Source: Sphingomonas flavalba (GTDB lineage: Bacteria > Pseudomonadota > Alphaproteobacteria > Sphingomonadales > Sphingomonadaceae). From it: a DNA stretch of 64,000 nt. Below, piece by piece: positions 1-64,000 of the stretch. The position numbers were made by a program, and so were the translations under genes. How positions within the stretch are numbered: the stretch's first letter is position 1; every line of letters begins with the position of its first letter. Under the pieces are notes generated by a model. That model worked only from the letters and a program-made list of their open reading frames with translations, did no database searches and was not told the DNA's origin. Where the stretch lies: assembly GCF_004796535.1 (NCBI RefSeq), contig NZ_SPHY01000010.1, forward strand, positions 1 to 64,000, written 5' to 3'.

Positions 1-623
1 TGGCGCCGGGCGAGCGCATCGAGCGGCGCGGCCAGCCGGCGCCGGGCGATCAGCTCGCGCGCCGACTGCCGTCGCAGCCGCGCCGCGATCGGCGCCGCGA
101 CGAGATTGGCGATCAGCGCGCCGTAAAGCGTGGCGAGCAGCGCGGTCGCCATCGCCCCGCCGATCGTCGCCGGGTCGTCCATCGCCCGGAACATCCTGAC
201 CAGCCCGAACAGCGTGCCGATCATCCCCATCGCCGGCGCGGTCTCCGCCGCCGCCGCCCAGAATTCGTGAACGATGCCGTGGCGCCCGGCCCGCGCGGTC
301 CGCTGCTCGCGCAACAGCGCCTCCATCGCCTCCGGCCCGGCGCCGTCGCCGATCGCGGCGATCGCCTCGGCCAGATCGGGGTCGGCGAGCAGTTCGGCGT
401 CGACCGCGACCAGATTGCCGCGCGACACCCGCTCCGCCTTCACCACCCGCGCGCGCGCGGCGTCGGTGTCGAACGGCCGGCCGAACATGCGCGGCAGCGC
501 GCGGAACGCCGCCAGCGTGTCGGCCAGCGGCCCGCGCGCAGCGGTCGCAGCCAGCGTCCCGCCGACAACGATCGCCAGCGCGGTCGGGTCGACGAAGGCG
601 GCAAGGAGGATCGGGCTCGTCAT
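1..623 (-). CDS. MotA/TolQ/ExbB-family stator protein (partial, runs off the left edge)
   Basis: Reading the minus strand from an ATG at 623 gives 207 open codons with no stop before the window edge. The protein starts MTSPILLAAFVDPTALAIVV, the N-terminal 'FVDP...GG' signature of PomA/MotA-type stators. A region near residues 130-190 has the MotA/ExbB channel pattern (APAMGMIGTLFGLVRM, then TIGGAMATALLATLYG). It would form the proton- or sodium-conducting stator ring with a MotB-type partner, probably encoded beyond base 1. It is divergent from the flgB operon and separate from the motAB pair at the operon's far end, so the strain may have two stator sets. TolQ/ExbB is a less likely alternative. 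C-terminus not visible. Confidence 0.8.
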   Translation of the reverse strand, partial: MTSPILLAAFVDPTALAIVVGGTLAATAARGPLADTLAAFRALPRMFGRPFDTDAARARVVKAERVSRGNLVAVDAELLADPDLAEAIAAIGDGAGPEAMEALLREQRTARAGRHGIVHEFWAAAAETAPAMGMIGTLFGLVRMFRAMDDPATIGGAMATALLATLYGALIANLVAAPIAARLRRQSARELIARRRLAAPLDALARR

Positions 624-773
624 CGCTCCGCGCGTTGCAAGGGGCGGGCCAACCGCTCCCCCGGCACCCGTCGCCCCTCGCCCGCCGCCCCGCCTTGCCG
701 CCGACCGGCAAAATCTTGCCGCCCGTTGCCGGTTGCTTGCCGTCTCAGGCGGCTCGCACCCCGTTTCGGGCAG

Positions 774-790
774 TTGGCACGGGCGTTGCT
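774..790 (+). promoter_or_regulatory. Sigma-54 (RpoN) promoter of the flgB operon
   Basis: The sequence TTGGCACGGGCGTTGCT matches the sigma-54 consensus YTGGCACG-N4-TTGCW at every defined position. GG (776-777) and GC (788-789) have the required -24/-12 spacing. Predicted transcription starts near base 800, about 25 bases before the flgB ATG. RpoN control of middle flagellar genes is established in Caulobacter and many other bacteria. Use of this exact site is inferred. Confidence 0.85.
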
Positions 791-826
791 AGGAAGCGGG
801 CGAACGATTGCGAGGACCCGAAGGCC

Positions 827-1183
827 ATGGCTTTCAACGACGACCTGTTTGGAGTGAGCGGAAAGGCGCTGGCGCTCAGATCGCAGCGGCTGGGCCTGCT
901 CGCGTCCAACATCGCCAATGCCTCCACCCCCGGCTTCAAGGCGAAGGACATCGACTTCGCGGAGGCGCTGCGCGCGGCGGAACGGCCGGGCGCGTCGCTC
1001 GGCACGGCCACCGCCTCCGCCACCAAATTCCGCATCCCGATGCAGCCGTCGCTCGACGGCAACACGGTCGAACTGAATACGGAACAGACCGCCTTCGCCG
1101 AGAACGCGGTCGCCTATCAGACCACCCTCTCCTTCCTCACCGGGCGGATCGGCACGATCACCCGCGCGCTCAGGGGCGAATGA
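827..1183 (+). CDS. flgB: Flagellar basal-body rod protein FlgB
   Basis: 118 aa, close to the usual FlgB length. The N-terminal rod-protein signature NIANASTPGFKAKD is at residues 28-41. The C-terminal helix typical of axial proteins follows. FlgB is a proximal rod subunit exported by the flagellar type III apparatus, so no signal peptide is expected and none is seen. The ATG at 827 is chosen because it begins the conserved region and sits just downstream of the sigma-54 promoter. An in-frame upstream extension has no conserved content. First gene of the flg operon; its TGA overlaps the flgC ATG. Confidence 0.95.
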   Translation: MAFNDDLFGVSGKALALRSQRLGLLASNIANASTPGFKAKDIDFAEALRAAERPGASLGTATASATKFRIPMQPSLDGNTVELNTEQTAFAENAVAYQTTLSFLTGRIGTITRALRGE

Positions 1184-1593
1184 GCATGGCCCAGCCGCTT
1201 TCCATCTTCGACGTCGCCGGGCGCGCCATGTCGGCGCAGCTGACCCGGCTCAACACCACCGCGTCCAACCTCGCCAATGCCGGCGGCGTGTCGGGCAGCG
1301 AGGCGGAAGCCTATCGCACGATGAAGCCGGTGTTCCGCACCAGCTTCGACAAGGCGAGCGGCCTGTCCACCGTCGACGTCGCCGGCCTGGTCACCGCCGG
1401 CCCGGCGCCGACCAAGCGCCACGACCCGACCCATCCGATGGCCAATGCCGACGGCGACGTGTTCGACGCCGCGGTGGACGAGACAAGGGAATTCATCGAC
1501 ATGCTCGAAACCGCCCGCAACTATCAGAACAATGTCGAGGTGATGCAGACCGCCAAGGGCCTGATCCTCGATACGCTGAAGCTCGGCCGATGA
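1180..1593 (+). CDS. flgC: Flagellar basal-body rod protein FlgC
   Basis: 137 aa proximal rod protein. It has the FlgC beginning (PLSIFDVAGRAMSAQ), a NLANAGG rod motif at residues 30-36, and the C-terminal coiled-coil segment ending EVMQTAKGLILDTLKLGR. The start at 1180 overlaps the flgB stop (ATGA). A second in-frame ATG at 1186 is possible. It polymerises with FlgB, FlgF and FlgG between the MS-ring and the hook. Confidence 0.95.
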   Translation: MSMAQPLSIFDVAGRAMSAQLTRLNTTASNLANAGGVSGSEAEAYRTMKPVFRTSFDKASGLSTVDVAGLVTAGPAPTKRHDPTHPMANADGDVFDAAVDETREFIDMLETARNYQNNVEVMQTAKGLILDTLKLGR

Positions 1594-2297
1594 GCACGGT
1601 CGACAGCAGCGCGGCGTTCGATCAGGCGCTCGCCGGCCTCGGCATCAGCCGCTACGGCGTGGCGGGCGATACGGAGGTCAAGACCGCCGCGCAGGCGCAG
1701 ACGCTGGGGCAGAAGGATTTCCTCGCCCTGCTCACCGCCCAGCTCAACAATCAGGATCCGTTCGATCCGGTGAAGAACGAGGACATGGTCGCGCAGATGG
1801 CGACCTTCTCGACCAACGCCGGCATCTCGGAAATGAACACCACGCTGAAAAGCCTGGCGGCGCAGATGCAGGCGCAGGTCGCCGGCCAGGCGCTCGGCTA
1901 TGTCGGCAAGACGGTGCTGGTCAAGGGCGACACCGCCTATCCGCAGACCGGCGGCGGCTTCGCCGCATCGGTCGATCTCGGCGCCGACGCGAGCGCGGTC
2001 GAAGTGACGATCAGCGGCAGCGACGGCAATGTGCTGCGCACGCTCTCGCTCGGCCCGCAGGCGGCCGGCCAGGTCGATTTCGACTGGGACGGCAAGGACG
2101 AGGCCGGCAACGCGGTCGACGGCGGGCCGTTCAAGGTCGCCGCCCGCGCGGTCACCGCCGACGGCGGCGTCGCCGTGCCGGTGCTGGTCTGGGCGCCGGT
2201 CACCTCCGTCACCATGGGCAGCGACGCACAGGCGCCGATGCTCAACATCGTCGGCCTCGGCCAGCAACCGCTCACCGCCGTCCGCGAAGTCGGCTGA
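1590..2297 (+). CDS. flgD: Flagellar hook capping protein FlgD
   Basis: 235 aa. The FlgD signature FLALLTAQLNNQDPFDP is at residues 44-60. It is followed by an alpha-helical linker and a beta-rich C-terminal region with a FlgD Ig-like pattern (DFDWDGKDEAGN, about 163-174). FlgD caps the growing hook and directs FlgE assembly. ATGA overlap with the flgC stop indicates translational coupling. Confidence 0.94.
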   Translation: MSTVDSSAAFDQALAGLGISRYGVAGDTEVKTAAQAQTLGQKDFLALLTAQLNNQDPFDPVKNEDMVAQMATFSTNAGISEMNTTLKSLAAQMQAQVAGQALGYVGKTVLVKGDTAYPQTGGGFAASVDLGADASAVEVTISGSDGNVLRTLSLGPQAAGQVDFDWDGKDEAGNAVDGGPFKVAARAVTADGGVAVPVLVWAPVTSVTMGSDAQAPMLNIVGLGQQPLTAVREVG

Positions 2298-2325
2298 ACC
2301 CCATCCCCCCAAGGAGTAACTCCCG

Positions 2326-3633
2326 ATGTCCTTCTACACCTCGCTTTCGGGCCTGCAGGGCGCCCAGACCGAATTGTCGACCATCTCGCACAATCTGGCG
2401 AATGTCGGCACCAACGGCTTCAAGCGCAGCCGCGTCGAATTCGGCGACGTCATCGCCTCGTCGGTCACGCGCAGCCCGACGCAGATCGTCGGCTCCGGCA
2501 CCTTCGTCAAATCGATCACCCAGCAGTTCGGGCAGGGCGGGCTTCAGCAGTCGCAGTCGTCACTCGACATCGCGATCAGCGGCGAAGGATTCTTCGTGAT
2601 CAAGCCCAACGCCAATACCGCGCAGGTCGCCTTCACCCGCAACGGCGCCTTCTCGGTCTCGGCCGACCGCTATGTCGTCGACGCGCAGGGCTCGGCGCTT
2701 CAGGTCTATCCGGTCGACGGCAGCGGCACGGTCGTCGCCACCGGCATCGGCTCGACGGAAAGCCTGCGCCTGCCGCTGACCAGCGGCACCCCGCAGGCGA
2801 CGCAGGACGTGCAGATCTCGGTCAACCTGTCGGCCAACGGCAAGGTGCCGTCCGCCGATCCGGTCTATTCGGCGACCAATCCCTATCAGTTCGATCGCTT
2901 CGATCCGGATACCTACAATTATTCGGCGGCGACGGTGATCTACGATTCCGTCGGCAATCCGATGACGCTGACCAGCTATTATGTCCGCGAAACCACGCCG
3001 ACCTCGGCCGATCCGTCGAGCAACTGGACGGTCTACAACTTCGTCGGCGACAAGCAGTTGTCGTCCGATCCGGCGGACCCGGACGGCGGCGTGCCGGTCA
3101 CGCTCAGCTTCGACAATAACGGCGTGCTGACCAACCAGAGCGGTCCGGTCCAGTTCGCGACGATTACCCCGGCCGGCGCCGCGCCGCAGGACCTGACGAT
3201 CGATTTCTCGATCTCGACCACCCAGCGCGCCGCCGCCTATTCGATTACCGCGCAGAACCAGGACGGCGAACCGGTCGGCCAGCTGGAAGGCGTCACCGTC
3301 GATCCCAACGGCATCGTCCGCGCCAGCTTCTCCAACGGCCAGACCCAGGCGCTCGGCAAGATCGCCCTCGCCCAGTTCTCCAACCCGCAGGGCCTGCGCC
3401 AGCTCGGCAACAGCTACTGGTCGGCGACCGGCATCTCGGGCGAGGCGCGGCTCGGCGAACCCGGCCTCGGCGGCTTCGGCAATCTGATGTCGGGCGCGAT
3501 CGAGCGGTCGAATGTCGACATCACCGAGGAACTGGTCGGCCTGATCGCCGCCCAGCGCAATTTCCAGGCGAATGCGAAGGCGATCGATACCGCCAACACG
3601 CTCAGCCAGACGATCATCAACATCCGCGGATAA
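2326..3633 (+). CDS. flgE: Flagellar hook protein FlgE
   Basis: 435 aa, typical of FlgE. The N-terminal axial-protein motif NLANVGTNGFKRSR is at residues 23-36. There is a long variable central domain and a C-terminal motif EELVGLIAAQRNFQANAK. It forms the flexible hook polymer. An AAGGAG ribosome site precedes the ATG. Located between flgD and flgF, as in most flg operons. Confidence 0.96.
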   Translation: MSFYTSLSGLQGAQTELSTISHNLANVGTNGFKRSRVEFGDVIASSVTRSPTQIVGSGTFVKSITQQFGQGGLQQSQSSLDIAISGEGFFVIKPNANTAQVAFTRNGAFSVSADRYVVDAQGSALQVYPVDGSGTVVATGIGSTESLRLPLTSGTPQATQDVQISVNLSANGKVPSADPVYSATNPYQFDRFDPDTYNYSAATVIYDSVGNPMTLTSYYVRETTPTSADPSSNWTVYNFVGDKQLSSDPADPDGGVPVTLSFDNNGVLTNQSGPVQFATITPAGAAPQDLTIDFSISTTQRAAAYSITAQNQDGEPVGQLEGVTVDPNGIVRASFSNGQTQALGKIALAQFSNPQGLRQLGNSYWSATGISGEARLGEPGLGGFGNLMSGAIERSNVDITEELVGLIAAQRNFQANAKAIDTANTLSQTIINIRG

Positions 3634-3658
3634 CTGACGGAGCGGATGGAGCGGCACG

Positions 3659-4402
3659 ATGGATAAGCTGATCTACACGGCCTATTCGGGACTGCGCGGC
3701 CACATGGCCGCGCAGGCCGCGATCGCCAACAACATCGCCAACGGATCGACCACCGGCTTCAAGGCTGACAAGGTCGATTTCGAACGGCTGACGCTGACCG
3801 GCCCGACCTTCGAATCGCGCGCGCCGACCTCGGAAGAAGTCATCGATGCCGACCGGCAGGCCGGCGCCGTCACCCATACCGGCCGCGATCTCGACGTCGC
3901 GGTCAACGGCGACGCGTGGCTGGCCGTGCAGGCGGCGGACGGCACGGAAGGCTATACCCGGCGCGGCGACCTGACGATCGCGCCGTCGGGCGTGCTCCAG
4001 ACCGGGGACGGCTTTCCAGTCATCGGCCAGAGCGGGCCGATCACCATCCCGCCCGCCGCGAAGGTGACGATCGCCGGCGACGGCTCGATCCTGGTCGTGC
4101 CGCCCGGCGGCGACCTCGACAAGCCGCAGATCCTCGACCGGCTGAAGCTGGCCAGCCCGAAGGGCACGGAAACGCTGAAGGGGCTGGACAACCTGCTGCG
4201 CGTCAAGGGCGGCGGCGCGCTGCCGGCCGATCTCGACGCCTCGGTCACCGCACAGTCGCTGGAAGGATCGAACGTCAACATGATGGAATCGCTGGTCGCG
4301 ATGATCGAGAACCAGCGCAGCTACGAGATCCACGCGAAGCTGCTCTCCACCACCAAGGACATGGACGAAAGCGGCGCATCGCTGATGCGCATGCCGGGCT
4401 AA
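3659..4402 (+). CDS. flgF: Flagellar basal-body rod protein FlgF
   Basis: 247 aa. The N-terminal motif NNIANGSTTGFKAD is at residues 24-37. The C-terminus (SLVAMIENQRSYEIHAK) is the conserved rod-protein helix. A proximal rod subunit. The identity as FlgF rather than FlgG rests on its order (directly before flgG) and its more divergent sequence. Confidence 0.93.
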   Translation: MDKLIYTAYSGLRGHMAAQAAIANNIANGSTTGFKADKVDFERLTLTGPTFESRAPTSEEVIDADRQAGAVTHTGRDLDVAVNGDAWLAVQAADGTEGYTRRGDLTIAPSGVLQTGDGFPVIGQSGPITIPPAAKVTIAGDGSILVVPPGGDLDKPQILDRLKLASPKGTETLKGLDNLLRVKGGGALPADLDASVTAQSLEGSNVNMMESLVAMIENQRSYEIHAKLLSTTKDMDESGASLMRMPG

Positions 4403-4416
4403 GGAAGGATTGAACG

Positions 4417-5205
4417 ATGACCTCTGCCGCGATGCACATCGCCCGCACCGGGCTGGATGCCCAGAACGAGCGGATGCGCGTGATCTCGAACAACCTCGCC
4501 AACGTCAACACGACGGGGTTCAAGCGCGACCGCGCCAATTTCGAGACCCTCGCCTATCAGACGATCACCCAGAGCGGGGCGCCGTCCACGGCGGAAACCA
4601 AATACGCGACCGGGCTCAACCTCGGCACCGGCGTCCGGCTCGCCGGCACCTCGCGCATCGAAACCCAGGGCTCGCTGCAACAGACCGGCAACGCGCTCGA
4701 CATGGCGCTCGACGGCGACGGCTATTTCCAGGTGCAGCTGCCCAACAGCCAATTGGGCTACACCCGCGCCGGCAATTTCGGCCGCTCGCCGGAAGGGCTG
4801 CTGGTCACCGCCGAGGGCTATCAGGTGATGCCCGGCATCACCATCCCGGAAGGCGCGACGGCGATCGCGGTCGGCAATGACGGCACCGTCTCTGCGGTCG
4901 TCCCCGGCCAGGCCGAACCGGCCCAGCTCGGCCAGATTCAGGTCGCCAGCTTTCCCAACCCGGCCGGGCTGACGCCGACCGGCGACAACTACCTGCTCGA
5001 AACCGCCGGCAGCGGCCCCGCCAATATCGGCATCGCCGGGCAGGACGGCCGCGGCCGCATCCGCCAGAACATGCTGGAAGGCTCGAACGTCAACGTCGTC
5101 GAGGAACTCGTCGACATGATCGAGACCCAGCGCGCCTACGAGGTCAATTCGAAGATGATCTCCGCCACCGACCAGATGCTGCAATATGTCAACCAGACCC
5201 TTTAA
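4417..5205 (+). CDS. flgG: Flagellar distal rod protein FlgG
   Basis: 262 aa, the conserved FlgG length. NNLANVNTTGFKRDRA is at residues 25-40 and the C-terminal ELVDMIETQRAYEVNSK is near-invariant in FlgG. It builds the distal rod that passes through the P and L rings. An AAGGA ribosome site precedes the ATG. The 3' end overlaps flgH by 20 bases in another frame. Confidence 0.96.
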   Translation: MTSAAMHIARTGLDAQNERMRVISNNLANVNTTGFKRDRANFETLAYQTITQSGAPSTAETKYATGLNLGTGVRLAGTSRIETQGSLQQTGNALDMALDGDGYFQVQLPNSQLGYTRAGNFGRSPEGLLVTAEGYQVMPGITIPEGATAIAVGNDGTVSAVVPGQAEPAQLGQIQVASFPNPAGLTPTGDNYLLETAGSGPANIGIAGQDGRGRIRQNMLEGSNVNVVEELVDMIETQRAYEVNSKMISATDQMLQYVNQTL

Positions 5206-5872
5206 GCTCGCCCGCCATGCCGCCGTCGCCGGCGTGCTGGTCGCCCTCGTCGCCGCCGCTCCGGCGCTGGCGAAGAAGCGCCCGGCCGCCGATTACGCAC
5301 CGACGCTGGCACCGGCGCCCGTCGCCGCGCCCGTCGCCAACGGCGCCATCTATCAGGCGTCCGCCGGCTATTCGGCGCTGTACGAAGGCACCCGCGCCCG
5401 CCGCGTCGGCGACATGATCACCATCCTGCTCGTCGAGCAGACGGTGGCGCAGAAGGTCGCCGGCTCGACGACGGCGCGGCAGGGCGGCATCGGCCTGACC
5501 CCGCCGAAGGTCGGCCCGCTGTCCTTCGTGCCGGACGGCGCGCTGCAGGCGTCGGGCGATCAGGGCTTCAACGGCAAAGGCACCGCCGAGCAGTCGAACA
5601 AGCTGCAGGGCGAAGTCAGCGTCACCGTCGCGGACGTCTTGCCCAACGGCATCATGCGTGTGCGCGGGCAGAAACAGGTCACGCTCAACCGCGGCGACGA
5701 ATACATCCAGATCTCCGGCCTGATCCGCCCGGCCGACGTCGACGCCTACAACCGGGTGCTGTCGACCCGCGTCGCCGACGCCCGCATCACCTACACCGGC
5801 AAGGGCGACGTTCAGCGGGCCAGCCGGCAGGGCTGGCTCCAGCGCTTCTTCTCCGCCGTCAGCCCCTTCTAG
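5186..5872 (+). CDS. flgH: Flagellar L-ring protein FlgH (no lipobox cysteine)
   Basis: 228 aa. A signal peptide spans about residues 1-29 (hydrophobic AVAGVLVALVAAAPALA), with likely cleavage after ALA. The conserved L-ring body follows, with GDMITILLVEQTVAQ and, near the C-terminus, ISGLIRPADVD. FlgH forms the outer-membrane L ring and is normally a lipoprotein. This sequence contains no cysteine anywhere, so it cannot be lipidated by the usual route. The start within flgG (20-base overlap) is the only ATG giving the signal peptide. Confidence 0.94.
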   Translation: MSTRPFKLARHAAVAGVLVALVAAAPALAKKRPAADYAPTLAPAPVAAPVANGAIYQASAGYSALYEGTRARRVGDMITILLVEQTVAQKVAGSTTARQGGIGLTPPKVGPLSFVPDGALQASGDQGFNGKGTAEQSNKLQGEVSVTVADVLPNGIMRVRGQKQVTLNRGDEYIQISGLIRPADVDAYNRVLSTRVADARITYTGKGDVQRASRQGWLQRFFSAVSPF

Positions 5873-5880
5873 GAACACCC

Positions 5881-6975
5881 ATGCGCCCGATCCTCATCCT
5901 CCTCGCCGCGCTCGCCGCGCTCGCCGCCCCGGCCCATGCCCAGCGGGTCAAGGACCTCGGTGCCTTCGCCGGCGTCCGCGCCAACCAGCTTGTCGGCTAC
6001 GGCATCGTCGTCGGCCTCGCCGGCACCGGCGACGACAATCTGGAATACACGATCCAGGGGATGAAGGGCGCCGCCGAACGCTTCGGCCTCGTCCTGCCGC
6101 CCAATGTCAACCCGACGCTGAAGAACGCGGCGGCGGTGATGGTGACGGCGGAACTGCCGCCCTTCGCCAAGCCGGGCCAGCGCATCGACGTCACGGTCGG
6201 CGCGATCGGCAAGGCCAAGAGCCTGCGCGGCGGCAGCCTGCTGATGACGCCGCTGCGCGGCGCCGACGGCCAGGTCTACGCAATGGCGCAGGGCACGCTC
6301 GCGGTCGGCGGCCTCGGCGTCGAGGGCAGCGACGGGTCGAAGGTGACGGTCAACGTCCCCTCCTCCGGCCGCATCCCGGACGGCGCCTCGGTCGAACGCG
6401 AAGTGGCGACCGGCTTCGCCGACAGCGCCCATCTCGTGTTCAATCTCGCCAAGGCGGATTTCACCACCTCCGAACGCGTCGCCGCCGCCATCAACGCCCG
6501 GCTCGGCGCCGGTACCGCCCGCGCGGTCGACGCCGTCTCGGTCACCGTCGCCGCCGCGCCGGGCGCCAGCGTCCGCACCGCGCTGATGAGCGATATCGAG
6601 AATATCCAGGTCGTCGCGGCGGAGCCGCCGGCCCGGGTCATCGTCAACGCCCGCACCGGCACCGTCGTCATCAACTCGGCGGTCCGCGTCGGCCCGGCGG
6701 CGGTCAGCCACGGCCGGCTGACGGTCAAGATCGACGAAAAGCCGCGGATCAGCCAGCCGATGCCGTTCAGCCGCGGCGAAACCGCGGTCGAACCGTCGAG
6801 CCGGATCGCGATCGAGGAGGAACGCCGGCCGATGTTCATGCTCGATCCCGGCCCGCAGCTCGGCGACATCGTCAAGGCGGTGAACGGCGTCGGCGCTTCT
6901 CCGGCCGACCTCGTCGCCATCCTCGAAGCGTTGAAGGAAGCCGGCGCGCTGCGCGCCGAGCTGATCGTGCTGTGA
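5881..6975 (+). CDS. flgI: Flagellar P-ring protein FlgI
   Basis: 364 aa. A clear Sec signal peptide (about residues 1-20, ending AHA) is followed by the conserved FlgI start RVKDLGAFAGVRANQLVGYG. The C-terminal segment with DIVKAVNGVGASPADLVAILEALKEAGAL is typical. It forms the periplasmic P ring. The P-ring chaperone gene flgA, often nearby in other species, is not in this operon. Confidence 0.96.
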   Translation: MRPILILLAALAALAAPAHAQRVKDLGAFAGVRANQLVGYGIVVGLAGTGDDNLEYTIQGMKGAAERFGLVLPPNVNPTLKNAAAVMVTAELPPFAKPGQRIDVTVGAIGKAKSLRGGSLLMTPLRGADGQVYAMAQGTLAVGGLGVEGSDGSKVTVNVPSSGRIPDGASVEREVATGFADSAHLVFNLAKADFTTSERVAAAINARLGAGTARAVDAVSVTVAAAPGASVRTALMSDIENIQVVAAEPPARVIVNARTGTVVINSAVRVGPAAVSHGRLTVKIDEKPRISQPMPFSRGETAVEPSSRIAIEEERRPMFMLDPGPQLGDIVKAVNGVGASPADLVAILEALKEAGALRAELIVL

Positions 6976-7301
6976 CGGCGCCGGTCTCCGGCGTCGGCGG
7001 CGCCGCGCCCGACAGCAGCCGCCTCGCCACCGCCGACAATCTGAAGGCGGCCGGCGAGAAGTTCGAATCGCTGTTCATCGGCATGATGCTGAAATCGATG
7101 CGGCAGGCGAAGCTCGCCGACGGCCTGTTCGAAAACGACGCGCAGAACCAGTTCCGCGACATGCAGGATACTAAGCTTTCCGAAGCGATGGCCGTTCATA
7201 CGCCCATGGGGATCGGCAAGGCGATGACCGAATTCCTCGCCCGCAGCCAGCCGGCTCTGGCCGATCCCGGCCAGCCGCCGCCACAGGGGAGTAAGGAATG
7301 A
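6972..7301 (+). CDS. flgJ: Flagellar rod-binding protein FlgJ, N-terminal domain only
   Basis: 109 aa starting at a GTG that overlaps the flgI stop (GTGA). It matches only the rod-binding N-terminal half of enteric FlgJ: FESLFIGMMLKSMRQAKL, then ENDAQNQFRDMQDTKLSEAM. The C-terminal peptidoglycan-hydrolase domain of enteric FlgJ is absent. Single-domain FlgJ proteins are common in alphaproteobacteria, where a separate lytic enzyme is expected to open the wall for the rod. Confidence 0.9.
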   Translation: MTAPVSGVGGAAPDSSRLATADNLKAAGEKFESLFIGMMLKSMRQAKLADGLFENDAQNQFRDMQDTKLSEAMAVHTPMGIGKAMTEFLARSQPALADPGQPPPQGSKE

Positions 7302-8887
7302 GCGATCTACTCTCCATCGGCGCCAGCGGCGTCCGCGCCTATCAGAGCGCGCTGAACGTCATCGGCGAGAATATCTCGAACGCCAGCACCACCGGCTATA
7401 TCCGGCGCGACGCCACCTTGCGCGAGGTGGCTGGCGCCAGCGGCGGCATCTTGCAGATCAACGCGCCGATCGGCCACGGCGTGATCTCCACCGGCGTCAC
7501 CCGCAGCTGGGATCAATTCCGCGCCGCCGAGGTCCGCACCGCCACCTCGGAATCGCAGCGCAGCCAGGCCGGCATCGTCTGGCTCCAGCAGATCGAGAGC
7601 AGCCTGACCAACGGCGGCCTCGCCGGCGCGATGACCGCCTATTTCAACGCCGCGCAGGGCGTCGCCGCCGATCCGACCGGCATCGCCCCGCGCCAGACGA
7701 TGATCGACGCCGGCAGCGCGCTGGTCGGCGCGTTCAACCGCACCGCCGCCGGTCTCGCCGCCACCGCCGCCGATCTGGAAGCGACGGCGCAAAACAGCGT
7801 CGACAAGCTGAACGGCCTGCTCGGCAGCCTGGCCACCGCCAACGCCGGCATCGGCCGCGCCGCGCCGGGCAGCAACGCTCAGGCGCAGTTGTTCGACCAG
7901 CGCGACCAGCTTCTCGACCAGATCAGCGCGCTGGTGTCGATCAGCGTCACCACCGACGCGCGCGGCGCCGCCACCGTCAGCCTCAACCAGCCCGGCGGCC
8001 CGGTGCTGGTCGACAATGTCCAGACCCGGACGGTGTCGGTGGCGACGAACAGCGACGGCACCATCGCCTATACCCTGAACCAGAGCGGCGGACCGCAGGC
8101 GATCGCGCCAAAGGGCGGCTCCCTTGCCGGGCTGGCCGACGCCGCGCTGCGCGTCGCCGACGCCCGCCAGACCATCGACGCAATCGCCACCGATTTCGCC
8201 GACCAGACCCGGCAGGTCCAGCTTGCCGGCGTCGACCTCGACGGCAACGACGGCGCCGCGCTGTTCGACGCGACCGGCGGCGCCGCCGGGCTGGCGATGA
8301 CCACTGACAATCCGCGCGCGATTGCCGCTGCCGCCCGCTGGGCGATCGGCGGCGCGGCGGGCAATGGCGGCAACGCGACAATCAGCGTCACCGGCGGCCC
8401 GGCCGGCGGCGCCTACGGCGTCACCATCGCCGGCGGCACGCTGACCCTGGTCGATCCGGTCACCGGCAGCGCCCTCGCCTCCGCCGCCTACACGCCCGGC
8501 ACCGCCGTCACCCTCGGCGGGATGAGCATCACCGTCACCGGCACGCCGGCGGACGGCGACAGCTTTTCCGTCGCGCGCAGCGCGGCCAACAGCCGCGACA
8601 ATACCAACCTCGCCGCGCTCGCCGCGCTGCGCACCAGCGCCGGCCTCGAAGCCGGGATCGCCGGGCTGACCTCGTCCAACGCGTCCGCCCTTGCCTCGCG
8701 CAAGTCGGTGGCGGCGGCGCAAAGCGCGATCCTCGACGGCGCGGTCGCCGCGCGCGATTCCGTCTCCGGCGTCAACCTCGACAACGAGGCGGTGGAGTTG
8801 ATGCGCTTCCAGCAGGCTTACGCCGCGTCGAGCCGGATCATCCAGGTTGCGCGCGACACCTTCCAGACCATTCTCGATATCCGCTGA
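7298..8887 (+). CDS. flgK: Flagellar hook-associated protein 1, FlgK
   Basis: 529 aa. The axial motif ENISNASTTGYIRR is at residues 24-37. A large variable middle follows, and the C-terminal VNLDNEAVELMRFQQAYAAS is characteristic of FlgK. It forms the first hook-filament junction ring. The ATG overlaps the flgJ stop (ATGA). The central part is Ala/Gly/Thr-rich, as usual for HAP1 proteins. Confidence 0.94.
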   Translation: MSDLLSIGASGVRAYQSALNVIGENISNASTTGYIRRDATLREVAGASGGILQINAPIGHGVISTGVTRSWDQFRAAEVRTATSESQRSQAGIVWLQQIESSLTNGGLAGAMTAYFNAAQGVAADPTGIAPRQTMIDAGSALVGAFNRTAAGLAATAADLEATAQNSVDKLNGLLGSLATANAGIGRAAPGSNAQAQLFDQRDQLLDQISALVSISVTTDARGAATVSLNQPGGPVLVDNVQTRTVSVATNSDGTIAYTLNQSGGPQAIAPKGGSLAGLADAALRVADARQTIDAIATDFADQTRQVQLAGVDLDGNDGAALFDATGGAAGLAMTTDNPRAIAAAARWAIGGAAGNGGNATISVTGGPAGGAYGVTIAGGTLTLVDPVTGSALASAAYTPGTAVTLGGMSITVTGTPADGDSFSVARSAANSRDNTNLAALAALRTSAGLEAGIAGLTSSNASALASRKSVAAAQSAILDGAVAARDSVSGVNLDNEAVELMRFQQAYAASSRIIQVARDTFQTILDIR

Positions 8888-8898
8888 GGAGCCCGGCG

Positions 8899-9825
8899 AT
8901 GCAGATCGGCACCAGCTATTCCTACGATCACGGCAGCGCCCTGCTGCGCAGCCTGTCCGATCGCGCGGCCAGCCTGCAGACAACGATCAGCCTCAACCAG
9001 CGCATCCAGACGCCGTCGGACGATCCGGTGGCGGCGGCGCGCATCGCCGTCATCGACCGCAAGCTCGGCGACATGCAGCAATACAGCACCAACATCACGC
9101 TGGCCTCGGCGCTGATCGCCCAGTCGGACAGCGCGCTCGAATCGGTGCAGACCCAGCTCCAGCGCGCCCGCGAACTGGCGATGCGCGCGGCGAGCGACAC
9201 GATGAACGACGGCGACCGCGCCGCGATCTCGGCCGAACTCAGCGGCATCGTCGACGACCTGTTCGCCATCGTCAATCAGCGCGACGCGCGCGACACCCCG
9301 CTGTTCGGCGGCACCGGCACCGGCGATGCGTTCGTGCGCGGCGCCGGCGGCACCGTCAGCTATGCCGGCACCGGCACGCCGCCTGCGGTGCCGATCAGCG
9401 CCACCGGCAGCATCGCCGCCACCGACGCCGGCGACAAGCTGTTCGGCGGGATCAGCGTCAACGGTGTTTCCACCGACATGTTCGCGATCCTGACCGACCT
9501 CGCCGCCGCGCTCGCGCCCGGCGGCACGCCCGACGCGGCAACGCTGCGCGCGCGGATAGAGGATGGGCTGGCCGGGCTCGGCGCCGCCGACACGCGGGTC
9601 GCCACCGCCCGCGCCTCATTCGGCGCGCGCGGCGCCCGGCTCGATCTGGAAAGCGAAAGGCTGGCCACCGCCACCGCCGACGCCAAGGTTGACCGGACGA
9701 CGATCGACGGCTTCGACCTGCAGGACAGCGTCGTCGAGCTGCAGCAGATGATGCTGACCCTCCAGGCCAGCCAGGCCAGCTTCTCGCGCCTGACCCAGCT
9801 CTCGCTGTTCGACTATCTGCGCTAG
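8899..9825 (+). CDS. flgL: Flagellar hook-associated protein 3, FlgL
   Basis: 308 aa. The flagellin-like N-terminus contains LNQRIQTPSDDPVAAARIAV, the FlgL/flagellin D0-D1 pattern. The C-terminus (LQDSVVELQQMMLTLQASQASF) forms the matching helix. It is the second junction protein beneath the filament. Last gene of the flg operon; a GAGGAG ribosome site precedes the ATG. Confidence 0.93.
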   Translation: MQIGTSYSYDHGSALLRSLSDRAASLQTTISLNQRIQTPSDDPVAAARIAVIDRKLGDMQQYSTNITLASALIAQSDSALESVQTQLQRARELAMRAASDTMNDGDRAAISAELSGIVDDLFAIVNQRDARDTPLFGGTGTGDAFVRGAGGTVSYAGTGTPPAVPISATGSIAATDAGDKLFGGISVNGVSTDMFAILTDLAAALAPGGTPDAATLRARIEDGLAGLGAADTRVATARASFGARGARLDLESERLATATADAKVDRTTIDGFDLQDSVVELQQMMLTLQASQASFSRLTQLSLFDYLR

Positions 9826-9865
9826 TTTGCCGCGCGCGGCGCGGGCCGGCGCGGCCGCCCGGACA

Positions 9866-9892
9866 AAAATTTCATTCAAGAACGGCCGACGA
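9866..9892 (+). promoter_or_regulatory. Possible sigma-28 (FliA-type) promoter of motAB
   Basis: An AAAA at 9866-9869 and GCCGACGA at 9885-9892 are separated by 15 bases. Compared with the FliA consensus TAAA-N15-GCCGATAA, this is 3 of 4 and 6 of 8 matches. motAB genes are often class III and FliA-dependent. No sigma-54 match is visible between flgL and motA. Weak assignment. Confidence 0.35.
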
Positions 9893-9962
9893 TAGCCGTT
9901 TGTAAAGAGGGGGGACGGCATGGTCCTCCCGCACGCTTACCAACGGGGGGTTGTACAGACCG

Positions 9963-10826
9963 ATGTTTCCGGCGATCGGCCTTGTTGTCCTCCTGTTCAT
10001 GGTTTTCGGCGGCTTCGTTTTCACCGGGGGCGCGCTCGGCCCGATCATGCACGCGATCCCGCACGAGATGCTGATCATCGGCGGCGCCGCCGCCGGCGCG
10101 CTGATCATCGGCAATTCGATGAAGGAACTGAAAGCGCTGGGCGCCGGCGTCGCCAAGGTGTTCAAGGGCCCGACCTACAAGAAGCAGGACTTCCTCGACG
10201 TCATCTTCCTCGTCTCGCGGCTGATGAAGGTGCTGCGCAACGACGGGCCGGTCGCGCTTGAACCGCATGTCGAGGATCCGGCGAACAGCCCGATCTTCCA
10301 GGAATTCCCCCGCCTGCTGAAGGACAGGGCGCTGGTCGACCTGATCTGCGACACGCTGCGGCTGGTCGTCGTCTCGTCCGGCACGCTCGACGTCCACGCG
10401 GTCGAGGAGGTCGTCGACAATTCGATCAAGACCCACCACCACGCGGTGATGGCGCCGGTGACGACGCTGTCGACGCTGTCGGACGGGCTGCCGGCACTCG
10501 GCATCGTCGCGGCGGTGTTGGGCGTGGTCAAGACGATGGGCTCGATCGACAAGCCGCCGGCCATTCTCGGCGCGATGATCGGTTCCGCGCTGGTCGGCAC
10601 CTTCCTCGGCGTGCTGCTCGCCTATGGCGTCGTCGGCCCGCTCGCCACCCGGCTGAAGCAGGTGCTCGATGCCGACACCGCGATCTACCACACGGTCAAG
10701 CAGATCATCATCGCCTCGCTCCACGGCCACCCGCAGCCGCTGGTCATCGAAGCGGCGCGCTCGGGCATCTCCCACGTCAACCAGCCCAGCTTCGCCGAGG
10801 TGTTCGACGGGCTGAGGGGCCGCTGA
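9963..10826 (+). CDS. motA: Flagellar motor stator protein MotA
   Basis: 287 aa if the ATG at 9963 is used, giving the typical MotA start MFPAIGLVVLLFMVFGGF. A TTG at 9951 would add four residues. Four membrane segments are visible: about 5-22, 32-50, then 170-190 and 200-220 with the conserved Pro in GLPALGIVAAVLGVV. It couples ion flow to rotor torque together with MotB. The motB gene starts 4 bases downstream. Confidence 0.93.
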   Translation: MFPAIGLVVLLFMVFGGFVFTGGALGPIMHAIPHEMLIIGGAAAGALIIGNSMKELKALGAGVAKVFKGPTYKKQDFLDVIFLVSRLMKVLRNDGPVALEPHVEDPANSPIFQEFPRLLKDRALVDLICDTLRLVVVSSGTLDVHAVEEVVDNSIKTHHHAVMAPVTTLSTLSDGLPALGIVAAVLGVVKTMGSIDKPPAILGAMIGSALVGTFLGVLLAYGVVGPLATRLKQVLDADTAIYHTVKQIIIASLHGHPQPLVIEAARSGISHVNQPSFAEVFDGLRGR

Positions 10827-10829
10827 GCC

Positions 10830-11714
10830 GTGGCGTCGCGGGCAAAAGCCGGCTCGAACGAGCCGCCGAAGATCATCATCGTCAAGAAGGTCGTCAGCGA
10901 CGAACATGGCGGCCATCACGGCGGCGCGTGGAAGGTCGCCTATGCCGATTTCGTGACGGCGATGATGGCGTTCTTCCTGCTGCTGTGGATTCTGGGCGCG
11001 ACGACGGAGAAGCAGCGCAAGGCGCTCGCCGACTACTTCAGCCCGACGCTGGTCGAGTTCAAGCAGAACAGCGCCGGCTCCAACGGCCTGCTCAACGGCT
11101 CGTCACTGGTCGACGCCGACAATTATCCACACAAGGCGGCGCAGACCGGCTCGCGCCAGTTGACCGTGCCGATCGGCGCGCGCGGCGGCGTCGACGCGGG
11201 CAGCGGCCCGCAAGGCTCGCTGAAGCGGATGGAGGAGGATCGCGCCGCGTTCAACCGGCTGCGCCAGACGCTGACCGCGCGCATGGCCGGCCGCGCCGAG
11301 CTGCGCCAGATCGCCAAGAATGTCAGCTTCACCCAAACCCGCGAAGGGCTCCGCATCGACCTGATCGACGATGCCGATTTCTCGATGTTCGCGCTCGGCA
11401 CCACCGCCCTCGCCCCGCGCGCCACCTCGCTGATCGACCAGATCACCGATCTCGTCCAGCCGATGGCCAATCAGTTGGCGATCCGCGGCCACACCGACAG
11501 CGTGCCCTACGGCAACCCCAACGCGATGAACAACTGGATGCTGTCCAGCGGCCGGGCGGAGGCGACACGCCGCCGCCTGCACGCCGGCGGCCTCGGCGAC
11601 GGCCGCTTCGAACGGATCGAGGGCGTCGCCGACCGCGAACCCTATGTGCCTCAGGACAGCGCCGATCCGCGCAACCGCCGCGTGTCGATCACCCTACTCT
11701 ACCGGCGCGGCTGA
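10830..11714 (+). CDS. motB: Flagellar motor stator protein MotB
   Basis: 294 aa from a GTG start. The single N-terminal membrane helix contains YADFVTAMMAFFLLLW. Its Asp, at residue 40, is the essential proton-binding residue. The C-terminal OmpA-like peptidoglycan-binding domain shows LAIRGHTDSVPYGNPN and GRAEATRRRL. Directly follows motA. Its last 21 bases overlap the convergent oxidoreductase gene. Confidence 0.94.
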   Translation: MASRAKAGSNEPPKIIIVKKVVSDEHGGHHGGAWKVAYADFVTAMMAFFLLLWILGATTEKQRKALADYFSPTLVEFKQNSAGSNGLLNGSSLVDADNYPHKAAQTGSRQLTVPIGARGGVDAGSGPQGSLKRMEEDRAAFNRLRQTLTARMAGRAELRQIAKNVSFTQTREGLRIDLIDDADFSMFALGTTALAPRATSLIDQITDLVQPMANQLAIRGHTDSVPYGNPNAMNNWMLSSGRAEATRRRLHAGGLGDGRFERIEGVADREPYVPQDSADPRNRRVSITLLYRRG

Positions 11715-12719
11715 CGGCGTCAGGCCGAAGGCCGTGGCGGCCAGTTCGTAACTCCGCCGCCGCGCCGCATGGTCGGGCATGATGTTGACCAGCATCATCT
11801 CGTCGGCGCCGTAGAGCGCCGCTACCGCCGCGATGCCGTCGCGCACCGCCTCCGGCGTGCCCAGCACCGTCCGCCGCCGCCGGCTCGGCCCGTCCGGGCT
11901 GGCCGCCAGCCAGGCCCGCGCCTCGTCGACCGTCGGCACCGGGATCAGCCGGCCACGGATCAGATGGGCGAACATCATTCGCGCCGGCAGCGCCAGCGCC
12001 TCGGCCTCCTCGCCGCTGTCGGCGGCGATCGTCCAGGTCGCAACCATCAGTTCCGGCTGCTCCAGCCGGGCGGAGGGGCGAAAGCTGCGCCTATACAGGT
12101 CGGCCAGCGGCACCGCATCGGAATTGATGAAATCCGCGATGCAATAGGGCAGGCCCATCTCGCCGGCCCAGCGCGCGCTGTCGGGCGAACTGCCGAGCAT
12201 CCACACCACCGGCCGGCCGCCGACCGGCATGGTGTCCTGCAACACCCGGAACACATGGTCGTCGGGCATCGTCCCTTCCAGATAGGCGAGCAGCTCGGCG
12301 ACCGAATCGGGAAAGTCGCTCGGCGGGATCTGCCGGCTGCGGTCGCGCTGCAGGGCAAAGGCGGTGCGTTGGTCGCTGCCCGGCGCCCGGCCCAGCCCCA
12401 GGTCGATCCGCCCCGGCGCCAGCGCGGCGAGCATCGCGAACGTCTCGGCGATCTTGAACGGCGAATAATGCGGCAGCATGATCCCGCCCGATCCGACGCG
12501 GATGCGCTGCGTCGCCAGCGCGATCGGCCCGATCAGCGCCTCCGGCGCCACCCCGGCCAGCGCCGGAGAGGCATGGTGCTCGGCCAGCCAGTAGCGGTGA
12601 TAGCCCAGCCGGTCGGCGGTCTGCGCCAGGTCGATGCTGTTGGCGAGCGCGGCGGTAGCGGTCGATCCGGACGCGATCGGCGACTGGTCGAGGACGGAAA
12701 GACGGAACGGAGCGGTCAT
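11694..12719 (-). CDS. LLM-class (luciferase-like) flavin-dependent oxidoreductase
   Basis: 341 aa, with an ATG at 12719 giving MTAPFRLSVLDQSPIASG. The luciferase-like monooxygenase fold is indicated by YHRYWLAEHHASPALAG (about 41-57), TQRIRVGSGGIMLPHYSP, and a later ALAPGRIDLGLGRAPGSD. Family members use reduced FMN or F420. The 'alkanal monooxygenase-like' subgroup fits best, but the substrate is unknown. It stands alone, convergent with motB, and the two 3' ends overlap by 21 bases. Confidence 0.88.
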   Translation of the reverse strand: MTAPFRLSVLDQSPIASGSTATAALANSIDLAQTADRLGYHRYWLAEHHASPALAGVAPEALIGPIALATQRIRVGSGGIMLPHYSPFKIAETFAMLAALAPGRIDLGLGRAPGSDQRTAFALQRDRSRQIPPSDFPDSVAELLAYLEGTMPDDHVFRVLQDTMPVGGRPVVWMLGSSPDSARWAGEMGLPYCIADFINSDAVPLADLYRRSFRPSARLEQPELMVATWTIAADSGEEAEALALPARMMFAHLIRGRLIPVPTVDEARAWLAASPDGPSRRRRTVLGTPEAVRDGIAAVAALYGADEMMLVNIMPDHAARRRSYELAATAFGLTPSAAPVE

Positions 12720-12824
12720 GGCCGGCAAGATAGGGCCCGCAAAGCCGCAGTTTAAGGGGCCGGCTCGTCGATTCCGCCGTTCGCGTTTACCATTTCGTCA
12801 GCACCGCGCGGGCAAGACGGCGGC

Positions 12825-13034
12825 ATGGACCTGTCCTTTCATCTCGGCAAGGCGCTGGCCGACGGGCGCGCCGGTGGCTGGAAGCCGGAATCGCGCGAGG
12901 AGGTGCTGCTGCGCCTGCTGCGCAAACGGGCCGCCGCCCACCGCGCCGGCCTGTCCGAACAGGAATCTGCACTGCGCGACCAGATCGCCTGGGCGCTGCC
13001 GATCCATCGCCCCGACGAAGACTCCGACGCCTGA
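12825..13034 (+). CDS. Small hypothetical protein, 69 aa
   Basis: A 69-residue protein with strongly GC-biased third codon positions, which supports real coding. It is helical and charged (REEVLLRLLRKRAAAHRAG, then LSEQESALRDQIAWALP), with no signal peptide or membrane segment. I do not recognise the family. It lies alone between the divergent LLM oxidoreductase and a repeat cluster. Confidence 0.55.
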   Translation: MDLSFHLGKALADGRAGGWKPESREEVLLRLLRKRAAAHRAGLSEQESALRDQIAWALPIHRPDEDSDA

Positions 13035-13046
13035 TCTCACGCCCGG

Positions 13047-13185
13047 CACTCCCGCGAAGGCAGGAGCCCAGCCAGACTCTGACGCCATTGGACTGCCCCC
13101 ATCGTCATTGCGAGCGCAGCGAAGCAATCCAGCGCAGTTTCACGCACACTCCGGATTGCCGCGTCGCTACGCGCCTTGCCATGAC
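13047..13185. repeat. Cluster of short palindromic intergenic repeats (REP/BIME-like)
   Basis: Three elements are seen. At 13047-13070 is an imperfect copy of a hairpin (CTCCCGCGAAGGCAGGAG) whose perfect form is at 15172-15191 and 29668-29687. At 13103-13132 is an element of the form CGTCATTGCGAGC...GCAATCC with an ATTGC/GCAAT stem. At 13153-13185 a second copy of that element lies in reverse orientation, so the pair forms a larger inverted repeat. No transposase is nearby. Confidence 0.75.
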
Positions 13186-13287
13186 CATCCCAACGCATGA
13201 CATCACAGTCCAGGCGTGAAACCGGGACGGCATCGGCCCGCCGCCGCACCTTCCACCCCCGCCCCGCAGCCCCTAGATAGGCGGGCC

Positions 13288-15093
13288 ATGCCGCCGCTTC
13301 CCCCAACCGACAGCACCGAACCCGCCGGCTGGGTGCCGTTCCGCCGCTTCCTGCCCTATCTGTGGCCGGCCGACGACACCGGCCTGCGCGTCCGCGTCGT
13401 CGCCGCGCTGCTGCTGGTGCTGGTCGCCAAGGCGACGACGCTGTCGATGCCCTTCGCCTACAAGGCGGCGATCGACCGGATGGCGCCGGGGCTGGAACCG
13501 GGGGTGGCGATCGCCGTCGCGCTGGTCGTCGCCTATGCCGGCGCCCGCTTCGCCGGGGTGCTGTTCGACAATCTGCGCAACGCCGTCTTCGAACGCGTCG
13601 GGCAGCAGGCGACGGCGCGGCTCGCCGCCCATGTCTTCCGCCACCTGCACGCCCTGTCGCTGCGCTTCCATCTCGAACGTCGCACCGGCGCCGTCACCAA
13701 GGTCATCGAGCGCGGCACCAAGAGCATCGACACCATGCTCTATTTCCTGCTGTTCAACATCGCGCCGACGCTGATCGAGCTGGTCGCGGTCTCGGTGATC
13801 TTCTGGGTCAAGTTCGGCCCCGGCATGGTCGCGGCGACGCTGGTGATGGTCGTCGCCTACATCGCCTTCACCCGCTTCGTCACCGATTGGCGGACGCGGC
13901 TGCGCGCCGAGATGAACGATCTCGACACCGGCGCCGTCGCCAGCGCCGTCGACTCGCTGCTCAATTACGAAACGGTAAAATATTTCAACGCCGAGGAGCG
14001 GGAGGCCGCCCGCTACGCCTGCGCCGTCCAGCGCTATGCCGACGCCGCGGTCAAGAACGAGACTTCGCTCGCCTGGCTGAATGTCGGCCAGTCGGCGATT
14101 ACCAACCTGATGATGGCGGGCGCCATGGGCTATACCGTCTGGGGCTGGTCGACCGGCCGCTTCACCGTCGGCGACGTCGTGCTGGTCAATACCCTGCTCG
14201 CCCAGCTTTTCCGCCCGCTCGACCTGCTCGGCATGGTCTACCGCACCATCCGCCAGGGGCTGATCGACATGGCGGCGATGTTCGACCTGATCGATACGGC
14301 GGCGGAGGTGGTCGACGCCCCCGGCGCCCAGCCCCTCGCCGTCACCGCCGGCGCCGTCCGCTTCGACGACGTGCATTTCGGCTACGACTCCGAACGCCCG
14401 ATCCTGAAGGGCGTCAGCTTCGCCATCCCGCCCGGCGGCACGCTGGCGGTGGTTGGCCCGTCCGGCGCCGGCAAGTCGACGCTCGCCCGCCTGCTCTACC
14501 GCTTCTACGATCCGATCGGCGGCCGCATCCTGATCGACGGGCAGGATATCAGCGCCGTCACCCAGGCATCGCTGCGCGCGGCGATCGGCATCGTCCCGCA
14601 GGATACGGTGCTGTTCAACGACACAATCGGCTACAATATCGGCTACGGCCGCGCCGGCGCCGATCAGGCGGCGATCGAAAACGCCGCCGCCGGCGCCGCG
14701 ATCGCCGATTTCATCGCCAGCCTCCCCGACGGCTACGCCGCCCGCGTCGGCGAACGCGGGCTGAAGCTGTCGGGCGGGGAAAAGCAGCGCGTCGCCATCG
14801 CCCGCACCCTGCTCAAGAACCCGCCGCTGCTGATCCTCGACGAAGCGACCAGCGCGCTCGACAGCCGGACCGAGGCGGAAATTCAGGCGACGCTGAAGAC
14901 GGTCGAGCGCGGCCGCACCACCATCGTCATCGCCCACCGCCTGTCGACCATCGCCGACGCGGACGAGATCATCGTGCTCGACGCCGGTCAGGTCGCCGAA
15001 CGCGGCACCCACGCCGCCCTGCTGCGCCACAACGGCCTCTACGCCGAAATGTGGCAGCGCCAGCAAGCCGAATCCGAAACCGTCCCCGCCTAG
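13288..15093 (+). CDS. Atm1/HMT1-type ABC exporter (heavy-metal tolerance/glutathione-linked)
   Basis: 601 aa half-transporter. The membrane domain (about 1-325) contains LLNYETVKYFNAEERE, the hallmark of the Atm1/ABCB7 family. The nucleotide-binding domain has Walker A GPSGAGKST (about 389-397), signature LSGGEKQR (about 494) and Walker B LLILDEATSALD. Bacterial Atm1 homologues export glutathione-metal or glutathione-persulfide conjugates. The ATG at 13288 is preferred over an in-frame GTG at 13216, because the extra 24 residues overlap the repeat-side intergenic DNA and look non-conserved. Confidence 0.9.
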   Translation: MPPLPPTDSTEPAGWVPFRRFLPYLWPADDTGLRVRVVAALLLVLVAKATTLSMPFAYKAAIDRMAPGLEPGVAIAVALVVAYAGARFAGVLFDNLRNAVFERVGQQATARLAAHVFRHLHALSLRFHLERRTGAVTKVIERGTKSIDTMLYFLLFNIAPTLIELVAVSVIFWVKFGPGMVAATLVMVVAYIAFTRFVTDWRTRLRAEMNDLDTGAVASAVDSLLNYETVKYFNAEEREAARYACAVQRYADAAVKNETSLAWLNVGQSAITNLMMAGAMGYTVWGWSTGRFTVGDVVLVNTLLAQLFRPLDLLGMVYRTIRQGLIDMAAMFDLIDTAAEVVDAPGAQPLAVTAGAVRFDDVHFGYDSERPILKGVSFAIPPGGTLAVVGPSGAGKSTLARLLYRFYDPIGGRILIDGQDISAVTQASLRAAIGIVPQDTVLFNDTIGYNIGYGRAGADQAAIENAAAGAAIADFIASLPDGYAARVGERGLKLSGGEKQRVAIARTLLKNPPLLILDEATSALDSRTEAEIQATLKTVERGRTTIVIAHRLSTIADADEIIVLDAGQVAERGTHAALLRHNGLYAEMWQRQQAESETVPA

Positions 15094-15106
15094 GACCGCC
15101 CCCCGC

Positions 15107-15191
15107 CGTCATTGCGAGCCTCCGAAAGGGGGCGCGGCAATCCACCCCGCAACACACCGCCCCACCCCAGTGCTCCTGCGAAAGCAGGAGC
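15107..15191. repeat. Composite of two dispersed palindromic repeats
   Basis: 15107-15146 is a CGTCATTGCGAGC...GCAATCCACC element of the family at 13103 and 53594. 15172-15191 is a perfect 8-bp hairpin with a GAAA loop, GCTCCTGCGAAAGCAGGAGC, identical to the copy at 29668-29687. It lies just after the ABC exporter stop, so it may also end transcription, but no T-run follows. Confidence 0.78.
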
Positions 15192-15247
15192 CCACCCCCC
15201 ACCCACCGTCCTCGCAAATCCCCGCAGCACCGCCCGGCGACACGCCT

Positions 15248-15856
15248 TCAGGCCAGCATTACCGGATCCTCCAGCGCCGCCAGCATCGCCGCCACCGGCC
15301 GCTCCGCCGCCGCCTGGGCATAGACTTCCGTGAAAATGCCCGTCAGCCACCCGGCCAGCTCAGCGCGGCCGATCGGCCGGTCGCGCCCGTTCAGGTGAGC
15401 CAGAAGCTCCATCGCCGGCGGTCGCGCAGCGTTCAGCGCCGGCATCCGATAGGCAAGCCCCGCAATCTCCACGCAGCCCAGCCGGCGGTAAAAGCGCTTG
15501 CGCCGCCGCGCCGGGTCGTCCTCCGTCGCCGCCCGGTCCGAATCGACCTCGATCAGCATCGGCCGTCCCTCCGCCGCCGCCAGCGCCGCCGCGAATAGCT
15601 GCCCACCCAGCCCGCCGCCGCGCGCGTCCGGGTGCGTCGCCATATATTCGAGCAGCGCGACGCGCGCCGCGACGTACAGGATGGCGAAGCCGATCAGCCG
15701 CCCATCCGCCGCGCGGGCGCCGATCACCCGCCGGTCGGCGCGCCGCGGATAGGCGAGGATCGCCGCCGACGGCTTGCGCTCGGCGGGCGGCAGCGCGTCT
15801 TCGTACAGCGCGATCAGCGCCGCGCCGTCCTCCCGCCGCAGCGGGCCGATCGTCAC
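15248..15856 (-). CDS. GNAT-family N-acetyltransferase
   Basis: 202 aa from a GTG at 15856. The acetyl-CoA-binding pattern is visible in LEYMATHPDARGGGLGGQLF (about 88-107), the R/QxxGxG/A loop region of GNAT enzymes. The substrate is unknown. The gene follows the 75-aa ORF at 15868-16095 by 11 bases on the same strand, so the two are probably co-transcribed. Confidence 0.82.
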   Translation of the reverse strand: MTIGPLRREDGAALIALYEDALPPAERKPSAAILAYPRRADRRVIGARAADGRLIGFAILYVAARVALLEYMATHPDARGGGLGGQLFAAALAAAEGRPMLIEVDSDRAATEDDPARRRKRFYRRLGCVEIAGLAYRMPALNAARPPAMELLAHLNGRDRPIGRAELAGWLTGIFTEVYAQAAAERPVAAMLAALEDPVMLA

Positions 15857-15867
15857 CGCCGTCCGGG

Positions 15868-16095
15868 TCAGCGCGGAAGCCGGTACGGACCGGCCGGCAT
15901 GTCCTCCAGCAGCAGCAGCAAAGGCTCGCGGCTGCGCGGAAAGCGGGTGGTCAGCAAATGCAGCGCTTCGGCGATCTGCAATTGCCGGTCGGCCGGCGAC
16001 AGCGCCGCGCGCGCCCGCCCTTCCCAGCGGGCGATGACGGCGCCCAGCCGTTCGGCCAGCTCGCGGGCCGGCGGATCGTGGTCGGAACAGTCCAT
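15868..16095 (-). CDS. Small hypothetical protein, 75 aa
   Basis: A 75-residue soluble helical protein starting MDCSDHDPPARELAERLGAV. Codon third positions are strongly GC-biased, supporting real coding. It is upstream of, and probably co-transcribed with, the GNAT gene, and divergent from recQ. Family not recognised. Confidence 0.6.
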   Translation of the reverse strand: MDCSDHDPPARELAERLGAVIARWEGRARAALSPADRQLQIAEALHLLTTRFPRSREPLLLLLEDMPAGPYRLPR

Positions 16096-16251
16096 GGCCG
16101 CACCTTCCGTTGCATATTGGCCCGGCCCGGCCGGGCGCTTCGCCCCGCTGTCATCTTCTCACGTCCGGCGCCGGTCCGCTACCACCCTTGCAACGGCGCG
16201 CCGCCGGCCTGCCCTCGACTTGGCGCACCCGTCGTCGCTATGGAGCCGGCC

Positions 16252-18027
16252 ATGCCTGTCGACGCGCGCGCCATTCTCCAGCAGACTTTCGGCTTTTCGG
16301 ACTTTCGCGGGGTGCAGGCGCGGGTGATCGACCGCGTCCTCGCCGGCCAGCGGACGCTGGCGGTGATGCCGACCGGCGCCGGCAAATCGCTATGCTACCA
16401 GCTGCCCGCCGTCGCCCTCCCCGGCACCTGCGTCGTCATCTCACCGCTGATCGCGCTGATGCATGACCAGCTTCGCGCCGCCACCGCCGTCGGCATCCGC
16501 GCCGCCGCGCTGACCTCGGCCGACGACAATCGGGCCGAAACCATCGCGCGTTTCCGCGCCGGCGAGCTGGACCTGCTCTACGCCGCGCCGGAACGCGCCT
16601 CGGGCGAATCGTTCCGCGCGCTGCTCCAGCAGGCGCCGGTCGCGCTGTTCGCGATCGACGAAGCGCATTGCGTCAGCGAATGGGGGCATGATTTCCGGCC
16701 CGACTACCGGCTGCTCCGCCCGCTGCTCGACGCGTTCCCGGCCGTCCCCCGCCTGGCGCTGACCGCGACGGCGGACGCCCACACCCGCGCCGACATCCTC
16801 GTCCAGCTCGGCCTGCCGGACGACGGGTTGATCGTCGCCGGCTTCGACCGGCCAAACATCCGTTATGCGATCAGCCCGCGGCAGGGCACGACCCAGCAGA
16901 TCGCCGCCCTGCTCCGCGACCATCCCGGCCCCGGCATCGTCTATGCCCAGACGCGCAGCGGCACCGAGAAGCTTGCCGCCGCTCTCGCCGCAACCGGACG
17001 GCCGGTGCGCCCCTATCATGCCGGGCTTGACCCGACGGTCCGCGCCCGCAACCAGGCGGATTTCGTCGCCTCGGAAGACATGGTGATGGTCGCCACCGTC
17101 GCCTTCGGCATGGGCATCGACAAGCCGGACGTCCGCTTCGTCGCCCATGCCGGCCTGCCCAAGTCGATCGAGGCCTATTACCAGGAAACCGGCCGCGCCG
17201 GGCGTGACGGCGACCCCGCCGTCGCCCATCTGTTCTGGGGGGCGGAGGATTTCGCCCGCGCCCGCCAGCGCATAGCGGAGGTGGAGGCGGACCGGCAGGG
17301 CAGCGAGCGTGCCCGGCTCGACGCGCTCGGCGCGCTGGTCGAAACCGCCGGCTGCCGTCGCCGCATCCTGCTCCGCCATTTCGGCGAGGAACCGCCCGAG
17401 CGCTGCGGCAATTGCGACAACTGCCTCAACCCGCCCGCCGCGGTCGACGCGACCCAGGTCGCGCGCAAATTCCTGTCGGCGGTGTTCCGCACCGGCCAGA
17501 TGTTCGGCACCGGCTATCTCCACGACCTGCTGGTCGGCAAGTCGAACGAACGCAGCCTGATGAACGGGCATGAGGGGCTGTCGGTGTTCGGCATCGTCGG
17601 CGACGACGAAGCGCCTTTGGTCCGCCCGGTCGCGCGTGCGCTGCTGCTCCGCGACGCGCTGCGCGCCAACCCGCATGGCGGGCTGGAATTCGGCCCCGAA
17701 GCCCGCGCGATCCTGAAGGGGGAGGCGGCCGTGTCACTGATCGTCCCGCCCAAGCGTGAGCGCAGCCGCCGGCGCGGCGCCGGGGCGGGCGGCGGCGCCA
17801 ACCCGGTCGGCGATCCGCTGTTCGAGGCATTGCGCGCCTGCCGCCGCGCGCTGGCGGCGGAGGCGCAGGTGCCGCCCTACGTCATCTTCCACGACGCGAC
17901 CCTGCGCGAAATGGCCGCCGCGCGCCCGACGACGCTCGACGCCCTCAGTGCCATCTCCGGCGTGGGCGAGCGCAAGCTCGACGCCTACGGCGCCGCCTTC
18001 CTCGCCGTCATCCGCGACCAGGGCTGA
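16252..18027 (+). CDS. recQ: ATP-dependent DNA helicase RecQ
   Basis: 591 aa, the usual RecQ length. Order: helicase domain with Walker A TGAGKS (41-46), DEAH box (136-139) in IDEAHCVSEWGHDFRPDY, and motif VI QETGRAGRDG. Next is the zinc-binding RQC region with CRRRILLRHF...CGNCDNC, and then a C-terminal HRDC domain (about 510-590, TTLDALSAISGVGERKL). It unwinds DNA in recombination and repair. The start at 16252 has GGAG six bases upstream. An in-frame ATG at 16240 is the alternative. Confidence 0.96.
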   Translation: MPVDARAILQQTFGFSDFRGVQARVIDRVLAGQRTLAVMPTGAGKSLCYQLPAVALPGTCVVISPLIALMHDQLRAATAVGIRAAALTSADDNRAETIARFRAGELDLLYAAPERASGESFRALLQQAPVALFAIDEAHCVSEWGHDFRPDYRLLRPLLDAFPAVPRLALTATADAHTRADILVQLGLPDDGLIVAGFDRPNIRYAISPRQGTTQQIAALLRDHPGPGIVYAQTRSGTEKLAAALAATGRPVRPYHAGLDPTVRARNQADFVASEDMVMVATVAFGMGIDKPDVRFVAHAGLPKSIEAYYQETGRAGRDGDPAVAHLFWGAEDFARARQRIAEVEADRQGSERARLDALGALVETAGCRRRILLRHFGEEPPERCGNCDNCLNPPAAVDATQVARKFLSAVFRTGQMFGTGYLHDLLVGKSNERSLMNGHEGLSVFGIVGDDEAPLVRPVARALLLRDALRANPHGGLEFGPEARAILKGEAAVSLIVPPKRERSRRRGAGAGGGANPVGDPLFEALRACRRALAAEAQVPPYVIFHDATLREMAAARPTTLDALSAISGVGERKLDAYGAAFLAVIRDQG

Positions 18028-18042
18028 CCCGCGCCGCGGCGC

Positions 18043-19580
<1,538 letters not shown>

Positions 19581-19653
19581 GCGGGTGCCTCCCGGCCGCG
19601 CTTTCCCCGCCGCCGTCCTTTCGCTACAGCCGGCGCAGGCAGGGAGTATCGCG

Positions 19654-20079
19654 ATGTTCAGGACGTTGGACGACGGGTTGCTGGTTGCGCCGCAGATCAG
19701 CGCCGACGCGGTCGCGGCGGCGGCGGCGCAGGGCGTGACCCTCATCATCAACAACCGCCCCGACGGGGAGGAGGCGGGCCAACCCTCCGGCGACGTGATC
19801 CGCGCGGCGGCGGAAGCGGCCGGCATCGGCTATGTCGCGATCCCGGTCGGCCATGCCGGCTTCTCCCACCCGCAGATCGCCGCGATGCAGGCCGCGCTCG
19901 CCGGGGCGGACGGGCCGGTGCTCGCCTATTGCCGGTCGGGCACCCGCTCGACCTTCCTCTGGGCGCTGGCGCGCGCGCAGGCCGGCGACCCGGTCGACGC
20001 GATCGCCGGCAAGGCGGCCGCCGCCGGCTATGACGTCGCGTCGATCGCGCCGATGCTTCAGGCGCTGGCCGCACGGTAA
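19654..20079 (+). CDS. TIGR01244/DUF442-type phosphatase-like or sulfurtransferase protein
   Basis: 141 aa. The fold matches the domain found at the N-terminus of Blh (beta-lactamase hydrolase-like) proteins: IINNRPDGEEAGQPSG at 31-46, and the active-site loop YCRSGTRS with Cys93 and Arg98. The family is dual-specificity-phosphatase-like and often annotated as a sulfur transferase. The real substrate is unsettled. A GGGAG site precedes the ATG. Confidence 0.85.
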   Translation: MFRTLDDGLLVAPQISADAVAAAAAQGVTLIINNRPDGEEAGQPSGDVIRAAAEAAGIGYVAIPVGHAGFSHPQIAAMQAALAGADGPVLAYCRSGTRSTFLWALARAQAGDPVDAIAGKAAAAGYDVASIAPMLQALAAR

Positions 20080-20118
20080 ACTCATGGGCGCCCGGCGGCG
20101 GAAGCGCGGGGCGGGGCG

Positions 20119-20595
20119 TTACGGCTGCGGCACCATCGGCCCCAGCGCGAACATGTCCTGGGCAATCCGCCAGCTGCCGTCGACGCGCTTCCACACGAAC
20201 AGGCTCTTCGTCTGGAAATCGGGCTGGCCGTCGGCAAGGGCGACGGTCCACGTCACCCAGGTCGACGCGACGTCGGGCGCAAGCTGCTCGGCGCGGTAGA
20301 TGGCGATGCTGACCGCCCTGGTGCCTTCCATCAGGTGGGAAATCAGCGCCGTCATCGCAGCGCGCCCTTCGGCGGGGGCCGGGTTCTGCTCGCCGGTCGC
20401 CACCGCATCGTCGGTGTAGACGGCGGCAACCGCCGGCGCGTCCCACTTCGCCCAGGCGTTCTCGATCGCCGCGAGGCGCGGCTGCAGCGCGGCGGCGATC
20501 GGCGCGGGGTCGGGCGCCGCAAGGCCCGCGCTGCCCTGCAGGCCGCCGATCGCGACGGCGGAAACGAGAAACGGAAGCGTCAATATGCGTGCCAT
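20119..20595 (-). CDS. Secreted SnoaL/DUF4440-like protein (NTF2 fold)
   Basis: 158 aa with a Sec signal peptide (about 1-26, ending GLAA). The mature part fits the NTF2-like SgcJ/EcaC/DUF4440 group: AWAKWDAPAVAAVYTDDAVA (about 48-67), then SLFVWKRVDGSWRIAQDM near the C-terminus. These domains bind small ligands or act as small hydrolases or isomerases; no catalytic claim is possible. It lies 30 bases downstream of the amine oxidase gene on the same strand, so the two probably form a TetR-controlled unit. Confidence 0.75.
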   Translation of the reverse strand: MARILTLPFLVSAVAIGGLQGSAGLAAPDPAPIAAALQPRLAAIENAWAKWDAPAVAAVYTDDAVATGEQNPAPAEGRAAMTALISHLMEGTRAVSIAIYRAEQLAPDVASTWVTWTVALADGQPDFQTKSLFVWKRVDGSWRIAQDMFALGPMVPQP

Positions 20596-20625
20596 GGTCC
20601 TGCCTTTCCTGGTGTCGGCGCCGCC

Positions 20626-22098
20626 CTATCCGCGGCGCAATGCGTCATGGACGATCCGGGCGGTGGCGATGCCCGTCTCCAGCGCGCCGTCGATGAAGCC
20701 GCGCCAGTGCGCCGCGATGTCGCCGCCGGCGAAATGGACGACGCCTTCCGCGCGCCGCAGCGCCTCGAACGTGCCGTCGGTCAACTGGCCGGGGCGGTAG
20801 AAGGCCCAGGTGCCAAGCGCATAGGGGTCCGCCGTCCAGGAATAGCTGACCGAATCGACCACCTCGGCGCCCGGCAGCAGCCCGCGCAGCGCCGCCTGCA
20901 ACGCGTCCCGGTCGCCGGTGTTCAGGCTGTCGCCGGCGCTGAACGCGCACAATATCGTGCCGTCGTCCCGCTCCTGCTCGGTGAAGGCCAGGGTGATCGG
21001 GCTCGGATACGGCGCGCAGGCCAGCCAGGCGCCAACCTTCTGGCGGATATGGACATAGGTCTTGCTGCCGGTGCCGGTGACGCCCGCGCGGGATGCGGCC
21101 AGCTTGCGCGGGTCGAGGCCCGGCTCGAAGCGGATGCCCTTCAGCAGGTTGACCGGCAGCGCGCAGATGACCGCGCCGGCCGAATAGGCGCCGCCGTCGA
21201 CGCTGACCGTCGCCAGCCCCCGCGCCTGCCGCACCGCCCGAACCGGCGTGCCAGGCAGGAAGTGGAAGCTGCCGTCGGCGAAGATGGCATTGGCGAGCGC
21301 CCCGGTGCCGTCCGCAAACTTGAAATGGCCGGAGCAGTCGAACAGCCGGCGCAGGTTGAAGTCGCCGCGCGCCCACCAGTGGAGCTGCTCGGCAAAGGAG
21401 GCGCTGCCGGGGTCGCGATGCGCGTTGATCGTGAAATTGGGCGCGACCAGATCCTCGATCTCCGGCGCAAGGCCGATCTGCGCCAGCCGGTCGTTCAGCG
21501 TCATGCGGTCGAACGGCCGCACCTGGTCGACGGCATGGAGCGGTTCCGGCGAACGCGGGAAGACGCTGTGGGCCAGGTCGCCGTCGACATCGCAATAGCG
21601 CTGCATTCCGTCGCTCAGCAGCGCGAAACCCTCCTCGCCCGATTTCTCGATCAGCCGTCCCCGGCTGAGCCACGCCATCCGGTCGGGCGTCGCCCCCGGC
21701 GTCTCGCTGAGCGCCAGGCCGTAGCGGGTGATCTCCGTCCAGACATGCGCCTGCTCCCAGTGGATCCAGGTGCCGCCCAGCTCGATGCGGTGGCCCTGGA
21801 ACGCGCTGGTCGCGGTGCGCCCGCCGATCCGGTCGCGCGCCTCGATCAGCAGCACCCGCATGCCGCGCAGCGAGCAGTCGCGCGCCGCCACCAGCCCGGC
21901 GAAGCCGCCGCCGATGACGATCACGTCATAGGACGCGGCGCCCGTCGGCGCCCGCGCACCATCGGGCGCCGCCCGCTCCGTCGCCGCCGCGCGCGCCGGC
22001 GCCGCTGCCGAGGCCGCGCCGACGAGGGCGGCCATCCCTTTCAGGATCGCGCGCCGTCCTGCATCCGCGCGCCGCCCGGGCACGTTGCCACCGTCCAT
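20626..22098 (-). CDS. Tat-exported flavin monoamine oxidase-like FAD enzyme
   Basis: 490 aa from the ATG at 22098, which has AGGGGA upstream. An ATG at 22119 would add seven residues. The N-terminus carries twin arginines (GRRAILKG, residues 14-21) before a hydrophobic stretch, indicating Tat export of a folded flavoprotein. FAD-binding motif: DVIVIGGGFAGLVAARD (58-74), then LIEARDRIGGRT. The C-terminal FAD-contact segment is VVHFAGGDIAAHWRGFIDGA. Family: amine oxidase (MAO/polyamine oxidase type). Divergent from a TetR gene with a palindrome between them. Confidence 0.88.
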   Translation of the reverse strand: MDGGNVPGRRADAGRRAILKGMAALVGAASAAAPARAAATERAAPDGARAPTGAASYDVIVIGGGFAGLVAARDCSLRGMRVLLIEARDRIGGRTATSAFQGHRIELGGTWIHWEQAHVWTEITRYGLALSETPGATPDRMAWLSRGRLIEKSGEEGFALLSDGMQRYCDVDGDLAHSVFPRSPEPLHAVDQVRPFDRMTLNDRLAQIGLAPEIEDLVAPNFTINAHRDPGSASFAEQLHWWARGDFNLRRLFDCSGHFKFADGTGALANAIFADGSFHFLPGTPVRAVRQARGLATVSVDGGAYSAGAVICALPVNLLKGIRFEPGLDPRKLAASRAGVTGTGSKTYVHIRQKVGAWLACAPYPSPITLAFTEQERDDGTILCAFSAGDSLNTGDRDALQAALRGLLPGAEVVDSVSYSWTADPYALGTWAFYRPGQLTDGTFEALRRAEGVVHFAGGDIAAHWRGFIDGALETGIATARIVHDALRRG

Positions 22099-22120
22099 CC
22101 CGCCGTCTCCCCTGATCATT

Positions 22121-22138
22121 TTTGGTCAATTGACCAAA
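22121..22138. promoter_or_regulatory. Perfect palindromic operator between the amine oxidase and tetR
   Basis: TTTGGTCAATTGACCAAA is an exact 18-bp palindrome. It lies 23 bases upstream of the amine oxidase start and 95 bases upstream of the divergent tetR start. This is the classical place for a TetR-family repressor to control both genes. Binding by the adjacent regulator is inferred. Confidence 0.7.
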
Positions 22139-22232
22139 TCAGGTTTAAAGCCGCCGCTTGCGATGTCAATCGGCTGTTGCGAAAGGGGAGCGCGGGGACG
22201 CCGCACCGTGCATCGCGGCAGGAAGGGACGGA

Positions 22233-22844
22233 ATGGCGGCCGAACGCGCGACGACGGGCAGAACGGGCAACGCGACCGCGCGCCGGATCGTCGAAGCCGC
22301 GCTGGAAACACTGAGCGTCGCCGGCATCCGCGATTTCACGATGCGCGGCATCGCCAAGCGCGCCGGCGTCCGCCTGTCCGGCGTTCAATATTACTTCCCG
22401 ACGATGGAGGCCCTCGTCCTCGCGCTGATCGACCACGTCGTTCAGCGCTACCGCGACGCCTACGCCGCTGCGCTCACCGGCGAAACCGACGCCGCCGCGC
22501 GGTTGAAGGCGGTCATCGCCTTCAACCTCTCCGATATCGCGCGGGAAGACACCAGGCGGCTGTTCGTCAATCTCTGGCCGCTGCTCGAAACCCAGGCGGA
22601 CTATTCGGGCAGCCTCACCCTGAAGCTCTACGCGCCGCAATTCGCGTTGCTGGGCGAGCGGATACTGGATCTCCGGCCGGGCATCGGCGCCGACGAGGCG
22701 CGGCGCCGGGCCGAACTGATATCCGCCGTCATCGAGGGGCTGTTCGTCACCCTGCCGCCCACCGCCGAAAGCAGCGGCGACATCGCCCATCTTCAGGATC
22801 GCGTGATCGCCCTTTGCCTCGCCATAGCGACGGGGGATGCCTGA
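22233..22844 (+). CDS. TetR-family transcriptional regulator
   Basis: 203 aa from the ATG at 22233, preceded by GGAAGGGACGGA. The N-terminal helix-turn-helix shows TARRIVEAALETLSVAGIRD, then IAKRAGVRLSGVQYYFPTME (about 42-61), the TetR recognition helix. The C-terminal ligand-binding part is variable. Divergent from the Tat-exported amine oxidase, its probable target; an amine or aldehyde effector would make sense but is not shown. Confidence 0.88.
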   Translation: MAAERATTGRTGNATARRIVEAALETLSVAGIRDFTMRGIAKRAGVRLSGVQYYFPTMEALVLALIDHVVQRYRDAYAAALTGETDAAARLKAVIAFNLSDIAREDTRRLFVNLWPLLETQADYSGSLTLKLYAPQFALLGERILDLRPGIGADEARRRAELISAVIEGLFVTLPPTAESSGDIAHLQDRVIALCLAIATGDA

Positions 22845-23183
22845 CGCGCTTTGCTCCGCCGCCGCCCTTTCGCTAAAGCCTGTCCGCTTTAGGCGGCACC
22901 AGCCCGCTCCCCCACCCGGCCTCCCAACGGCAGTATTCTGAAATGGGAGGCCGGGTGGGGGAGCAGGCGGAAGCGCCCAAGGTTCCGGCGATGCATGGCA
23001 TCGTTGGAATGGCGCTGGAGGGTGGTGCCGATTCCGCTTGAAGCGGGCAGCCTCCAAAGCGCGGCGGGCAGGGAGGATCGCGATGGGCGGGATACCGGAT
23101 GATCGATGGCCGGCAGCGCGGCGGAGCGGCGCGACATGCGCCGCGCCCGGCGGCACCGGCGTCTCGTCGGCGCGGGCGGCGCA
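22845..23183. other. 339-base gene-poor gap with a large inverted repeat
   Basis: No convincing gene here; long minus-strand ORFs covering it lack recognisable domains and run antisense through neighbours. The main content is the 21-bp inverted repeat at 22906-22964. Upstream in-frame extensions of the following gene (from 23106) look non-conserved. Confidence 0.6.
22906..22964. repeat. Perfect 21-bp inverted repeat
   Basis: Arms at 22906-22926 and 22944-22964 are exact reverse complements, with a 17-base loop between them. The arms begin GCTCCCCCACCCGG and end GGGTGGGGGAGC. No T-run follows, so it is not a classical terminator, although it lies about 60 bases after the tetR stop. It could be a palindromic mobile repeat or an RNA hairpin. 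Confidence 0.8.
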
Positions 23184-23594
23184 ATGAATCCGTGGGTGCT
23201 CCTCGGCTCGCTGGCCGGGGTGCTCGGGCTTGCTGCCGTCGCCCGGCTGCTCGGCCTTGGCGGTGGTCGGATCGCGGACGCTGCGGAGGCGTGCCGGCTG
23301 GCGGAGGCGCATGTCAGCGGCTTCGTCGCCGGACAGGGCATCGCCTCGCTTGACGGCCAGGCCGCGTTGGTTCTCGCCGCCGCCGGCCCGCCGGTCGTCC
23401 TCAAGGTCCACGGTGCCCAACCAGCCGCTCGCAAGCTGCCTGAACATTTCCGCATAAATATCGTGAACAACACGATAATCATCGAGACCGGCGACCGCCC
23501 GTTCGGCGCCGTCATCCTCACCCTTGCCGATGCCGCCGCCGCGCGCGATACTGCTGACATTCTTGTCAGCAGCGGCGGAACACCCTGTGTTTGA
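23184..23594 (+). CDS. Hypothetical protein with one N-terminal membrane helix
   Basis: 136 aa from the ATG at 23184 (MNPWVLLGSLAGVLGLAAV). A membrane anchor spans about residues 3-22. The soluble part follows, with INIVNNTIIIETGDRPFG near residues 93-110. I do not recognise the family. Its stop overlaps the likely GTG start of the fatty acid hydroxylase gene, so the two are probably translated together. Confidence 0.6.
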   Translation: MNPWVLLGSLAGVLGLAAVARLLGLGGGRIADAAEACRLAEAHVSGFVAGQGIASLDGQAALVLAAAGPPVVLKVHGAQPAARKLPEHFRINIVNNTIIIETGDRPFGAVILTLADAAAARDTADILVSSGGTPCV

Positions 23595-24474
23595 CCCGAT
23601 AACCCATGCGGTACCCTTCTTCATCGCGCTGGTGCTCGCCGAAATGCTGGTCGCCCGCCTGCGCGACCGCCGCCGCTACTGCCCGCGCGACACGCTGACC
23701 TCGCTGATGCTCGGCTTCGGCAGCACCGTCGCCGGTGCCCTCTCCGCCGGCGCGGTGTTCTGGCTGGCGATGCAGGTCTGGCAACTGGCGCCGGTCCACA
23801 TCCCCTATACCTGGTGGGCCTGGGCGCTGTGCTTCGTCCTCGACGATCTCGCCTATTACGCCTTTCATCGCTCGGCCCATCGTGTCCGCTGGTTCTGGGC
23901 CAGCCACGTCATCCACCATTCCAGTCAGCACTATAATCTGTCGACGGCGCTGCGGCAGACCTGGACCGGCTTCTTTTCCGCCGCCTTCGTCTTCCGCCTG
24001 CCGTTGTTCCTGCTCGGCTTCCCGCCGGCGATGGTGTTCGTCTGCGGCGGCATCAACCTGATCTACCAGTTCTGGATCCACACCGAGGTGATCGACCGGA
24101 TGCCCCGCTGGTTCGAAGCGGTGATGAACACCCCCTCCCACCACCGCGTCCACCACGCCACCAACCCGCGCTACCTCGACCGCAACTATGCCGGCGTGTT
24201 CATCGTCTGGGACAAACTGTTCGGCAGCTTCGTCGCCGAGCGGCCCGACGACCGCCCGCGCTACGGCATCGTCAGGAACCTGGGCAGCTTCAACATCCTG
24301 TGGGCGGCGTTCCACGAATGGGTCGGCATCGCCCGCGACATCGTCTCGGCGCGCGGCTGGCGCAGCCACCTCGGCTATCTGTTCGGCCCGCCCGGCTGGA
24401 CTCCGGACGGCAGTCGCGACACGTCGGACAGCATCCGCGCGCGCTGGCTGGCGCAAGGCGGCGGGGTATCGTAG
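23587..24474 (+). CDS. Sterol desaturase/fatty acid hydroxylase family protein
   Basis: About 295 aa from a GTG at 23587 that overlaps the upstream stop; an ATG at 23524 is an alternative. Integral membrane di-iron enzyme with the three histidine clusters of the family: HRSAHRVRW, HVIHHSSQHYN and HHRVHHATN. Several hydrophobic spans flank them. Members hydroxylate or desaturate lipids, carotenoids or sterol-like molecules; the substrate is not readable here. Confidence 0.88.
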   Translation: MFDPITHAVPFFIALVLAEMLVARLRDRRRYCPRDTLTSLMLGFGSTVAGALSAGAVFWLAMQVWQLAPVHIPYTWWAWALCFVLDDLAYYAFHRSAHRVRWFWASHVIHHSSQHYNLSTALRQTWTGFFSAAFVFRLPLFLLGFPPAMVFVCGGINLIYQFWIHTEVIDRMPRWFEAVMNTPSHHRVHHATNPRYLDRNYAGVFIVWDKLFGSFVAERPDDRPRYGIVRNLGSFNILWAAFHEWVGIARDIVSARGWRSHLGYLFGPPGWTPDGSRDTSDSIRARWLAQGGGVS

Positions 24475-24507
24475 CAACGCAGGCTCGGCTTTCGGGGAGG
24501 CTCAGCG

Positions 24508-24930
24508 ATGACGACGATACCGCCCATTTTCTTCCGGCACCTGCGGCTGCTCGGCAGCCTCTCGATCCTGCTCAGCCTCGTCACCTGGGGCGTCGACCTC
24601 GCCGATCTCGTCTACCACTGCCCCTATTGCCGGGTGCAGCGCAGCGTCATCGGCCTGCTCGGCATCCTGATGCTGCTGCCCAACCCACATCACTGGCTGG
24701 CGCGCTACTGGGCGGCGGTGTTCGGCGTGCTCGGCCTGGTCGTCGCCGCCACCCAGCATTTCAACGGCTGGAAAAAGGTATTCGCCGGCACGTTCGAACT
24801 GGGTGCCAACTGGTACGTCAATTCCTTCATCCTGTCCGGCTTCGCGATCCTGATCATCGTCGGCCAGCTGAAGCTGATCCACGAAGGCCCGCAGGCGGAA
24901 GCGGCACCGGCCGAACCGGCATTTGCCTGA
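24508..24930 (+). CDS. Four-helix membrane protein with a DsbB-like CxxC motif
   Basis: 140 aa. Membrane helices at about 15-34, 46-58, 66-84 and 105-122. Just after the first helix is HCPYCRVQR (Cys38, Cys41, Arg45), which matches the CxxCxxxR site of DsbB that passes electrons to quinone. The second periplasmic cysteine pair of classical DsbB is absent: the loop between helices 3 and 4 has no cysteine. Topology and motif suggest a reduced DsbB-like or quinone-linked thiol protein. A DsbA-like gene lies about 1.3 kb downstream. Confidence 0.6.
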   Translation: MTTIPPIFFRHLRLLGSLSILLSLVTWGVDLADLVYHCPYCRVQRSVIGLLGILMLLPNPHHWLARYWAAVFGVLGLVVAATQHFNGWKKVFAGTFELGANWYVNSFILSGFAILIIVGQLKLIHEGPQAEAAPAEPAFA

Positions 24931-24948
24931 CGCGACGACCGGCGGGCG

Positions 24949-26118
24949 CTACAGCCGTTCGACGATCGTCACGTTGGCGATGCCGCCGCCCTCGCACATC
25001 GTCTGCAGGCCCCAGCGCTTGCCGCGCTGCTTCAGCGCGTTGAGCAGCGTCGCCATCAGCTTGACGCCGGTCGCGCCGAGCGGATGGCCGAGTGCAATCG
25101 CGCCGCCGTTGACGTTCATCCGCGCCGGATCGGCGCCGATATGGCGCAACCAGGCGAGCGGCACCGGCGCGAACGCCTCGTTGACCTCATACAGATCGAT
25201 ATCGTCGATCGTCATGCCCGCGCGCTTCAGCGCTCGGTCGGTGGCGTAGAGCGGTTCCTCCAGCATCACCACCGGGTCGCCGCCGGTGACGGTCAGTTGG
25301 TGGATGCGGCCGATCGGGGTCAGGCCATGCGCCTTCAATGCCGCCTCGGACACGATCAGTGCCGCCGACGCGCCATCGCACATCTGGCTGGCGTTGGCGG
25401 CGGAGATCACCCCGCCTTCGCCGAGCAATTTGACCGATCCGATCCCCTCCAGCGTCGCGTCGGCGCGGATGCCCTCGTCGGTCTGGTGCAGCACGGTGCC
25501 GTCATCGGTCTCGACCGGGATCGGCACGATCTCGTCGGCAAAGGCGCCGGCCGCCGTCGCGGCGGCGGCCCGCCGGTGGCTTTCCAATGCGAAGGCGTCG
25601 AGCATTCCGCGGTCGAAACCGAACTTGCGGGCGATCATCTCGGCGCCGGTGAACTGGCTGAACGCGATGCCGGGGTAACGCGCTTCCTGGCGCGGGCTCT
25701 TCGGCTCGCCCAGCCCGGCCTTGGCAAACAGCGCCACCGGCGAGCCCATCGGCACCCGAGTCATCGACTCGACGCCGGCGGCGACGACCATGTCCTGGGT
25801 TCCGCTCATCACCGCCTGCGCGGCGAACTGGATCGCCTGCTGCGAACTGCCGCACTGCCGGTCGATCGTCACCGCCGGCACGCTTTCCGGCAATTTCGAC
25901 GCCAACACCGCGCCACGCCCGACGTGGAAGCCCTGTTCGCCGGCCTGGCTGACGCAGCCCATGATGACATCCTCGATCGCGGCGGGGTCGATGCCGGTGC
26001 GATCGACCAGCGCGTCCAGCGTCGCCCCCGCCAGGTCGGCCGGGTGCCAACCGGCCAGCCGCCCGCCGCGCCGCCCGCCGGCCGTCCGCACCGCATCGAC
26101 GATATAGGCCGTCGCCAT
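24949..26118 (-). CDS. Acetyl-CoA C-acyltransferase (thiolase)
   Basis: 389 aa from the ATG at 26118 with an AAGGAGAAGGAC ribosome site. The active-site Cys89 is in TIDRQCGSSQQAIQFA. The C-terminal conserved parts are EVNEAFAPVPLAW, GGAIALGHPLGATG (catalytic His) and TMCEGGGIANVTIVERL. It cleaves 3-oxoacyl-CoA or condenses acyl-CoAs. Whether it is degradative or biosynthetic cannot be told. It sits alone. Confidence 0.92.
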   Translation of the reverse strand: MATAYIVDAVRTAGGRRGGRLAGWHPADLAGATLDALVDRTGIDPAAIEDVIMGCVSQAGEQGFHVGRGAVLASKLPESVPAVTIDRQCGSSQQAIQFAAQAVMSGTQDMVVAAGVESMTRVPMGSPVALFAKAGLGEPKSPRQEARYPGIAFSQFTGAEMIARKFGFDRGMLDAFALESHRRAAAATAAGAFADEIVPIPVETDDGTVLHQTDEGIRADATLEGIGSVKLLGEGGVISAANASQMCDGASAALIVSEAALKAHGLTPIGRIHQLTVTGGDPVVMLEEPLYATDRALKRAGMTIDDIDLYEVNEAFAPVPLAWLRHIGADPARMNVNGGAIALGHPLGATGVKLMATLLNALKQRGKRWGLQTMCEGGGIANVTIVERL

Positions 26119-26257
26119 GTCCTTCTCCTTACGTAAAGGGTAATTCACCCTTCTCCCTTGTCGCAACCGGCGCGCCGGCACAAGGGGAAGGGCGACGGGC
26201 GGAGGACGGACGTGGCTGCATCGGAAACCGGGGCAAGTACAGGGCGGCGCGGCTGAC

Positions 26258-26917
26258 ATGGCGCTGCCGAAGCTCGATCGCCGCGACCTGCTGCTGCTCG
26301 GCGGCGCGGTCGGCGTCGGCACGCTGGTCTCCTTCGCGCTGCGCCGGGGGCGCGACCTCGGCATCGACGTCGGCGACAACGCGATCGCCCAATCGGTGCT
26401 CCACGATACCGATTCGCCCCGCCTGCGCGCGGCGAACGCCGACCTAATCGCCGTCGTCTTCACCGATTACCTATGCCCGGTGTGCAAGGTCTCGGCCCCG
26501 GCGCTGGCGCGCGCGATCGCCGACGACGGCCGTGTCACCCTCATCTATCGCGACTGGCCGGTGTTCGGCGAACCGGCCGTCGCCGCCGCCCGCACTGCCC
26601 TCGCCGCCGCGCCGCAGGGCATCTATCCGGCGCTGCACGCCCGGCTGATGGCCGAACGCCGCCGGCTCGATCCACCCGTCCTGCGCCAGGCGGTCGAGGC
26701 GGTCGGCGGCGACTGGCCGTGGCTGCTCTCGGTGCTCGAATCGGGCGGGCGGGTCATCGACCAGCGGCTGGCGCGCAACGCCGCCGACGCGCGCGGCCTT
26801 GGCCTTGCCGGCACCCCGTCGATGCTGATCGGCCCGCTGCTGGTGCAGGGCGCGCTCGACGAACCCACGCTGAAACGCGCGTTTGCCGAGGGCCGGCGGC
26901 TCCAGATAAATCGTTGA
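26258..26917 (+). CDS. DsbA-family thiol:disulfide oxidoreductase
   Basis: 219 aa. The N-terminus has twin arginines (DRRDLLLLGGAVGVGTLVSF), suggesting Tat export or a membrane anchor. The thioredoxin-like part has the CPVC active site (Cys73, Cys76) after VVFTDYL, and a cis-Pro loop LAGTPSMLIG. It fits the DsbA/BdbD group of periplasmic disulfide enzymes. It could work with the DsbB-like protein at 24508. Confidence 0.82.
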   Translation: MALPKLDRRDLLLLGGAVGVGTLVSFALRRGRDLGIDVGDNAIAQSVLHDTDSPRLRAANADLIAVVFTDYLCPVCKVSAPALARAIADDGRVTLIYRDWPVFGEPAVAAARTALAAAPQGIYPALHARLMAERRRLDPPVLRQAVEAVGGDWPWLLSVLESGGRVIDQRLARNAADARGLGLAGTPSMLIGPLLVQGALDEPTLKRAFAEGRRLQINR

Positions 26918-27029
26918 TCGCGGGGCGCCTCTCCCCTCTCGCGCGCTGCGTTGAAATATTATAACAAGGGCGCACAACGATGCGTCCGCCGGAGTCGGCC
27001 GAGCGGACCCGCCTGTATCGGGAGCAAGG

Positions 27030-28313
27030 ATGCCTGTCGATCGTCCCAACGCCAACCTCAGGCCGCTCAGCCTGCACGTGCCGGAACCGAAATTCCGGCC
27101 CGGCGATACGGTTGATTTCAGCGACCTCGCGGTGCCGCCTGCCGGTGCCGCGCCGCGCCCCGCTTCCGATGCGGCGCCGGATTCGTTCCGCGACCTTGCC
27201 TATGGCCTCGTCCGGGTGCTCGGCGAAGACAACCGCGCCGTCGGCGCCTGGGATCCGAAGCTGTCGCCGGACCGGCTGCGCGCGATGCTGCGCGCGATGG
27301 CGCTGACCCGGGCGTTCGACGAGCGCATGTACCGCGCCCAGCGCCAGGGCAAGACCAGCTTCTACATGAAGTCGACCGGCGAGGAGGCGGTCGCCGTCGC
27401 CGCCGCCTTCGCGCTGTTGCCGGACGACATGTGCTTCCCCAGCTATCGCCAGCAGGGCCTGCTGATCGCCCGCGACTGGTCGCTGGTCGACATGATGAAC
27501 CAGATCTATTCCAACCGGGCGGACCGGCTGCACGGCAAGCAGCTCCCGATCATGTATTCGGTCCGCGAAAAGAGCTTCTTCTCGATCTCCGGCAACCTCG
27601 CCACCCAGTATCCGCAGGCGGTCGGCTGGGCGATGGCCAGCGCCGCCAGGGGCGATACCCGCATCGCCGCCACCTGGTGCGGAGAGGGGTCGACGGCGGA
27701 GGGCGATTTCCACTCCGCCTGCACCTTCGCCAGCGTCTACCGCGCACCGGTGATCCTGAACGTGGTCAACAACCAGTGGGCGATCAGCAGCTTCTCCGGC
27801 TTCGCCGGGGCGGAGGCGACGACCTTCGCCGCCCGCGCCGTCGGCTACGGCATCGCCGGGCTGCGCATCGACGGCAATGACGCGCTCGCCGTCTACGCCG
27901 CAACCGAATGGGCGGCGGAACGCGCCCGCACCAACCAGGGCCCGACGCTGATCGAGCATTTCACCTACCGGGCGGAAGGCCATTCGACCTCCGACGATCC
28001 GTCGCAATACCGCTCCGCGCACGAGGCGGCGGAATGGCCGCTCGGCGACCCGATCAAGCGACTGAAGGACCACCTGATCGCGCTCGGCGAATGGGACGAG
28101 GAGCGCCAGGCGGCGATGGACCTGGAGTTGGCCGAAACAGTCAAGGCGGCAGCGCGGGAGGCGGAGAAGAACGGCGTGCTCGGTCACGGCCTCCACCAGC
28201 CGCTGGAAACGATGTTCGAGGAAGTGTTCGAGGATATGCCCTGGCACCTCGCCGAGCAGCGGCAGGAGATGCTCGACGAGGCGAAGGCCGCCGGGCTGGA
28301 GATCGGCCGATGA
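27030..28313 (+). CDS. bkdA1: Branched-chain 2-oxoacid dehydrogenase E1 component, alpha subunit
   Basis: 427 aa. Thiamine-diphosphate site: CGEGSTAEGDFHSACTFASV followed by NVVNNQWAISS (about 215-255). The phosphorylation-loop-like region HSTSDDPSQYR is also present. The longer N-terminus (about 80 residues before ALTRAFDERMYRAQRQGK) is typical of BkdA1 and distinguishes it from pyruvate dehydrogenase E1alpha. With E1beta and E2 it converts branched 2-oxoacids to acyl-CoAs. Confidence 0.93.
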   Translation: MPVDRPNANLRPLSLHVPEPKFRPGDTVDFSDLAVPPAGAAPRPASDAAPDSFRDLAYGLVRVLGEDNRAVGAWDPKLSPDRLRAMLRAMALTRAFDERMYRAQRQGKTSFYMKSTGEEAVAVAAAFALLPDDMCFPSYRQQGLLIARDWSLVDMMNQIYSNRADRLHGKQLPIMYSVREKSFFSISGNLATQYPQAVGWAMASAARGDTRIAATWCGEGSTAEGDFHSACTFASVYRAPVILNVVNNQWAISSFSGFAGAEATTFAARAVGYGIAGLRIDGNDALAVYAATEWAAERARTNQGPTLIEHFTYRAEGHSTSDDPSQYRSAHEAAEWPLGDPIKRLKDHLIALGEWDEERQAAMDLELAETVKAAAREAEKNGVLGHGLHQPLETMFEEVFEDMPWHLAEQRQEMLDEAKAAGLEIGR

Positions 28314-29323
28314 CCCGGATGAACATGATCCAGGCGATCAACTCGGCGATGGAGGTGATGATGGCGCGCGACCCCGCCGTCGTCGTCCTCGGCGAGGATG
28401 TCGGCTATTTCGGCGGCGTGTTCCGCGCCACCGCCGGCCTGCAGAAGAAATTCGGCAAGACCCGGGTATTCGATACGCCGATCACCGAATGCGGCATCAT
28501 CGGCGTCGCCATCGGCATGGGCGCCTATGGCCTGCGCCCGGTGCCGGAAATCCAGTTCGCCGACTATATCTACCCCGCGCTCGACCAGTTGGCGTCGGAA
28601 GCGGCGCGGCTGCGCTACCGCTCGGCAGGCGAGTTCACCGCGCCGATCACCATCCGCTCGCCGTTCGGCGGCGGCATCTTCGGCGGCCAGACGCACAGCC
28701 AGTCGCCGGAGGGCATCTTCACCCACGTCTCGGGCATCAAGACGGTGATCCCGTCCAACCCCTATGACGCGAAGGGCCTGCTGATCGCCGCGATCGAGGA
28801 CAACGACCCGACCCTCTTCTTCGAACCGAAGCGGATCTACAACGGCCCGTTCGACGGCCATTACGACCACCCTGTCCAACCCTGGGCAAAGCATGACGGC
28901 AGCGAGGTGCCGGAGGAGTATTACCGCATCCCGCTCGGCACCGCGAAGGTCGTCCGCGCCGGCGAGGCAGTGACCATCCTCGCCTATGGCACGATGATCC
29001 ATGTCGTCTCCGGCGTCGTCGCTGCCAGCGGTGTCGATGCGGAGATCATCGACCTGCGCACCCTGATCCCGCTCGACATCGACACAATCACCGCCTCGGT
29101 CGAAAAGACCGGCCGCTGCATGATCGTCCATGAGGCGACGCGGACCAGCGGCTTCGGCGCCGAATTGGCGGCGCAGGTGCAGGAACGCTGCTTCCACTCC
29201 CTGGAGGCGCCGATCGAGCGCGTCACCGGCTACGACACGCCTTACCCCCACAGCCTCGAATGGGCCTATTTCCCCGGCCCGGTCCGCATCGGCGAGGCGC
29301 TGAAGAAAATCCTGAAGGACTGA
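28310..29323 (+). CDS. bkdA2: Branched-chain 2-oxoacid dehydrogenase E1 component, beta subunit
   Basis: 337 aa, with ATGA overlap to bkdA1. Conserved transketolase-type sequence: VVVLGEDVGYFGGVFRAT (about 24-41), FDTPITECGIIGVAIGMG and VPEIQFADYIYPALDQL. The C-terminal domain carries CMIVHEATRTSGFGAELAA. It completes the E1 heterotetramer. Confidence 0.94.
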   Translation: MTRMNMIQAINSAMEVMMARDPAVVVLGEDVGYFGGVFRATAGLQKKFGKTRVFDTPITECGIIGVAIGMGAYGLRPVPEIQFADYIYPALDQLASEAARLRYRSAGEFTAPITIRSPFGGGIFGGQTHSQSPEGIFTHVSGIKTVIPSNPYDAKGLLIAAIEDNDPTLFFEPKRIYNGPFDGHYDHPVQPWAKHDGSEVPEEYYRIPLGTAKVVRAGEAVTILAYGTMIHVVSGVVAASGVDAEIIDLRTLIPLDIDTITASVEKTGRCMIVHEATRTSGFGAELAAQVQERCFHSLEAPIERVTGYDTPYPHSLEWAYFPGPVRIGEALKKILKD

Positions 29324-29328
29324 TCGCG

Positions 29329-30597
29329 ATGGCCCGTTTCACCTTCCGCCTGCCGGACATCGGCGAAGGCATTGCCGAGGCGGAGATTGTCGCCTGGCAC
29401 GTCAAGCCGGGCGACCGGATCGAGGAAGACGGCAAGCTCGCCGACATGATGACCGACAAGGCGACGGTCGAAATGGAATCGCCGGTCGCCGGCACCGTCG
29501 TCGAAGTCGCCGGCGCCGTCGGCGATATCGTCGCGATCGGCTCGGCGCTGGCGGTGATCGAGGTCGAAGGCGCGGTCGACGAACCGCCCGCCGACGCCCC
29601 GGAGGAAAAGCGCATCGCCGCCGAAACCCCCGGCGCCGAAGCAGCCGCCCCACCCGCCACCCCCAGTGCTCCTGCGAAAGCAGGAGCCCAGGAGTCACCC
29701 TCCCCAACCCCGGCCCCCGCCTCGGCGCCCACGCCCGCCGCCCGCATCCTCGCCTCCCCGGCCGTCCGCGCCCGCGCGCAGACTCTCGGCATCGACCTGG
29801 CGCAGGTGAAGGCGGCGGCGGACGGCCGCGTCCGCCATGCCGACCTCGACGCCTATCTGACCTACAACGGCGCGCAGGGCTTCCGCCCCGCCGGCGCCGC
29901 CCGCCCCGACGAACAGGTCAAGGTCATCGGCATGCGCCGCCGCATCGCGGAAAACATGGCCGCGGCGAAGCGCCACATCCCGCATTTCACCTATGTCGAG
30001 GAAATCGACGTCACCGCGCTGGAGGACATGCGGGCCGACCTGAACGCCAATCGCGGCGCCCGCCCCAAGCTGACCATGCTGCCGCTGCTGATCGTCGCGC
30101 TGTGCAAGGCGCTGCCCGCCTTCCCGATGATCAACGCCCGCTATGACGATGAGGCCGGGGTGGTCACCCGCCACGGAGCCGTCCATCTCGGCATGGCGAC
30201 GCAGACCGATGCCGGGCTGATGGTCCCGGTGATCCGCGACGCGCAAGACCGTAATATCTGGCAACTGGCGGCGGAAATCGTCCGCCTCGCCGACGCCGCC
30301 CGCAGCGGCAAGGCGAAGGCGGAGGAACTGTCCGGCTCGACGCTGACCGTCACCTCGCTCGGCCCGCTCGGCGGCATCGCCACCACCCCGGTGATTAACC
30401 GCCCGGAAGTCGCGATCATCGGCCCCAACCGGGTGATCGAGCGGCCGGTGATCCGCGATGGAGAAATCGTTGCGGCGAAGCTGATGAACCTGTCGATCTC
30501 CTGCGACCACCGCGTCGTCGACGGCTGGGACGCGGCGAGCTTCGTCCAGGCGGTCCGCAAGCTGCTCGAAACGCCCGTCCTGCTGTTCGCCGACTGA
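29329..30597 (+). CDS. bkdB: Branched-chain 2-oxoacid dehydrogenase E2 (dihydrolipoyl acyltransferase)
   Basis: 422 aa. The lipoyl domain is about 1-80, with lipoyl Lys44 in MMTDKATVEMES. A Pro/Ala-rich linker follows (about 82-138), then a peripheral-subunit-binding domain (about 141-178, LASPAVRARAQTLGIDLAQV). The catalytic domain (about 195-422) has the CDHRVVDGWDAASF active site. Linker residues 114-120 (APAKAGA) are encoded by the dispersed hairpin repeat at 29668-29687. No E3 (lipoamide dehydrogenase) gene follows in this window. Confidence 0.94.
   Translation: MARFTFRLPDIGEGIAEAEIVAWHVKPGDRIEEDGKLADMMTDKATVEMESPVAGTVVEVAGAVGDIVAIGSALAVIEVEGAVDEPPADAPEEKRIAAETPGAEAAAPPATPSAPAKAGAQESPSPTPAPASAPTPAARILASPAVRARAQTLGIDLAQVKAAADGRVRHADLDAYLTYNGAQGFRPAGAARPDEQVKVIGMRRRIAENMAAAKRHIPHFTYVEEIDVTALEDMRADLNANRGARPKLTMLPLLIVALCKALPAFPMINARYDDEAGVVTRHGAVHLGMATQTDAGLMVPVIRDAQDRNIWQLAAEIVRLADAARSGKAKAEELSGSTLTVTSLGPLGGIATTPVINRPEVAIIGPNRVIERPVIRDGEIVAAKLMNLSISCDHRVVDGWDAASFVQAVRKLLETPVLLFAD
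29668..29687. repeat. Dispersed hairpin repeat inside the bkdB coding sequence
   Basis: GCTCCTGCGAAAGCAGGAGC, a perfect 8-bp stem with GAAA loop. The match to the intergenic copy at 15171-15193 extends to the flanking T and CC. Here it is in frame with bkdB (codon boundary at 29668), encoding A-P-A-K-A-G-A in the flexible linker. Confidence 0.85.
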
Positions 30598-30680
30598 TCG
30601 GCCGAACGGCCCGGCGCATCGGCGATGCGGATCGGATCCGCCCCAGCTATGCTTCCGTCGGATCAGTACGGGATCGTGCC

Positions 30681-30917
30681 ATGACGCGTCTGCTGTTGTT
30701 GCTTATCGTGCCGCTGGCGCTACCGGGCTGCGTCGCCCGGACGGCGGCCAATGTCGTCACCCTGCCGGTCCGCGCCGTCGGCCAGACCGCGGACTGGATG
30801 ACGACCAGCCAGGACGAGGCGGACCGCAATCGCGGCCGCGAAATCCGCAAGCAGGAAAAGCGCGAGGCCAGGGAACGCCGCCGCGCCGAAAAGCAGGCCA
30901 CGCGCCGCCCGCACTAG
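30681..30917 (+). CDS. Small putative lipoprotein, 78 aa
   Basis: Starts MTRLLLLLIVPLALPGCVAR, with an LPGC lipobox and Cys17, so it is probably a lipoprotein. The rest is a highly charged Arg/Glu/Lys helix (KQEKREARERRRAEKQA). No family recognised. It sits between bkdB and a TonB receptor. Confidence 0.6.
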   Translation: MTRLLLLLIVPLALPGCVARTAANVVTLPVRAVGQTADWMTTSQDEADRNRGREIRKQEKREARERRRAEKQATRRPH

Positions 30918-31112
30918 CACGCCCGGGGACCGCCGTCGCGAGCGACCGGACAGGCCTTGTGCAACTGCAGCAAAGCAAATCTTCCCATGATGTTAGGAAA
31001 GCCACGTCGCAATTGTCGACCCAGTGGATAGAAATGACTCGGTCAAAGCCGGACCGGCGCGCAGCCGCGCGCCCGCCAGACCGAGCAGTCCGCATCAGGG
31101 AGTAAGACGACC

Positions 31113-33518
31113 ATGCCGATCCACCCGAAAATCCGTCTCGCCGCCTCGGCCGCGCTGGTTCTGGTGACGCCGGGCATCGCTCACGCGCAGCAGCCCGGCG
31201 GCCAGCCGGGCGCCAGCAGCGGCGATGACGTGATCGTCGTCACCGGCACCCGCGCCGCCGGTCGCACCCGGCTCGATTCCGTCTCGCCGGTGGACGTGCT
31301 GACCGCCAACACGCTGCGCCAGCAGGGCACGACCGAAGTGGCGGAGGCGCTGTCCAGTGTCACCCCGTCGATCGATTTCCCGCGCGCCGCCGTGGTCGAC
31401 GGCACCGATTCCGTCCGCCCCGCCACGCTACGCGGCCTGTCGCCGGACCAGACGCTGGTGCTGATCAATAATGTCCGCGGCCATTCGTCGGCACTGGTCA
31501 ACGTCAACGGATCGGTCGGGCGCGGCTCGTCCGCCGTCGACCTGAACACCATCCCCGGCGTCGCCCTCGACCGGATCGAGGTGCTGCGCGACGGCGCGTC
31601 GGCGCAATACGGGTCGGACGCGATCGCCGGCGTCATCAACCTGCGCCTGCGCGAGGCGCGGTCCGGCGGCGGGCTCAACGCCAGCATCGGTCAATACCGC
31701 ACCACCGTCGACGCGGCGCGTGGATCGCGCAACGCGCATGACGGCGAAACCTTCACCATTTCCGGCTGGCAAGGGCTGGCGCTGGGCCAGGACGGCTTCC
31801 TGACGCTCTCCGCCGAATATCTGAACCGCAACCCGACCAGCCGTGGTGATCTGGACCCCCGCGCCACCCCAGCCAAGCTCCGCTCGCGCTTCGGCGATCC
31901 GGATGTCGAGCAGTACACGCTCTATGCCAATGCCGGCGTGCCGCTGGGCGACGACTGGCAGCTCTACGGCTGGGGCGGTTACCAGCATCGCGACAGCGTC
32001 AGCGCCGCCTTCCCGCGCGTGCCGAGCAACGCCAACAACGTCGCCTCCGTCTATCCGGACGGCTTCCTGCCGCTGATCGGCGTCAAGTCGAAGGACCTGA
32101 CGCTGGCGGCCGGCGTGCGCGGCGACCTCGGCGCGTGGAATCTCGACCTGAACGTCAGTTACGGCCGCAACCGGCTGGATTTCAGCACGCTCAACTCGAT
32201 CAACGCGACCTACGGCGCGGCTTCGCCGACCGTGTTCGACGACGGATCGCTGATCTACAACCAGTTCATCACCGGGCTGGACCTCAACCGCGAATATGGA
32301 CTGGGCGAAGGCACGCTGACCGTCGCCGCCGGCGTCGAATATCGTCGAGAGGGCTATGAGATCGTCGCTGGCCAGCACGAGTCCTACGATCGCGGCCCGC
32401 TCGGCGGCAACACCGCCCTCGCCGGCGGCGCCCAGGGCTTCATCGGCTTCCAGCCGGCGAACGAGGTCGACGTTCACCGCGACAACCTGTCCGCCTATCT
32501 GGACATCGAGGCGAAGTTCAACGATCGGCTGACCGTCGCCGCCGCGGTCCGCGGCGAACGCTATTCCGACTTCGGCGAAACGGCGACGGCCAAGCTGTCC
32601 GGCCGTTACGATGCGACCGACTGGTTCGCGCTGCGCGGCGCGGTGTCCACCGGGTTCCGCGCGCCGTCGCTCCAGCAGAGCTTCTTCACCTCGACGGCGT
32701 CGGTCATTTCGAACGGCAACCTGCTGGAAACCGGCACCTACCCGGCGACCAGCCCGATCGCGGCGGCGCTTGGCGGGCAGGCGCTCGATCCTGAAAAGTC
32801 GACCAACTATTCGCTCGGCTTCGTCGTCCGTTCCGGCGGGTTCGAGCTGACCGTCGATGGCTATCACATCCGCATCCGCGACCAGCTCGCTCTGTCGGAG
32901 AATATCCAAACAAGCTTCAGCCAGGATGTCGCCGACATCCTCGCGCCGTTCGGCGTGCAGGCGGCGCGCTTCTTCATCAACGGCGTCACCACGCGGACCA
33001 AGGGCGTCGATGTCGTCGCGCGCTACCGCCAGCCGACGGTTGCCGCCGGCACGTTCGATTTCACCCTCGCCGCCAATGTCAGCGACATCGCGGTCAAGAA
33101 GGTGCCGACGACGACGTCGACACTGAACCCGGCGCCGACCCTGTTCAACCGCCAGCGCATCCTGACCATTGAGCAGGGCACGCCGCGCACCAAGGTCGTC
33201 GGCTCGGTCGACTGGTCGCTCGGCGATCTCGGGCTGACCGCGCGCACCACCTACTATGGCGACGTCAACCAGCCGGGCACCCTGGCCGACGGCAGCGCGG
33301 ACCTGCACACCGGCAAGAAGGTGATCGCCGACCTGGAGGCGCGCTACACCATCGCCGACCGGGTGACGCTGGCGATCGGCGCGGACAACCTGTTCGACAC
33401 CTATCCGCGCCAGGTGCCTGCGTCGCTCAACTCGACCGGCGTGACCGCCTTCCCCTTCTACTCGCCATTCGGCTTCAACGGCCGCTTCCTCTACGCGCGC
33501 GCAAGCGTGAACTGGTGA
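31113..33518 (+). CDS. TonB-dependent receptor
   Basis: 801 aa outer-membrane receptor. Signal peptide about 1-25 (ends AHA). A probable TonB box follows, DDVIVVTGTR. The plug domain contains LRGLSPDQTLVLINNVRGHS and IEVLRDGASAQYGSDAIAGV (about 155-175). The beta-barrel ends in the aromatic ASVNW. The substrate is unknown. The upstream 195 bases show no clear riboswitch or Fur-type palindrome. Confidence 0.93.
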   Translation: MPIHPKIRLAASAALVLVTPGIAHAQQPGGQPGASSGDDVIVVTGTRAAGRTRLDSVSPVDVLTANTLRQQGTTEVAEALSSVTPSIDFPRAAVVDGTDSVRPATLRGLSPDQTLVLINNVRGHSSALVNVNGSVGRGSSAVDLNTIPGVALDRIEVLRDGASAQYGSDAIAGVINLRLREARSGGGLNASIGQYRTTVDAARGSRNAHDGETFTISGWQGLALGQDGFLTLSAEYLNRNPTSRGDLDPRATPAKLRSRFGDPDVEQYTLYANAGVPLGDDWQLYGWGGYQHRDSVSAAFPRVPSNANNVASVYPDGFLPLIGVKSKDLTLAAGVRGDLGAWNLDLNVSYGRNRLDFSTLNSINATYGAASPTVFDDGSLIYNQFITGLDLNREYGLGEGTLTVAAGVEYRREGYEIVAGQHESYDRGPLGGNTALAGGAQGFIGFQPANEVDVHRDNLSAYLDIEAKFNDRLTVAAAVRGERYSDFGETATAKLSGRYDATDWFALRGAVSTGFRAPSLQQSFFTSTASVISNGNLLETGTYPATSPIAAALGGQALDPEKSTNYSLGFVVRSGGFELTVDGYHIRIRDQLALSENIQTSFSQDVADILAPFGVQAARFFINGVTTRTKGVDVVARYRQPTVAAGTFDFTLAANVSDIAVKKVPTTTSTLNPAPTLFNRQRILTIEQGTPRTKVVGSVDWSLGDLGLTARTTYYGDVNQPGTLADGSADLHTGKKVIADLEARYTIADRVTLAIGADNLFDTYPRQVPASLNSTGVTAFPFYSPFGFNGRFLYARASVNW

Positions 33519-33529
33519 ACCCACCACAG

Positions 33530-33562
33530 CGGTTGCCGGCGCGGCACCTGCACCGGCAACCG
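33530..33562. terminator. Hairpin between two convergent genes
   Basis: Perfect 10-bp arms CGGTTGCCGG and CCGGCAACCG around a 13-base loop. It lies between the TonB receptor stop and the convergent Crp/Fnr stop, where a bidirectional terminator is expected. No T-run, so efficiency is uncertain. Confidence 0.5.
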
Positions 33563-33581
33563 ACCAGCCGGACGGAAAGGG

Positions 33582-34331
33582 CTATTTCGCCGGCGCCGCC
33601 GGGCAGGGCCGCGGTCCTTGCGTACCCTCGGCCATATCGCGGATCCGCCGTATGTCGCACAGGGTGAGCCGCCCGTGCCGGCTGGCGAGGAAGCCGGCCT
33701 TCTGCCAGGCGGAAAGTAGCCGGCTGGCAGTGTAGAGGGTGATGCCGGCGAACGCCGCGACATCCTTGCGCCGCAGCGGCATCTCGATCGTCGTGCCGCA
33801 CGGTCCGTCCCGTCCCGCCTGGGCGGCGAGGCGCAGAATAGCCTGGGCCAGGCGCGGCTCGGCACGTAGCGTCGTCAGTTCTCGCACCCGTTCCTGAAGC
33901 TGTGCGATCCGGGTACCGAGGATGCGGATCATGTTGGTTGAAATCGCACCGTGCCGCGCCATCAGCGCCAGCAGATCGCTGCCGCTCCAGCTGAACACGG
34001 TCGACGCCTCGACGGTGATCGCGTCGGCCGGAAAGCGCCGGTCGGTGAACAGCGGCGCCGCGCCGAACATCTCGCCGGGGCCGATGAAGCGGACAATCGC
34101 TTCCCCCCCGTCACTGCCGGTCTGGACGATCCGCACGCTGCCGGCACCCAGCGCATAGGCGCGCTCCACCACCTCGCCCTGCGCGCAAATCACCTTGCCC
34201 TTGGCCACCCGCTCAACCCGCATCGCGGCGCGCACCGCGTCGAGCGCTTCGGGGGACAGAGAGCGCAGCAGCTCGAATCCGTCCAGCCGCTCGCGCAGCG
34301 CCGCCATTCGCTCCCATCCGCGATAGTCCAT
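33582..34331 (-). CDS. Crp/Fnr-family transcriptional regulator
   Basis: 249 aa. The cyclic-nucleotide-binding-like domain is at about 15-130 (KGKVICAQGEVVERAYALGAGSVRI, with FIGPGEMFG). A dimer helix with ETT-like LQERVRELTTL follows. The C-terminal winged helix has RRKDVAAFAGITLYTASRLL (about 188-207). No N-terminal cysteine set for an Fe-S cluster, so it is not classic FNR. Divergent from the receptor gene at 34447, which may be its target. Confidence 0.88.
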   Translation of the reverse strand: MDYRGWERMAALRERLDGFELLRSLSPEALDAVRAAMRVERVAKGKVICAQGEVVERAYALGAGSVRIVQTGSDGGEAIVRFIGPGEMFGAAPLFTDRRFPADAITVEASTVFSWSGSDLLALMARHGAISTNMIRILGTRIAQLQERVRELTTLRAEPRLAQAILRLAAQAGRDGPCGTTIEMPLRRKDVAAFAGITLYTASRLLSAWQKAGFLASRHGRLTLCDIRRIRDMAEGTQGPRPCPAAPAK

Positions 34332-34415
34332 CGGCTTTCCCCGCTCGTCCGCCCTCGCGACAATCGGCCGGCATGTTGCGCCAGCGCAAAACCGTCATCA
34401 TGGATACATCTTATA

Positions 34416-34430
34416 TGCGAGTAACTCGCA
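34416..34430. promoter_or_regulatory. Perfect 7-1-7 inverted repeat resembling a Fur box
   Basis: TGCGAGTAACTCGCA: arms TGCGAGT and ACTCGCA flank one base. The 7-1-7 layout is that of Fur sites (TGATAATNATTATCA), and the outer T-G, central A/T and C-A positions agree. It lies 17 bases before the receptor start. A Crp/Fnr-type site for the divergent regulator is an alternative. Confidence 0.5.
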
Positions 34431-34446
34431 ATAGCAAAGATGTGAT

Positions 34447-36696
34447 ATGCCCCCTTCCTGCCGATGCCGCCTGTCTCATTCGTCGTCACCCGCCGCCGCC
34501 CGCCTGTCGGCGGCGCTTGGCGTTTCGGCGCTGGCGGCGGCGCTGGTTCCCGGCGGCGCCCTCGCCCAGTCGGCGTCGCCGGGCGCGGCGGGCGAGATCG
34601 TCGTCGTCGCGCCGCACAGCCCGGTTGTTACCCGGCTCGACGCCGCGGCCGGGGCGACCGCCATCCTGTCAGCCGACGCGCTGCCGGCCAGCACCAACCT
34701 GACCATGGCGCGCGCGCTCGCCGCCGTGCCTGGCGTGGTGGTGCAGGATTTCTTCGGCGGCAACGATCAGCCGCGTATCCAGATGCGCGGTTCCGGCCTG
34801 CAGCAGAATCCGGTCGAACGCGGCGCACTGATGCTGCGCAACGGCCTGCCGCTCAACCGCGCCGACGGCTCCTATATTGTCGGCTTCGCCAATCCCGGAG
34901 AGGCGCAGGCGATCGAGGTCTATCGCGGCTACATGGCCAACCGGCTGGGCGCGACCGTGCTGGGCGGGGCACTCAATCTGGTGTCGCCGGACGGCCGCAC
35001 CAGCCCCGGCGTCGCCCTGGCCGCGAGCGGCGGCAGCTTCGGCCAGTTCGGCGCCAGCGCGCGGGTTGGCTTCGCCGACGAACGTTCCGACATGTTGCTG
35101 CGCGGCGACTTCACCCGCCGCGACGGATACCGGACCTACAACGATTCGCGCCGCGTCGGCGTCGGCGGCAATGTCGGCGTGCGGCTGACCGACGCGGTGA
35201 CCGTGCGGCTGTTCGCCAGCTATGCCGACCTCGGCTTCGACGTGTCCGGGCCGCTGACCATGGCGCTGCTGAAAAGCAACCCGCGCGCGGTGTTCACCGG
35301 CCCGACGGTGACGCCGGCCGGCGCGATCAACCCCGGCCCCAATGTCGTGCGGGACAGGCCCCGGCGGGAAGCGACGCAGTTCCAGGCCGGCGCCCGCGCG
35401 ACCGGCGCGTTCGGCGCCCATGTCGTCGACCTCGCCTTCGGCTATGCAGCGACCGACGACATGTTCCGCTTTCCGATGTCCGCCGGCGTGCGCGACACCG
35501 ACGGCGACGACGTGACGCTGGTCGCCCGCTATGCCTACAAGCCGGACGCCAGCCGCGCGCTGCCGCTGTTCGAGGCGACCGCCCAATATGTGGCCGGCAC
35601 CGCCGACCGGGACAATTACCTGAACCTCGCCGGCAAGCGCGGCGCGCTGTTCGGGCGCAGCCGGCTGAAGGCGGATACGCTGGCGCTGAACGCCGGGCTG
35701 AACATCCCGCTCGGCACGGACCTTACCCTGTCGCCATCGTTGTCCTGGTCGCGCGCCACCCGCGACAACGCCGACCGCTTCGGCGCGGCGACCCGGCCGA
35801 CCGCCGCCTACAGCCCGGCCAACCCCGGAATGGCACTGCCCGGCGGCGCGGTGCCGGCGGTCAGCACCAGCTACGCGCGCGCCTATGAGGGGTGGAGCCC
35901 GGCGCTCGGCATCGCCTGGCAGCCGTCGGGCGACCAGACGCTGTTCGTCGCCGTCAGCCGCAGCTTCGAGCCGCCAACCCATGACGACCTGCTGGCGACC
36001 GTCAACGGCACGCCGAACAGCAGTGCCGGGCGGCCGAACCCGGCCAACCCCGCCGTCCCCGCCGCTGCCTTCGTCACGCCGGCGCTGAAGGCGCAGCGCG
36101 CGACCACCGCCGAGGCTGGCTGGCGCGGCCGGTCCGGCGGCTTTTCGTGGGACGCCGTCGCCTACTATTCGTGGGTCCGCAACGAGCTGCTCAGCCTGCG
36201 CGACGAATCCGGCACCTCGCTCGGCGCCGCCAACGCGCCGCGCACCCGCCATCTCGGCGTCGAGCTTGGACTCAGTGCTCAACTCCTGCCGACGCTCAGC
36301 GGCCGGATCGCCTATACGTGGCAGGATTTCCGCTTCCGGCATGATCCGCTGCGCGGCGACAACCGGCTGGCAGGCGCCCCGCGCCACTGGCTGCAGGCCA
36401 GCCTCGACTGGCGGCCGGTCGACAGCCTTACCGCGCAGGCCGCCGTGCGCTGGGTGCCGACGAAGACCCCGGTCGACAATCTCGGCACGCTTTACAACCC
36501 TGCCTACGCCGTCGCCGACCTGCGCGGCGAATACCGGCTGGGCGACGGCGCCACCGTCTTCGCCGAAATCACCAACCTGTTCGACAAGCGCTACGCCGCC
36601 TCGACCCTGATCGTCGATCAGGCCCGGCCCGATCAGGCCGCCTTCCTGCCGGGAGACGGCCGCGCCTTCGGCGGCGGCATCCGCCTCAGCTTCTGA
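34447..36696 (+). CDS. TonB-dependent siderophore-type receptor
   Basis: 749 aa. Signal peptide about 1-40 (ends GALA, then QSASPG). TonB-box-like EIVVVAPHSP. The plug domain has ALAAVPGVVVQDFFGGNDQP and IQMRGSGLQQNPVERG. The barrel ends with GGIRLSF, the usual C-terminal Phe. A perfect palindrome upstream suggests iron or redox control. Probably co-transcribed with the cupin gene 20 bases downstream. Confidence 0.92.
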   Translation: MPPSCRCRLSHSSSPAAARLSAALGVSALAAALVPGGALAQSASPGAAGEIVVVAPHSPVVTRLDAAAGATAILSADALPASTNLTMARALAAVPGVVVQDFFGGNDQPRIQMRGSGLQQNPVERGALMLRNGLPLNRADGSYIVGFANPGEAQAIEVYRGYMANRLGATVLGGALNLVSPDGRTSPGVALAASGGSFGQFGASARVGFADERSDMLLRGDFTRRDGYRTYNDSRRVGVGGNVGVRLTDAVTVRLFASYADLGFDVSGPLTMALLKSNPRAVFTGPTVTPAGAINPGPNVVRDRPRREATQFQAGARATGAFGAHVVDLAFGYAATDDMFRFPMSAGVRDTDGDDVTLVARYAYKPDASRALPLFEATAQYVAGTADRDNYLNLAGKRGALFGRSRLKADTLALNAGLNIPLGTDLTLSPSLSWSRATRDNADRFGAATRPTAAYSPANPGMALPGGAVPAVSTSYARAYEGWSPALGIAWQPSGDQTLFVAVSRSFEPPTHDDLLATVNGTPNSSAGRPNPANPAVPAAAFVTPALKAQRATTAEAGWRGRSGGFSWDAVAYYSWVRNELLSLRDESGTSLGAANAPRTRHLGVELGLSAQLLPTLSGRIAYTWQDFRFRHDPLRGDNRLAGAPRHWLQASLDWRPVDSLTAQAAVRWVPTKTPVDNLGTLYNPAYAVADLRGEYRLGDGATVFAEITNLFDKRYAASTLIVDQARPDQAAFLPGDGRAFGGGIRLSF

Positions 36697-36716
36697 CCCC
36701 CAAGAAAGGACCAGCC

Positions 36717-37172
36717 ATGCACCAGCCCACCCTGCTCCTCGTCGCCGCCACCGCGCTGGCGGCCCCCGCCGCCGCGTCCGCCGCCACCGGCGGGTCGACG
36801 ACGCTCGACATCGACAAGCTCGGCTACGAAATCGTCCACGACGTCGCCCGCCGCACGATCCTTGCGCTCGACAAGGACGGCCAGCCGCTCAGCCTGTTGC
36901 TCCGCATCGGCAACGGCCAGTTCCTGCCGCCGCACGGCGGCGGCGGCCCGATCCGCCTGTTGACCGTCGTTTCGGGCACGCTGACCTGGGGCGACGGCAA
37001 CACGGTCGACCCGGCGGCGGAGCGCCGCCTCGGCCCCGGCACCGTCGTCGTCCTGCCCGCCGGTGGCGGCGAGCACTGGGCAGCCGCCCGCGACGGCGAC
37101 GTGCTGCTTCAGGTCGTGCTGGTCAGGGGCGGCAGCCTGACGCCGACCGCCGCCGCCCAGGTCACGCCCTGA
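36717..37172 (+). CDS. Secreted cupin-domain protein
   Basis: 151 aa with a Sec signal peptide (about 1-22, ends ASA). The rest fits a small cupin: FLPPHGGGGPIRLLTVVSGTLTWGD and a second motif VVLPAGGGEHWAA. Histidines could bind a metal. Function unknown. An AAAGGA site precedes the ATG. It follows the TonB receptor closely, so a periplasmic role linked to its ligand is possible. Confidence 0.72.
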   Translation: MHQPTLLLVAATALAAPAAASAATGGSTTLDIDKLGYEIVHDVARRTILALDKDGQPLSLLLRIGNGQFLPPHGGGGPIRLLTVVSGTLTWGDGNTVDPAAERRLGPGTVVVLPAGGGEHWAAARDGDVLLQVVLVRGGSLTPTAAAQVTP

Positions 37173-37184
37173 GCCAGCGCGCCG

Positions 37185-38699
37185 TCACGCGACGAAGCTT
37201 TTCGCATGTTCATCACGCAGGATGGTCTTTTGCACCTTGCCCATGCCGTTTTTGGGCAAAGCGGGCACGAAGACGATCCTGCGCGGCTGCTTGAAGCGGG
37301 CCAGGCGCTCGCTTAGCGCGCGGAGCAGCCGGTCCTCGTCCGAGAAGCCGGCTTCCTTGGGCACGACCACCGCGACCACGCCTTCGCCCATATCCGGGTG
37401 GGGCACGCCGATCACCGCGGATTCCAGCACCTCCGGCAGTTCGTCCAGCGCTGTTTCCACCTCCGCCGGATAGACGTTGTAGCCGCCGCAGATGATCAGA
37501 TCCTTGCCCCGCCCGACGATGGAGACATAGCCGCGCGCGTCGATCATGCCGAGGTCGCCGGAGACGAAATAGCCGTCATGGAATTCCGCCGCCGTCTTTT
37601 CCGGCATCCGCCAATAGCCGGAAAAGACGTTGGGGCCGGCGATCTCGATCATCCCGACTTCACCGGCCGGCATCGGCGCGCCGGTCTCGGCATCGACCAC
37701 GCGCACCGACACGCCGGGCAACGGCAGGCCGACGGTGCCGGCGATCCTGTCGCCGTCATAGGGGTTTGACGTGTTCATGTTCGTCTCGGTCATGCCGTAT
37801 CGTTCGAGGATGGCGTGCCCGCTGCGTTCCCGGAAGCTGCGGTGGATATCCGCCGACAGCGGCGCCGAACCGGAAACGAACAGCCGCATGTGCGCGACCA
37901 GATCGCGGTTGAAGCGCGGGTCGTCGAGCAGGCGGATGTAGAAGGTCGGCACCCCCATCATCACCGTCGCGCGCGGCAGCGCATCGACCACCGCATCGTT
38001 GCTGAAGCGCGGCAGCAGGATCATCGCCGCACCGGACGCGAGCGTGACGTTGGTGGCGACGAACAGGCCGTGGGTGTGAAAGATCGGCAGCGCGTGCAGC
38101 AGCACGTCGTCGGCCGAGAACCGCCACGCGTCCTTCAGCGTGAAGCAGTTGGACGCCAGATTGTCGTGTGTCAGCATCGCGCCTTTCGAGCGGCCGGTGG
38201 TTCCGGACGTGTAGAGGATGGCCGCCAGATCCTGCCCGGCGCGCGCGACCGTGTCGAACCGGGCCGATGCCCGGCGCGCGGCAACGGTGAGCGAGCCTTC
38301 GCCGCCGTCGTCCAGCGTCTCGACCCGCGCGACATTGGCGGCGCCGGCGGTGCGGAGGCTCGCGTCAAGCTGCGGCGCGCTGCAGACGAACAGCGCCGGT
38401 TCCGCATCGCGCAGGAAATAGTCGATCTCGCCGGCCGTGTAGGCGGTGTTGAGCGGAAGGAAGATAGCCCCGGCACGCAGGCAGCCGAGGTAGAACAGCA
38501 GCATGTCGACGCTCTTCTCGGCCTGGATGGCGACGCGGTCGCCGATCCCCACCCCCAAATCCCGCAGAACGTTGGCATAGGCGGCCGACCGTTCCTCGAC
38601 ATCGGCATAACTAACCACCGTTCCGTCCGGCAGGTACGCGAACGGCCGCGTTGCGTCAGCAGGAAAGCAGGCGCTGAGCCGGTTGTAGAGATTGGACAT
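37185..38699 (-). CDS. matB: Malonyl-CoA synthetase (AMP-forming)
   Basis: 504 aa acyl-adenylate synthetase. ATP motif ILYTSGTTGRSKGAM (about 161-175), then YGMTETNMN (about 303) and the C-terminal GRGKDLIICGGYNVYPAEVE. It activates malonate with CoA and ATP. The specific call comes from resemblance to MatB (for example the ERYGMTETNMNTSNPYDGDR region) and from the malonyl-CoA decarboxylase directly upstream. Confidence 0.9.
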   Translation of the reverse strand: MSNLYNRLSACFPADATRPFAYLPDGTVVSYADVEERSAAYANVLRDLGVGIGDRVAIQAEKSVDMLLFYLGCLRAGAIFLPLNTAYTAGEIDYFLRDAEPALFVCSAPQLDASLRTAGAANVARVETLDDGGEGSLTVAARRASARFDTVARAGQDLAAILYTSGTTGRSKGAMLTHDNLASNCFTLKDAWRFSADDVLLHALPIFHTHGLFVATNVTLASGAAMILLPRFSNDAVVDALPRATVMMGVPTFYIRLLDDPRFNRDLVAHMRLFVSGSAPLSADIHRSFRERSGHAILERYGMTETNMNTSNPYDGDRIAGTVGLPLPGVSVRVVDAETGAPMPAGEVGMIEIAGPNVFSGYWRMPEKTAAEFHDGYFVSGDLGMIDARGYVSIVGRGKDLIICGGYNVYPAEVETALDELPEVLESAVIGVPHPDMGEGVVAVVVPKEAGFSDEDRLLRALSERLARFKQPRRIVFVPALPKNGMGKVQKTILRDEHAKSFVA

Positions 38700-38758
38700 T
38701 GGCGAGACCCTTTTTTGTGTAACGGCACAGGTGAGGAACGGAACGGCAATAGCGTATA

Positions 38759-40246
38759 TCAGGCCGCCCGCTTTCGTTTCCCGGGAAGCGGCGGCGCACC
38801 GGGATCGACAAGCCGGTCGATCTCCCGGGACCGCGCGACTTCCCCGGCCAGTGAAAAACGCTCGTGATTGGCCTCGATCCTGGCGGGATCATACAGGTAG
38901 TTGACCATGATGCCCCAGGATTCCCGCATCCCCCGAGCGCCGGGATTGCCCATCCAGTTGATCCGCTCCAGCCGGGCACCGTTGCCGAGGTGGAACCGGG
39001 CGACCGGGTCGAACCGGCGCCGGTCCTTGTCGGCCGGCATCGTCAGGTAGAGCGCACAAAGCTTCAGAAGCAGCGGTTTCAGTTGTTCGCTGACGTGCGG
39101 ATCCCGTTCCCAGCCATCGACCGCGAGCGCCGCGCGCAGGGCGGCCGCATCCCCGGCGATACCGCGCAATTCCACGCCGGCCCGCGGCGACACCATCTCT
39201 TGCGGCAGCGTGCCGTCCGCAAGCTGCTTGTCGAGCCAGCGGCGAAACCCCGGCACGGGGGAAAGCGTGGAGAAATTCCGGATGTGCGGCAGCTCAAGCC
39301 GCAATATCTCCACCACCTGCTTGATCAGGAAATTGCCGAACGAGATGCCCCGCAAGCCGTTCTGGCAGCTCGAGATGGAATAGAAGATCGCGCTGTCCGC
39401 GCCCGCCGCATTCCGGCGCTGTGCCGCCTCATCCGTATCGCAGGCCAGCAGCGGGCCGACAGACTGGGCCAGCCCGGCGACCAGCGCCACCTCAACGAAG
39501 ATCAGCGGTTCATCCGGCAGCGCCGGGTGAAAGAAGGCGAAGCAGCGGCGATCGGGCGCCAGACGGCGGCGCAGATCGTCCCACCCCTGAATCTCATGCA
39601 CCGCCTCATAGGCGATCAGCTTTTCCAGGATTGCGGCCGGAGTTTGCCAGTCGATCTGACGAAGCTCCAGGAATCCCCTGTTGAACCATGAAGAGAACAG
39701 GTGGCGCAGGTCCGCGTCCAGCGCTGCGAGAACCGGCGCCTCCGCCATCAATGCCGGGATATTTTCGCGCAGCGTGACCAGCATCCGTGTTCCGCCCGCC
39801 CCCATGTTCATTCGGCGGAGCAGTTCCTGTCGCGGGGGTTCAGCGGCGTCGGCGAGGCGCACGGCCGCTGCCCAGTCTGGACTGTCCAGATAGCCTCGCG
39901 CCGCATCAGCCAGCGTGGCTCCATCGACCTGGAACTGTTCCGCAAGAAAGATCAGGAAGCGTCGTACCTGGTCCGGTGACAGGCCGGCCACGACCGCAAG
40001 CAGTTCCTGCGAAATCGCCGCGCCGGATGCCTCTCCGCGCGTCGACAGCAGCGCGCGGGCCAGCGCCTCGGCGCGCGCGGACGCATCCATCGTCGCCGCC
40101 GGCCACGCCACCAGGCTACGCCCCCGTTGCGCGACCGATTGCCAGAAACGCTCAACCCAGGAACGCAGATCCTCCCGCACGTCCAGACGACGCGGCGCGG
40201 CGCGGCGTACGCGGTCAAGCGCGGCATTGCGGCCACCAATGTGCAC
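38759..40246 (-). CDS. matA: Malonyl-CoA decarboxylase
   Basis: 495 aa. Characteristic MCD sequence: GLRGISFGNFLIKQVVEILR, IRNFSTLSPVPGFRRWL (about 320-336), and FHLGNGARLERINWMGN, which includes a catalytic His. It converts malonyl-CoA to acetyl-CoA and CO2. GTG start at 40246 with AGGAGA six bases upstream. matB follows after 59 bases, so the two form an operon. Divergent from madLM. Confidence 0.92.
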   Translation of the reverse strand: MHIGGRNAALDRVRRAAPRRLDVREDLRSWVERFWQSVAQRGRSLVAWPAATMDASARAEALARALLSTRGEASGAAISQELLAVVAGLSPDQVRRFLIFLAEQFQVDGATLADAARGYLDSPDWAAAVRLADAAEPPRQELLRRMNMGAGGTRMLVTLRENIPALMAEAPVLAALDADLRHLFSSWFNRGFLELRQIDWQTPAAILEKLIAYEAVHEIQGWDDLRRRLAPDRRCFAFFHPALPDEPLIFVEVALVAGLAQSVGPLLACDTDEAAQRRNAAGADSAIFYSISSCQNGLRGISFGNFLIKQVVEILRLELPHIRNFSTLSPVPGFRRWLDKQLADGTLPQEMVSPRAGVELRGIAGDAAALRAALAVDGWERDPHVSEQLKPLLLKLCALYLTMPADKDRRRFDPVARFHLGNGARLERINWMGNPGARGMRESWGIMVNYLYDPARIEANHERFSLAGEVARSREIDRLVDPGAPPLPGKRKRAA

Positions 40247-40422
40247 GACACTCTCCTAATGCGACTTTGATACACAATACTTGTTTATAATCCAATTTTT
40301 GCGTACGAATAATAGAGAAATAGACCAATCAACATGCAAGAGAGGATTTTCATGCACATTCTGCGTTGGTTGGATCCTCCCTCGCCCCCACTTCCGGCAG
40401 CCGGCGATAAAGACGCGGCGCG
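40247..40422. promoter_or_regulatory. AT-rich divergent control region of matAB and madLM
   Basis: The first half of this gap is unusually AT-rich for the window. It includes ACAATACTTGT (40274-40284), an ACAA-N3-TTGT inverted repeat, and TACACAA (40271-40277), whose reverse complement TTGTGTA recurs at 38714 before matB. A GntR-type regulator gene is nearby, so this is the likely operator region. The exact site is not resolved. Confidence 0.4.
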
Positions 40423-40842
40423 ATGACGATCTCCGGCGTCGCGCTGCTCGCGATCTGCACCCTCATCGGCGGCTTCCTGGGCGACCTGCTCGGCGCCTGG
40501 CTTGGCGTGAAGGCCAATGTCGGCGGCGTCGGCATCGCGATGATGCTGCTGATTGCCGCGCGGCTGTGGCTGGCGCGACGCGGCGCGCTCAGTGTCGGTG
40601 TCGAGTCCGGCGTCGGCTTCTGGGGGGCGATGTACATCCCGATCGTCGTCGCGATGGCGGCCAACCAGAATGTCGTCGCGGCGGTGGAATCCGGCCCGAT
40701 GGTGGTTGTCGCCGCGATCCTGACGGTCGTTGCCTGCTTTGCCGCCGTCGCGCTGATCGGTCGCCTCAGCAGCGCCACGGAAACGATGGATGAGATCGAG
40801 GCACGCCAGAACGCGGCGCGGGCCGAAGGAGGGGCGGCATGA
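40423..40842 (+). CDS. madL: Malonate transporter subunit MadL
   Basis: 139 aa with four hydrophobic segments. It starts MTISGVALLAICTLIGGFLGD and contains WGAMYIPIVVAMAANQNVV, matching MadL of the two-subunit MadLM malonate carrier. Overlaps madM by four bases (ATGA). Confidence 0.88.
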   Translation: MTISGVALLAICTLIGGFLGDLLGAWLGVKANVGGVGIAMMLLIAARLWLARRGALSVGVESGVGFWGAMYIPIVVAMAANQNVVAAVESGPMVVVAAILTVVACFAAVALIGRLSSATETMDEIEARQNAARAEGGAA

Positions 40843-41612
40843 GCGACGCCATCGCCCTGCTTGAACATATCCTGGCCGCCAACGCGTTGCTGACTGCCTT
40901 CGCCTTCGTCGGCGTCGTCATGTGGATTTCAGCCGCACTGTCCAGATATCTGACGCTGGGCCGCATCCACGGGTCCGCCATAGCCATCATCATCGGCCTG
41001 GCGCTGGCTTTCGGCGGCGGCGTCTGGTCCGGCGGGAAGAACGGATTGAGCGACATTCCGATGCTGTCGGGCATCGGCATCATGGGCGGCGCGATGCTGC
41101 GCGACTTCGCAATCGTCGCCACCGCGTTCGAGGTCGACGTCGTCCGCGCCCGTCAGGCCGGCGCGATCGGCGCGACCGCGCTGGTGCTGGGCACGATATT
41201 GCCGTTCATCGTCGGCGCGCTGGTTGCCTACGCATTCGGCTATCGGGACGCGATCTCGCTGACCACGATCGGCGCCGGCGCGGTGACCTACATCGTCGGC
41301 CCGGTGACCGGGGCGGCGCTGGGCGCCAGTTCCGCGGTGATGGCGCTGTCGATCGCGACGGGCGTGTTCAAGGCGGTCCTGGTGATGATCGGCACGCCGT
41401 TCGTCGCCAAGGCAATCGGCCTCAACAACCCGCGCAGTGCGATGGTCTTCGGCGGCCTGATGGGCACGGTGAGCGGCGTTTCGGCCGGGCTTGCCGCCAC
41501 CGACCGGCGGCTGGTGCCCTATGGAGCGTTGACCGCGACATTCCATACCGGGCTTGGCTGCCTGGTCGCGCCGTCGCTATTCTTCCTCGGCGTTCGCGCG
41601 ATCATGGGCTAA
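40839..41612 (+). CDS. madM: Malonate transporter subunit MadM
   Basis: 257 aa, very hydrophobic, with about seven membrane spans. Typical MadM segments: AIIIGLALAFGGGVWSGGKN, SDIPMLSGIGIMGGAMLRD and AVTYIVGPVTGAALGASS. With MadL it imports malonate, which the divergent matAB genes can turn into acetyl-CoA. Confidence 0.9.
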   Translation: MSDAIALLEHILAANALLTAFAFVGVVMWISAALSRYLTLGRIHGSAIAIIIGLALAFGGGVWSGGKNGLSDIPMLSGIGIMGGAMLRDFAIVATAFEVDVVRARQAGAIGATALVLGTILPFIVGALVAYAFGYRDAISLTTIGAGAVTYIVGPVTGAALGASSAVMALSIATGVFKAVLVMIGTPFVAKAIGLNNPRSAMVFGGLMGTVSGVSAGLAATDRRLVPYGALTATFHTGLGCLVAPSLFFLGVRAIMG

Positions 41613-41639
41613 GCAACGCAGGTGGGACGCGCGAAGACG

Positions 41640-42335
41640 ATGAACGACGAACGGATGCTGCTATCCGACCAGATCCGCAATGCCCTGACCGACGAGATCG
41701 CCTCGGGCCAGTTGCTGCCCGGCAGCGCGCTCGACGAGACCCTGCTGGCCGCGCGGTTCAACGCGTCGCGCACCCCGGTTCGCGAGGCGCTGCGCGAATT
41801 GGCCGCCAGCGGGCTGGTCGAGGCGCGTCCGCGCCGGGGCGTGATCGTCGCGCGCACCACGCCCGAGCGGATCATGGATATGTTCGAGGCGATGGCCGAG
41901 ATCGAGGCGACATGCGTGCGGCTCGCCACCTACCGGATGACCCCGCTCGAACGCGGCGAGTTGATCGACCTGCATAACGCGTCCGCCGACATGGTCGCGG
42001 CGGGCGATGTCGATGCCTACGACGCCTTCAACCGCAAGTTCCACGAGAAGATCTACCTCGCGACCCATAACAGCTTCCTTGCGGAGCAGGCTCTTGCCAC
42101 GCGCCTGCGGATGGCGGCGTTCCGCCGCACCCAGCTGCGCGAAAGCAATCGCATCGCCCATTCGCGCGCCGAACATCAGGCGGTCATCTCTGCCATCGCG
42201 CAGGGCGACGGCGAACAGGCGGCGCGGAACATGCGGGCCCATATGCTGAACGCCGCCAGCGCCCTTGCCCGGTACATCGCCACCGTGATGCGCCGGCCTT
42301 CCGATTCCGCCCCGCCCCCGGCTCCGGCACCGTAG
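41640..42335 (+). CDS. GntR-family regulator (FCD subgroup) of malonate genes
   Basis: 231 aa from the ATG at 41640; an in-frame GTG at 41622 would add six residues. N-terminal winged helix: LAARFNASRTPVREALRELA (about 31-50). The C-terminal FCD domain has the expected Asp/His ligands (NRKFHEKIYLATHN, SRAEHQAVI). Ends just after madM, so it is likely the malonate-responsive regulator, comparable to MatR. That role is inferred from position. Confidence 0.86.
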   Translation: MNDERMLLSDQIRNALTDEIASGQLLPGSALDETLLAARFNASRTPVREALRELAASGLVEARPRRGVIVARTTPERIMDMFEAMAEIEATCVRLATYRMTPLERGELIDLHNASADMVAAGDVDAYDAFNRKFHEKIYLATHNSFLAEQALATRLRMAAFRRTQLRESNRIAHSRAEHQAVISAIAQGDGEQAARNMRAHMLNAASALARYIATVMRRPSDSAPPPAPAP

Positions 42336-42427
42336 CCCCGCCGCTTTCACGGAAAGAACAGGTGATTTCGCTTTTCGTCGATTGCGATCGCCCCCGATAT
42401 CCCGCCTCTCGCCAGATGGAGTGCAAT

Positions 42428-43975
42428 GTGAGCAGACACTTCCGCCTTCGCATCCTCTCGATTCCGCTTGCTTTGCTGGTGGCAAGCCCGGTGCTGGCTG
42501 CGCCGGCGGATGACCGTGCAATCACGGAGGCGGCTGGGAAAAGCCTGCGCGAGTTCGTCGAATTCCTCCACATCCCCAACGTCCGGGAAAAGTCCGCCGC
42601 CGACATGCGGCGCAACGCCGACTGGCTTGTCGCCGCGTTCAAACGCCACGGGCTGCGCAGCGAGCTGATGGCGGACGGCGACATCCCATGGGTGTTCGCC
42701 GAAGTTCCCGGCGCATCGAAGGCGAAGAAAACCGTGCTTTTCTACGCGCATATGGACGGCCAAGCGGTGTTCGCCAAGGATTGGGACCAGCCAGATCCGT
42801 TCGTCCCGATCCTGAAGGAAAAGGGCGCTGACGGCAAATATGCCGCCCTGTCCCTCGACCGGCTGTTCGAGGCGTCGCCGAACCCGGAATGGCGCGTGTT
42901 CGCGCGCTCGTCGGCGGACGACAAGGCGCCGATCATGATGCTGATGGCGGCCGTCGACGCACTGAAGACCGCCGGAAAGCAACCGGCGATCAACATCAAG
43001 GTCATTATCGACCCGCGCGAGGAAGGCGGCCCACCGACGATCAAGGACGTCATTGCGCGCAACCTCGATCGGCTGAAGGCCGATGCGGTCGCCATGCTCG
43101 ACGGGCCGATGCACCCCAGCAACAAGCCCACGATCGTCTTCGGCAACCGCGGCGGCAGCGTCTTCGACCTGACCGTCTTCGCCAGCCGGTACGAACTGCA
43201 CAGCGGCCATTACGGCAACTACGCGCCCAATCCCGTCTTCGGCCTGGGCCACCTCCTTGCATCGATGAAGGATGCCGACGGCCGCGTGCAGATCCCCGGA
43301 TTCTATGACGGGGTCGACATGACACCGGCTTTCAAGCAGGTGCTGGCCGCTGTTCCTGAAGACGAAGCGGCGCTGCGGGAACGGCTGGGTATCGCACAGA
43401 GCGAGAAGGTCGGCGACAATTACCAGGAAACGCTCAACTATCCGACATTGAACGTCACTGCGCTCAAGGCCGGCGAACCCGGCAGCGGCCGGTCGATCAT
43501 CCCGGCATTCGCCACCGCGTCGTTCGACATGCGCACCGTACCCGGCACGCCTCAGCCCCGGCAACTGGGCCTCATTCGGGAATGGGTCAAGCAACAGGGC
43601 TACCACCTGATCGACGGCGAGACGCCGACGGAGCAGGAGCGGCGCACCTATCCCCGCCTCGCCGCGATAACCGGCAGCAGTCGGGGCGGGGAAGCGCTGA
43701 TGACCCCGCTCGACGCGCCGGTCGGCCTGTGGGCGCAGGCAGCGCTGCGCAAGGCGTTCAACGCGGAGCCGATCAGAATTCCGATCATGGGCGGCGGCGT
43801 GCCAAGCGGCCCGCTCGCCGATGGCCTGCGGATACCCATTCTGTTGATCCCGCTGGTCAATTCCGACAACAACCAGCATGCGGCGAACGAGAATTTGCGG
43901 GTCGGCAACTATTTTTCAGGGGTCAAGAGCCTCTATCATTTGCTGCGCGAGCCCCTGCCGCCCGGCAGGAACTAA
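42428..43975 (+). CDS. Secreted M20-family metallopeptidase
   Basis: 515 aa from a GTG at 42428 with GGAG six bases upstream, giving a Sec signal peptide (about 1-24, ending VLA). Metal-site motifs of the M20 dipeptidase/carboxypeptidase group: FYAHMDGQ, SSADDKAP, DPREEGG, then a late NNQHAANENLRVGNY. A periplasmic aminoacyl or dipeptide hydrolase is likely. A TonB-receptor relic follows, so a peptide-uptake pair may once have existed here. Confidence 0.86.
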   Translation: MSRHFRLRILSIPLALLVASPVLAAPADDRAITEAAGKSLREFVEFLHIPNVREKSAADMRRNADWLVAAFKRHGLRSELMADGDIPWVFAEVPGASKAKKTVLFYAHMDGQAVFAKDWDQPDPFVPILKEKGADGKYAALSLDRLFEASPNPEWRVFARSSADDKAPIMMLMAAVDALKTAGKQPAINIKVIIDPREEGGPPTIKDVIARNLDRLKADAVAMLDGPMHPSNKPTIVFGNRGGSVFDLTVFASRYELHSGHYGNYAPNPVFGLGHLLASMKDADGRVQIPGFYDGVDMTPAFKQVLAAVPEDEAALRERLGIAQSEKVGDNYQETLNYPTLNVTALKAGEPGSGRSIIPAFATASFDMRTVPGTPQPRQLGLIREWVKQQGYHLIDGETPTEQERRTYPRLAAITGSSRGGEALMTPLDAPVGLWAQAALRKAFNAEPIRIPIMGGGVPSGPLADGLRIPILLIPLVNSDNNQHAANENLRVGNYFSGVKSLYHLLREPLPPGRN

Positions 43976-43993
43976 GCCCCAAATCCCGGCTGA

Positions 43994-44311
43994 GATGCCG
44001 TTCTGGATGGGCAGAGCGACCTGTGGGGCGGCCGGATCTGCTGGAACGTCGCGCTGAACGTCAATCGGACGAAGCTGACCGAGATCACGCCGCTGCCGGT
44101 GGCGTTGCAGGGGCTGCCCAACATCGGCACGCTGACTACATCGGCCGAATATGCGCTGCGTTACCGCGCCCCGCGCGACAAGCAGATCGTCGGCTTCACC
44201 TATGAGCACGGGCTGTGGAACTTCGGCGTGCGCGAAACGCGGTGCGGCAAGCTCCGCCGGCTGAACAGTCCGATCAACAGCGCTTATTACATCGCGATCG
44301 AGAAGGCATAA
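43994..44311 (+). pseudogene. Relic of the C-terminal end of a TonB-dependent receptor
   Basis: An open frame after a stop at 43991-43993 encodes receptor-like C-terminal sequence: WNVALNVNRTKLTEITPLPV, then GTLTTSAEYALRYRAPRDKQ and YYIAIEKA. It resembles the last beta strands of large sphingomonad/Caulobacter TonB receptors. No N-terminal signal, plug or upstream barrel is present, so this is a truncated remnant. The only internal ATG (44099) would make a meaningless 70-aa protein. Confidence 0.65.
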
Positions 44312-44396
44312 CATCGTCCAATCGAAGGCCCTGCGTATGGGTTCCCCACCAATCGCGGGGAACGGTGCAGCGCCTCATCGTCGCCTCCGGGCAGTC

Positions 44397-46565
44397 CTAG
44401 AAGTCGACCTTCGCCGACAGCCACAGCCGGCGCGGCTCCTGGTTGTTGATGTAGCGGTTGACGAAGGTCGGGTTGCCGTTGCTCGCCGTCGCCGGTTGGT
44501 AGTCGACGAAATTGCGGTTGAACAGGTTGTAGACCGTCGCGCTGATCGTCACTGCCTTGCCGATCTGGTACGCGCCGCCCAGGTGGAAAACGCTGTACGC
44601 CCGATAGTCGCCGTACAATGCCTTGGCGTTGGCGGATCCGCTGTCCGGCGTGCGATAGCGCCGGCTGCGATGCTCGCCGCGCAGCCACAGGCTGAACGCT
44701 TCGCTGGCCGCCCAGCGCAACTGGCCGTTCAGCATGTGCCTGGGCGTGTTCGACAGCGGCTCGCCCTTCGACGGCCCGCTTTTCTGCTCGCTGTCGGTAT
44801 AGGTGTAGTTGCCCGACAGGGTCACCACCGGCACCGGCTGCCAGCGGAAAGAGAATTCCACGCCTTCCGTCCGCGCCTTGTCGATGTTGACCGACTGCCC
44901 GAACGTCGCCGTCGTCGGGTAGAAGCCGACGTCGACGCAGCCCGTCTTGGCATAATTGCCGGCGCGGTAATCGGCTTCGCTCACCCCGAAGGCGCAGTTG
45001 TCGACAGGCTGGTCGCTCGACGAGATCTTGTCGTCGAAATCGTTGCGGAAGAAGGTCAGGTTGGCGCGGAAATTGTCGCGATTGTCGTAGTAGATCGCCA
45101 GTTCGGTCGCCACGCTGGTTTCCGGCGTCAGCGTCGGCGTACCGATCAGCGGCAGCCGCCCCTGGCTGCCGAAGCCGTTGATGCCGGGGGCAAGCTGCTC
45201 CAGCCGCGGCGCCTTGTAGCCGCTGCTGACCCCGCCCTTCAGCGTCCAGTTGTCGGTAGCGTTCCACACCAGATAGCCGCGCGGGCTGAAATGGCTGCCG
45301 AAGGTCGAATGGTCGTCGTAGCGGCCGCCGACGGTCAGCGCGAGTGTCTCTGCGATCCGCCATTCGTCCTCGGCGAACACCGCCCACTGCTCGAAGGTGA
45401 ACGGCGCGCTGGCGACGCCGTCGACCATCTTCGCGTCCCAGTACTGGCCGCCGATCGTGAAGGTGTGGTTGGCGATCCGCGACGACAATTTGGTGTCGAG
45501 GATGGTGCTGGTGCTCTCCAGCGTGCGCGGCAGTCCGCCCTTTATTGGCACCAGCGCCGGGATCAGCCGGCCCATCGTCTCGGTCTCGTTGCGCGACAGC
45601 GTCGTCTCGAGCGCGCCGAACGGCAGGCGCCAGTTGTGCGCCAGCACATATTGCTGCCGCTTGAACTCCAGCGCGTCGGCATAGCCGCCGGCAACGGTGT
45701 TCGTCCCCATCTGGCCGCTGGAGTTGTCGTACCACTGGTCGCCGAACTCGACGTCCAGCCACAGGTCGTGGTCGACATGCGGCGTCAGGCTCAGCCGCCC
45801 GCCGGCCGACCATATCCTGTTCTTGGTCGGGCTCGGCCCGAAGCCGGTGACCGGCACTGGCGTGCCCGCCAGGTTCAGATACTGGAGCTTCGACTGCTCG
45901 CGCTCGGAATAGCTACCGCGCAGCGCGACACCCAGCAGGTCGCGGACAAGCGGCCCGTTCAGGTACAGGTTGCCGCCGTAGATCGCGCCGAAATCGCCGT
46001 CGCCCTGCAACGTGTAATGCCCGGTCGCGGAACCGCCCCAGCGGTCGCCGACCTTGCGGGTGATGATGTTGACCACCCCGCCCATCGCGTCGGAGCCGTA
46101 GAGCGTCGCCACCGGGCCGCGCACCACCTCCACCCGCTCGATCGCCGACACCGGGGGCAGGAAGCTCGTCGCCGTTTCGCCGAAGCCGTTCGGGGTCACG
46201 CTGCCGGCGGTGTTCTGCCGCCGGCCGTCGATCAGGATCAGCGTCTGGTCCGATCCCATACCGCGGATGTTGATCGTCGATCCGCCAGACTTGCCGACGG
46301 ATTCGCCGACATCGACGCCCTCGATATTGGCCATGATCTCGGTGATCGACACCGCGCGGATCGTCTCGATCTCCTCGCGCGCGATCACGCTGATCGATGC
46401 CGGCGCCTGCTCCACCTTCTGCTCGAAACCGGCGGCGGTGACGACAATCTCAGGCGCGGCGGCATCGGCTTCGGCGGCCGATGCGGGCGCCACGCACATC
46501 GCCGCGACGACAAGGCTGCCGCCACCCAGCATGGCTCGGCGAAGCGCTATGGACATTTCCGACAT
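44397..46565 (-). CDS. FepA-like TonB-dependent siderophore receptor
   Basis: 722 aa. Signal peptide about 1-30 (ends ASA). TonB-box region APEIVVTAAGFEQ. The plug sequence VDVGESVGKSGGSTINIRGM and DQTLILIDGRRQN closely follows the FepA/catecholate-receptor pattern. Next is VRGPVATLYGSDAMGGVVNI. The barrel ends WLSAKVDF. Probably takes up a ferric catecholate-type siderophore. A Fur-like site lies upstream. Divergent from the two-component system. Confidence 0.9.
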   Translation of the reverse strand: MSEMSIALRRAMLGGGSLVVAAMCVAPASAAEADAAAPEIVVTAAGFEQKVEQAPASISVIAREEIETIRAVSITEIMANIEGVDVGESVGKSGGSTINIRGMGSDQTLILIDGRRQNTAGSVTPNGFGETATSFLPPVSAIERVEVVRGPVATLYGSDAMGGVVNIITRKVGDRWGGSATGHYTLQGDGDFGAIYGGNLYLNGPLVRDLLGVALRGSYSEREQSKLQYLNLAGTPVPVTGFGPSPTKNRIWSAGGRLSLTPHVDHDLWLDVEFGDQWYDNSSGQMGTNTVAGGYADALEFKRQQYVLAHNWRLPFGALETTLSRNETETMGRLIPALVPIKGGLPRTLESTSTILDTKLSSRIANHTFTIGGQYWDAKMVDGVASAPFTFEQWAVFAEDEWRIAETLALTVGGRYDDHSTFGSHFSPRGYLVWNATDNWTLKGGVSSGYKAPRLEQLAPGINGFGSQGRLPLIGTPTLTPETSVATELAIYYDNRDNFRANLTFFRNDFDDKISSSDQPVDNCAFGVSEADYRAGNYAKTGCVDVGFYPTTATFGQSVNIDKARTEGVEFSFRWQPVPVVTLSGNYTYTDSEQKSGPSKGEPLSNTPRHMLNGQLRWAASEAFSLWLRGEHRSRRYRTPDSGSANAKALYGDYRAYSVFHLGGAYQIGKAVTISATVYNLFNRNFVDYQPATASNGNPTFVNRYINNQEPRRLWLSAKVDF

Positions 46566-46581
46566 TGAACCCCCCAGATAT

Positions 46582-46596
46582 TGAGACTAATTAGCA
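46582..46596. promoter_or_regulatory. Fur-box-like site upstream of the FepA-like receptor
   Basis: TGAGACTAATTAGCA agrees with the 7-1-7 Fur motif TGATAATNATTATCA at 11 of 14 defined positions. It lies 16 bases upstream of the receptor start. Iron repression is expected for such a receptor. The arms are imperfect. Confidence 0.5.
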
Positions 46597-46713
46597 ACAG
46601 CAGGTCGACGGGGCGCCTAGCCGATCGCTGTCCTGGAAGTCGACCGGGAACGGCACATCACGCGGGGGAGCAACACTTTGTCACAATGGATCGGGACGGA
46701 CCGGGGAAGAGGC

Positions 46714-47469
46714 ATGGCCCCGTCACCGGCGCTGCCGCCGGGGTGGCAGCAACCGGACCATATCGTCATCGTCGACGACGATCCGGCGATACGGACGCTG
46801 CTCTCCCGGATCCTGCGGGAAGTCGGCTACGACGCGAGCGGCGCGGAAAGCGCCGCAGAGCTTGAACGGATCATGGCCGAGCGCGCGGTCTCTCTGGTCC
46901 TGCTCGACATCATGATGCCGGGCATGGACGGGCTGTCGCTGTGTCGCGCAATCCGTGCGCGCAGCAAGGTGCCGGTGATCATGATCAGCGCGCGTGGCGG
47001 CGAAGCGGACCGGGTGGCCGGGCTGGATGTCGGCGCCGACGATTACATCGCCAAGCCGTTCGGGCGCCCCGAAGTGCTGGCCCGCATCCGCGCGGTATTG
47101 CGGCGGAGCGGAGACCTGCACCTGCCGCTCGACGTGCCGGCGCCGGAGTACTTCGCCTTCGGCGGCTGGCGCTACCGTCCCCGCCGGCGCGAATTGCTGG
47201 CGTCGTCGGGCGCCGAGGTCGAACTGACCGGGGCGGAGCACGAACTGCTGCTCACCCTGCTGCGCCATCCGCAGCGGATGATCGGCCGTGAGCGGCTGCT
47301 CGAACTGGCGCGCAGCCGCCTCAGCCATTCCTCGGACCGCAGCGTCGACGTGCTGATCAGCCGGCTGCGGCGAAAAATGGGCGACGGCCGGAGAGGCGGC
47401 CGCCGGCCGATGATCCGCACCATCCGCGGCGTCGGCTATATGATGGCGGTGGACGTGGAGGCCGGCTGA
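46714..47469 (+). CDS. OmpR-type response regulator
   Basis: 251 aa from the ATG at 46714, preceded by GGGGAAGAGGC. The receiver domain has the acidic pocket DDD (21-23), phosphoacceptor Asp65 in LVLLDIMMPGMDG, and Lys in YIAKPFGRPE. A C-terminal winged-helix DNA-binding domain (about 150-250) has ELTGAEHELLLTLLRHPQRM and DVLISRLRRKMGD. The stop overlaps the kinase start. Divergent from the FepA-like receptor, its probable target. Confidence 0.92.
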   Translation: MAPSPALPPGWQQPDHIVIVDDDPAIRTLLSRILREVGYDASGAESAAELERIMAERAVSLVLLDIMMPGMDGLSLCRAIRARSKVPVIMISARGGEADRVAGLDVGADDYIAKPFGRPEVLARIRAVLRRSGDLHLPLDVPAPEYFAFGGWRYRPRRRELLASSGAEVELTGAEHELLLTLLRHPQRMIGRERLLELARSRLSHSSDRSVDVLISRLRRKMGDGRRGGRRPMIRTIRGVGYMMAVDVEAG

Positions 47470-48806
47470 TGCCCCGCCTGTCGCTTCCCGCCGGCATGGC
47501 CGGCCGCATCGCGCTGATCCTGATCGCGGCGGTGACGGTCGAATTCATCGGCAATTCGCTGATCAACCTGTGGCAGGAAAAGGAGCTGCTTTCCGCCGAG
47601 CGCACCCGCCGCATCGCCGGGCAGATCGTCGTCGCCGAACGTGTGGTGGCGGATGTCCGGCCGGACCGGCGGTCGCGCGTCGCCGCCGACCTGTCGCTCG
47701 ACGGGCTTGTGCTGAACTGGGTGCCGGCGACCGTCATCGCCGATTCGAGCGCGGCCCACGCCCGGTTGCAACAGGTGAAGCACCGGCTGGTCGGCATGGC
47801 CCCCGCGCTCGCCGGGCGCGACATCCGGCTGGTGCTGATCGCCTCCGCCAAGAGCGGCAAGCGCGACCTGATCGGCGCGCTGCGCCTGGCCGACGGCAGC
47901 TTCGTCACCTTCCGCGTCACCCCGTTCCTCAACGCCCCGCCCGCCTTCGCGCTGGTCCTTGCCCTGCATCTGCTGCTGATCGCGGCGGTGCTCGGCATGG
48001 GGCTGCTGCTGGTCCGCGCGCTGGTCCGGCCGCTGCGCGCGCTGGCCGCCCTCGCCGACGCCACCGGGCAGGGCAGCGCGCCGGCAATGGTCATCGAAGG
48101 CCCGCGCGAGGTGCGCCGCGTCGCCACCGCCTTTGCCGCCATGCAGGCCCGGCTGCTGAGCATCATGGCGGAACATACCCAGGCGCTGGTCGCGGTGTCG
48201 CATGATCTGCGCACGCCGATCCAGCGGCTGCGGCTGCGCGCGGCGCTGCTGGCGGACAAGGATGCGCGCGGGGCGATCGACCGCGACCTTGCCGAGCTTG
48301 AAAAATTCGTCGGCTCGATCGTCAGCTTCATGCGCGGCGACGGGGCGGAGGCGGCGCGGCTGGTCGATGTCGCGGCGATTGCGATGACCGCCGTCGACGA
48401 CGCCGCCGATGCCGGCGCGGCGATCACCTATCAGGGGCCGGACGCGCTGGCCGCGACATTGCGCCCGCTGGCGCTGAAACGCGCGCTCGCCAATATCGTC
48501 GACAATGCCGTCGCCCATGCCGCCACCATCCGGGTCAGGCTGACGGCCGACGCGGCGGCGATCCTGCTGACCGTCGAGGATGACGGCCCCGGCATCCCGG
48601 CGGACCGGCGGGCGGAGGTGTTGCTGCCGTTCCGGCGGCTTGAACCGGCACGGCACGAGGACAGCGGCGGCGCCGGCCTTGGCCTGCCGATCGCCAGCCG
48701 GGCCGTCGCCACGCTGGCGGGCACGCTGACGCTGGGGGACAGCGCGCTCGGCGGCCTGTCGGTCACCCTGCGCCTGCCGCGCCACGGCGCGGCGCCGGCG
48801 GAATAG
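47469..48806 (+). CDS. Two-component sensor histidine kinase
   Basis: 445 aa. First membrane helix about 11-35, periplasmic sensor about 36-158, second helix about 160-183, then HAMP. H-box VSHDLRTPIQRLRLRA with phosphorylated His245. The ATPase domain has NIVDNAVAHA (N box), VEDDGPGIP and GAGLGLPIA. The sensor region has no named domain I can recognise. ATG overlaps the regulator stop. It is flanked by metal-acquisition genes on both sides. Confidence 0.92.
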   Translation: MPRLSLPAGMAGRIALILIAAVTVEFIGNSLINLWQEKELLSAERTRRIAGQIVVAERVVADVRPDRRSRVAADLSLDGLVLNWVPATVIADSSAAHARLQQVKHRLVGMAPALAGRDIRLVLIASAKSGKRDLIGALRLADGSFVTFRVTPFLNAPPAFALVLALHLLLIAAVLGMGLLLVRALVRPLRALAALADATGQGSAPAMVIEGPREVRRVATAFAAMQARLLSIMAEHTQALVAVSHDLRTPIQRLRLRAALLADKDARGAIDRDLAELEKFVGSIVSFMRGDGAEAARLVDVAAIAMTAVDDAADAGAAITYQGPDALAATLRPLALKRALANIVDNAVAHAATIRVRLTADAAAILLTVEDDGPGIPADRRAEVLLPFRRLEPARHEDSGGAGLGLPIASRAVATLAGTLTLGDSALGGLSVTLRLPRHGAAPAE

Positions 48807-48870
48807 CGCCCTCGCCCGTACACGCACCACGCATCCGGCACCTGCCGGCGCCGCTAGAACAGGGCGCAGC

Positions 48871-49821
48871 CTATTCCAGCATCGCGCGGAACCCGGACGA
48901 CATCGCCTCTCCGGCGTCGGACTGGATCAGCGCGGCAAGCCCTTCCGCCTCGGCCAGGGCCAGGCCCGCTTCCGGCCCGAGCACGGTCAGCGCCGTCGCC
49001 CAGGCGTCGGCCAGCATGCATTGCGGGTGCAGCACGGTCACCGAATGCACGCCGTTGGCCAGCGGCCGGCCGGTGCGCGGGTCGATGCTGTGGGCGTAAC
49101 GCTGCCCGCCATGGGCAAACCAGCGGCGATAGTCGCCCGATGTCGCCACCGCCATGCCGTGCAGGGCAACGCGGCTTGGGGCGAAACCGGCACCGGGCGG
49201 CAATTCCAGGTCGACCCACCAGGGCTGGCCGTCCGGCTTCACCCCGGCGCCGCGCAGTTCGCCGCCAACCTCGACCAGGAAATGCGCGATGCCGCTGGCG
49301 AGCAGATGCTCGGCCACGCAGTCGACGCCATAGCCCTTGGCGATGCCTGAAAAATCCAGCTCGGCGGCGCGGGTCCGGCGGGCGCGCAGACAGGGCGCGT
49401 CCAGCTCGATCGCGTCATGACCGGCCTCGGCCAGCGCCGCGGCGATCGCGACATCGGTAGGGGGCGCGCCGCTACCCGGTTTCGGGCCGAAACCCCATTG
49501 GTCGACCAGCGCGCCGATCGCCGGGTCGAACGCGCCGCCGCTCAGCGCCGCCACATCCAGCGCCGCCCGCAGCACGGTCACGAAGGCCGGCGGCAGCGCC
49601 TGCCAAGCGCCGACCGGGCTGCGGTTGAACCGGCTGATGTCGGACCCCGGCTCCCACGGACTCATCTCGGCGACGACGGCGTCCAATATCCGCTGGATCG
49701 CCGCCGCCAGCCCCGGCGGCGGGGACACCGCCCGCACCGACCAGCTTGTCCCCATCGTCCGCCCGGCGAGCGCCGCAACGCTCCCCGCCGCGTCGCGCCG
49801 GGCGAAGGCGGCGGGGGACAA
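48871..49821 (-). CDS. apbE: ApbE-family FAD:protein FMN transferase
   Basis: 316 aa from a TTG at 49821. Family motifs: RTMGTSWSVR (21-30), MSPWEPGSDISRFN (53-66), LDFSGIAKGYGVD, and AVATSGDYRRWF with YAHSIDPRTGRPL, plus a Mg-binding LADAWATAL. It attaches FMN from FAD to a Thr or Ser of a target protein. The upstream operon member DUF2271 has the target motif DGVTGAT. No signal peptide or lipobox is visible, unlike most periplasmic ApbE proteins. The true start may be a non-standard codon upstream. Confidence 0.88.
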   Translation of the reverse strand: MSPAAFARRDAAGSVAALAGRTMGTSWSVRAVSPPPGLAAAIQRILDAVVAEMSPWEPGSDISRFNRSPVGAWQALPPAFVTVLRAALDVAALSGGAFDPAIGALVDQWGFGPKPGSGAPPTDVAIAAALAEAGHDAIELDAPCLRARRTRAAELDFSGIAKGYGVDCVAEHLLASGIAHFLVEVGGELRGAGVKPDGQPWWVDLELPPGAGFAPSRVALHGMAVATSGDYRRWFAHGGQRYAHSIDPRTGRPLANGVHSVTVLHPQCMLADAWATALTVLGPEAGLALAEAEGLAALIQSDAGEAMSSGFRAMLE

Positions 49822-49856
49822 CGCCGGCGGGATCAGGATGCGGGGTGGCTGCCGGT

Positions 49857-50693
49857 TCAGGGCGCCAGCACCTCAAGCGTCGCGACATAGCTGGCGACGC
49901 GGCCGGGCGCGGCGGCGGCGTCCGGGCCCATGCCGCGACCGGTCGTCACGTTCAGCCAGTACATGCCCGCCGTCGGCCAGGTGATCGTCACCTTGCCGTC
50001 CGCCCCGGTCTTCAGGTCGATCTGGTTCAACTGGTCGCGATAGCGGATGCCGCCGGGGATGACGGTGACCGGCAGGTCCGCCGCGGGCTTGCCGTCGAGC
50101 AGGAACTGGAAGGTCGCCGGTTCGCCGGCGATCAGGTCGTTCGGGTGGGTCACCGGCACCAGTTCCAGCCCATTGTTGGTCGGCGCCAGCGCCGTCGTCG
50201 TCGGCTCGCCGACGGTCACGAATATCTCGTTGCGGCTGCTGGTCGTCGTCGTCTTGACGTTGGTCGCACCGGCCGGAACCGCCTGCGCCAGCGTTGCGGC
50301 GGTGGTGCCGCGCGGCAACCGCTCGGTCTTGCCGTTCAGGTCGTAGCTGCCCATCATCCCGTCCGCCACCGACGCGATCTTGTAGGTGCCCTTCTGGGTC
50401 AGGTGGACGTCGAAGGTGCTGCGGTAGCGCGCGGTCAGCGCATTCTCGATCTTCGCCTCGCTGCCGTCGGGCGCCAGCGCCTTGACGTTGTTCAACCGCA
50501 TCGGCTGATGCTCGAAATAGAACAGGTCGTTGGACACCGCGGCGTCGACATTGACCCAGACGTCATCGCCGGACAGGACGGTGGCCGACGGCAGCATCCA
50601 CTGCCGGTGGGCCGCCGCCGGGCTGGCCAATGTCGCGGTAAACATGGCGGACAGGGCCAGGGTGGCCAGGCTGCGTGCGATACGGATGTTCAT
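49857..50693 (-). CDS. Periplasmic DUF4198-family protein
   Basis: 278 aa. Signal peptide about 1-28 (ends AAA), then HRQWMLPSATVLSGDDVWVN, the typical DUF4198 start in which a His follows the cleavage site. The C-terminal part shows DLPVTVIPGGIRYRDQLNQI and ITWPTAGMYWLNVTTG, a beta-sandwich pattern. The family includes proteins linked to nickel, cobalt or iron uptake loci. A metal-binding or docking role is likely but unproved. Third gene of the PepSY operon. Confidence 0.85.
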   Translation of the reverse strand: MNIRIARSLATLALSAMFTATLASPAAAHRQWMLPSATVLSGDDVWVNVDAAVSNDLFYFEHQPMRLNNVKALAPDGSEAKIENALTARYRSTFDVHLTQKGTYKIASVADGMMGSYDLNGKTERLPRGTTAATLAQAVPAGATNVKTTTTSSRNEIFVTVGEPTTTALAPTNNGLELVPVTHPNDLIAGEPATFQFLLDGKPAADLPVTVIPGGIRYRDQLNQIDLKTGADGKVTITWPTAGMYWLNVTTGRGMGPDAAAAPGRVASYVATLEVLAP

Positions 50694-50708
50694 GACGATA
50701 CTCCCCGA

Positions 50709-51239
50709 TTAGCGCCGAAAGGCGATGGTGACTGCACCCAGTTCCGACATGCCGGCGGCACGCGCGGTCTGGCCCGGCTTTGGCGGCCAGGAAAACGGCA
50801 GGCGAAGCAGTTCACGGCCGCCGACCTCGCGGGACGCCTCGACGACCAGCGTGTAATCGCCGGCCGCCAATGTGCCGAGGGCGCCCTTGCCGGCGGTGAA
50901 ACTGATCTTGTGGGTCCCCGGCGCGCGGGTCGCGCCGGTCACGCCGTCGGCCGGGAACTTCATGCTGCGGCCGGACACGCGCCACCATTGCCGCACGTCG
51001 CGCAGCCATTTGGTGCCCTCGTTGTCCTTCATGTCGAAATCGTACCAGACGGCGATCGTCTTCGCCGGCGCCCCGGCCTTCTCCAGCCAGAAGGCGACGT
51101 AAGGCCGGTGGTATTCGGCGACCTTCAGCTGCGGGATGGCCACGGTCACGTCCATCGTCTGCGCCGTCGCCGGCGCCGCGAACAGGACCGGCATGCCGAT
51201 CGCCGATCCGGCCAGGATTACACGGTGGGAAAGCTGCAT
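50709..51239 (-). CDS. DUF2271-family periplasmic protein with an FMN-attachment motif
   Basis: 176 aa. Signal peptide about 1-26 (ends ATA). The mature part follows the DUF2271 pattern: YVAFWLEKAGAPAKTIAVWY (47-66) and KWLRDVRQWWRVSG (77-90). Residues 98-104 read DGVTGAT, which fits the D-x-[VIL]-[ST]-G-A-T flavinylation motif modified by ApbE enzymes. Thr104 would carry the FMN. Between PepSY and DUF4198 genes with short gaps; apbE is last in the operon. Predicted periplasmic electron carrier. Confidence 0.85.
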   Translation of the reverse strand: MQLSHRVILAGSAIGMPVLFAAPATAQTMDVTVAIPQLKVAEYHRPYVAFWLEKAGAPAKTIAVWYDFDMKDNEGTKWLRDVRQWWRVSGRSMKFPADGVTGATRAPGTHKISFTAGKGALGTLAAGDYTLVVEASREVGGRELLRLPFSWPPKPGQTARAAGMSELGAVTIAFRR

Positions 51240-51251
51240 GACACGATGTCC

Positions 51252-51905
51252 TCAGTGGATGAAAATAATGGCGACCGCCGCCGGGATGAGCAGGCCGAAA
51301 CCGACCAGCGGCCAGGTGCTGCGCCGCTTGGCCGCGTGCAGCTGGAGCAGGAACAGCCCGGTCAGCGCAAACACCATGCAGGCGAAGGCGAAGATATCGA
51401 TGAACCATTTCCACGCGGTGCCGGCATTGCGGCCCTTGTGCAGGTCGTTCAGGTAGGAAATCCAACCGCGGCTGGTCGATTCGCTGGTCGCCTCGCCAGT
51501 CGCGCGGTCGATCGCGACCCAGCCGTCGCCGCCGGGGCGCGGCAAGGCCAGATAGACCTCGTCGGCCGACCATTCGGCATCGCCGCCGGACTTGACCGAA
51601 AATGTCTCGCTCACCCACTCCGCCAGCGCCGGGGGCAGCGGCTTCTTCTCGTCGCCACGGTCGTCCGGCGCGATCAGCGGCAGCAGCGCCTGCGGCAACT
51701 GGCCGGTTTTTTCCACCGTCACCGGGCTGGCCTCGATCTCCGCGGCATGGTTCAGGGTGAAGCCGGTGATGGTGAACAGCAGCAGCCCGATCAGGCTGAT
51801 CGCGGAGCTCATCCAGTGCCAGGTATGAAGCTGTTTGAGCCAGAACGCCTTGCCGGTGCGCTTCGGAGCAGAGCTGGCACGCGTCGTTCGGGGCATCGGC
51901 GCCAC
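51252..51905 (-). CDS. PepSY-associated membrane protein (putative heme-b/ferric reductase subunit)
   Basis: 217 aa from a GTG at 51905, with GAGG seven bases upstream; an ATG at 51896 is possible. Membrane helices at about 33-53, 166-189 and 198-216, with a periplasmic PepSY-like region between. Histidines flanking the helices (His27, His30, His53, His156, His190) could bind heme b, as proposed for related PepSY reductases. First gene of the operon, behind a Fur box. It would pass electrons from the membrane to the DUF2271 protein. Confidence 0.83.
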   Translation of the reverse strand: MAPMPRTTRASSAPKRTGKAFWLKQLHTWHWMSSAISLIGLLLFTITGFTLNHAAEIEASPVTVEKTGQLPQALLPLIAPDDRGDEKKPLPPALAEWVSETFSVKSGGDAEWSADEVYLALPRPGGDGWVAIDRATGEATSESTSRGWISYLNDLHKGRNAGTAWKWFIDIFAFACMVFALTGLFLLQLHAAKRRSTWPLVGFGLLIPAAVAIIFIH

Positions 51906-51941
51906 GCATAATCCTCTAATTCACGAATGTCGGCGCATATC

Positions 51942-51960
51942 GAGATTGATTTTCATTTTC
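51942..51960 (-). promoter_or_regulatory. Fur box of the PepSY/DUF2271/DUF4198/apbE operon
   Basis: Read on the minus strand, GAAAATGAAAATCAATCTC matches the 19-bp Fur consensus GATAATGATAATCATTATC at 15 of 19 positions. It lies 37-55 bases upstream of the PepSY GTG. This is the best Fur-site match I saw in the window and predicts induction when iron is scarce. Confidence 0.7.
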
Positions 51961-51992
51961 AACACCCCTGTTCCATCAGCACGCGTCCGGGG

Positions 51993-53501
51993 TCAACTGC
52001 GCGGCGGCTGGCGGCGGTAGCTGAGCGCCTCGGCGACATGGATGCGCCCGACGGCACCGCCGCCCGCAAGGTCGGCGATCGTCCGCGCCACGCGCAGCAC
52101 CCGCACATAGCCGCGCGCCGACAGCCGCAACGCCTCCGCCGCCTGGGTGAGCAGCGCGCGGCCGGCCGCATCCGGCGTCGCCACCGCGTCGAGCACCGCG
52201 CCGTCCGCCTCGGCGTTGGTCCGCGCCGCCTGCCCGTCGTAGCGCGCGGTCTGCACCGCCCGCGCCGCTGCGACCCGCGCCGCGACCTCGGCCGATCCTT
52301 CCGCCGGCGGCGGCAGCACCAGATCGGCGGCGCTGACCGCCTGCACCTCGACATGCATGTCGATCCGGTCGAGCAGCGGGCCGGATATCTTCGCCTGGTA
52401 GTCGGCGGCGCAGCGCGGCGCGCGGGCGCAGGCCAGCGCCGCGTCGCCCAGATGGCCGCAGCGACAAGGGTTCATCGCCGCGATCAGCTGCACCCGCGCC
52501 GGGAAGGTGACATGGGCATTGGCCCGCGCGATGCTGACCGTGCCCGCCTCCAGCGGCTGGCGCAGCGAATCGAGCACCGCCCGCTGGAACTCCGGCAATT
52601 CGTCGAGGAACAGCACGCCAAGATGGGCGAGGCTGACCTCGCCCGGCCGCACCTTCAGCCCGCCGCCGGTCAGCGCCGCCATCGACGCGGAATGGTGCGG
52701 CGCGCGAAACGGCCTGGTGCGCGACAGCCGGCCACCCTCCAGCAGCCCGGCGACGCTCGCGACCATCGACACTTCCAGCGCCTCGGCGGCGGTCAGCTCA
52801 GGCAATATCCCCGGCAGGCACGCCGCCATCAGCGACTTGCCCGCCCCCGGCGGCCCGACGAACAGCAGGTTGTGGCCGCCTGCCGCCGCGATCTCCAGCG
52901 CCCGCTTCGCCGTTTCCTGCCCCTTTACCTGCCGCAGGTCGGGGCCGGCGCCCGGCGGCTCCGCCTCTCCCGGCGCGGGCGGCGCCAGCACCGCCGATCC
53001 CTTGAAATGGTTGAGCAGCGCCAGCAGGTCGGGGGGTGCCACCACCTCGACCGCGCCCGCCCAGGCCGCCTCCGCCCCCTGCGCCGCCGGGCAGACCAGC
53101 CCCCGCTCCCCTTCGGCCGCGAACAGCGCGGCGAGCAGCACGCCGCTGACCGGCGCGATCCGCGCGTCCAGCCCCAACTCGCCGAGCACGACGTAGCGCG
53201 CCAGCGTCTCGGCATCGACGACCCCCATCGCACCGAGCAGCGCCAGCGCGATCGGCAGGTCGTAATGCGATCCCTCCTTCGGCAGGTCGGCGGGGGAAAG
53301 GTTGACGGTGATCCGCTTGGGCGGGAGGGCAAGGCCGAGCGCGGCGATCGCCCCGCGCACCCGCTCCCGGCTTTCGGCCACCGCCTTGTCGGGCAGGCCG
53401 ACGACGATGAAGGCCGGCACTCCGGGGGTTAGCTGGACCTGCACCTCGACGCCGCGCGCTTCCAGCCCGATGAACGCCACCGTCCCGACATGCGCGACCA
53501 T
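51993..53501 (-). CDS. YifB/ComM-family AAA+ ATPase (Mg-chelatase-like)
   Basis: 502 aa from the ATG at 53501 with AGGGGGGA upstream. The N-terminal ChlI domain starts MVAHVGTVAFIGLEARGVEV. Walker A is FVGPPGAGKS (about 219-228). The sensor region MNPCRCGHLGD carries zinc-type cysteines. The C-terminal Mg-chelatase motif is RGYVRVLRVARTIADL. ComM homologues help branch migration during natural transformation, and that role here is inferred from the family. Confidence 0.92.
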   Translation of the reverse strand: MVAHVGTVAFIGLEARGVEVQVQLTPGVPAFIVVGLPDKAVAESRERVRGAIAALGLALPPKRITVNLSPADLPKEGSHYDLPIALALLGAMGVVDAETLARYVVLGELGLDARIAPVSGVLLAALFAAEGERGLVCPAAQGAEAAWAGAVEVVAPPDLLALLNHFKGSAVLAPPAPGEAEPPGAGPDLRQVKGQETAKRALEIAAAGGHNLLFVGPPGAGKSLMAACLPGILPELTAAEALEVSMVASVAGLLEGGRLSRTRPFRAPHHSASMAALTGGGLKVRPGEVSLAHLGVLFLDELPEFQRAVLDSLRQPLEAGTVSIARANAHVTFPARVQLIAAMNPCRCGHLGDAALACARAPRCAADYQAKISGPLLDRIDMHVEVQAVSAADLVLPPPAEGSAEVAARVAAARAVQTARYDGQAARTNAEADGAVLDAVATPDAAGRALLTQAAEALRLSARGYVRVLRVARTIADLAGGGAVGRIHVAEALSYRRQPPRS

Positions 53502-53593
53502 AATCCCCCCTGTTACGCAATGCCTTACGCCGCCGCCCGTGCCAAAGTCGAGCCGCGAAATCGCACGGCGGAACCCGCTTGCGGAGGAGCCGT

Positions 53594-53629
53594 CGTCATT
53601 GCGAGCCGCGCAGCGGCGCGGCAATCCAC
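53594..53629. repeat. Dispersed palindromic repeat
   Basis: Third location of the CGTCATTGCGAGC...GCAATCCACC element (others at 13103 and 15107). The internal segment GCCGCGCAGCGGCGCGGC forms the stem. Between the divergent ComM-like and rpmH genes. Confidence 0.75.
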
Positions 53630-53776
53630 CGCCGGCGCCCCGGCACCGCGCGCCGCGATCCCGTCCCGCGCCCCTTTCCGCCCCCGCCGGCGATTGACTC
53701 GCGCGGCGCTTTTGCCTATCCGCCCGCCTCGACACGGCCGCCGTCTCGGTGGCCCTTTTTGTTCGAATTCTAGGGA

Positions 53777-54241
53777 ATGAGCGATGAAGCGCACTTTTCA
53801 GCCGAGCAAGCTGGTTCGCGCCCGGCGGCACGGGTTCCGCGCCCGCAAGGCGACGGTGGGCGGCCGCAAGGTGCTGGCGGCGCGCCGTGCCCGCGGCCGC
53901 AAGGTGCTATCGGCCTGACGACGCTTACGGCCCGCGCGGATTTCCTCGCGGCCAATTCCGGGCGCCGGGCGCCGATGCCCGGCTTCGTCCTGCTCGTCAG
54001 GGACCGTCGTGACGGCGACCCGGCGATGCGAATCGGCTACACCGTAACCAGGAAGATCGGCGGCGCCGTCGTCCGCAGCCGGATGAAGCGGCGCCTGCGC
54101 GCACTCGCGCGCGCTATCCTGCCGGAAGCCGGGGTTGCCGGGGCGGACCATGTGCTGATCGGCCGAGCCGGCGGCATAGAGCGCGATTTCGCCCGCCTGC
54201 GCGAGGAATTGCGCAAGGCCCTTCGCAAGGCCGGCGGATGA
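53777..54241 (+). CDS. rnpA: Ribonuclease P protein component (start uncertain)
   Basis: The conserved protein begins near [17 protein letters not shown] and includes [20 protein letters not shown] and KRRLRALAR, the RNA-binding signature. It binds RNase P RNA in tRNA 5' maturation. No ATG, GTG or TTG precedes this core except an ATG at 53777, 7 bases upstream of rpmH; using it gives 154 aa and encloses rpmH completely. The alternative is a CTG at 53915 that overlaps the rpmH stop (CTGA) and gives 108 aa, a normal length. The extra N-terminal part is Pro/Arg/Gly-rich and unconserved. Confidence 0.85.
53784..53918 (+). CDS. rpmH: 50S ribosomal protein L34
   Basis: 44 aa, the standard L34 length. 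It begins [20 protein letters not shown] and ends with the basic GRKVLSA. AGGGA sits seven bases upstream, ideal spacing for this ATG. First gene of the rpmH-rnpA-yidD-yidC block found in most bacteria. Confidence 0.97.
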
Positions 54242-54450
54242 TCGCGCGGCTCTGCATCGGCCTGGTCCGGCTGTGGCAATGGGGCCCGTCGGTCGTGCTG
54301 CCGCCCAGTTGTCGTTACGCGCCGTCCTGTTCGGCCTATGCAATCGAGGCGCTTCGCCGCTATGGCGCGGTGAAGGGCGGCTGGCTCGCGCTCCGGCGGA
54401 TCGCGCGCTGTCATCCCTGGGGCGGATCGGGCTACGACCCGGTGCCATGA
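54238..54450 (+). CDS. yidD: Membrane protein insertion efficiency factor YidD
   Basis: 70 aa. Family signature [20 protein letters not shown] (21-40), and [13 protein letters not shown] near the C-terminus. It assists YidC-dependent membrane insertion. ATGA overlap with the rnpA stop. Confidence 0.95.
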
Positions 54451-54468
54451 CCAAGGCGGGAGTAATCG

Positions 54469-56193
54469 GTGGATAATATGCGCAACATGATCCTGGCGAT
54501 CGTGCTGTCCGCACTTGTGCTGTTCGGCTGGAGCATGGTTTCGGAACGCTATTTCCCGGCGCCGAAGCCGGCGCCGACGGCAACCGCCACGGCCGCTGCC
54601 GGCCAGCCGCCGGCCACTGCCGACGCGACGCCCGCCGCCGCCGCGCCGCAGGCGTTGCGCAACCGCAAGCTGGTGCTGGCGGAAGGACCGCGCATCCGCA
54701 TCGATACGCCGAACCTCGCCGGCTCGATCAACCTCAAGGGCGCGCGGATCGACGATCTGGTGCTGAAGCGCCACCGCCAGACGCTGGACAAGGATTCGCC
54801 GCCGGTCCGCCTGCTGTCGCCGGCCGGCGCCGCCCACGCCTATTTCGCCAGCTTCGGCTGGACCGGGGAAAATGTCGCGCTGCCGGGGCCCGACACGGTG
54901 TGGACCGCCGATGCCGACGCGATGGTGCCGGGCAAGCCGCTGAACCTGCGCTGGGACAACGGCGCCGGCCAGACCTTCACCATCCAACTGACCGTCGACG
55001 CCGACTATATGTTCACCGTCCGCCAGACAGTCGCTAATGCCGGCGCTGGGACGATCGCGGCGCGGCCCTATTCGCTGATCGCCCGCTACGGCGAATCTCC
55101 CGACCCGCACGACAAGAGCAGCTGGACGATCCACACCGGCCCGGTCGGCTTCTGGGCGGGCAAGGACCATTTCAACATCGACTACAAGAATCTCGATGAG
55201 GACGGCGCCCAGGGCACTCGCTTCCAGATCGACAAGGGCTGGCTCGGCTTCGGCGACAAATACTGGCTGACCGCGCTGATCCCGGACCAGAACGCGACGG
55301 TCGACGCGGCGCTGTTCGCGCGTACGCCCGGCGAATACAACGCGGTATTCAACCCGGCGCAGCCGACCCTGCTCGCGCCCGGCCAGGCGCTGACCACCGG
55401 CAGCAAGTTCTTCGCCGGGGCCAAGGACGTCCATCTGCTCGAACGCTACGAAAAGGAAGGCGCCTATCAGCTCGACCTGTCGATCGACTGGGGCTGGTTC
55501 TACTGGTTCGAACTGCCGATCTTCTACCTGCTCGACTGGCTGTTCAAGCTGTGCGGCAATTTCGGCGTCGCCATCCTCGGCCTGACCGTGATCGTGCGCG
55601 GCCTGATGTTCCCGATCGCGCAGAAGCAGTTCGCGTCGATGGCGGCGATGCGCGCCGTCCAGCCGAAGATGAAGGCGCTGCAGGAACGCTACAAGGACGA
55701 CAAGCCGAAGCTGCAGCAGGAAATGATGGCGCTCTACAAGGCGGAAAAGGTCAACCCGCTCGCCGGCTGCCTGCCGACCTTCCTGCAGATCCCGGTGTTC
55801 TACGCGCTCTACAAGGTGCTGATGCTGACGATCGAGATGCGCCACCAGCCGTTCGCGCTGTGGATCAAGGATCTGTCGGCGCCCGATCCGCTGACCCCGG
55901 TCAACCTGTTCGGCCTGCTGCCGTTCACCCCGCCGCCGTCGCTCGGCATCGGGGTGCTGGCGATCCTGCTCGGCGTCACCATGTGGCTGCAATTCCGCCT
56001 GAACCCGACGCCGATGGACGATGTTCAGAAGAAGGTGTTCGGCTTCATGCCGTGGATTCTGATGTTCGTGATGGCGCCGTTCGCCGCCGGGCTCCAGCTC
56101 TACTGGGTGATGTCCAATACGCTGACCATCCTCCAGCAGAAATGGCTGTACAGCAGGCATCCCGCCCTGCTCGCCGCCGAAGGCAAGAAATGA
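54469..56193 (+). CDS. yidC: Membrane protein insertase YidC
   Basis: 574 aa, the long Gram-negative form. GTG start with GGGAG seven bases upstream. N-terminal helix about 5-22, then a Pro/Ala-rich linker and the large periplasmic domain. The C-terminal insertase core (from about 340) has FGVAILGLTVIVRGLMFPIA and PLAGCLPTFLQIPVFYALYK. It inserts inner-membrane proteins. Overlaps engB. Confidence 0.96.
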   Translation: MDNMRNMILAIVLSALVLFGWSMVSERYFPAPKPAPTATATAAAGQPPATADATPAAAAPQALRNRKLVLAEGPRIRIDTPNLAGSINLKGARIDDLVLKRHRQTLDKDSPPVRLLSPAGAAHAYFASFGWTGENVALPGPDTVWTADADAMVPGKPLNLRWDNGAGQTFTIQLTVDADYMFTVRQTVANAGAGTIAARPYSLIARYGESPDPHDKSSWTIHTGPVGFWAGKDHFNIDYKNLDEDGAQGTRFQIDKGWLGFGDKYWLTALIPDQNATVDAALFARTPGEYNAVFNPAQPTLLAPGQALTTGSKFFAGAKDVHLLERYEKEGAYQLDLSIDWGWFYWFELPIFYLLDWLFKLCGNFGVAILGLTVIVRGLMFPIAQKQFASMAAMRAVQPKMKALQERYKDDKPKLQQEMMALYKAEKVNPLAGCLPTFLQIPVFYALYKVLMLTIEMRHQPFALWIKDLSAPDPLTPVNLFGLLPFTPPPSLGIGVLAILLGVTMWLQFRLNPTPMDDVQKKVFGFMPWILMFVMAPFAAGLQLYWVMSNTLTILQQKWLYSRHPALLAAEGKK

Positions 56194-56834
56194 CCAATGA
56201 CGGGGTGGAGGCCAGGGGGGTGGAGGCCGGCCGGCGCCTGTTCGCCGGCCCGGTCACTTTCCTGAAATCGGCGCCCAGCCTCGAATTCCTGCCCGATCCG
56301 ATGGTGCCGGAGGTGGCGTTCGCCGGCCGGTCCAACGTCGGCAAGTCGTCACTGCTCAACGCGCTGACCGGCCGCAAGGCGATCGCCCGCACATCGAACA
56401 CGCCGGGGCGGACGCAGGAACTGAACTTCTTCGATGTCGGCGAACCGCTGGCCCTGCGGCTGGTCGACATGCCGGGCTATGGTTTCGCCAAGGCGCCGAA
56501 GGACGTCGTGCGCCGCTGGCGCGGGCTGATCGGCGATTTCCTGCGCGGCCGGGCGGTGCTGAAGCGCACGCTGGTGCTGGTCGACAGCCGCCACGGGCTG
56601 AAGGATGTCGACCGCGAACTGATGGCGATGCTCGACGCCGCCGCCGTCGGCTACCGGCTGGTGCTGACCAAGGCGGACAAGGTCAAGCCGACGGAGCTTG
56701 CCGCCACCGCCGCCGCCGTCGCGGCGGAGGCCCGCACCCACCCCGCCGCCTACCCGGAGATCCTCGCCACCTCCAGCGAGACCGGCCAGGGCATAGCCGA
56801 GCTGCGCGCCGCCGTCGCCGAGGCGATCGGCTAG
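56190..56834 (+). CDS. engB: Ribosome biogenesis GTPase EngB/YsxC/YihA
   Basis: 214 aa from an ATG overlapping the yidC stop. GTPase motifs: G1 GRSNVGKSS, then NTPGRTQ, G3 DMPGYG, G4 TKADK. It helps 50S subunit assembly. Its position after yidC is usual in alphaproteobacteria. Confidence 0.95.
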   Translation: MTNDGVEARGVEAGRRLFAGPVTFLKSAPSLEFLPDPMVPEVAFAGRSNVGKSSLLNALTGRKAIARTSNTPGRTQELNFFDVGEPLALRLVDMPGYGFAKAPKDVVRRWRGLIGDFLRGRAVLKRTLVLVDSRHGLKDVDRELMAMLDAAAVGYRLVLTKADKVKPTELAATAAAVAAEARTHPAAYPEILATSSETGQGIAELRAAVAEAIG

Positions 56835-56885
56835 ACAGTCCCGGCGCCAGCCCTTACCCAACGCCGTCCACGAACGGAGGCGGCG

Positions 56886-57551
56886 GTGCTCAAGCTCATC
56901 ATCGGCAACAAGGCATATAGCAGCTGGTCGCTGCGCGGCTGGCTCGCGGTCAAGCAGTCCGGCCTGCCGTTCGAGGAAATCACCGTGCCGCTGTTCGACG
57001 CCGAATGGGACCGGCGGCGCGAGGGCGACGAATTCGCGCCCAGCCAGGGCAAGGTGCCGATCCTGTGGGACGGCGACACCGTGGTCTGGGATTCGTTGGC
57101 GATCGTCGACTGGCTGGCCGACAGCGTCGGTCGCGACCGCTTCTGGCCGAAGGACGACGCAGCCCGCGCGATGGCGCGGTCGATGGCGGCGGAAATGCAC
57201 TCCAGCTTCGCCGCGCTGCGCCGCGAACACGGCATGAATGTCCGCCGCCACTACCCGCCCACCCAGCTCACCGAGGAGGCGACGGCGGACATCACCCGCG
57301 TCGTCGGCCTGTGGGCGGAAGCACGCTCGCGCTACGGCAGCGGCGGGCCGTTCCTGTTCGGCACGTTCAACGCCGTCGACATCATGTTCGCGCCGGTCGT
57401 CACCCGCTTCGTCACCTATTCGATCCCGGTACCGCGCTTCGCCCAGGCCTATATGGAGGCGGTGCTCAACCACCCGTGGATGCAGGAATGGATCCTCGCC
57501 GCGCAGGACGAACCCTGGGTGATCGAGAAATACGAGCACCCGGTCACCTGA
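56886..57551 (+). CDS. Glutathione S-transferase family protein
   Basis: 221 aa from a GTG, with GGAGGCGGCG upstream. Thioredoxin-fold N-domain: LIIGNKAYSSWSLRGWLAVK (4-23), with SxWS as the glutathione-site region, and GKVPILWDGDTVVWDSLAI. Helical C-domain after residue 90. Substrate unknown. A short palindrome, CCGAATCGATTCGG (57566-57579), followed by a TTTT, sits just after the stop and may end the transcript. Confidence 0.88.
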   Translation: MLKLIIGNKAYSSWSLRGWLAVKQSGLPFEEITVPLFDAEWDRRREGDEFAPSQGKVPILWDGDTVVWDSLAIVDWLADSVGRDRFWPKDDAARAMARSMAAEMHSSFAALRREHGMNVRRHYPPTQLTEEATADITRVVGLWAEARSRYGSGGPFLFGTFNAVDIMFAPVVTRFVTYSIPVPRFAQAYMEAVLNHPWMQEWILAAQDEPWVIEKYEHPVT

Positions 57552-57737
57552 CCCTCCCTCCCCGACCGAATCGATTCGGCGTTTTCCGTGCACGCCGCGC
57601 GGCGGGCTTGGGCGGCCAGGCGAAAACGGACGTCGCGGAATCGGACGTTTCGGCCGCCTCGCTTGTCTCCGCCGGGGCCGGCGGTCCAATAATGCCCCTC
57701 GGCGCGCGCCGCGCCGGTTGCGGCTGAAGGGAAAGAC

Positions 57738-58196
57738 ATGCCGACCGTCTCCATCGACGATTACCGGGCCCTGGTCGGGAAGCCGCTCGGCAGTTCCGGC
57801 TGGCTGACGGTCAGCCAGGAGATGATCGACCGTTTCGCCGACGCGACCGGCGACCACCAGTTCATCCATGTCGATCCCGAACGCGCCGCGGCGACGCCGT
57901 TCGGCGGCACTATCGCCCACGGCTTCCTGTCGCTGTCGCTGATGTCGGGCCTCTACGAGACCGCCGACCTGCCGCGCCCGGCCGGCATGCGGATGGGGGT
58001 CAACTACGGCGGCGACAAGACCCGTTTCCTGACCCCGGTGCGCGCCGGCAAGCGCGTCCGCGCCCATTTCCAACTGCTCGCCTTCGAGGAAAAGCAGCCC
58101 GGCCGCCACCAGCAGACGATCGAATATGTGTTGGAAATAGAGGGGGAGGAAAAGCCCGCCCTGGTTTCCGAATGGATCATGCTGATCTTCACCTGA
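57738..58196 (+). CDS. MaoC-like (R)-specific enoyl-CoA hydratase
   Basis: 152 aa hot-dog fold. Catalytic motif [15 protein letters not shown], with Asp39 and His44, then [10 protein letters not shown]. It hydrates 2-enoyl-CoA to (R)-3-hydroxyacyl-CoA. It precedes a thiolase by 19 bases, so an operon for acyl-CoA conversion is likely. PHA depolymerase lies nearby. Confidence 0.9.
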
Positions 58197-58215
58197 TAAC
58201 CTAGGAGCAAAGTTC

Positions 58216-59394
<1,179 letters not shown>

Positions 59395-59398
59395 TGAT

Positions 59399-59446
59399 AC
59401 GGCCACCGGGCCGGGGCGGAAAAGCTGCCCCGGGCCCGGTGGCCGT
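59399..59446. terminator. Long hairpin between convergent thiolase and desaturase genes
   Basis: Arms at 59399-59412 (ACGGCCACCGGGCC) and 59433-59446 pair over 14 bp, and an inner GGGGC/GCCCC stem extends it with one bulge. It is placed midway between the two convergent stop codons. No T-run on either side, but the stability and position fit a bidirectional terminator. Confidence 0.6.
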
Positions 59447-59452
59447 TCAGCG

Positions 59453-60370
59453 CTAAACGACCGATGGCGCGTCCGGCGCGTCAGTCTGCTGGGGTACCAG
59501 CCCTTCGAACCGCGTGCCCTTGGCGCGCAGGATCGGCTCTATCTCCCGGAAGAACCGGCCGTAATGATAAAAAGGCACGCTGGGCCATAGATGGTGGACC
59601 AGATGGACGTCGTGCCCCATGTAGAGCAGCGGCCCGACTAGCGGCACCTTCATGATCCGCGCCTGAAGATAACGATTGCCCTCGACGAACGGCGTATGCG
59701 GCAGCCATTGCTGGAACGTGCCGAGCATCAATCGACCAAGCGCGGCGGGGATGACGAACAGGGCGAACACCACCTCGCCATAGCCAATCGCCACCATCGC
59801 CCAGACGAACAGGCACAGACCGGTATGAGCGGCGATATGTACCCGCCATTCCCGTTCCGTCATGATATCGCGCGTGTCGAGATAGCCGGTATCGAAACCG
59901 ATCCTGTCGAATACCCATTTGACGACCGGAATCGGGATCAGGTTGGCGATGATCGACACCACCCAGATCAGCAGCAGCCGCGCGTAGCTGCCCTTCAGGA
60001 AGATGTCAGGGTCGCGCGCGGTGTTGGTATGGGCATGATGCGCAAGATGGGTCCGCTGGAGCAGCGGCCAGGTCGTGCCGATCGCCACCGAGCCAACCCA
60101 GCCGAGCGCGTTGTTGATCGGATCGAACACTCGCGCCCGCCGCATCAGGTTGCGGTGCAGCGCCTCGTGTACGATCGTATAATGCATATAGGCGGTGAAG
60201 CCTAGGATCGGGGTTGCCGTCCATAAGCCAATCCACCCGCTCAGCGCCGCAGCGACGATCGCCAGATGCACCACCGGCAGGACGAAGGCATAGATGATCG
60301 TCGGCCACGCCACGTCCGGCGACAGCGCCCGCGCCGCCGCCCGCTCGGCTGCGATGCTATTCTCCGTCAT
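59453..60370 (-). CDS. Membrane fatty acid desaturase family protein
   Basis: 305 aa with several hydrophobic spans. Three histidine boxes: HEALH, HLAHHAHTN and HDVHLVHHLWP. This is the di-iron desaturase/carotenoid hydroxylase superfamily. The exact substrate (fatty acid or carotenoid) cannot be read. Followed by no partner on its strand. Confidence 0.87.
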   Translation of the reverse strand: MTENSIAAERAAARALSPDVAWPTIIYAFVLPVVHLAIVAAALSGWIGLWTATPILGFTAYMHYTIVHEALHRNLMRRARVFDPINNALGWVGSVAIGTTWPLLQRTHLAHHAHTNTARDPDIFLKGSYARLLLIWVVSIIANLIPIPVVKWVFDRIGFDTGYLDTRDIMTEREWRVHIAAHTGLCLFVWAMVAIGYGEVVFALFVIPAALGRLMLGTFQQWLPHTPFVEGNRYLQARIMKVPLVGPLLYMGHDVHLVHHLWPSVPFYHYGRFFREIEPILRAKGTRFEGLVPQQTDAPDAPSVV

Positions 60371-60436
60371 TCACCACCCCGATCGTGGATTCAGCCGAAT
60401 CGATAGCAGTTCAGCGCCCGAATCGAAAGCGGAGCG

Positions 60437-61654
60437 TCAGGCGTGCGCGGCGATCCATTCTTCCAGCACCGGCGCGATCTGCTGGCGCCACCGGCTGCCG
60501 TTGAAGATGCCGTAATGCCCGACGCCCCGTGCCAGATGATATTTCTTGGCCACCGCCGGCAGGCGGGTTGCCAGCTTCAAGGCCGCCTTCGTCTGGCCGA
60601 CACCGGAAATGTCGTCGCGCTCACCCTCAACCGCTAGCAGCGCGATGTCGGTGATCGCCGCCGGATCGACCTCCGTACCGCGATGAGTCATCGTGCCGAG
60701 CGGCAAAGCGTGGCGCTGGAACACCATGTCGACGGTTTGCAGGTAGAATTCCGCCGTCATGTCGCAGACCGAACGATATTCGTCGTAGAAATCCTTGGCG
60801 GCGTCCGCCTCCTCCCCGTCTCCGGCGACAAGGTGCTTGAACATCTCCCAGTGGCTCATCATGTGGCTGCCAAGGTTCATCGACATGAAGCCGGCGAGCT
60901 GGAGGAAACCGGGATAGACCCGCCGCCCGGCGCCGGGGTGGTTGAATGGCACGGTGACGATGACATTCTGCTCGAACCAAGCGCGCGGGCGCTCCGTCGC
61001 TAGCGTGTTGACCGCCGTCGGTGCCTCGCGCGTGTCGATCGGCCCGCCCATCATCGTCAGCGTCCGCGGCCGGCATGGATGGTTGGCGGCCGACATCAGC
61101 GCAGCGGCGGCGTAGCAGGGGACGGACGGCTGGCATACTGCCAGCATGTGCGCCCCCGGGCCGACGCGCTCGAGGAACGCGATGATATAGTCGATATAAT
61201 CATCGAGGTCGAAACGCCCGTCGGCAAGCGGCACCTGCCGCGCATCCCGCCAATCGGTGATGTACACGTCATGGCCAGGCAGCATCCGTTCAACGGTGCC
61301 GCGCAACAGTGTCGCATAGTGGCCGGACATCGGTGCGGCGATCAGCAGCCGCGGCTGCCCTTCCACCCCTTCGCGCCGGAAATGCTTGAGCTGGCCGAAC
61401 GGCAGGCGCAGCGCGATTTCCTCCTGTACCGCGACGCGCTTGCCGTCGACCGTCGTCTCGACCAGCCCGAATTCCGGCTTGCCGCGCGGTGCAGCAGCGT
61501 GCGCGAACACTTCCAGCGCCGATGCGATGATCGGTCCTCCGCCGAAATAGGCCATCGGGTTTGCTGGATTGGCGAGCAGTTCGGCACCGGCATTGGCCAT
61601 CGCGCTTGCCCCAGCCAGAAGCGAGCGCTGCATTTCATAGGCACTATAGAGCAT
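60437..61654 (-). CDS. phaZ: Intracellular polyhydroxyalkanoate depolymerase
   Basis: 405 aa matching the PhaZ family that breaks down stored PHB. It starts MLYSAYEMQRSLLAGASAMA. It has the cysteine-nucleophile region HMLAVCQPSVPCYAAAALM (about 170-188), YITDWRDARQVPLADGRFDL, and the C-terminal His in RGVGHYGIFNGSRW. No signal peptide, in agreement with action on cytoplasmic granules. Confidence 0.93.
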   Translation of the reverse strand: MLYSAYEMQRSLLAGASAMANAGAELLANPANPMAYFGGGPIIASALEVFAHAAAPRGKPEFGLVETTVDGKRVAVQEEIALRLPFGQLKHFRREGVEGQPRLLIAAPMSGHYATLLRGTVERMLPGHDVYITDWRDARQVPLADGRFDLDDYIDYIIAFLERVGPGAHMLAVCQPSVPCYAAAALMSAANHPCRPRTLTMMGGPIDTREAPTAVNTLATERPRAWFEQNVIVTVPFNHPGAGRRVYPGFLQLAGFMSMNLGSHMMSHWEMFKHLVAGDGEEADAAKDFYDEYRSVCDMTAEFYLQTVDMVFQRHALPLGTMTHRGTEVDPAAITDIALLAVEGERDDISGVGQTKAALKLATRLPAVAKKYHLARGVGHYGIFNGSRWRQQIAPVLEEWIAAHA

Positions 61655-61859
61655 TCACGATCCCCACCCGCGCCCCCGACCCCGGGGCGCAAGCGCGAAA
61701 CCTACGCGCATTTGTCACCGCGTTGCAACACGTCAGCGCAAGCAGCGCTGTCCCGTTTCGAGTTGCCGTTCCCGACGGCATCTTCGCGACAGGCGGCCGC
61801 AGCCGCCCAACCGCGACGCTGCGCATTGAGGGACGCCCGCCCCCCTGCTAGAGGGCGGC

Positions 61860-63632
61860 ATGGCCGACGAACCCAACGGTGGCGGCGAGCGCAAGCTCGG
61901 CAATCTCAGGATGATCTGGGCCCACGCGGCCCGCTATCCGGAGCATATAACTGGCGCGGCACTGGCGCTGCTGGTCGCCGCGGCGGCCACCCTCGCAATC
62001 CCCAGCGGATTCAAACGGATCATCGACAACGGCTTCGTTGCTCATGGCGGCAATGTCGCGCCCTATTTCCACTATCTGCTGATGATCGTCGTCGTGCTGG
62101 CAATCGCGACGGCGCTACGCTTCTATTTCGTTTCCTGGCTGGGCGAGCGGGTCGTCGCCGACATCCGCAAGGCAGTGCAGACCAACTTGCTCCGCCTCGC
62201 CCCCCGCTATTTCGAAGAGAATCGCCCGTCGGAGATCGCTTCGCGGATGACCGCCGATACCTCGGTGATCGAGCAGGTGGTCGGCACGACCATTTCCGTT
62301 GCGCTGCGCAACGTCGTGATGGGCATCGGCGGCATCGTCTATCTGTTCATGCTGGCGCCGAAGCTGGCGGCGATGCTGCTGCTCGGCATTCCGCTGGTCG
62401 TACTGCCGATCGTGCTGATCGGGCGGCAGCTGACCGCGATTTCCCGCCAGAGCCAGGATCGGGTGGCGGAAGTCGGCGCGATCGTCGCCGAAACGCTTGG
62501 CGCGATGAAGATCGTCCAGGCATTCGGCCAGGAGAAGCGGGAACGGTCGCGCTTCAGCGAGGCAGTGGACCGGGCGTTCGGTACCGCACGGCGGCGCATC
62601 GTGATCCGCGCCGGGATGACGGCGGTGGTTATCGCGTTGATTTTCGGGTCGATCACCATGGTGATGTGGCAGGGCGCGCTGGATGTGGCGCAGGGCAGCA
62701 TCTCCAGCGGTGACATTGCCGCCTTCGTGCTGACCGGCGGGCTGGTCGCCGGGGCGTTCGGCGCGCTGACCGAGGTTTACGGGGATCTGCTGCGCGGCGC
62801 CGGCGCCGCAGGGCGACTGGGCGAATTGCTGGCGGAAACGCCGGAAATCCGCGCCCCCGCTATACCGGTGGCGCTGCCCGAGCCGCCGCGCGGCCATCTG
62901 GCTTTCGACCATGTCACTTTCCATTATCCGACCCGGCCCGATGTCGCCGCGCTCGACGATTTCAGCCTGGCGGTGGCGCCGGGCGAGACGGTGGCGGTGG
63001 TCGGCCCGTCCGGTGCCGGCAAATCGACATTGTTCCAGCTCGCCCAGCGCTTCTACGATCCACAGCAGGGTAGCGTCCGGCTCGACGGCGTCGCGCTGCC
63101 AGATGCCGACCCGGCGGCGATCCGCGCCCGCATCGCGATGGTGCCTCAAGAAACGGTGATCTTCGCCGCCTCCGCCCGCGACAATCTGCGCTACGGCCGG
63201 TGGGATGCCGACGACCACGCGTTGTGGGCAGCGGCGGAAGCGGCCAACGCCGCCGGTTTCCTGCGCGCCCTGCCCGACGGGCTGGACACGTTCATGGGCG
63301 AAGGCGGCGCACGCCTGTCTGGTGGCCAGCGCCAGCGGCTGGCGATCGCCCGCGCGATCCTGCGTGATTCGCCGATTCTGTTGCTCGACGAGGCGACATC
63401 GGCACTGGACGCGGAAAGCGAACGGCTGGTCCAGACGGCGCTTGAACGGCTGATGGCCAACCGGACGACGGTGGTCGTCGCCCACCGGCTGGCGACGGTG
63501 CGCGCCGCCGACCGGATCGTCGTGATGGCCGACGGGCGGATCGCCGAGGAAGGCAATCACGACAGTCTGTCCGCCGCCAACGGGCTGTACGCCCGCCTCG
63601 CCCGGCTGCAGTTCGAAGGGCTGGCGGCCTAG
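61860..63632 (+). CDS. ABC exporter with fused membrane and ATPase domains (MsbA-like)
   Basis: 590 aa half-transporter. The membrane domain (about 30-330) has six spans. Walker A GPSGAGKST (about 382-390), signature LSGGQRQR and Walker B LLLDEATSALD. Similar to lipid or multidrug exporters; substrate unknown. The aat gene starts 5 bases after the stop. Confidence 0.9.
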   Translation: MADEPNGGGERKLGNLRMIWAHAARYPEHITGAALALLVAAAATLAIPSGFKRIIDNGFVAHGGNVAPYFHYLLMIVVVLAIATALRFYFVSWLGERVVADIRKAVQTNLLRLAPRYFEENRPSEIASRMTADTSVIEQVVGTTISVALRNVVMGIGGIVYLFMLAPKLAAMLLLGIPLVVLPIVLIGRQLTAISRQSQDRVAEVGAIVAETLGAMKIVQAFGQEKRERSRFSEAVDRAFGTARRRIVIRAGMTAVVIALIFGSITMVMWQGALDVAQGSISSGDIAAFVLTGGLVAGAFGALTEVYGDLLRGAGAAGRLGELLAETPEIRAPAIPVALPEPPRGHLAFDHVTFHYPTRPDVAALDDFSLAVAPGETVAVVGPSGAGKSTLFQLAQRFYDPQQGSVRLDGVALPDADPAAIRARIAMVPQETVIFAASARDNLRYGRWDADDHALWAAAEAANAAGFLRALPDGLDTFMGEGGARLSGGQRQRLAIARAILRDSPILLLDEATSALDAESERLVQTALERLMANRTTVVVAHRLATVRAADRIVVMADGRIAEEGNHDSLSAANGLYARLARLQFEGLAA

Positions 63633-63637
63633 GCCCT

Positions 63638-64000
63638 GTGCCGGCGATCGACCCGAGCCTGCTGCTGCGCGCCTACGCGATGGGCGTGTTCCCAATGGCC
63701 GAGGCCCGCGATGCCGACGATGTCTACTGGGTTGAGCCGCGGATGCGCGGCGTGTTGCCGCTCGACCGTTTCCATCTATCGCGCTCGCTGGCCAAGACGG
63801 TCCGCTCGGACCATTTCACCGTCACCGCCGACCGTGCCTTCGCCAAGGTCATCGCTGCCTGTGCCGAAGCGACGAATACACGGCCAGGCACCTGGATCAA
63901 CGCGCGGATCGAGCAAGCGTGCATCGCCCTTCACGCCACCGGCCATGCCCATTCGATCGAATGCTGGCGGGACGATGCGCTGGTCGGTGGCCTGTACGGC
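63638..64000 (+). CDS. aat: Leucyl/phenylalanyl-tRNA--protein transferase (partial, runs off the right edge)
   Basis: 121 codons are visible from a GTG start. The family start is clear: LLLRAYAMGVFPMAEARDAD, then YWVEPRMRGVLPLDRFHLSR, TWINARIEQACIALHATGHA and HSIECWRDDALVGGLYG. It adds Leu or Phe to N-terminal Arg or Lys for the N-end rule. The C-terminal part lies outside the window. Confidence 0.95.
   Translation, partial: MPAIDPSLLLRAYAMGVFPMAEARDADDVYWVEPRMRGVLPLDRFHLSRSLAKTVRSDHFTVTADRAFAKVIAACAEATNTRPGTWINARIEQACIALHATGHAHSIECWRDDALVGGLYG

Follow-up and report, generated by a model that had tools for sequence, protein, structure and literature searches.

A conserved flavinylation-type acceptor site in a DUF2271 protein of Sphingomonas flavalba, encoded in one operon with an ApbE that has no signal-like segment

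The stretch of Sphingomonas flavalba DNA analysed here (64,000 nucleotides; hereafter the window) carries on its minus strand a close-set series of genes for a PepSY_TM_like_2 membrane protein, a DUF2271 protein, a DUF4198 protein and an ApbE (Table 1). A preliminary description had read D-G-V-T-G-A-T at codons 98-104 of the DUF2271 frame as a flavinylation motif, with FMN on the last threonine, and had noted that the operon also contains apbE. The ApbE gene does lie on the same strand, with only the DUF4198 gene between the two. Is this threonine a flavin acceptor, which enzyme would load it and on which side of the membrane, and what would the flavoprotein serve?

Table 1. Features of the window discussed in the text (E, expectation value of the domain or structure match; aa, amino acids).
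Feature	Position	Strand	Evidence or remark
TonB-dependent receptor, catecholate-siderophore-receptor-like	44397..46565	-	PF00593 E 1.3e-54; putative link with the operon
Second Fur-like site, between TonB receptor and response regulator	46577..46595		14/19; next best separate site
Response regulator (46678-47469) and histidine kinase (47469-48806)	46678..48806	+	Convergent with the operon; putative link
ApbE, FAD:protein FMN transferase	48871..49860	-	PF02424 E 1.8e-84; PDB 5mgy E 1.7e-60
CTGA: candidate ApbE start codon (CTG, non-canonical), overlapping the TGA that ends DUF4198	49857..49860	-	Same overlap in 13 relatives
DUF4198 protein, 278 aa	49857..50693	-	PF10670 E 4.9e-59; signal-like N-terminus by eye
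DUF2271 protein, predicted ApbE substrate, 176 aa	50709..51239	-	PF10029 E 4.3e-47; sole DUF2271 match of the genome
Thr104 codon, predicted FMN acceptor	50928..50930	-	Motif position
Flavinylation motif D98-G-V-T-G-A-T104	50928..50948	-	Codons 98-104 of the DUF2271 frame
DUF2271 Sec-type signal peptide, MQLSHR-VILAGSAIGMPVLFAAP-ATA/Q	51162..51239	-	Sequence, by eye; without twin arginine
PepSY_TM_like_2 membrane protein, predicted electron supplier, 217 aa	51252..51905	-	PF16357 E 8.6e-79
Fur-like box upstream of the operon	51942..51960		15/19 minus, 14/19 plus; E. coli-type consensus

The DUF2271 frame scored 159.7 bits against PF10029 (curated cut-off 27.3) over the full domain, and the Pfam search returned no domain besides DUF2271, FMN_bind (PF04205) included. 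The minus-strand letters at 50928-50948, GACGGCGTGACCGGCGCGACC, translate to D-G-V-T-G-A-T, and the motif is thus where it had been read. Residues 101-104 (TGAT) have the [S/T]GA[S/T]-like form of the acceptor in DUF2271 proteins flavinylated by ApbE. The pattern D[GA][VILM][ST][GSA][AP][ST] occurred once across the six frames of the whole window. When the mature protein was shuffled, D[GA][VIL][ST]GA[ST] arose in 7 of 200,000 shuffles and the short [ST]GA[ST] in 5,532 of 200,000 (about 3%); the short form is therefore weak evidence alone, and conservation is the real test. A chance origin of DGVTGAT was rejected on its single occurrence in the six window frames and its conservation across classes. 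Searching the whole genome with a looser DNA pattern gave two further matches (one in the reversed control), in an ABC-type permease frame and in a 69-aa open frame; by eye both look like chance, and they were rejected as substrates.

The mature DUF2271 domain was modelled with AlphaFold2 (31 sequences; mean pLDDT 83.4, pTM 0.82) as mostly beta strands, with pLDDT falling to block means of 63-71 over residues 41-70. Thr104, residue 77 of the model, was placed in a loop between strands 73-75 and 81-87. Foldseek found no match to this model in the PDB at E 0.001 or better, and a DUF2271 sequence search of the PDB gave weak matches only, the best being a biofilm-associated surface protein (E 1.6e-4).

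Conservation of the acceptor was analysed in 42 related loci from genome contigs, aligned with the window to give 43 rows, and in 299 evenly drawn Pseudomonadota genomes, including that of the window. In the draw, 43 genomes held 44 DUF2271 domains above the Pfam cut-off, five sub-cut-off matches being excluded. The acceptor threonine was invariant in the aligned rows (43/43), as were Gly99 and an Arg or Lys after the motif (both 43/43); Asp98 was found in 42/43 rows, with A in place of D in L014. Every domain of the draw had a hydroxyl residue at the acceptor position (44/44; Thr in 34, Ser in 10). The preliminary description had treated a loss of the motif among DUF2271 proteins near apbE as fatal to its reading; no such loss appeared in the alignment, the acceptor being Ser or Thr in 28/28 domains with an ApbE in the retrieved neighbourhood and in 16/16 domains without one. 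Flavinylated proteins such as NqrC and RnfG carry D-x-[VIL]-[ST]-G-A-T, and this form had been carried over to DUF2271. Here the acceptor hydroxyl held but the exact form did not: strict [ST]GA[ST] was present in 28/43 rows of the relatives set and 22/44 domains of the draw, and Pro replaced the motif Ala in 14/43 rows and 11/44 domains, which we count against the explanation preferred below. The loci L021, L025, L026 and other Lysobacteraceae have GPT in place of GAT, though an ApbE is usually adjacent. A divergent DUF2271 subgroup (L082-L089 and L091) has a G-A-S acceptor followed by Val or Ile.

The window ApbE was translated from the CTG at 49860, the first usual start codon being the TTG at 49821. 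Its sequence matches FMN transferases of solved structure, for instance 5mgy, and it retains the residues that are identical in at least 34/38 aligned rows, H244, D272 and T276 among them. The genome, rated 100% complete, has one ApbE and one DUF2271, and the genome search gave no match to FMN_bind and none to DUF3570. Another known type of substrate for this ApbE was rejected, as FMN_bind and DUF3570 are absent from the genome; another ApbE acting on DUF2271 was likewise rejected, as there is none besides that of the operon. Across the draw, an ApbE was present in 43/43 genomes with a cut-off-passing DUF2271 and in 226/299 genomes overall (hypergeometric probability 2e-6, kinship ignored). 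Within the window's own family, both genes were found in 7/13 genomes of the draw and neither in 6/13. By tblastn with the window ApbE, an ApbE was found beside DUF2271 in 37/42 relatives and not in L010, L014, L015, L027 and L036. Five genomes were checked for an ApbE match: those of L010, L014, L012 and L036 have one, and that of L015, whose contig ends shortly after DUF4198, has none. In L012 (genome G303, C36:16939-17776), the ApbE matches fall in two different frames, which points to a frameshift or to a fault in the assembly. The invariant acceptor, the sole ApbE of the genome and the absence of the two other substrate types that were searched for together support the earlier naming of both site and enzyme, with Thr104 as the putative flavinylation site and the operon ApbE as the predicted enzyme.

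The other genes of the operon and its surroundings suggest what the flavoprotein would do. The PepSY protein also matches PF03929 (E 8.4e-12), and the operon has the make-up of a PepSY-like flavinylation system. Its histidines at positions 30, 53, 156, 190 and 217 are conserved in 39-43 of the 43 rows, as expected for a haem protein (the haem role is given in PMC11334425). No other Fur-like site in the 64 kb scores as high as the box at 51942-51960. Among the relatives, a Fur-like site of at least 12/19 stood in the 250 bases before PepSY in 21/42 loci, with 16/19 in five Massilia loci, and no site above 10/19 was found before PepSY in 18/42, several Lysobacter and Sphingobium among them. Elsewhere in the genome, a 694-aa frame has a match to the FeoB C-terminal domain. 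The TonB receptor reached 504 bits against the NCBIfam CfrA model, under its cut-off of 1200.

We consider it highly probable that Thr104 carries FMN placed there by the operon ApbE, and that the flavoprotein moves electrons from PepSY to ferric iron as part of an iron-controlled uptake system. ApbE would transfer FMN from FAD to Thr104 in a phosphoester bond; once exported, the DUF2271 flavoprotein would be reduced by PepSY, a membrane protein of the haem type, and would hand the electrons on in the periplasm to ferric iron or to chelates of iron, and the whole, with the TonB receptor and FeoB, would act as an iron-controlled system of ferric reduction and uptake. The motif might instead be a structural relic, with DUF2271 binding or reducing iron without a covalent flavin. 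The strict [ST]GA[ST] in only half of the draw domains could be taken that way, as could the DUF2271 domains that lie away from apbE, 16/44 having no ApbE in the retrieved neighbourhood (a count that also goes against the flavinylation reading). A relic would hardly keep its acceptor hydroxyl in 44/44 domains and 43/43 rows, however, and none of the 73 draw genomes without ApbE held a cut-off-passing DUF2271 (one, G032, had a match below the cut-off), which makes the relic very improbable. The operon might also serve another metal, or a siderophore or chelate step, in which case ferric iron would not be what the flavinylated DUF2271 reduces. Nickel/cobalt transporter components with DUF4198 are on record (PMC7190382); against this, Fur-like sites stand at both promoters, and homologous loci are iron-regulated in Caulobacter (PMC11870441) and Alteromonas (PMC7190382). 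We regard this alternative as unlikely, and flavin-dependent ferric reduction remains our preferred reading.

The place of flavinylation is a separate matter. FAD is made in the cytosol. The window ApbE has no signal-like segment anywhere in its open frame by a simple hydropathy measure, and thus not the export signal of an extracytosolic ApbE; the frame is closed upstream at 49873-49875, 17 codons above the TTG. Taking a best 12-residue mean hydropathy of 2.4 as the threshold of signal strength, we read 54 loci (the window included) with both genes and the MGT motif. In 48/54, the ApbE next to DUF2271 had no hydrophobic stretch of signal strength (L024, at 2.38, being a borderline case), and in the divergent DUF2271 group the ApbE had no signal in the 7/7 loci read, out of nine. 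Some of these relatives, such as L034, L041 and L097, have short signal-less N-termini behind ordinary ATG starts. The control set consisted of 20 ApbEs without an adjacent DUF2271, chosen as top-scoring rows and unmatched in lineage; of the 18 that were readable (L129 and L135 were not), 14/18 exceeded 2.4, 18/18 reached at least 2.18 and 15/18 had a lipobox. On a tree of 78 ApbEs with an arbitrary root, 3 changes account for the signal state, compared with a mean of 21.3 after shuffling. This tree left out L012, L079, L081, L106, L129 and L135, which gave no motif match, and the short L028; the residue composition is odd in 15 of its control rows. Six Lysobacterales ApbEs that adjoin DUF2271 have clear signals and group with the controls in a 25-row fork (support 99/97), which also includes the signal-less L101.

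The start of the sphingomonad ApbE is unusual as well. The CTGA overlap of the ApbE frame with the DUF4198 stop was found in the window and in L003-L009, L013, L112-L115 and L118. In all 14 loci, there is no ATG, GTG or TTG from about 15 bases before the overlap to a conserved R[IV]x[IV][PA] stretch. The TTG at 49821 is the window's only downstream start candidate; where its position could be matched by eye, in 11 sphingomonad relatives, the codon is CTC, CTA, CTT or CTG. In relatives with an ATG start (L011, L018, L023 and L024), ApbE begins just before the R[IV]x[IV][PA] stretch; L116, like L011, has an ATG. Judged from these codons, a CTG start is likely, and the arrangement fits termination-reinitiation at that codon. 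The 14 loci were picked by their CTGA overlap, so the frame that they share cannot count as independent support; the end of DUF4198 and the high G+C content may account for the C ahead of TGA. L019, another Sphingomonadaceae locus, has ATAG at the overlap and no usual start either, and L078 and L098, in which CTGA is followed at some distance by ordinary start codons, do not figure in the count. A programmed frameshift joining DUF4198 to ApbE was considered less likely, as inspection of the last five codons by eye showed no slippery site. We found no paper on a CTG start codon in Sphingomonas in our literature search, and a toeprinted candidate CUG start of Caulobacter dnaA was unused in vivo (PMC8443254), which calls for caution with the CTG start of ApbE.

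Because the window ApbE has no export signal, we lean slightly towards attachment of FMN in the cytosol, before Sec export of DUF2271. That loading there is possible follows from a published co-expression of Amantichitinum ursilacus DUF2271 and ApbE in E. coli, in which signal-less forms of both were used (PMC8238504). The wider reading, in which a large ApbE lineage dedicated to DUF2271 works in the cytosol and the sphingomonad enzyme is made by termination-reinitiation at a conserved CTG, is tentative, and we put it somewhat short of an even chance. Nearly comparable, and likewise somewhat short of even, is the textbook route: FMN would be attached to Thr104 in the periplasm, which the ApbE would reach through a signal that is cryptic or by some route that went unrecognised. 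The review PMC12052999 places most ApbEs in the periplasm, and all 18 readable controls away from DUF2271 have lipoprotein- or Sec-like signals. Signals are also found close to DUF2271 itself, in the six Lysobacterales ApbEs and in L081, where a single ORF (3216-4763) encodes ApbE plus DUF2271 behind an N-terminal signal-like stretch. Furthermore, in seven genomes without an ApbE near DUF2271 (G066, G162, G186, G252, G267, G276 and G288), the ApbE read elsewhere has a signal, three of the seven holding further, unread ApbEs. On account of these signals, DUF2271 can probably be modified in the periplasm too. A cryptic signal in the window ApbE fits poorly with the closed frame, in which nothing signal-like lies between the upstream stop and the TTG, and with the signal-less N-termini that relatives have behind ordinary ATG codons; the absence of a signal also follows the ApbE tree. 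Export of DUF2271 by the Tat route was rejected as an explanation of cytosolic loading, since RR was seen in 3 of the 50 N-termini that could be read, and two of these three adjoin an ApbE that has a signal. The hydrophobicity of the DUF2271 signal did not differ significantly with the presence of an ApbE signal (Mann-Whitney p 0.08), some of the start picks behind this comparison, the window's included, being wrong.

With the site assigned, sphingomonad DUF2271 proteins could be annotated as flavoproteins for which both the attachment point and the enzyme are known, and the operon would be linked with ferric reduction. Should the signal-less ApbE act in the cytosol, proteins with covalent flavin would be completed before export, which would change the view of how periplasmic flavoproteins mature; no periplasmic supply of FAD, and hence no FAD export, would be needed for loading DUF2271.

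Flavinylation of DUF2271 is already known in kind. The DUF2271 protein of A. ursilacus is flavinylated by its cognate ApbE, and a Thr-to-Ala change abolishes the modification (Méheust et al. 2021, PMC8238504); the test by T-to-A mutant and UV gel was thus published for a homologue in 2021. The same paper gives the [S/T]GA[S/T] acceptor site, reports the motif as conserved among 282 flavinylation-associated DUF2271 proteins, and describes PepSY/DUF2271/DUF4198/ApbE clusters, for which it proposes a role in iron reduction. The window operon resembles this PepSY-like system in its four domains, in the DUF2271 site, in a putative link with iron and in the TonB receptor, which some of the published clusters also have. 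It differs in its ApbE: the enzyme tested there was cloned 'signal peptide-truncated' and so had a signal, whereas that of the window has none. For the published clusters, a signal in a single one of the four target genes was enough, and those data may thus include ApbEs without a signal. A 2024 paper models the DUF2271 domain (PMC11334425). Neither a signal-less ApbE next to DUF2271 nor its CTGA overlap without a usual start codon was found in our literature search (the supplementary signal predictions of PMC8238504 lay outside that search).

The putative iron link has its nearest counterparts in Caulobacter and Alteromonas. In Caulobacter crescentus, the locus CCNA_03155-03159 has the same PepSY, DUF2271 and DUF4198 genes (likened by gene content); Fur targets this locus, and cells with insertions in it are less fit in EDTA (PMC11870441). 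A flavin-dependent reductase is named in that paper, in the main text of which no mention of ApbE was found. In Alteromonas, DUF2271 and DUF4198 genes rise under iron limitation (PMC7190382). The FMN_bind proteins NqrC and RnfG share the same kind of acceptor motif with the window protein but belong to a different family, which is absent from this genome. In the parts of the review PMC12052999 drawn on here, signal-less ApbEs appear only for the soluble fumarate reductase of Klebsiella and for trypanosomatid enzymes. The Klebsiella ApbE is, as proposed for that of the window, cytoplasmic and without a signal peptide; its substrate, however, is soluble and stays inside the cell, whereas the DUF2271 substrate in the window has an export signal.
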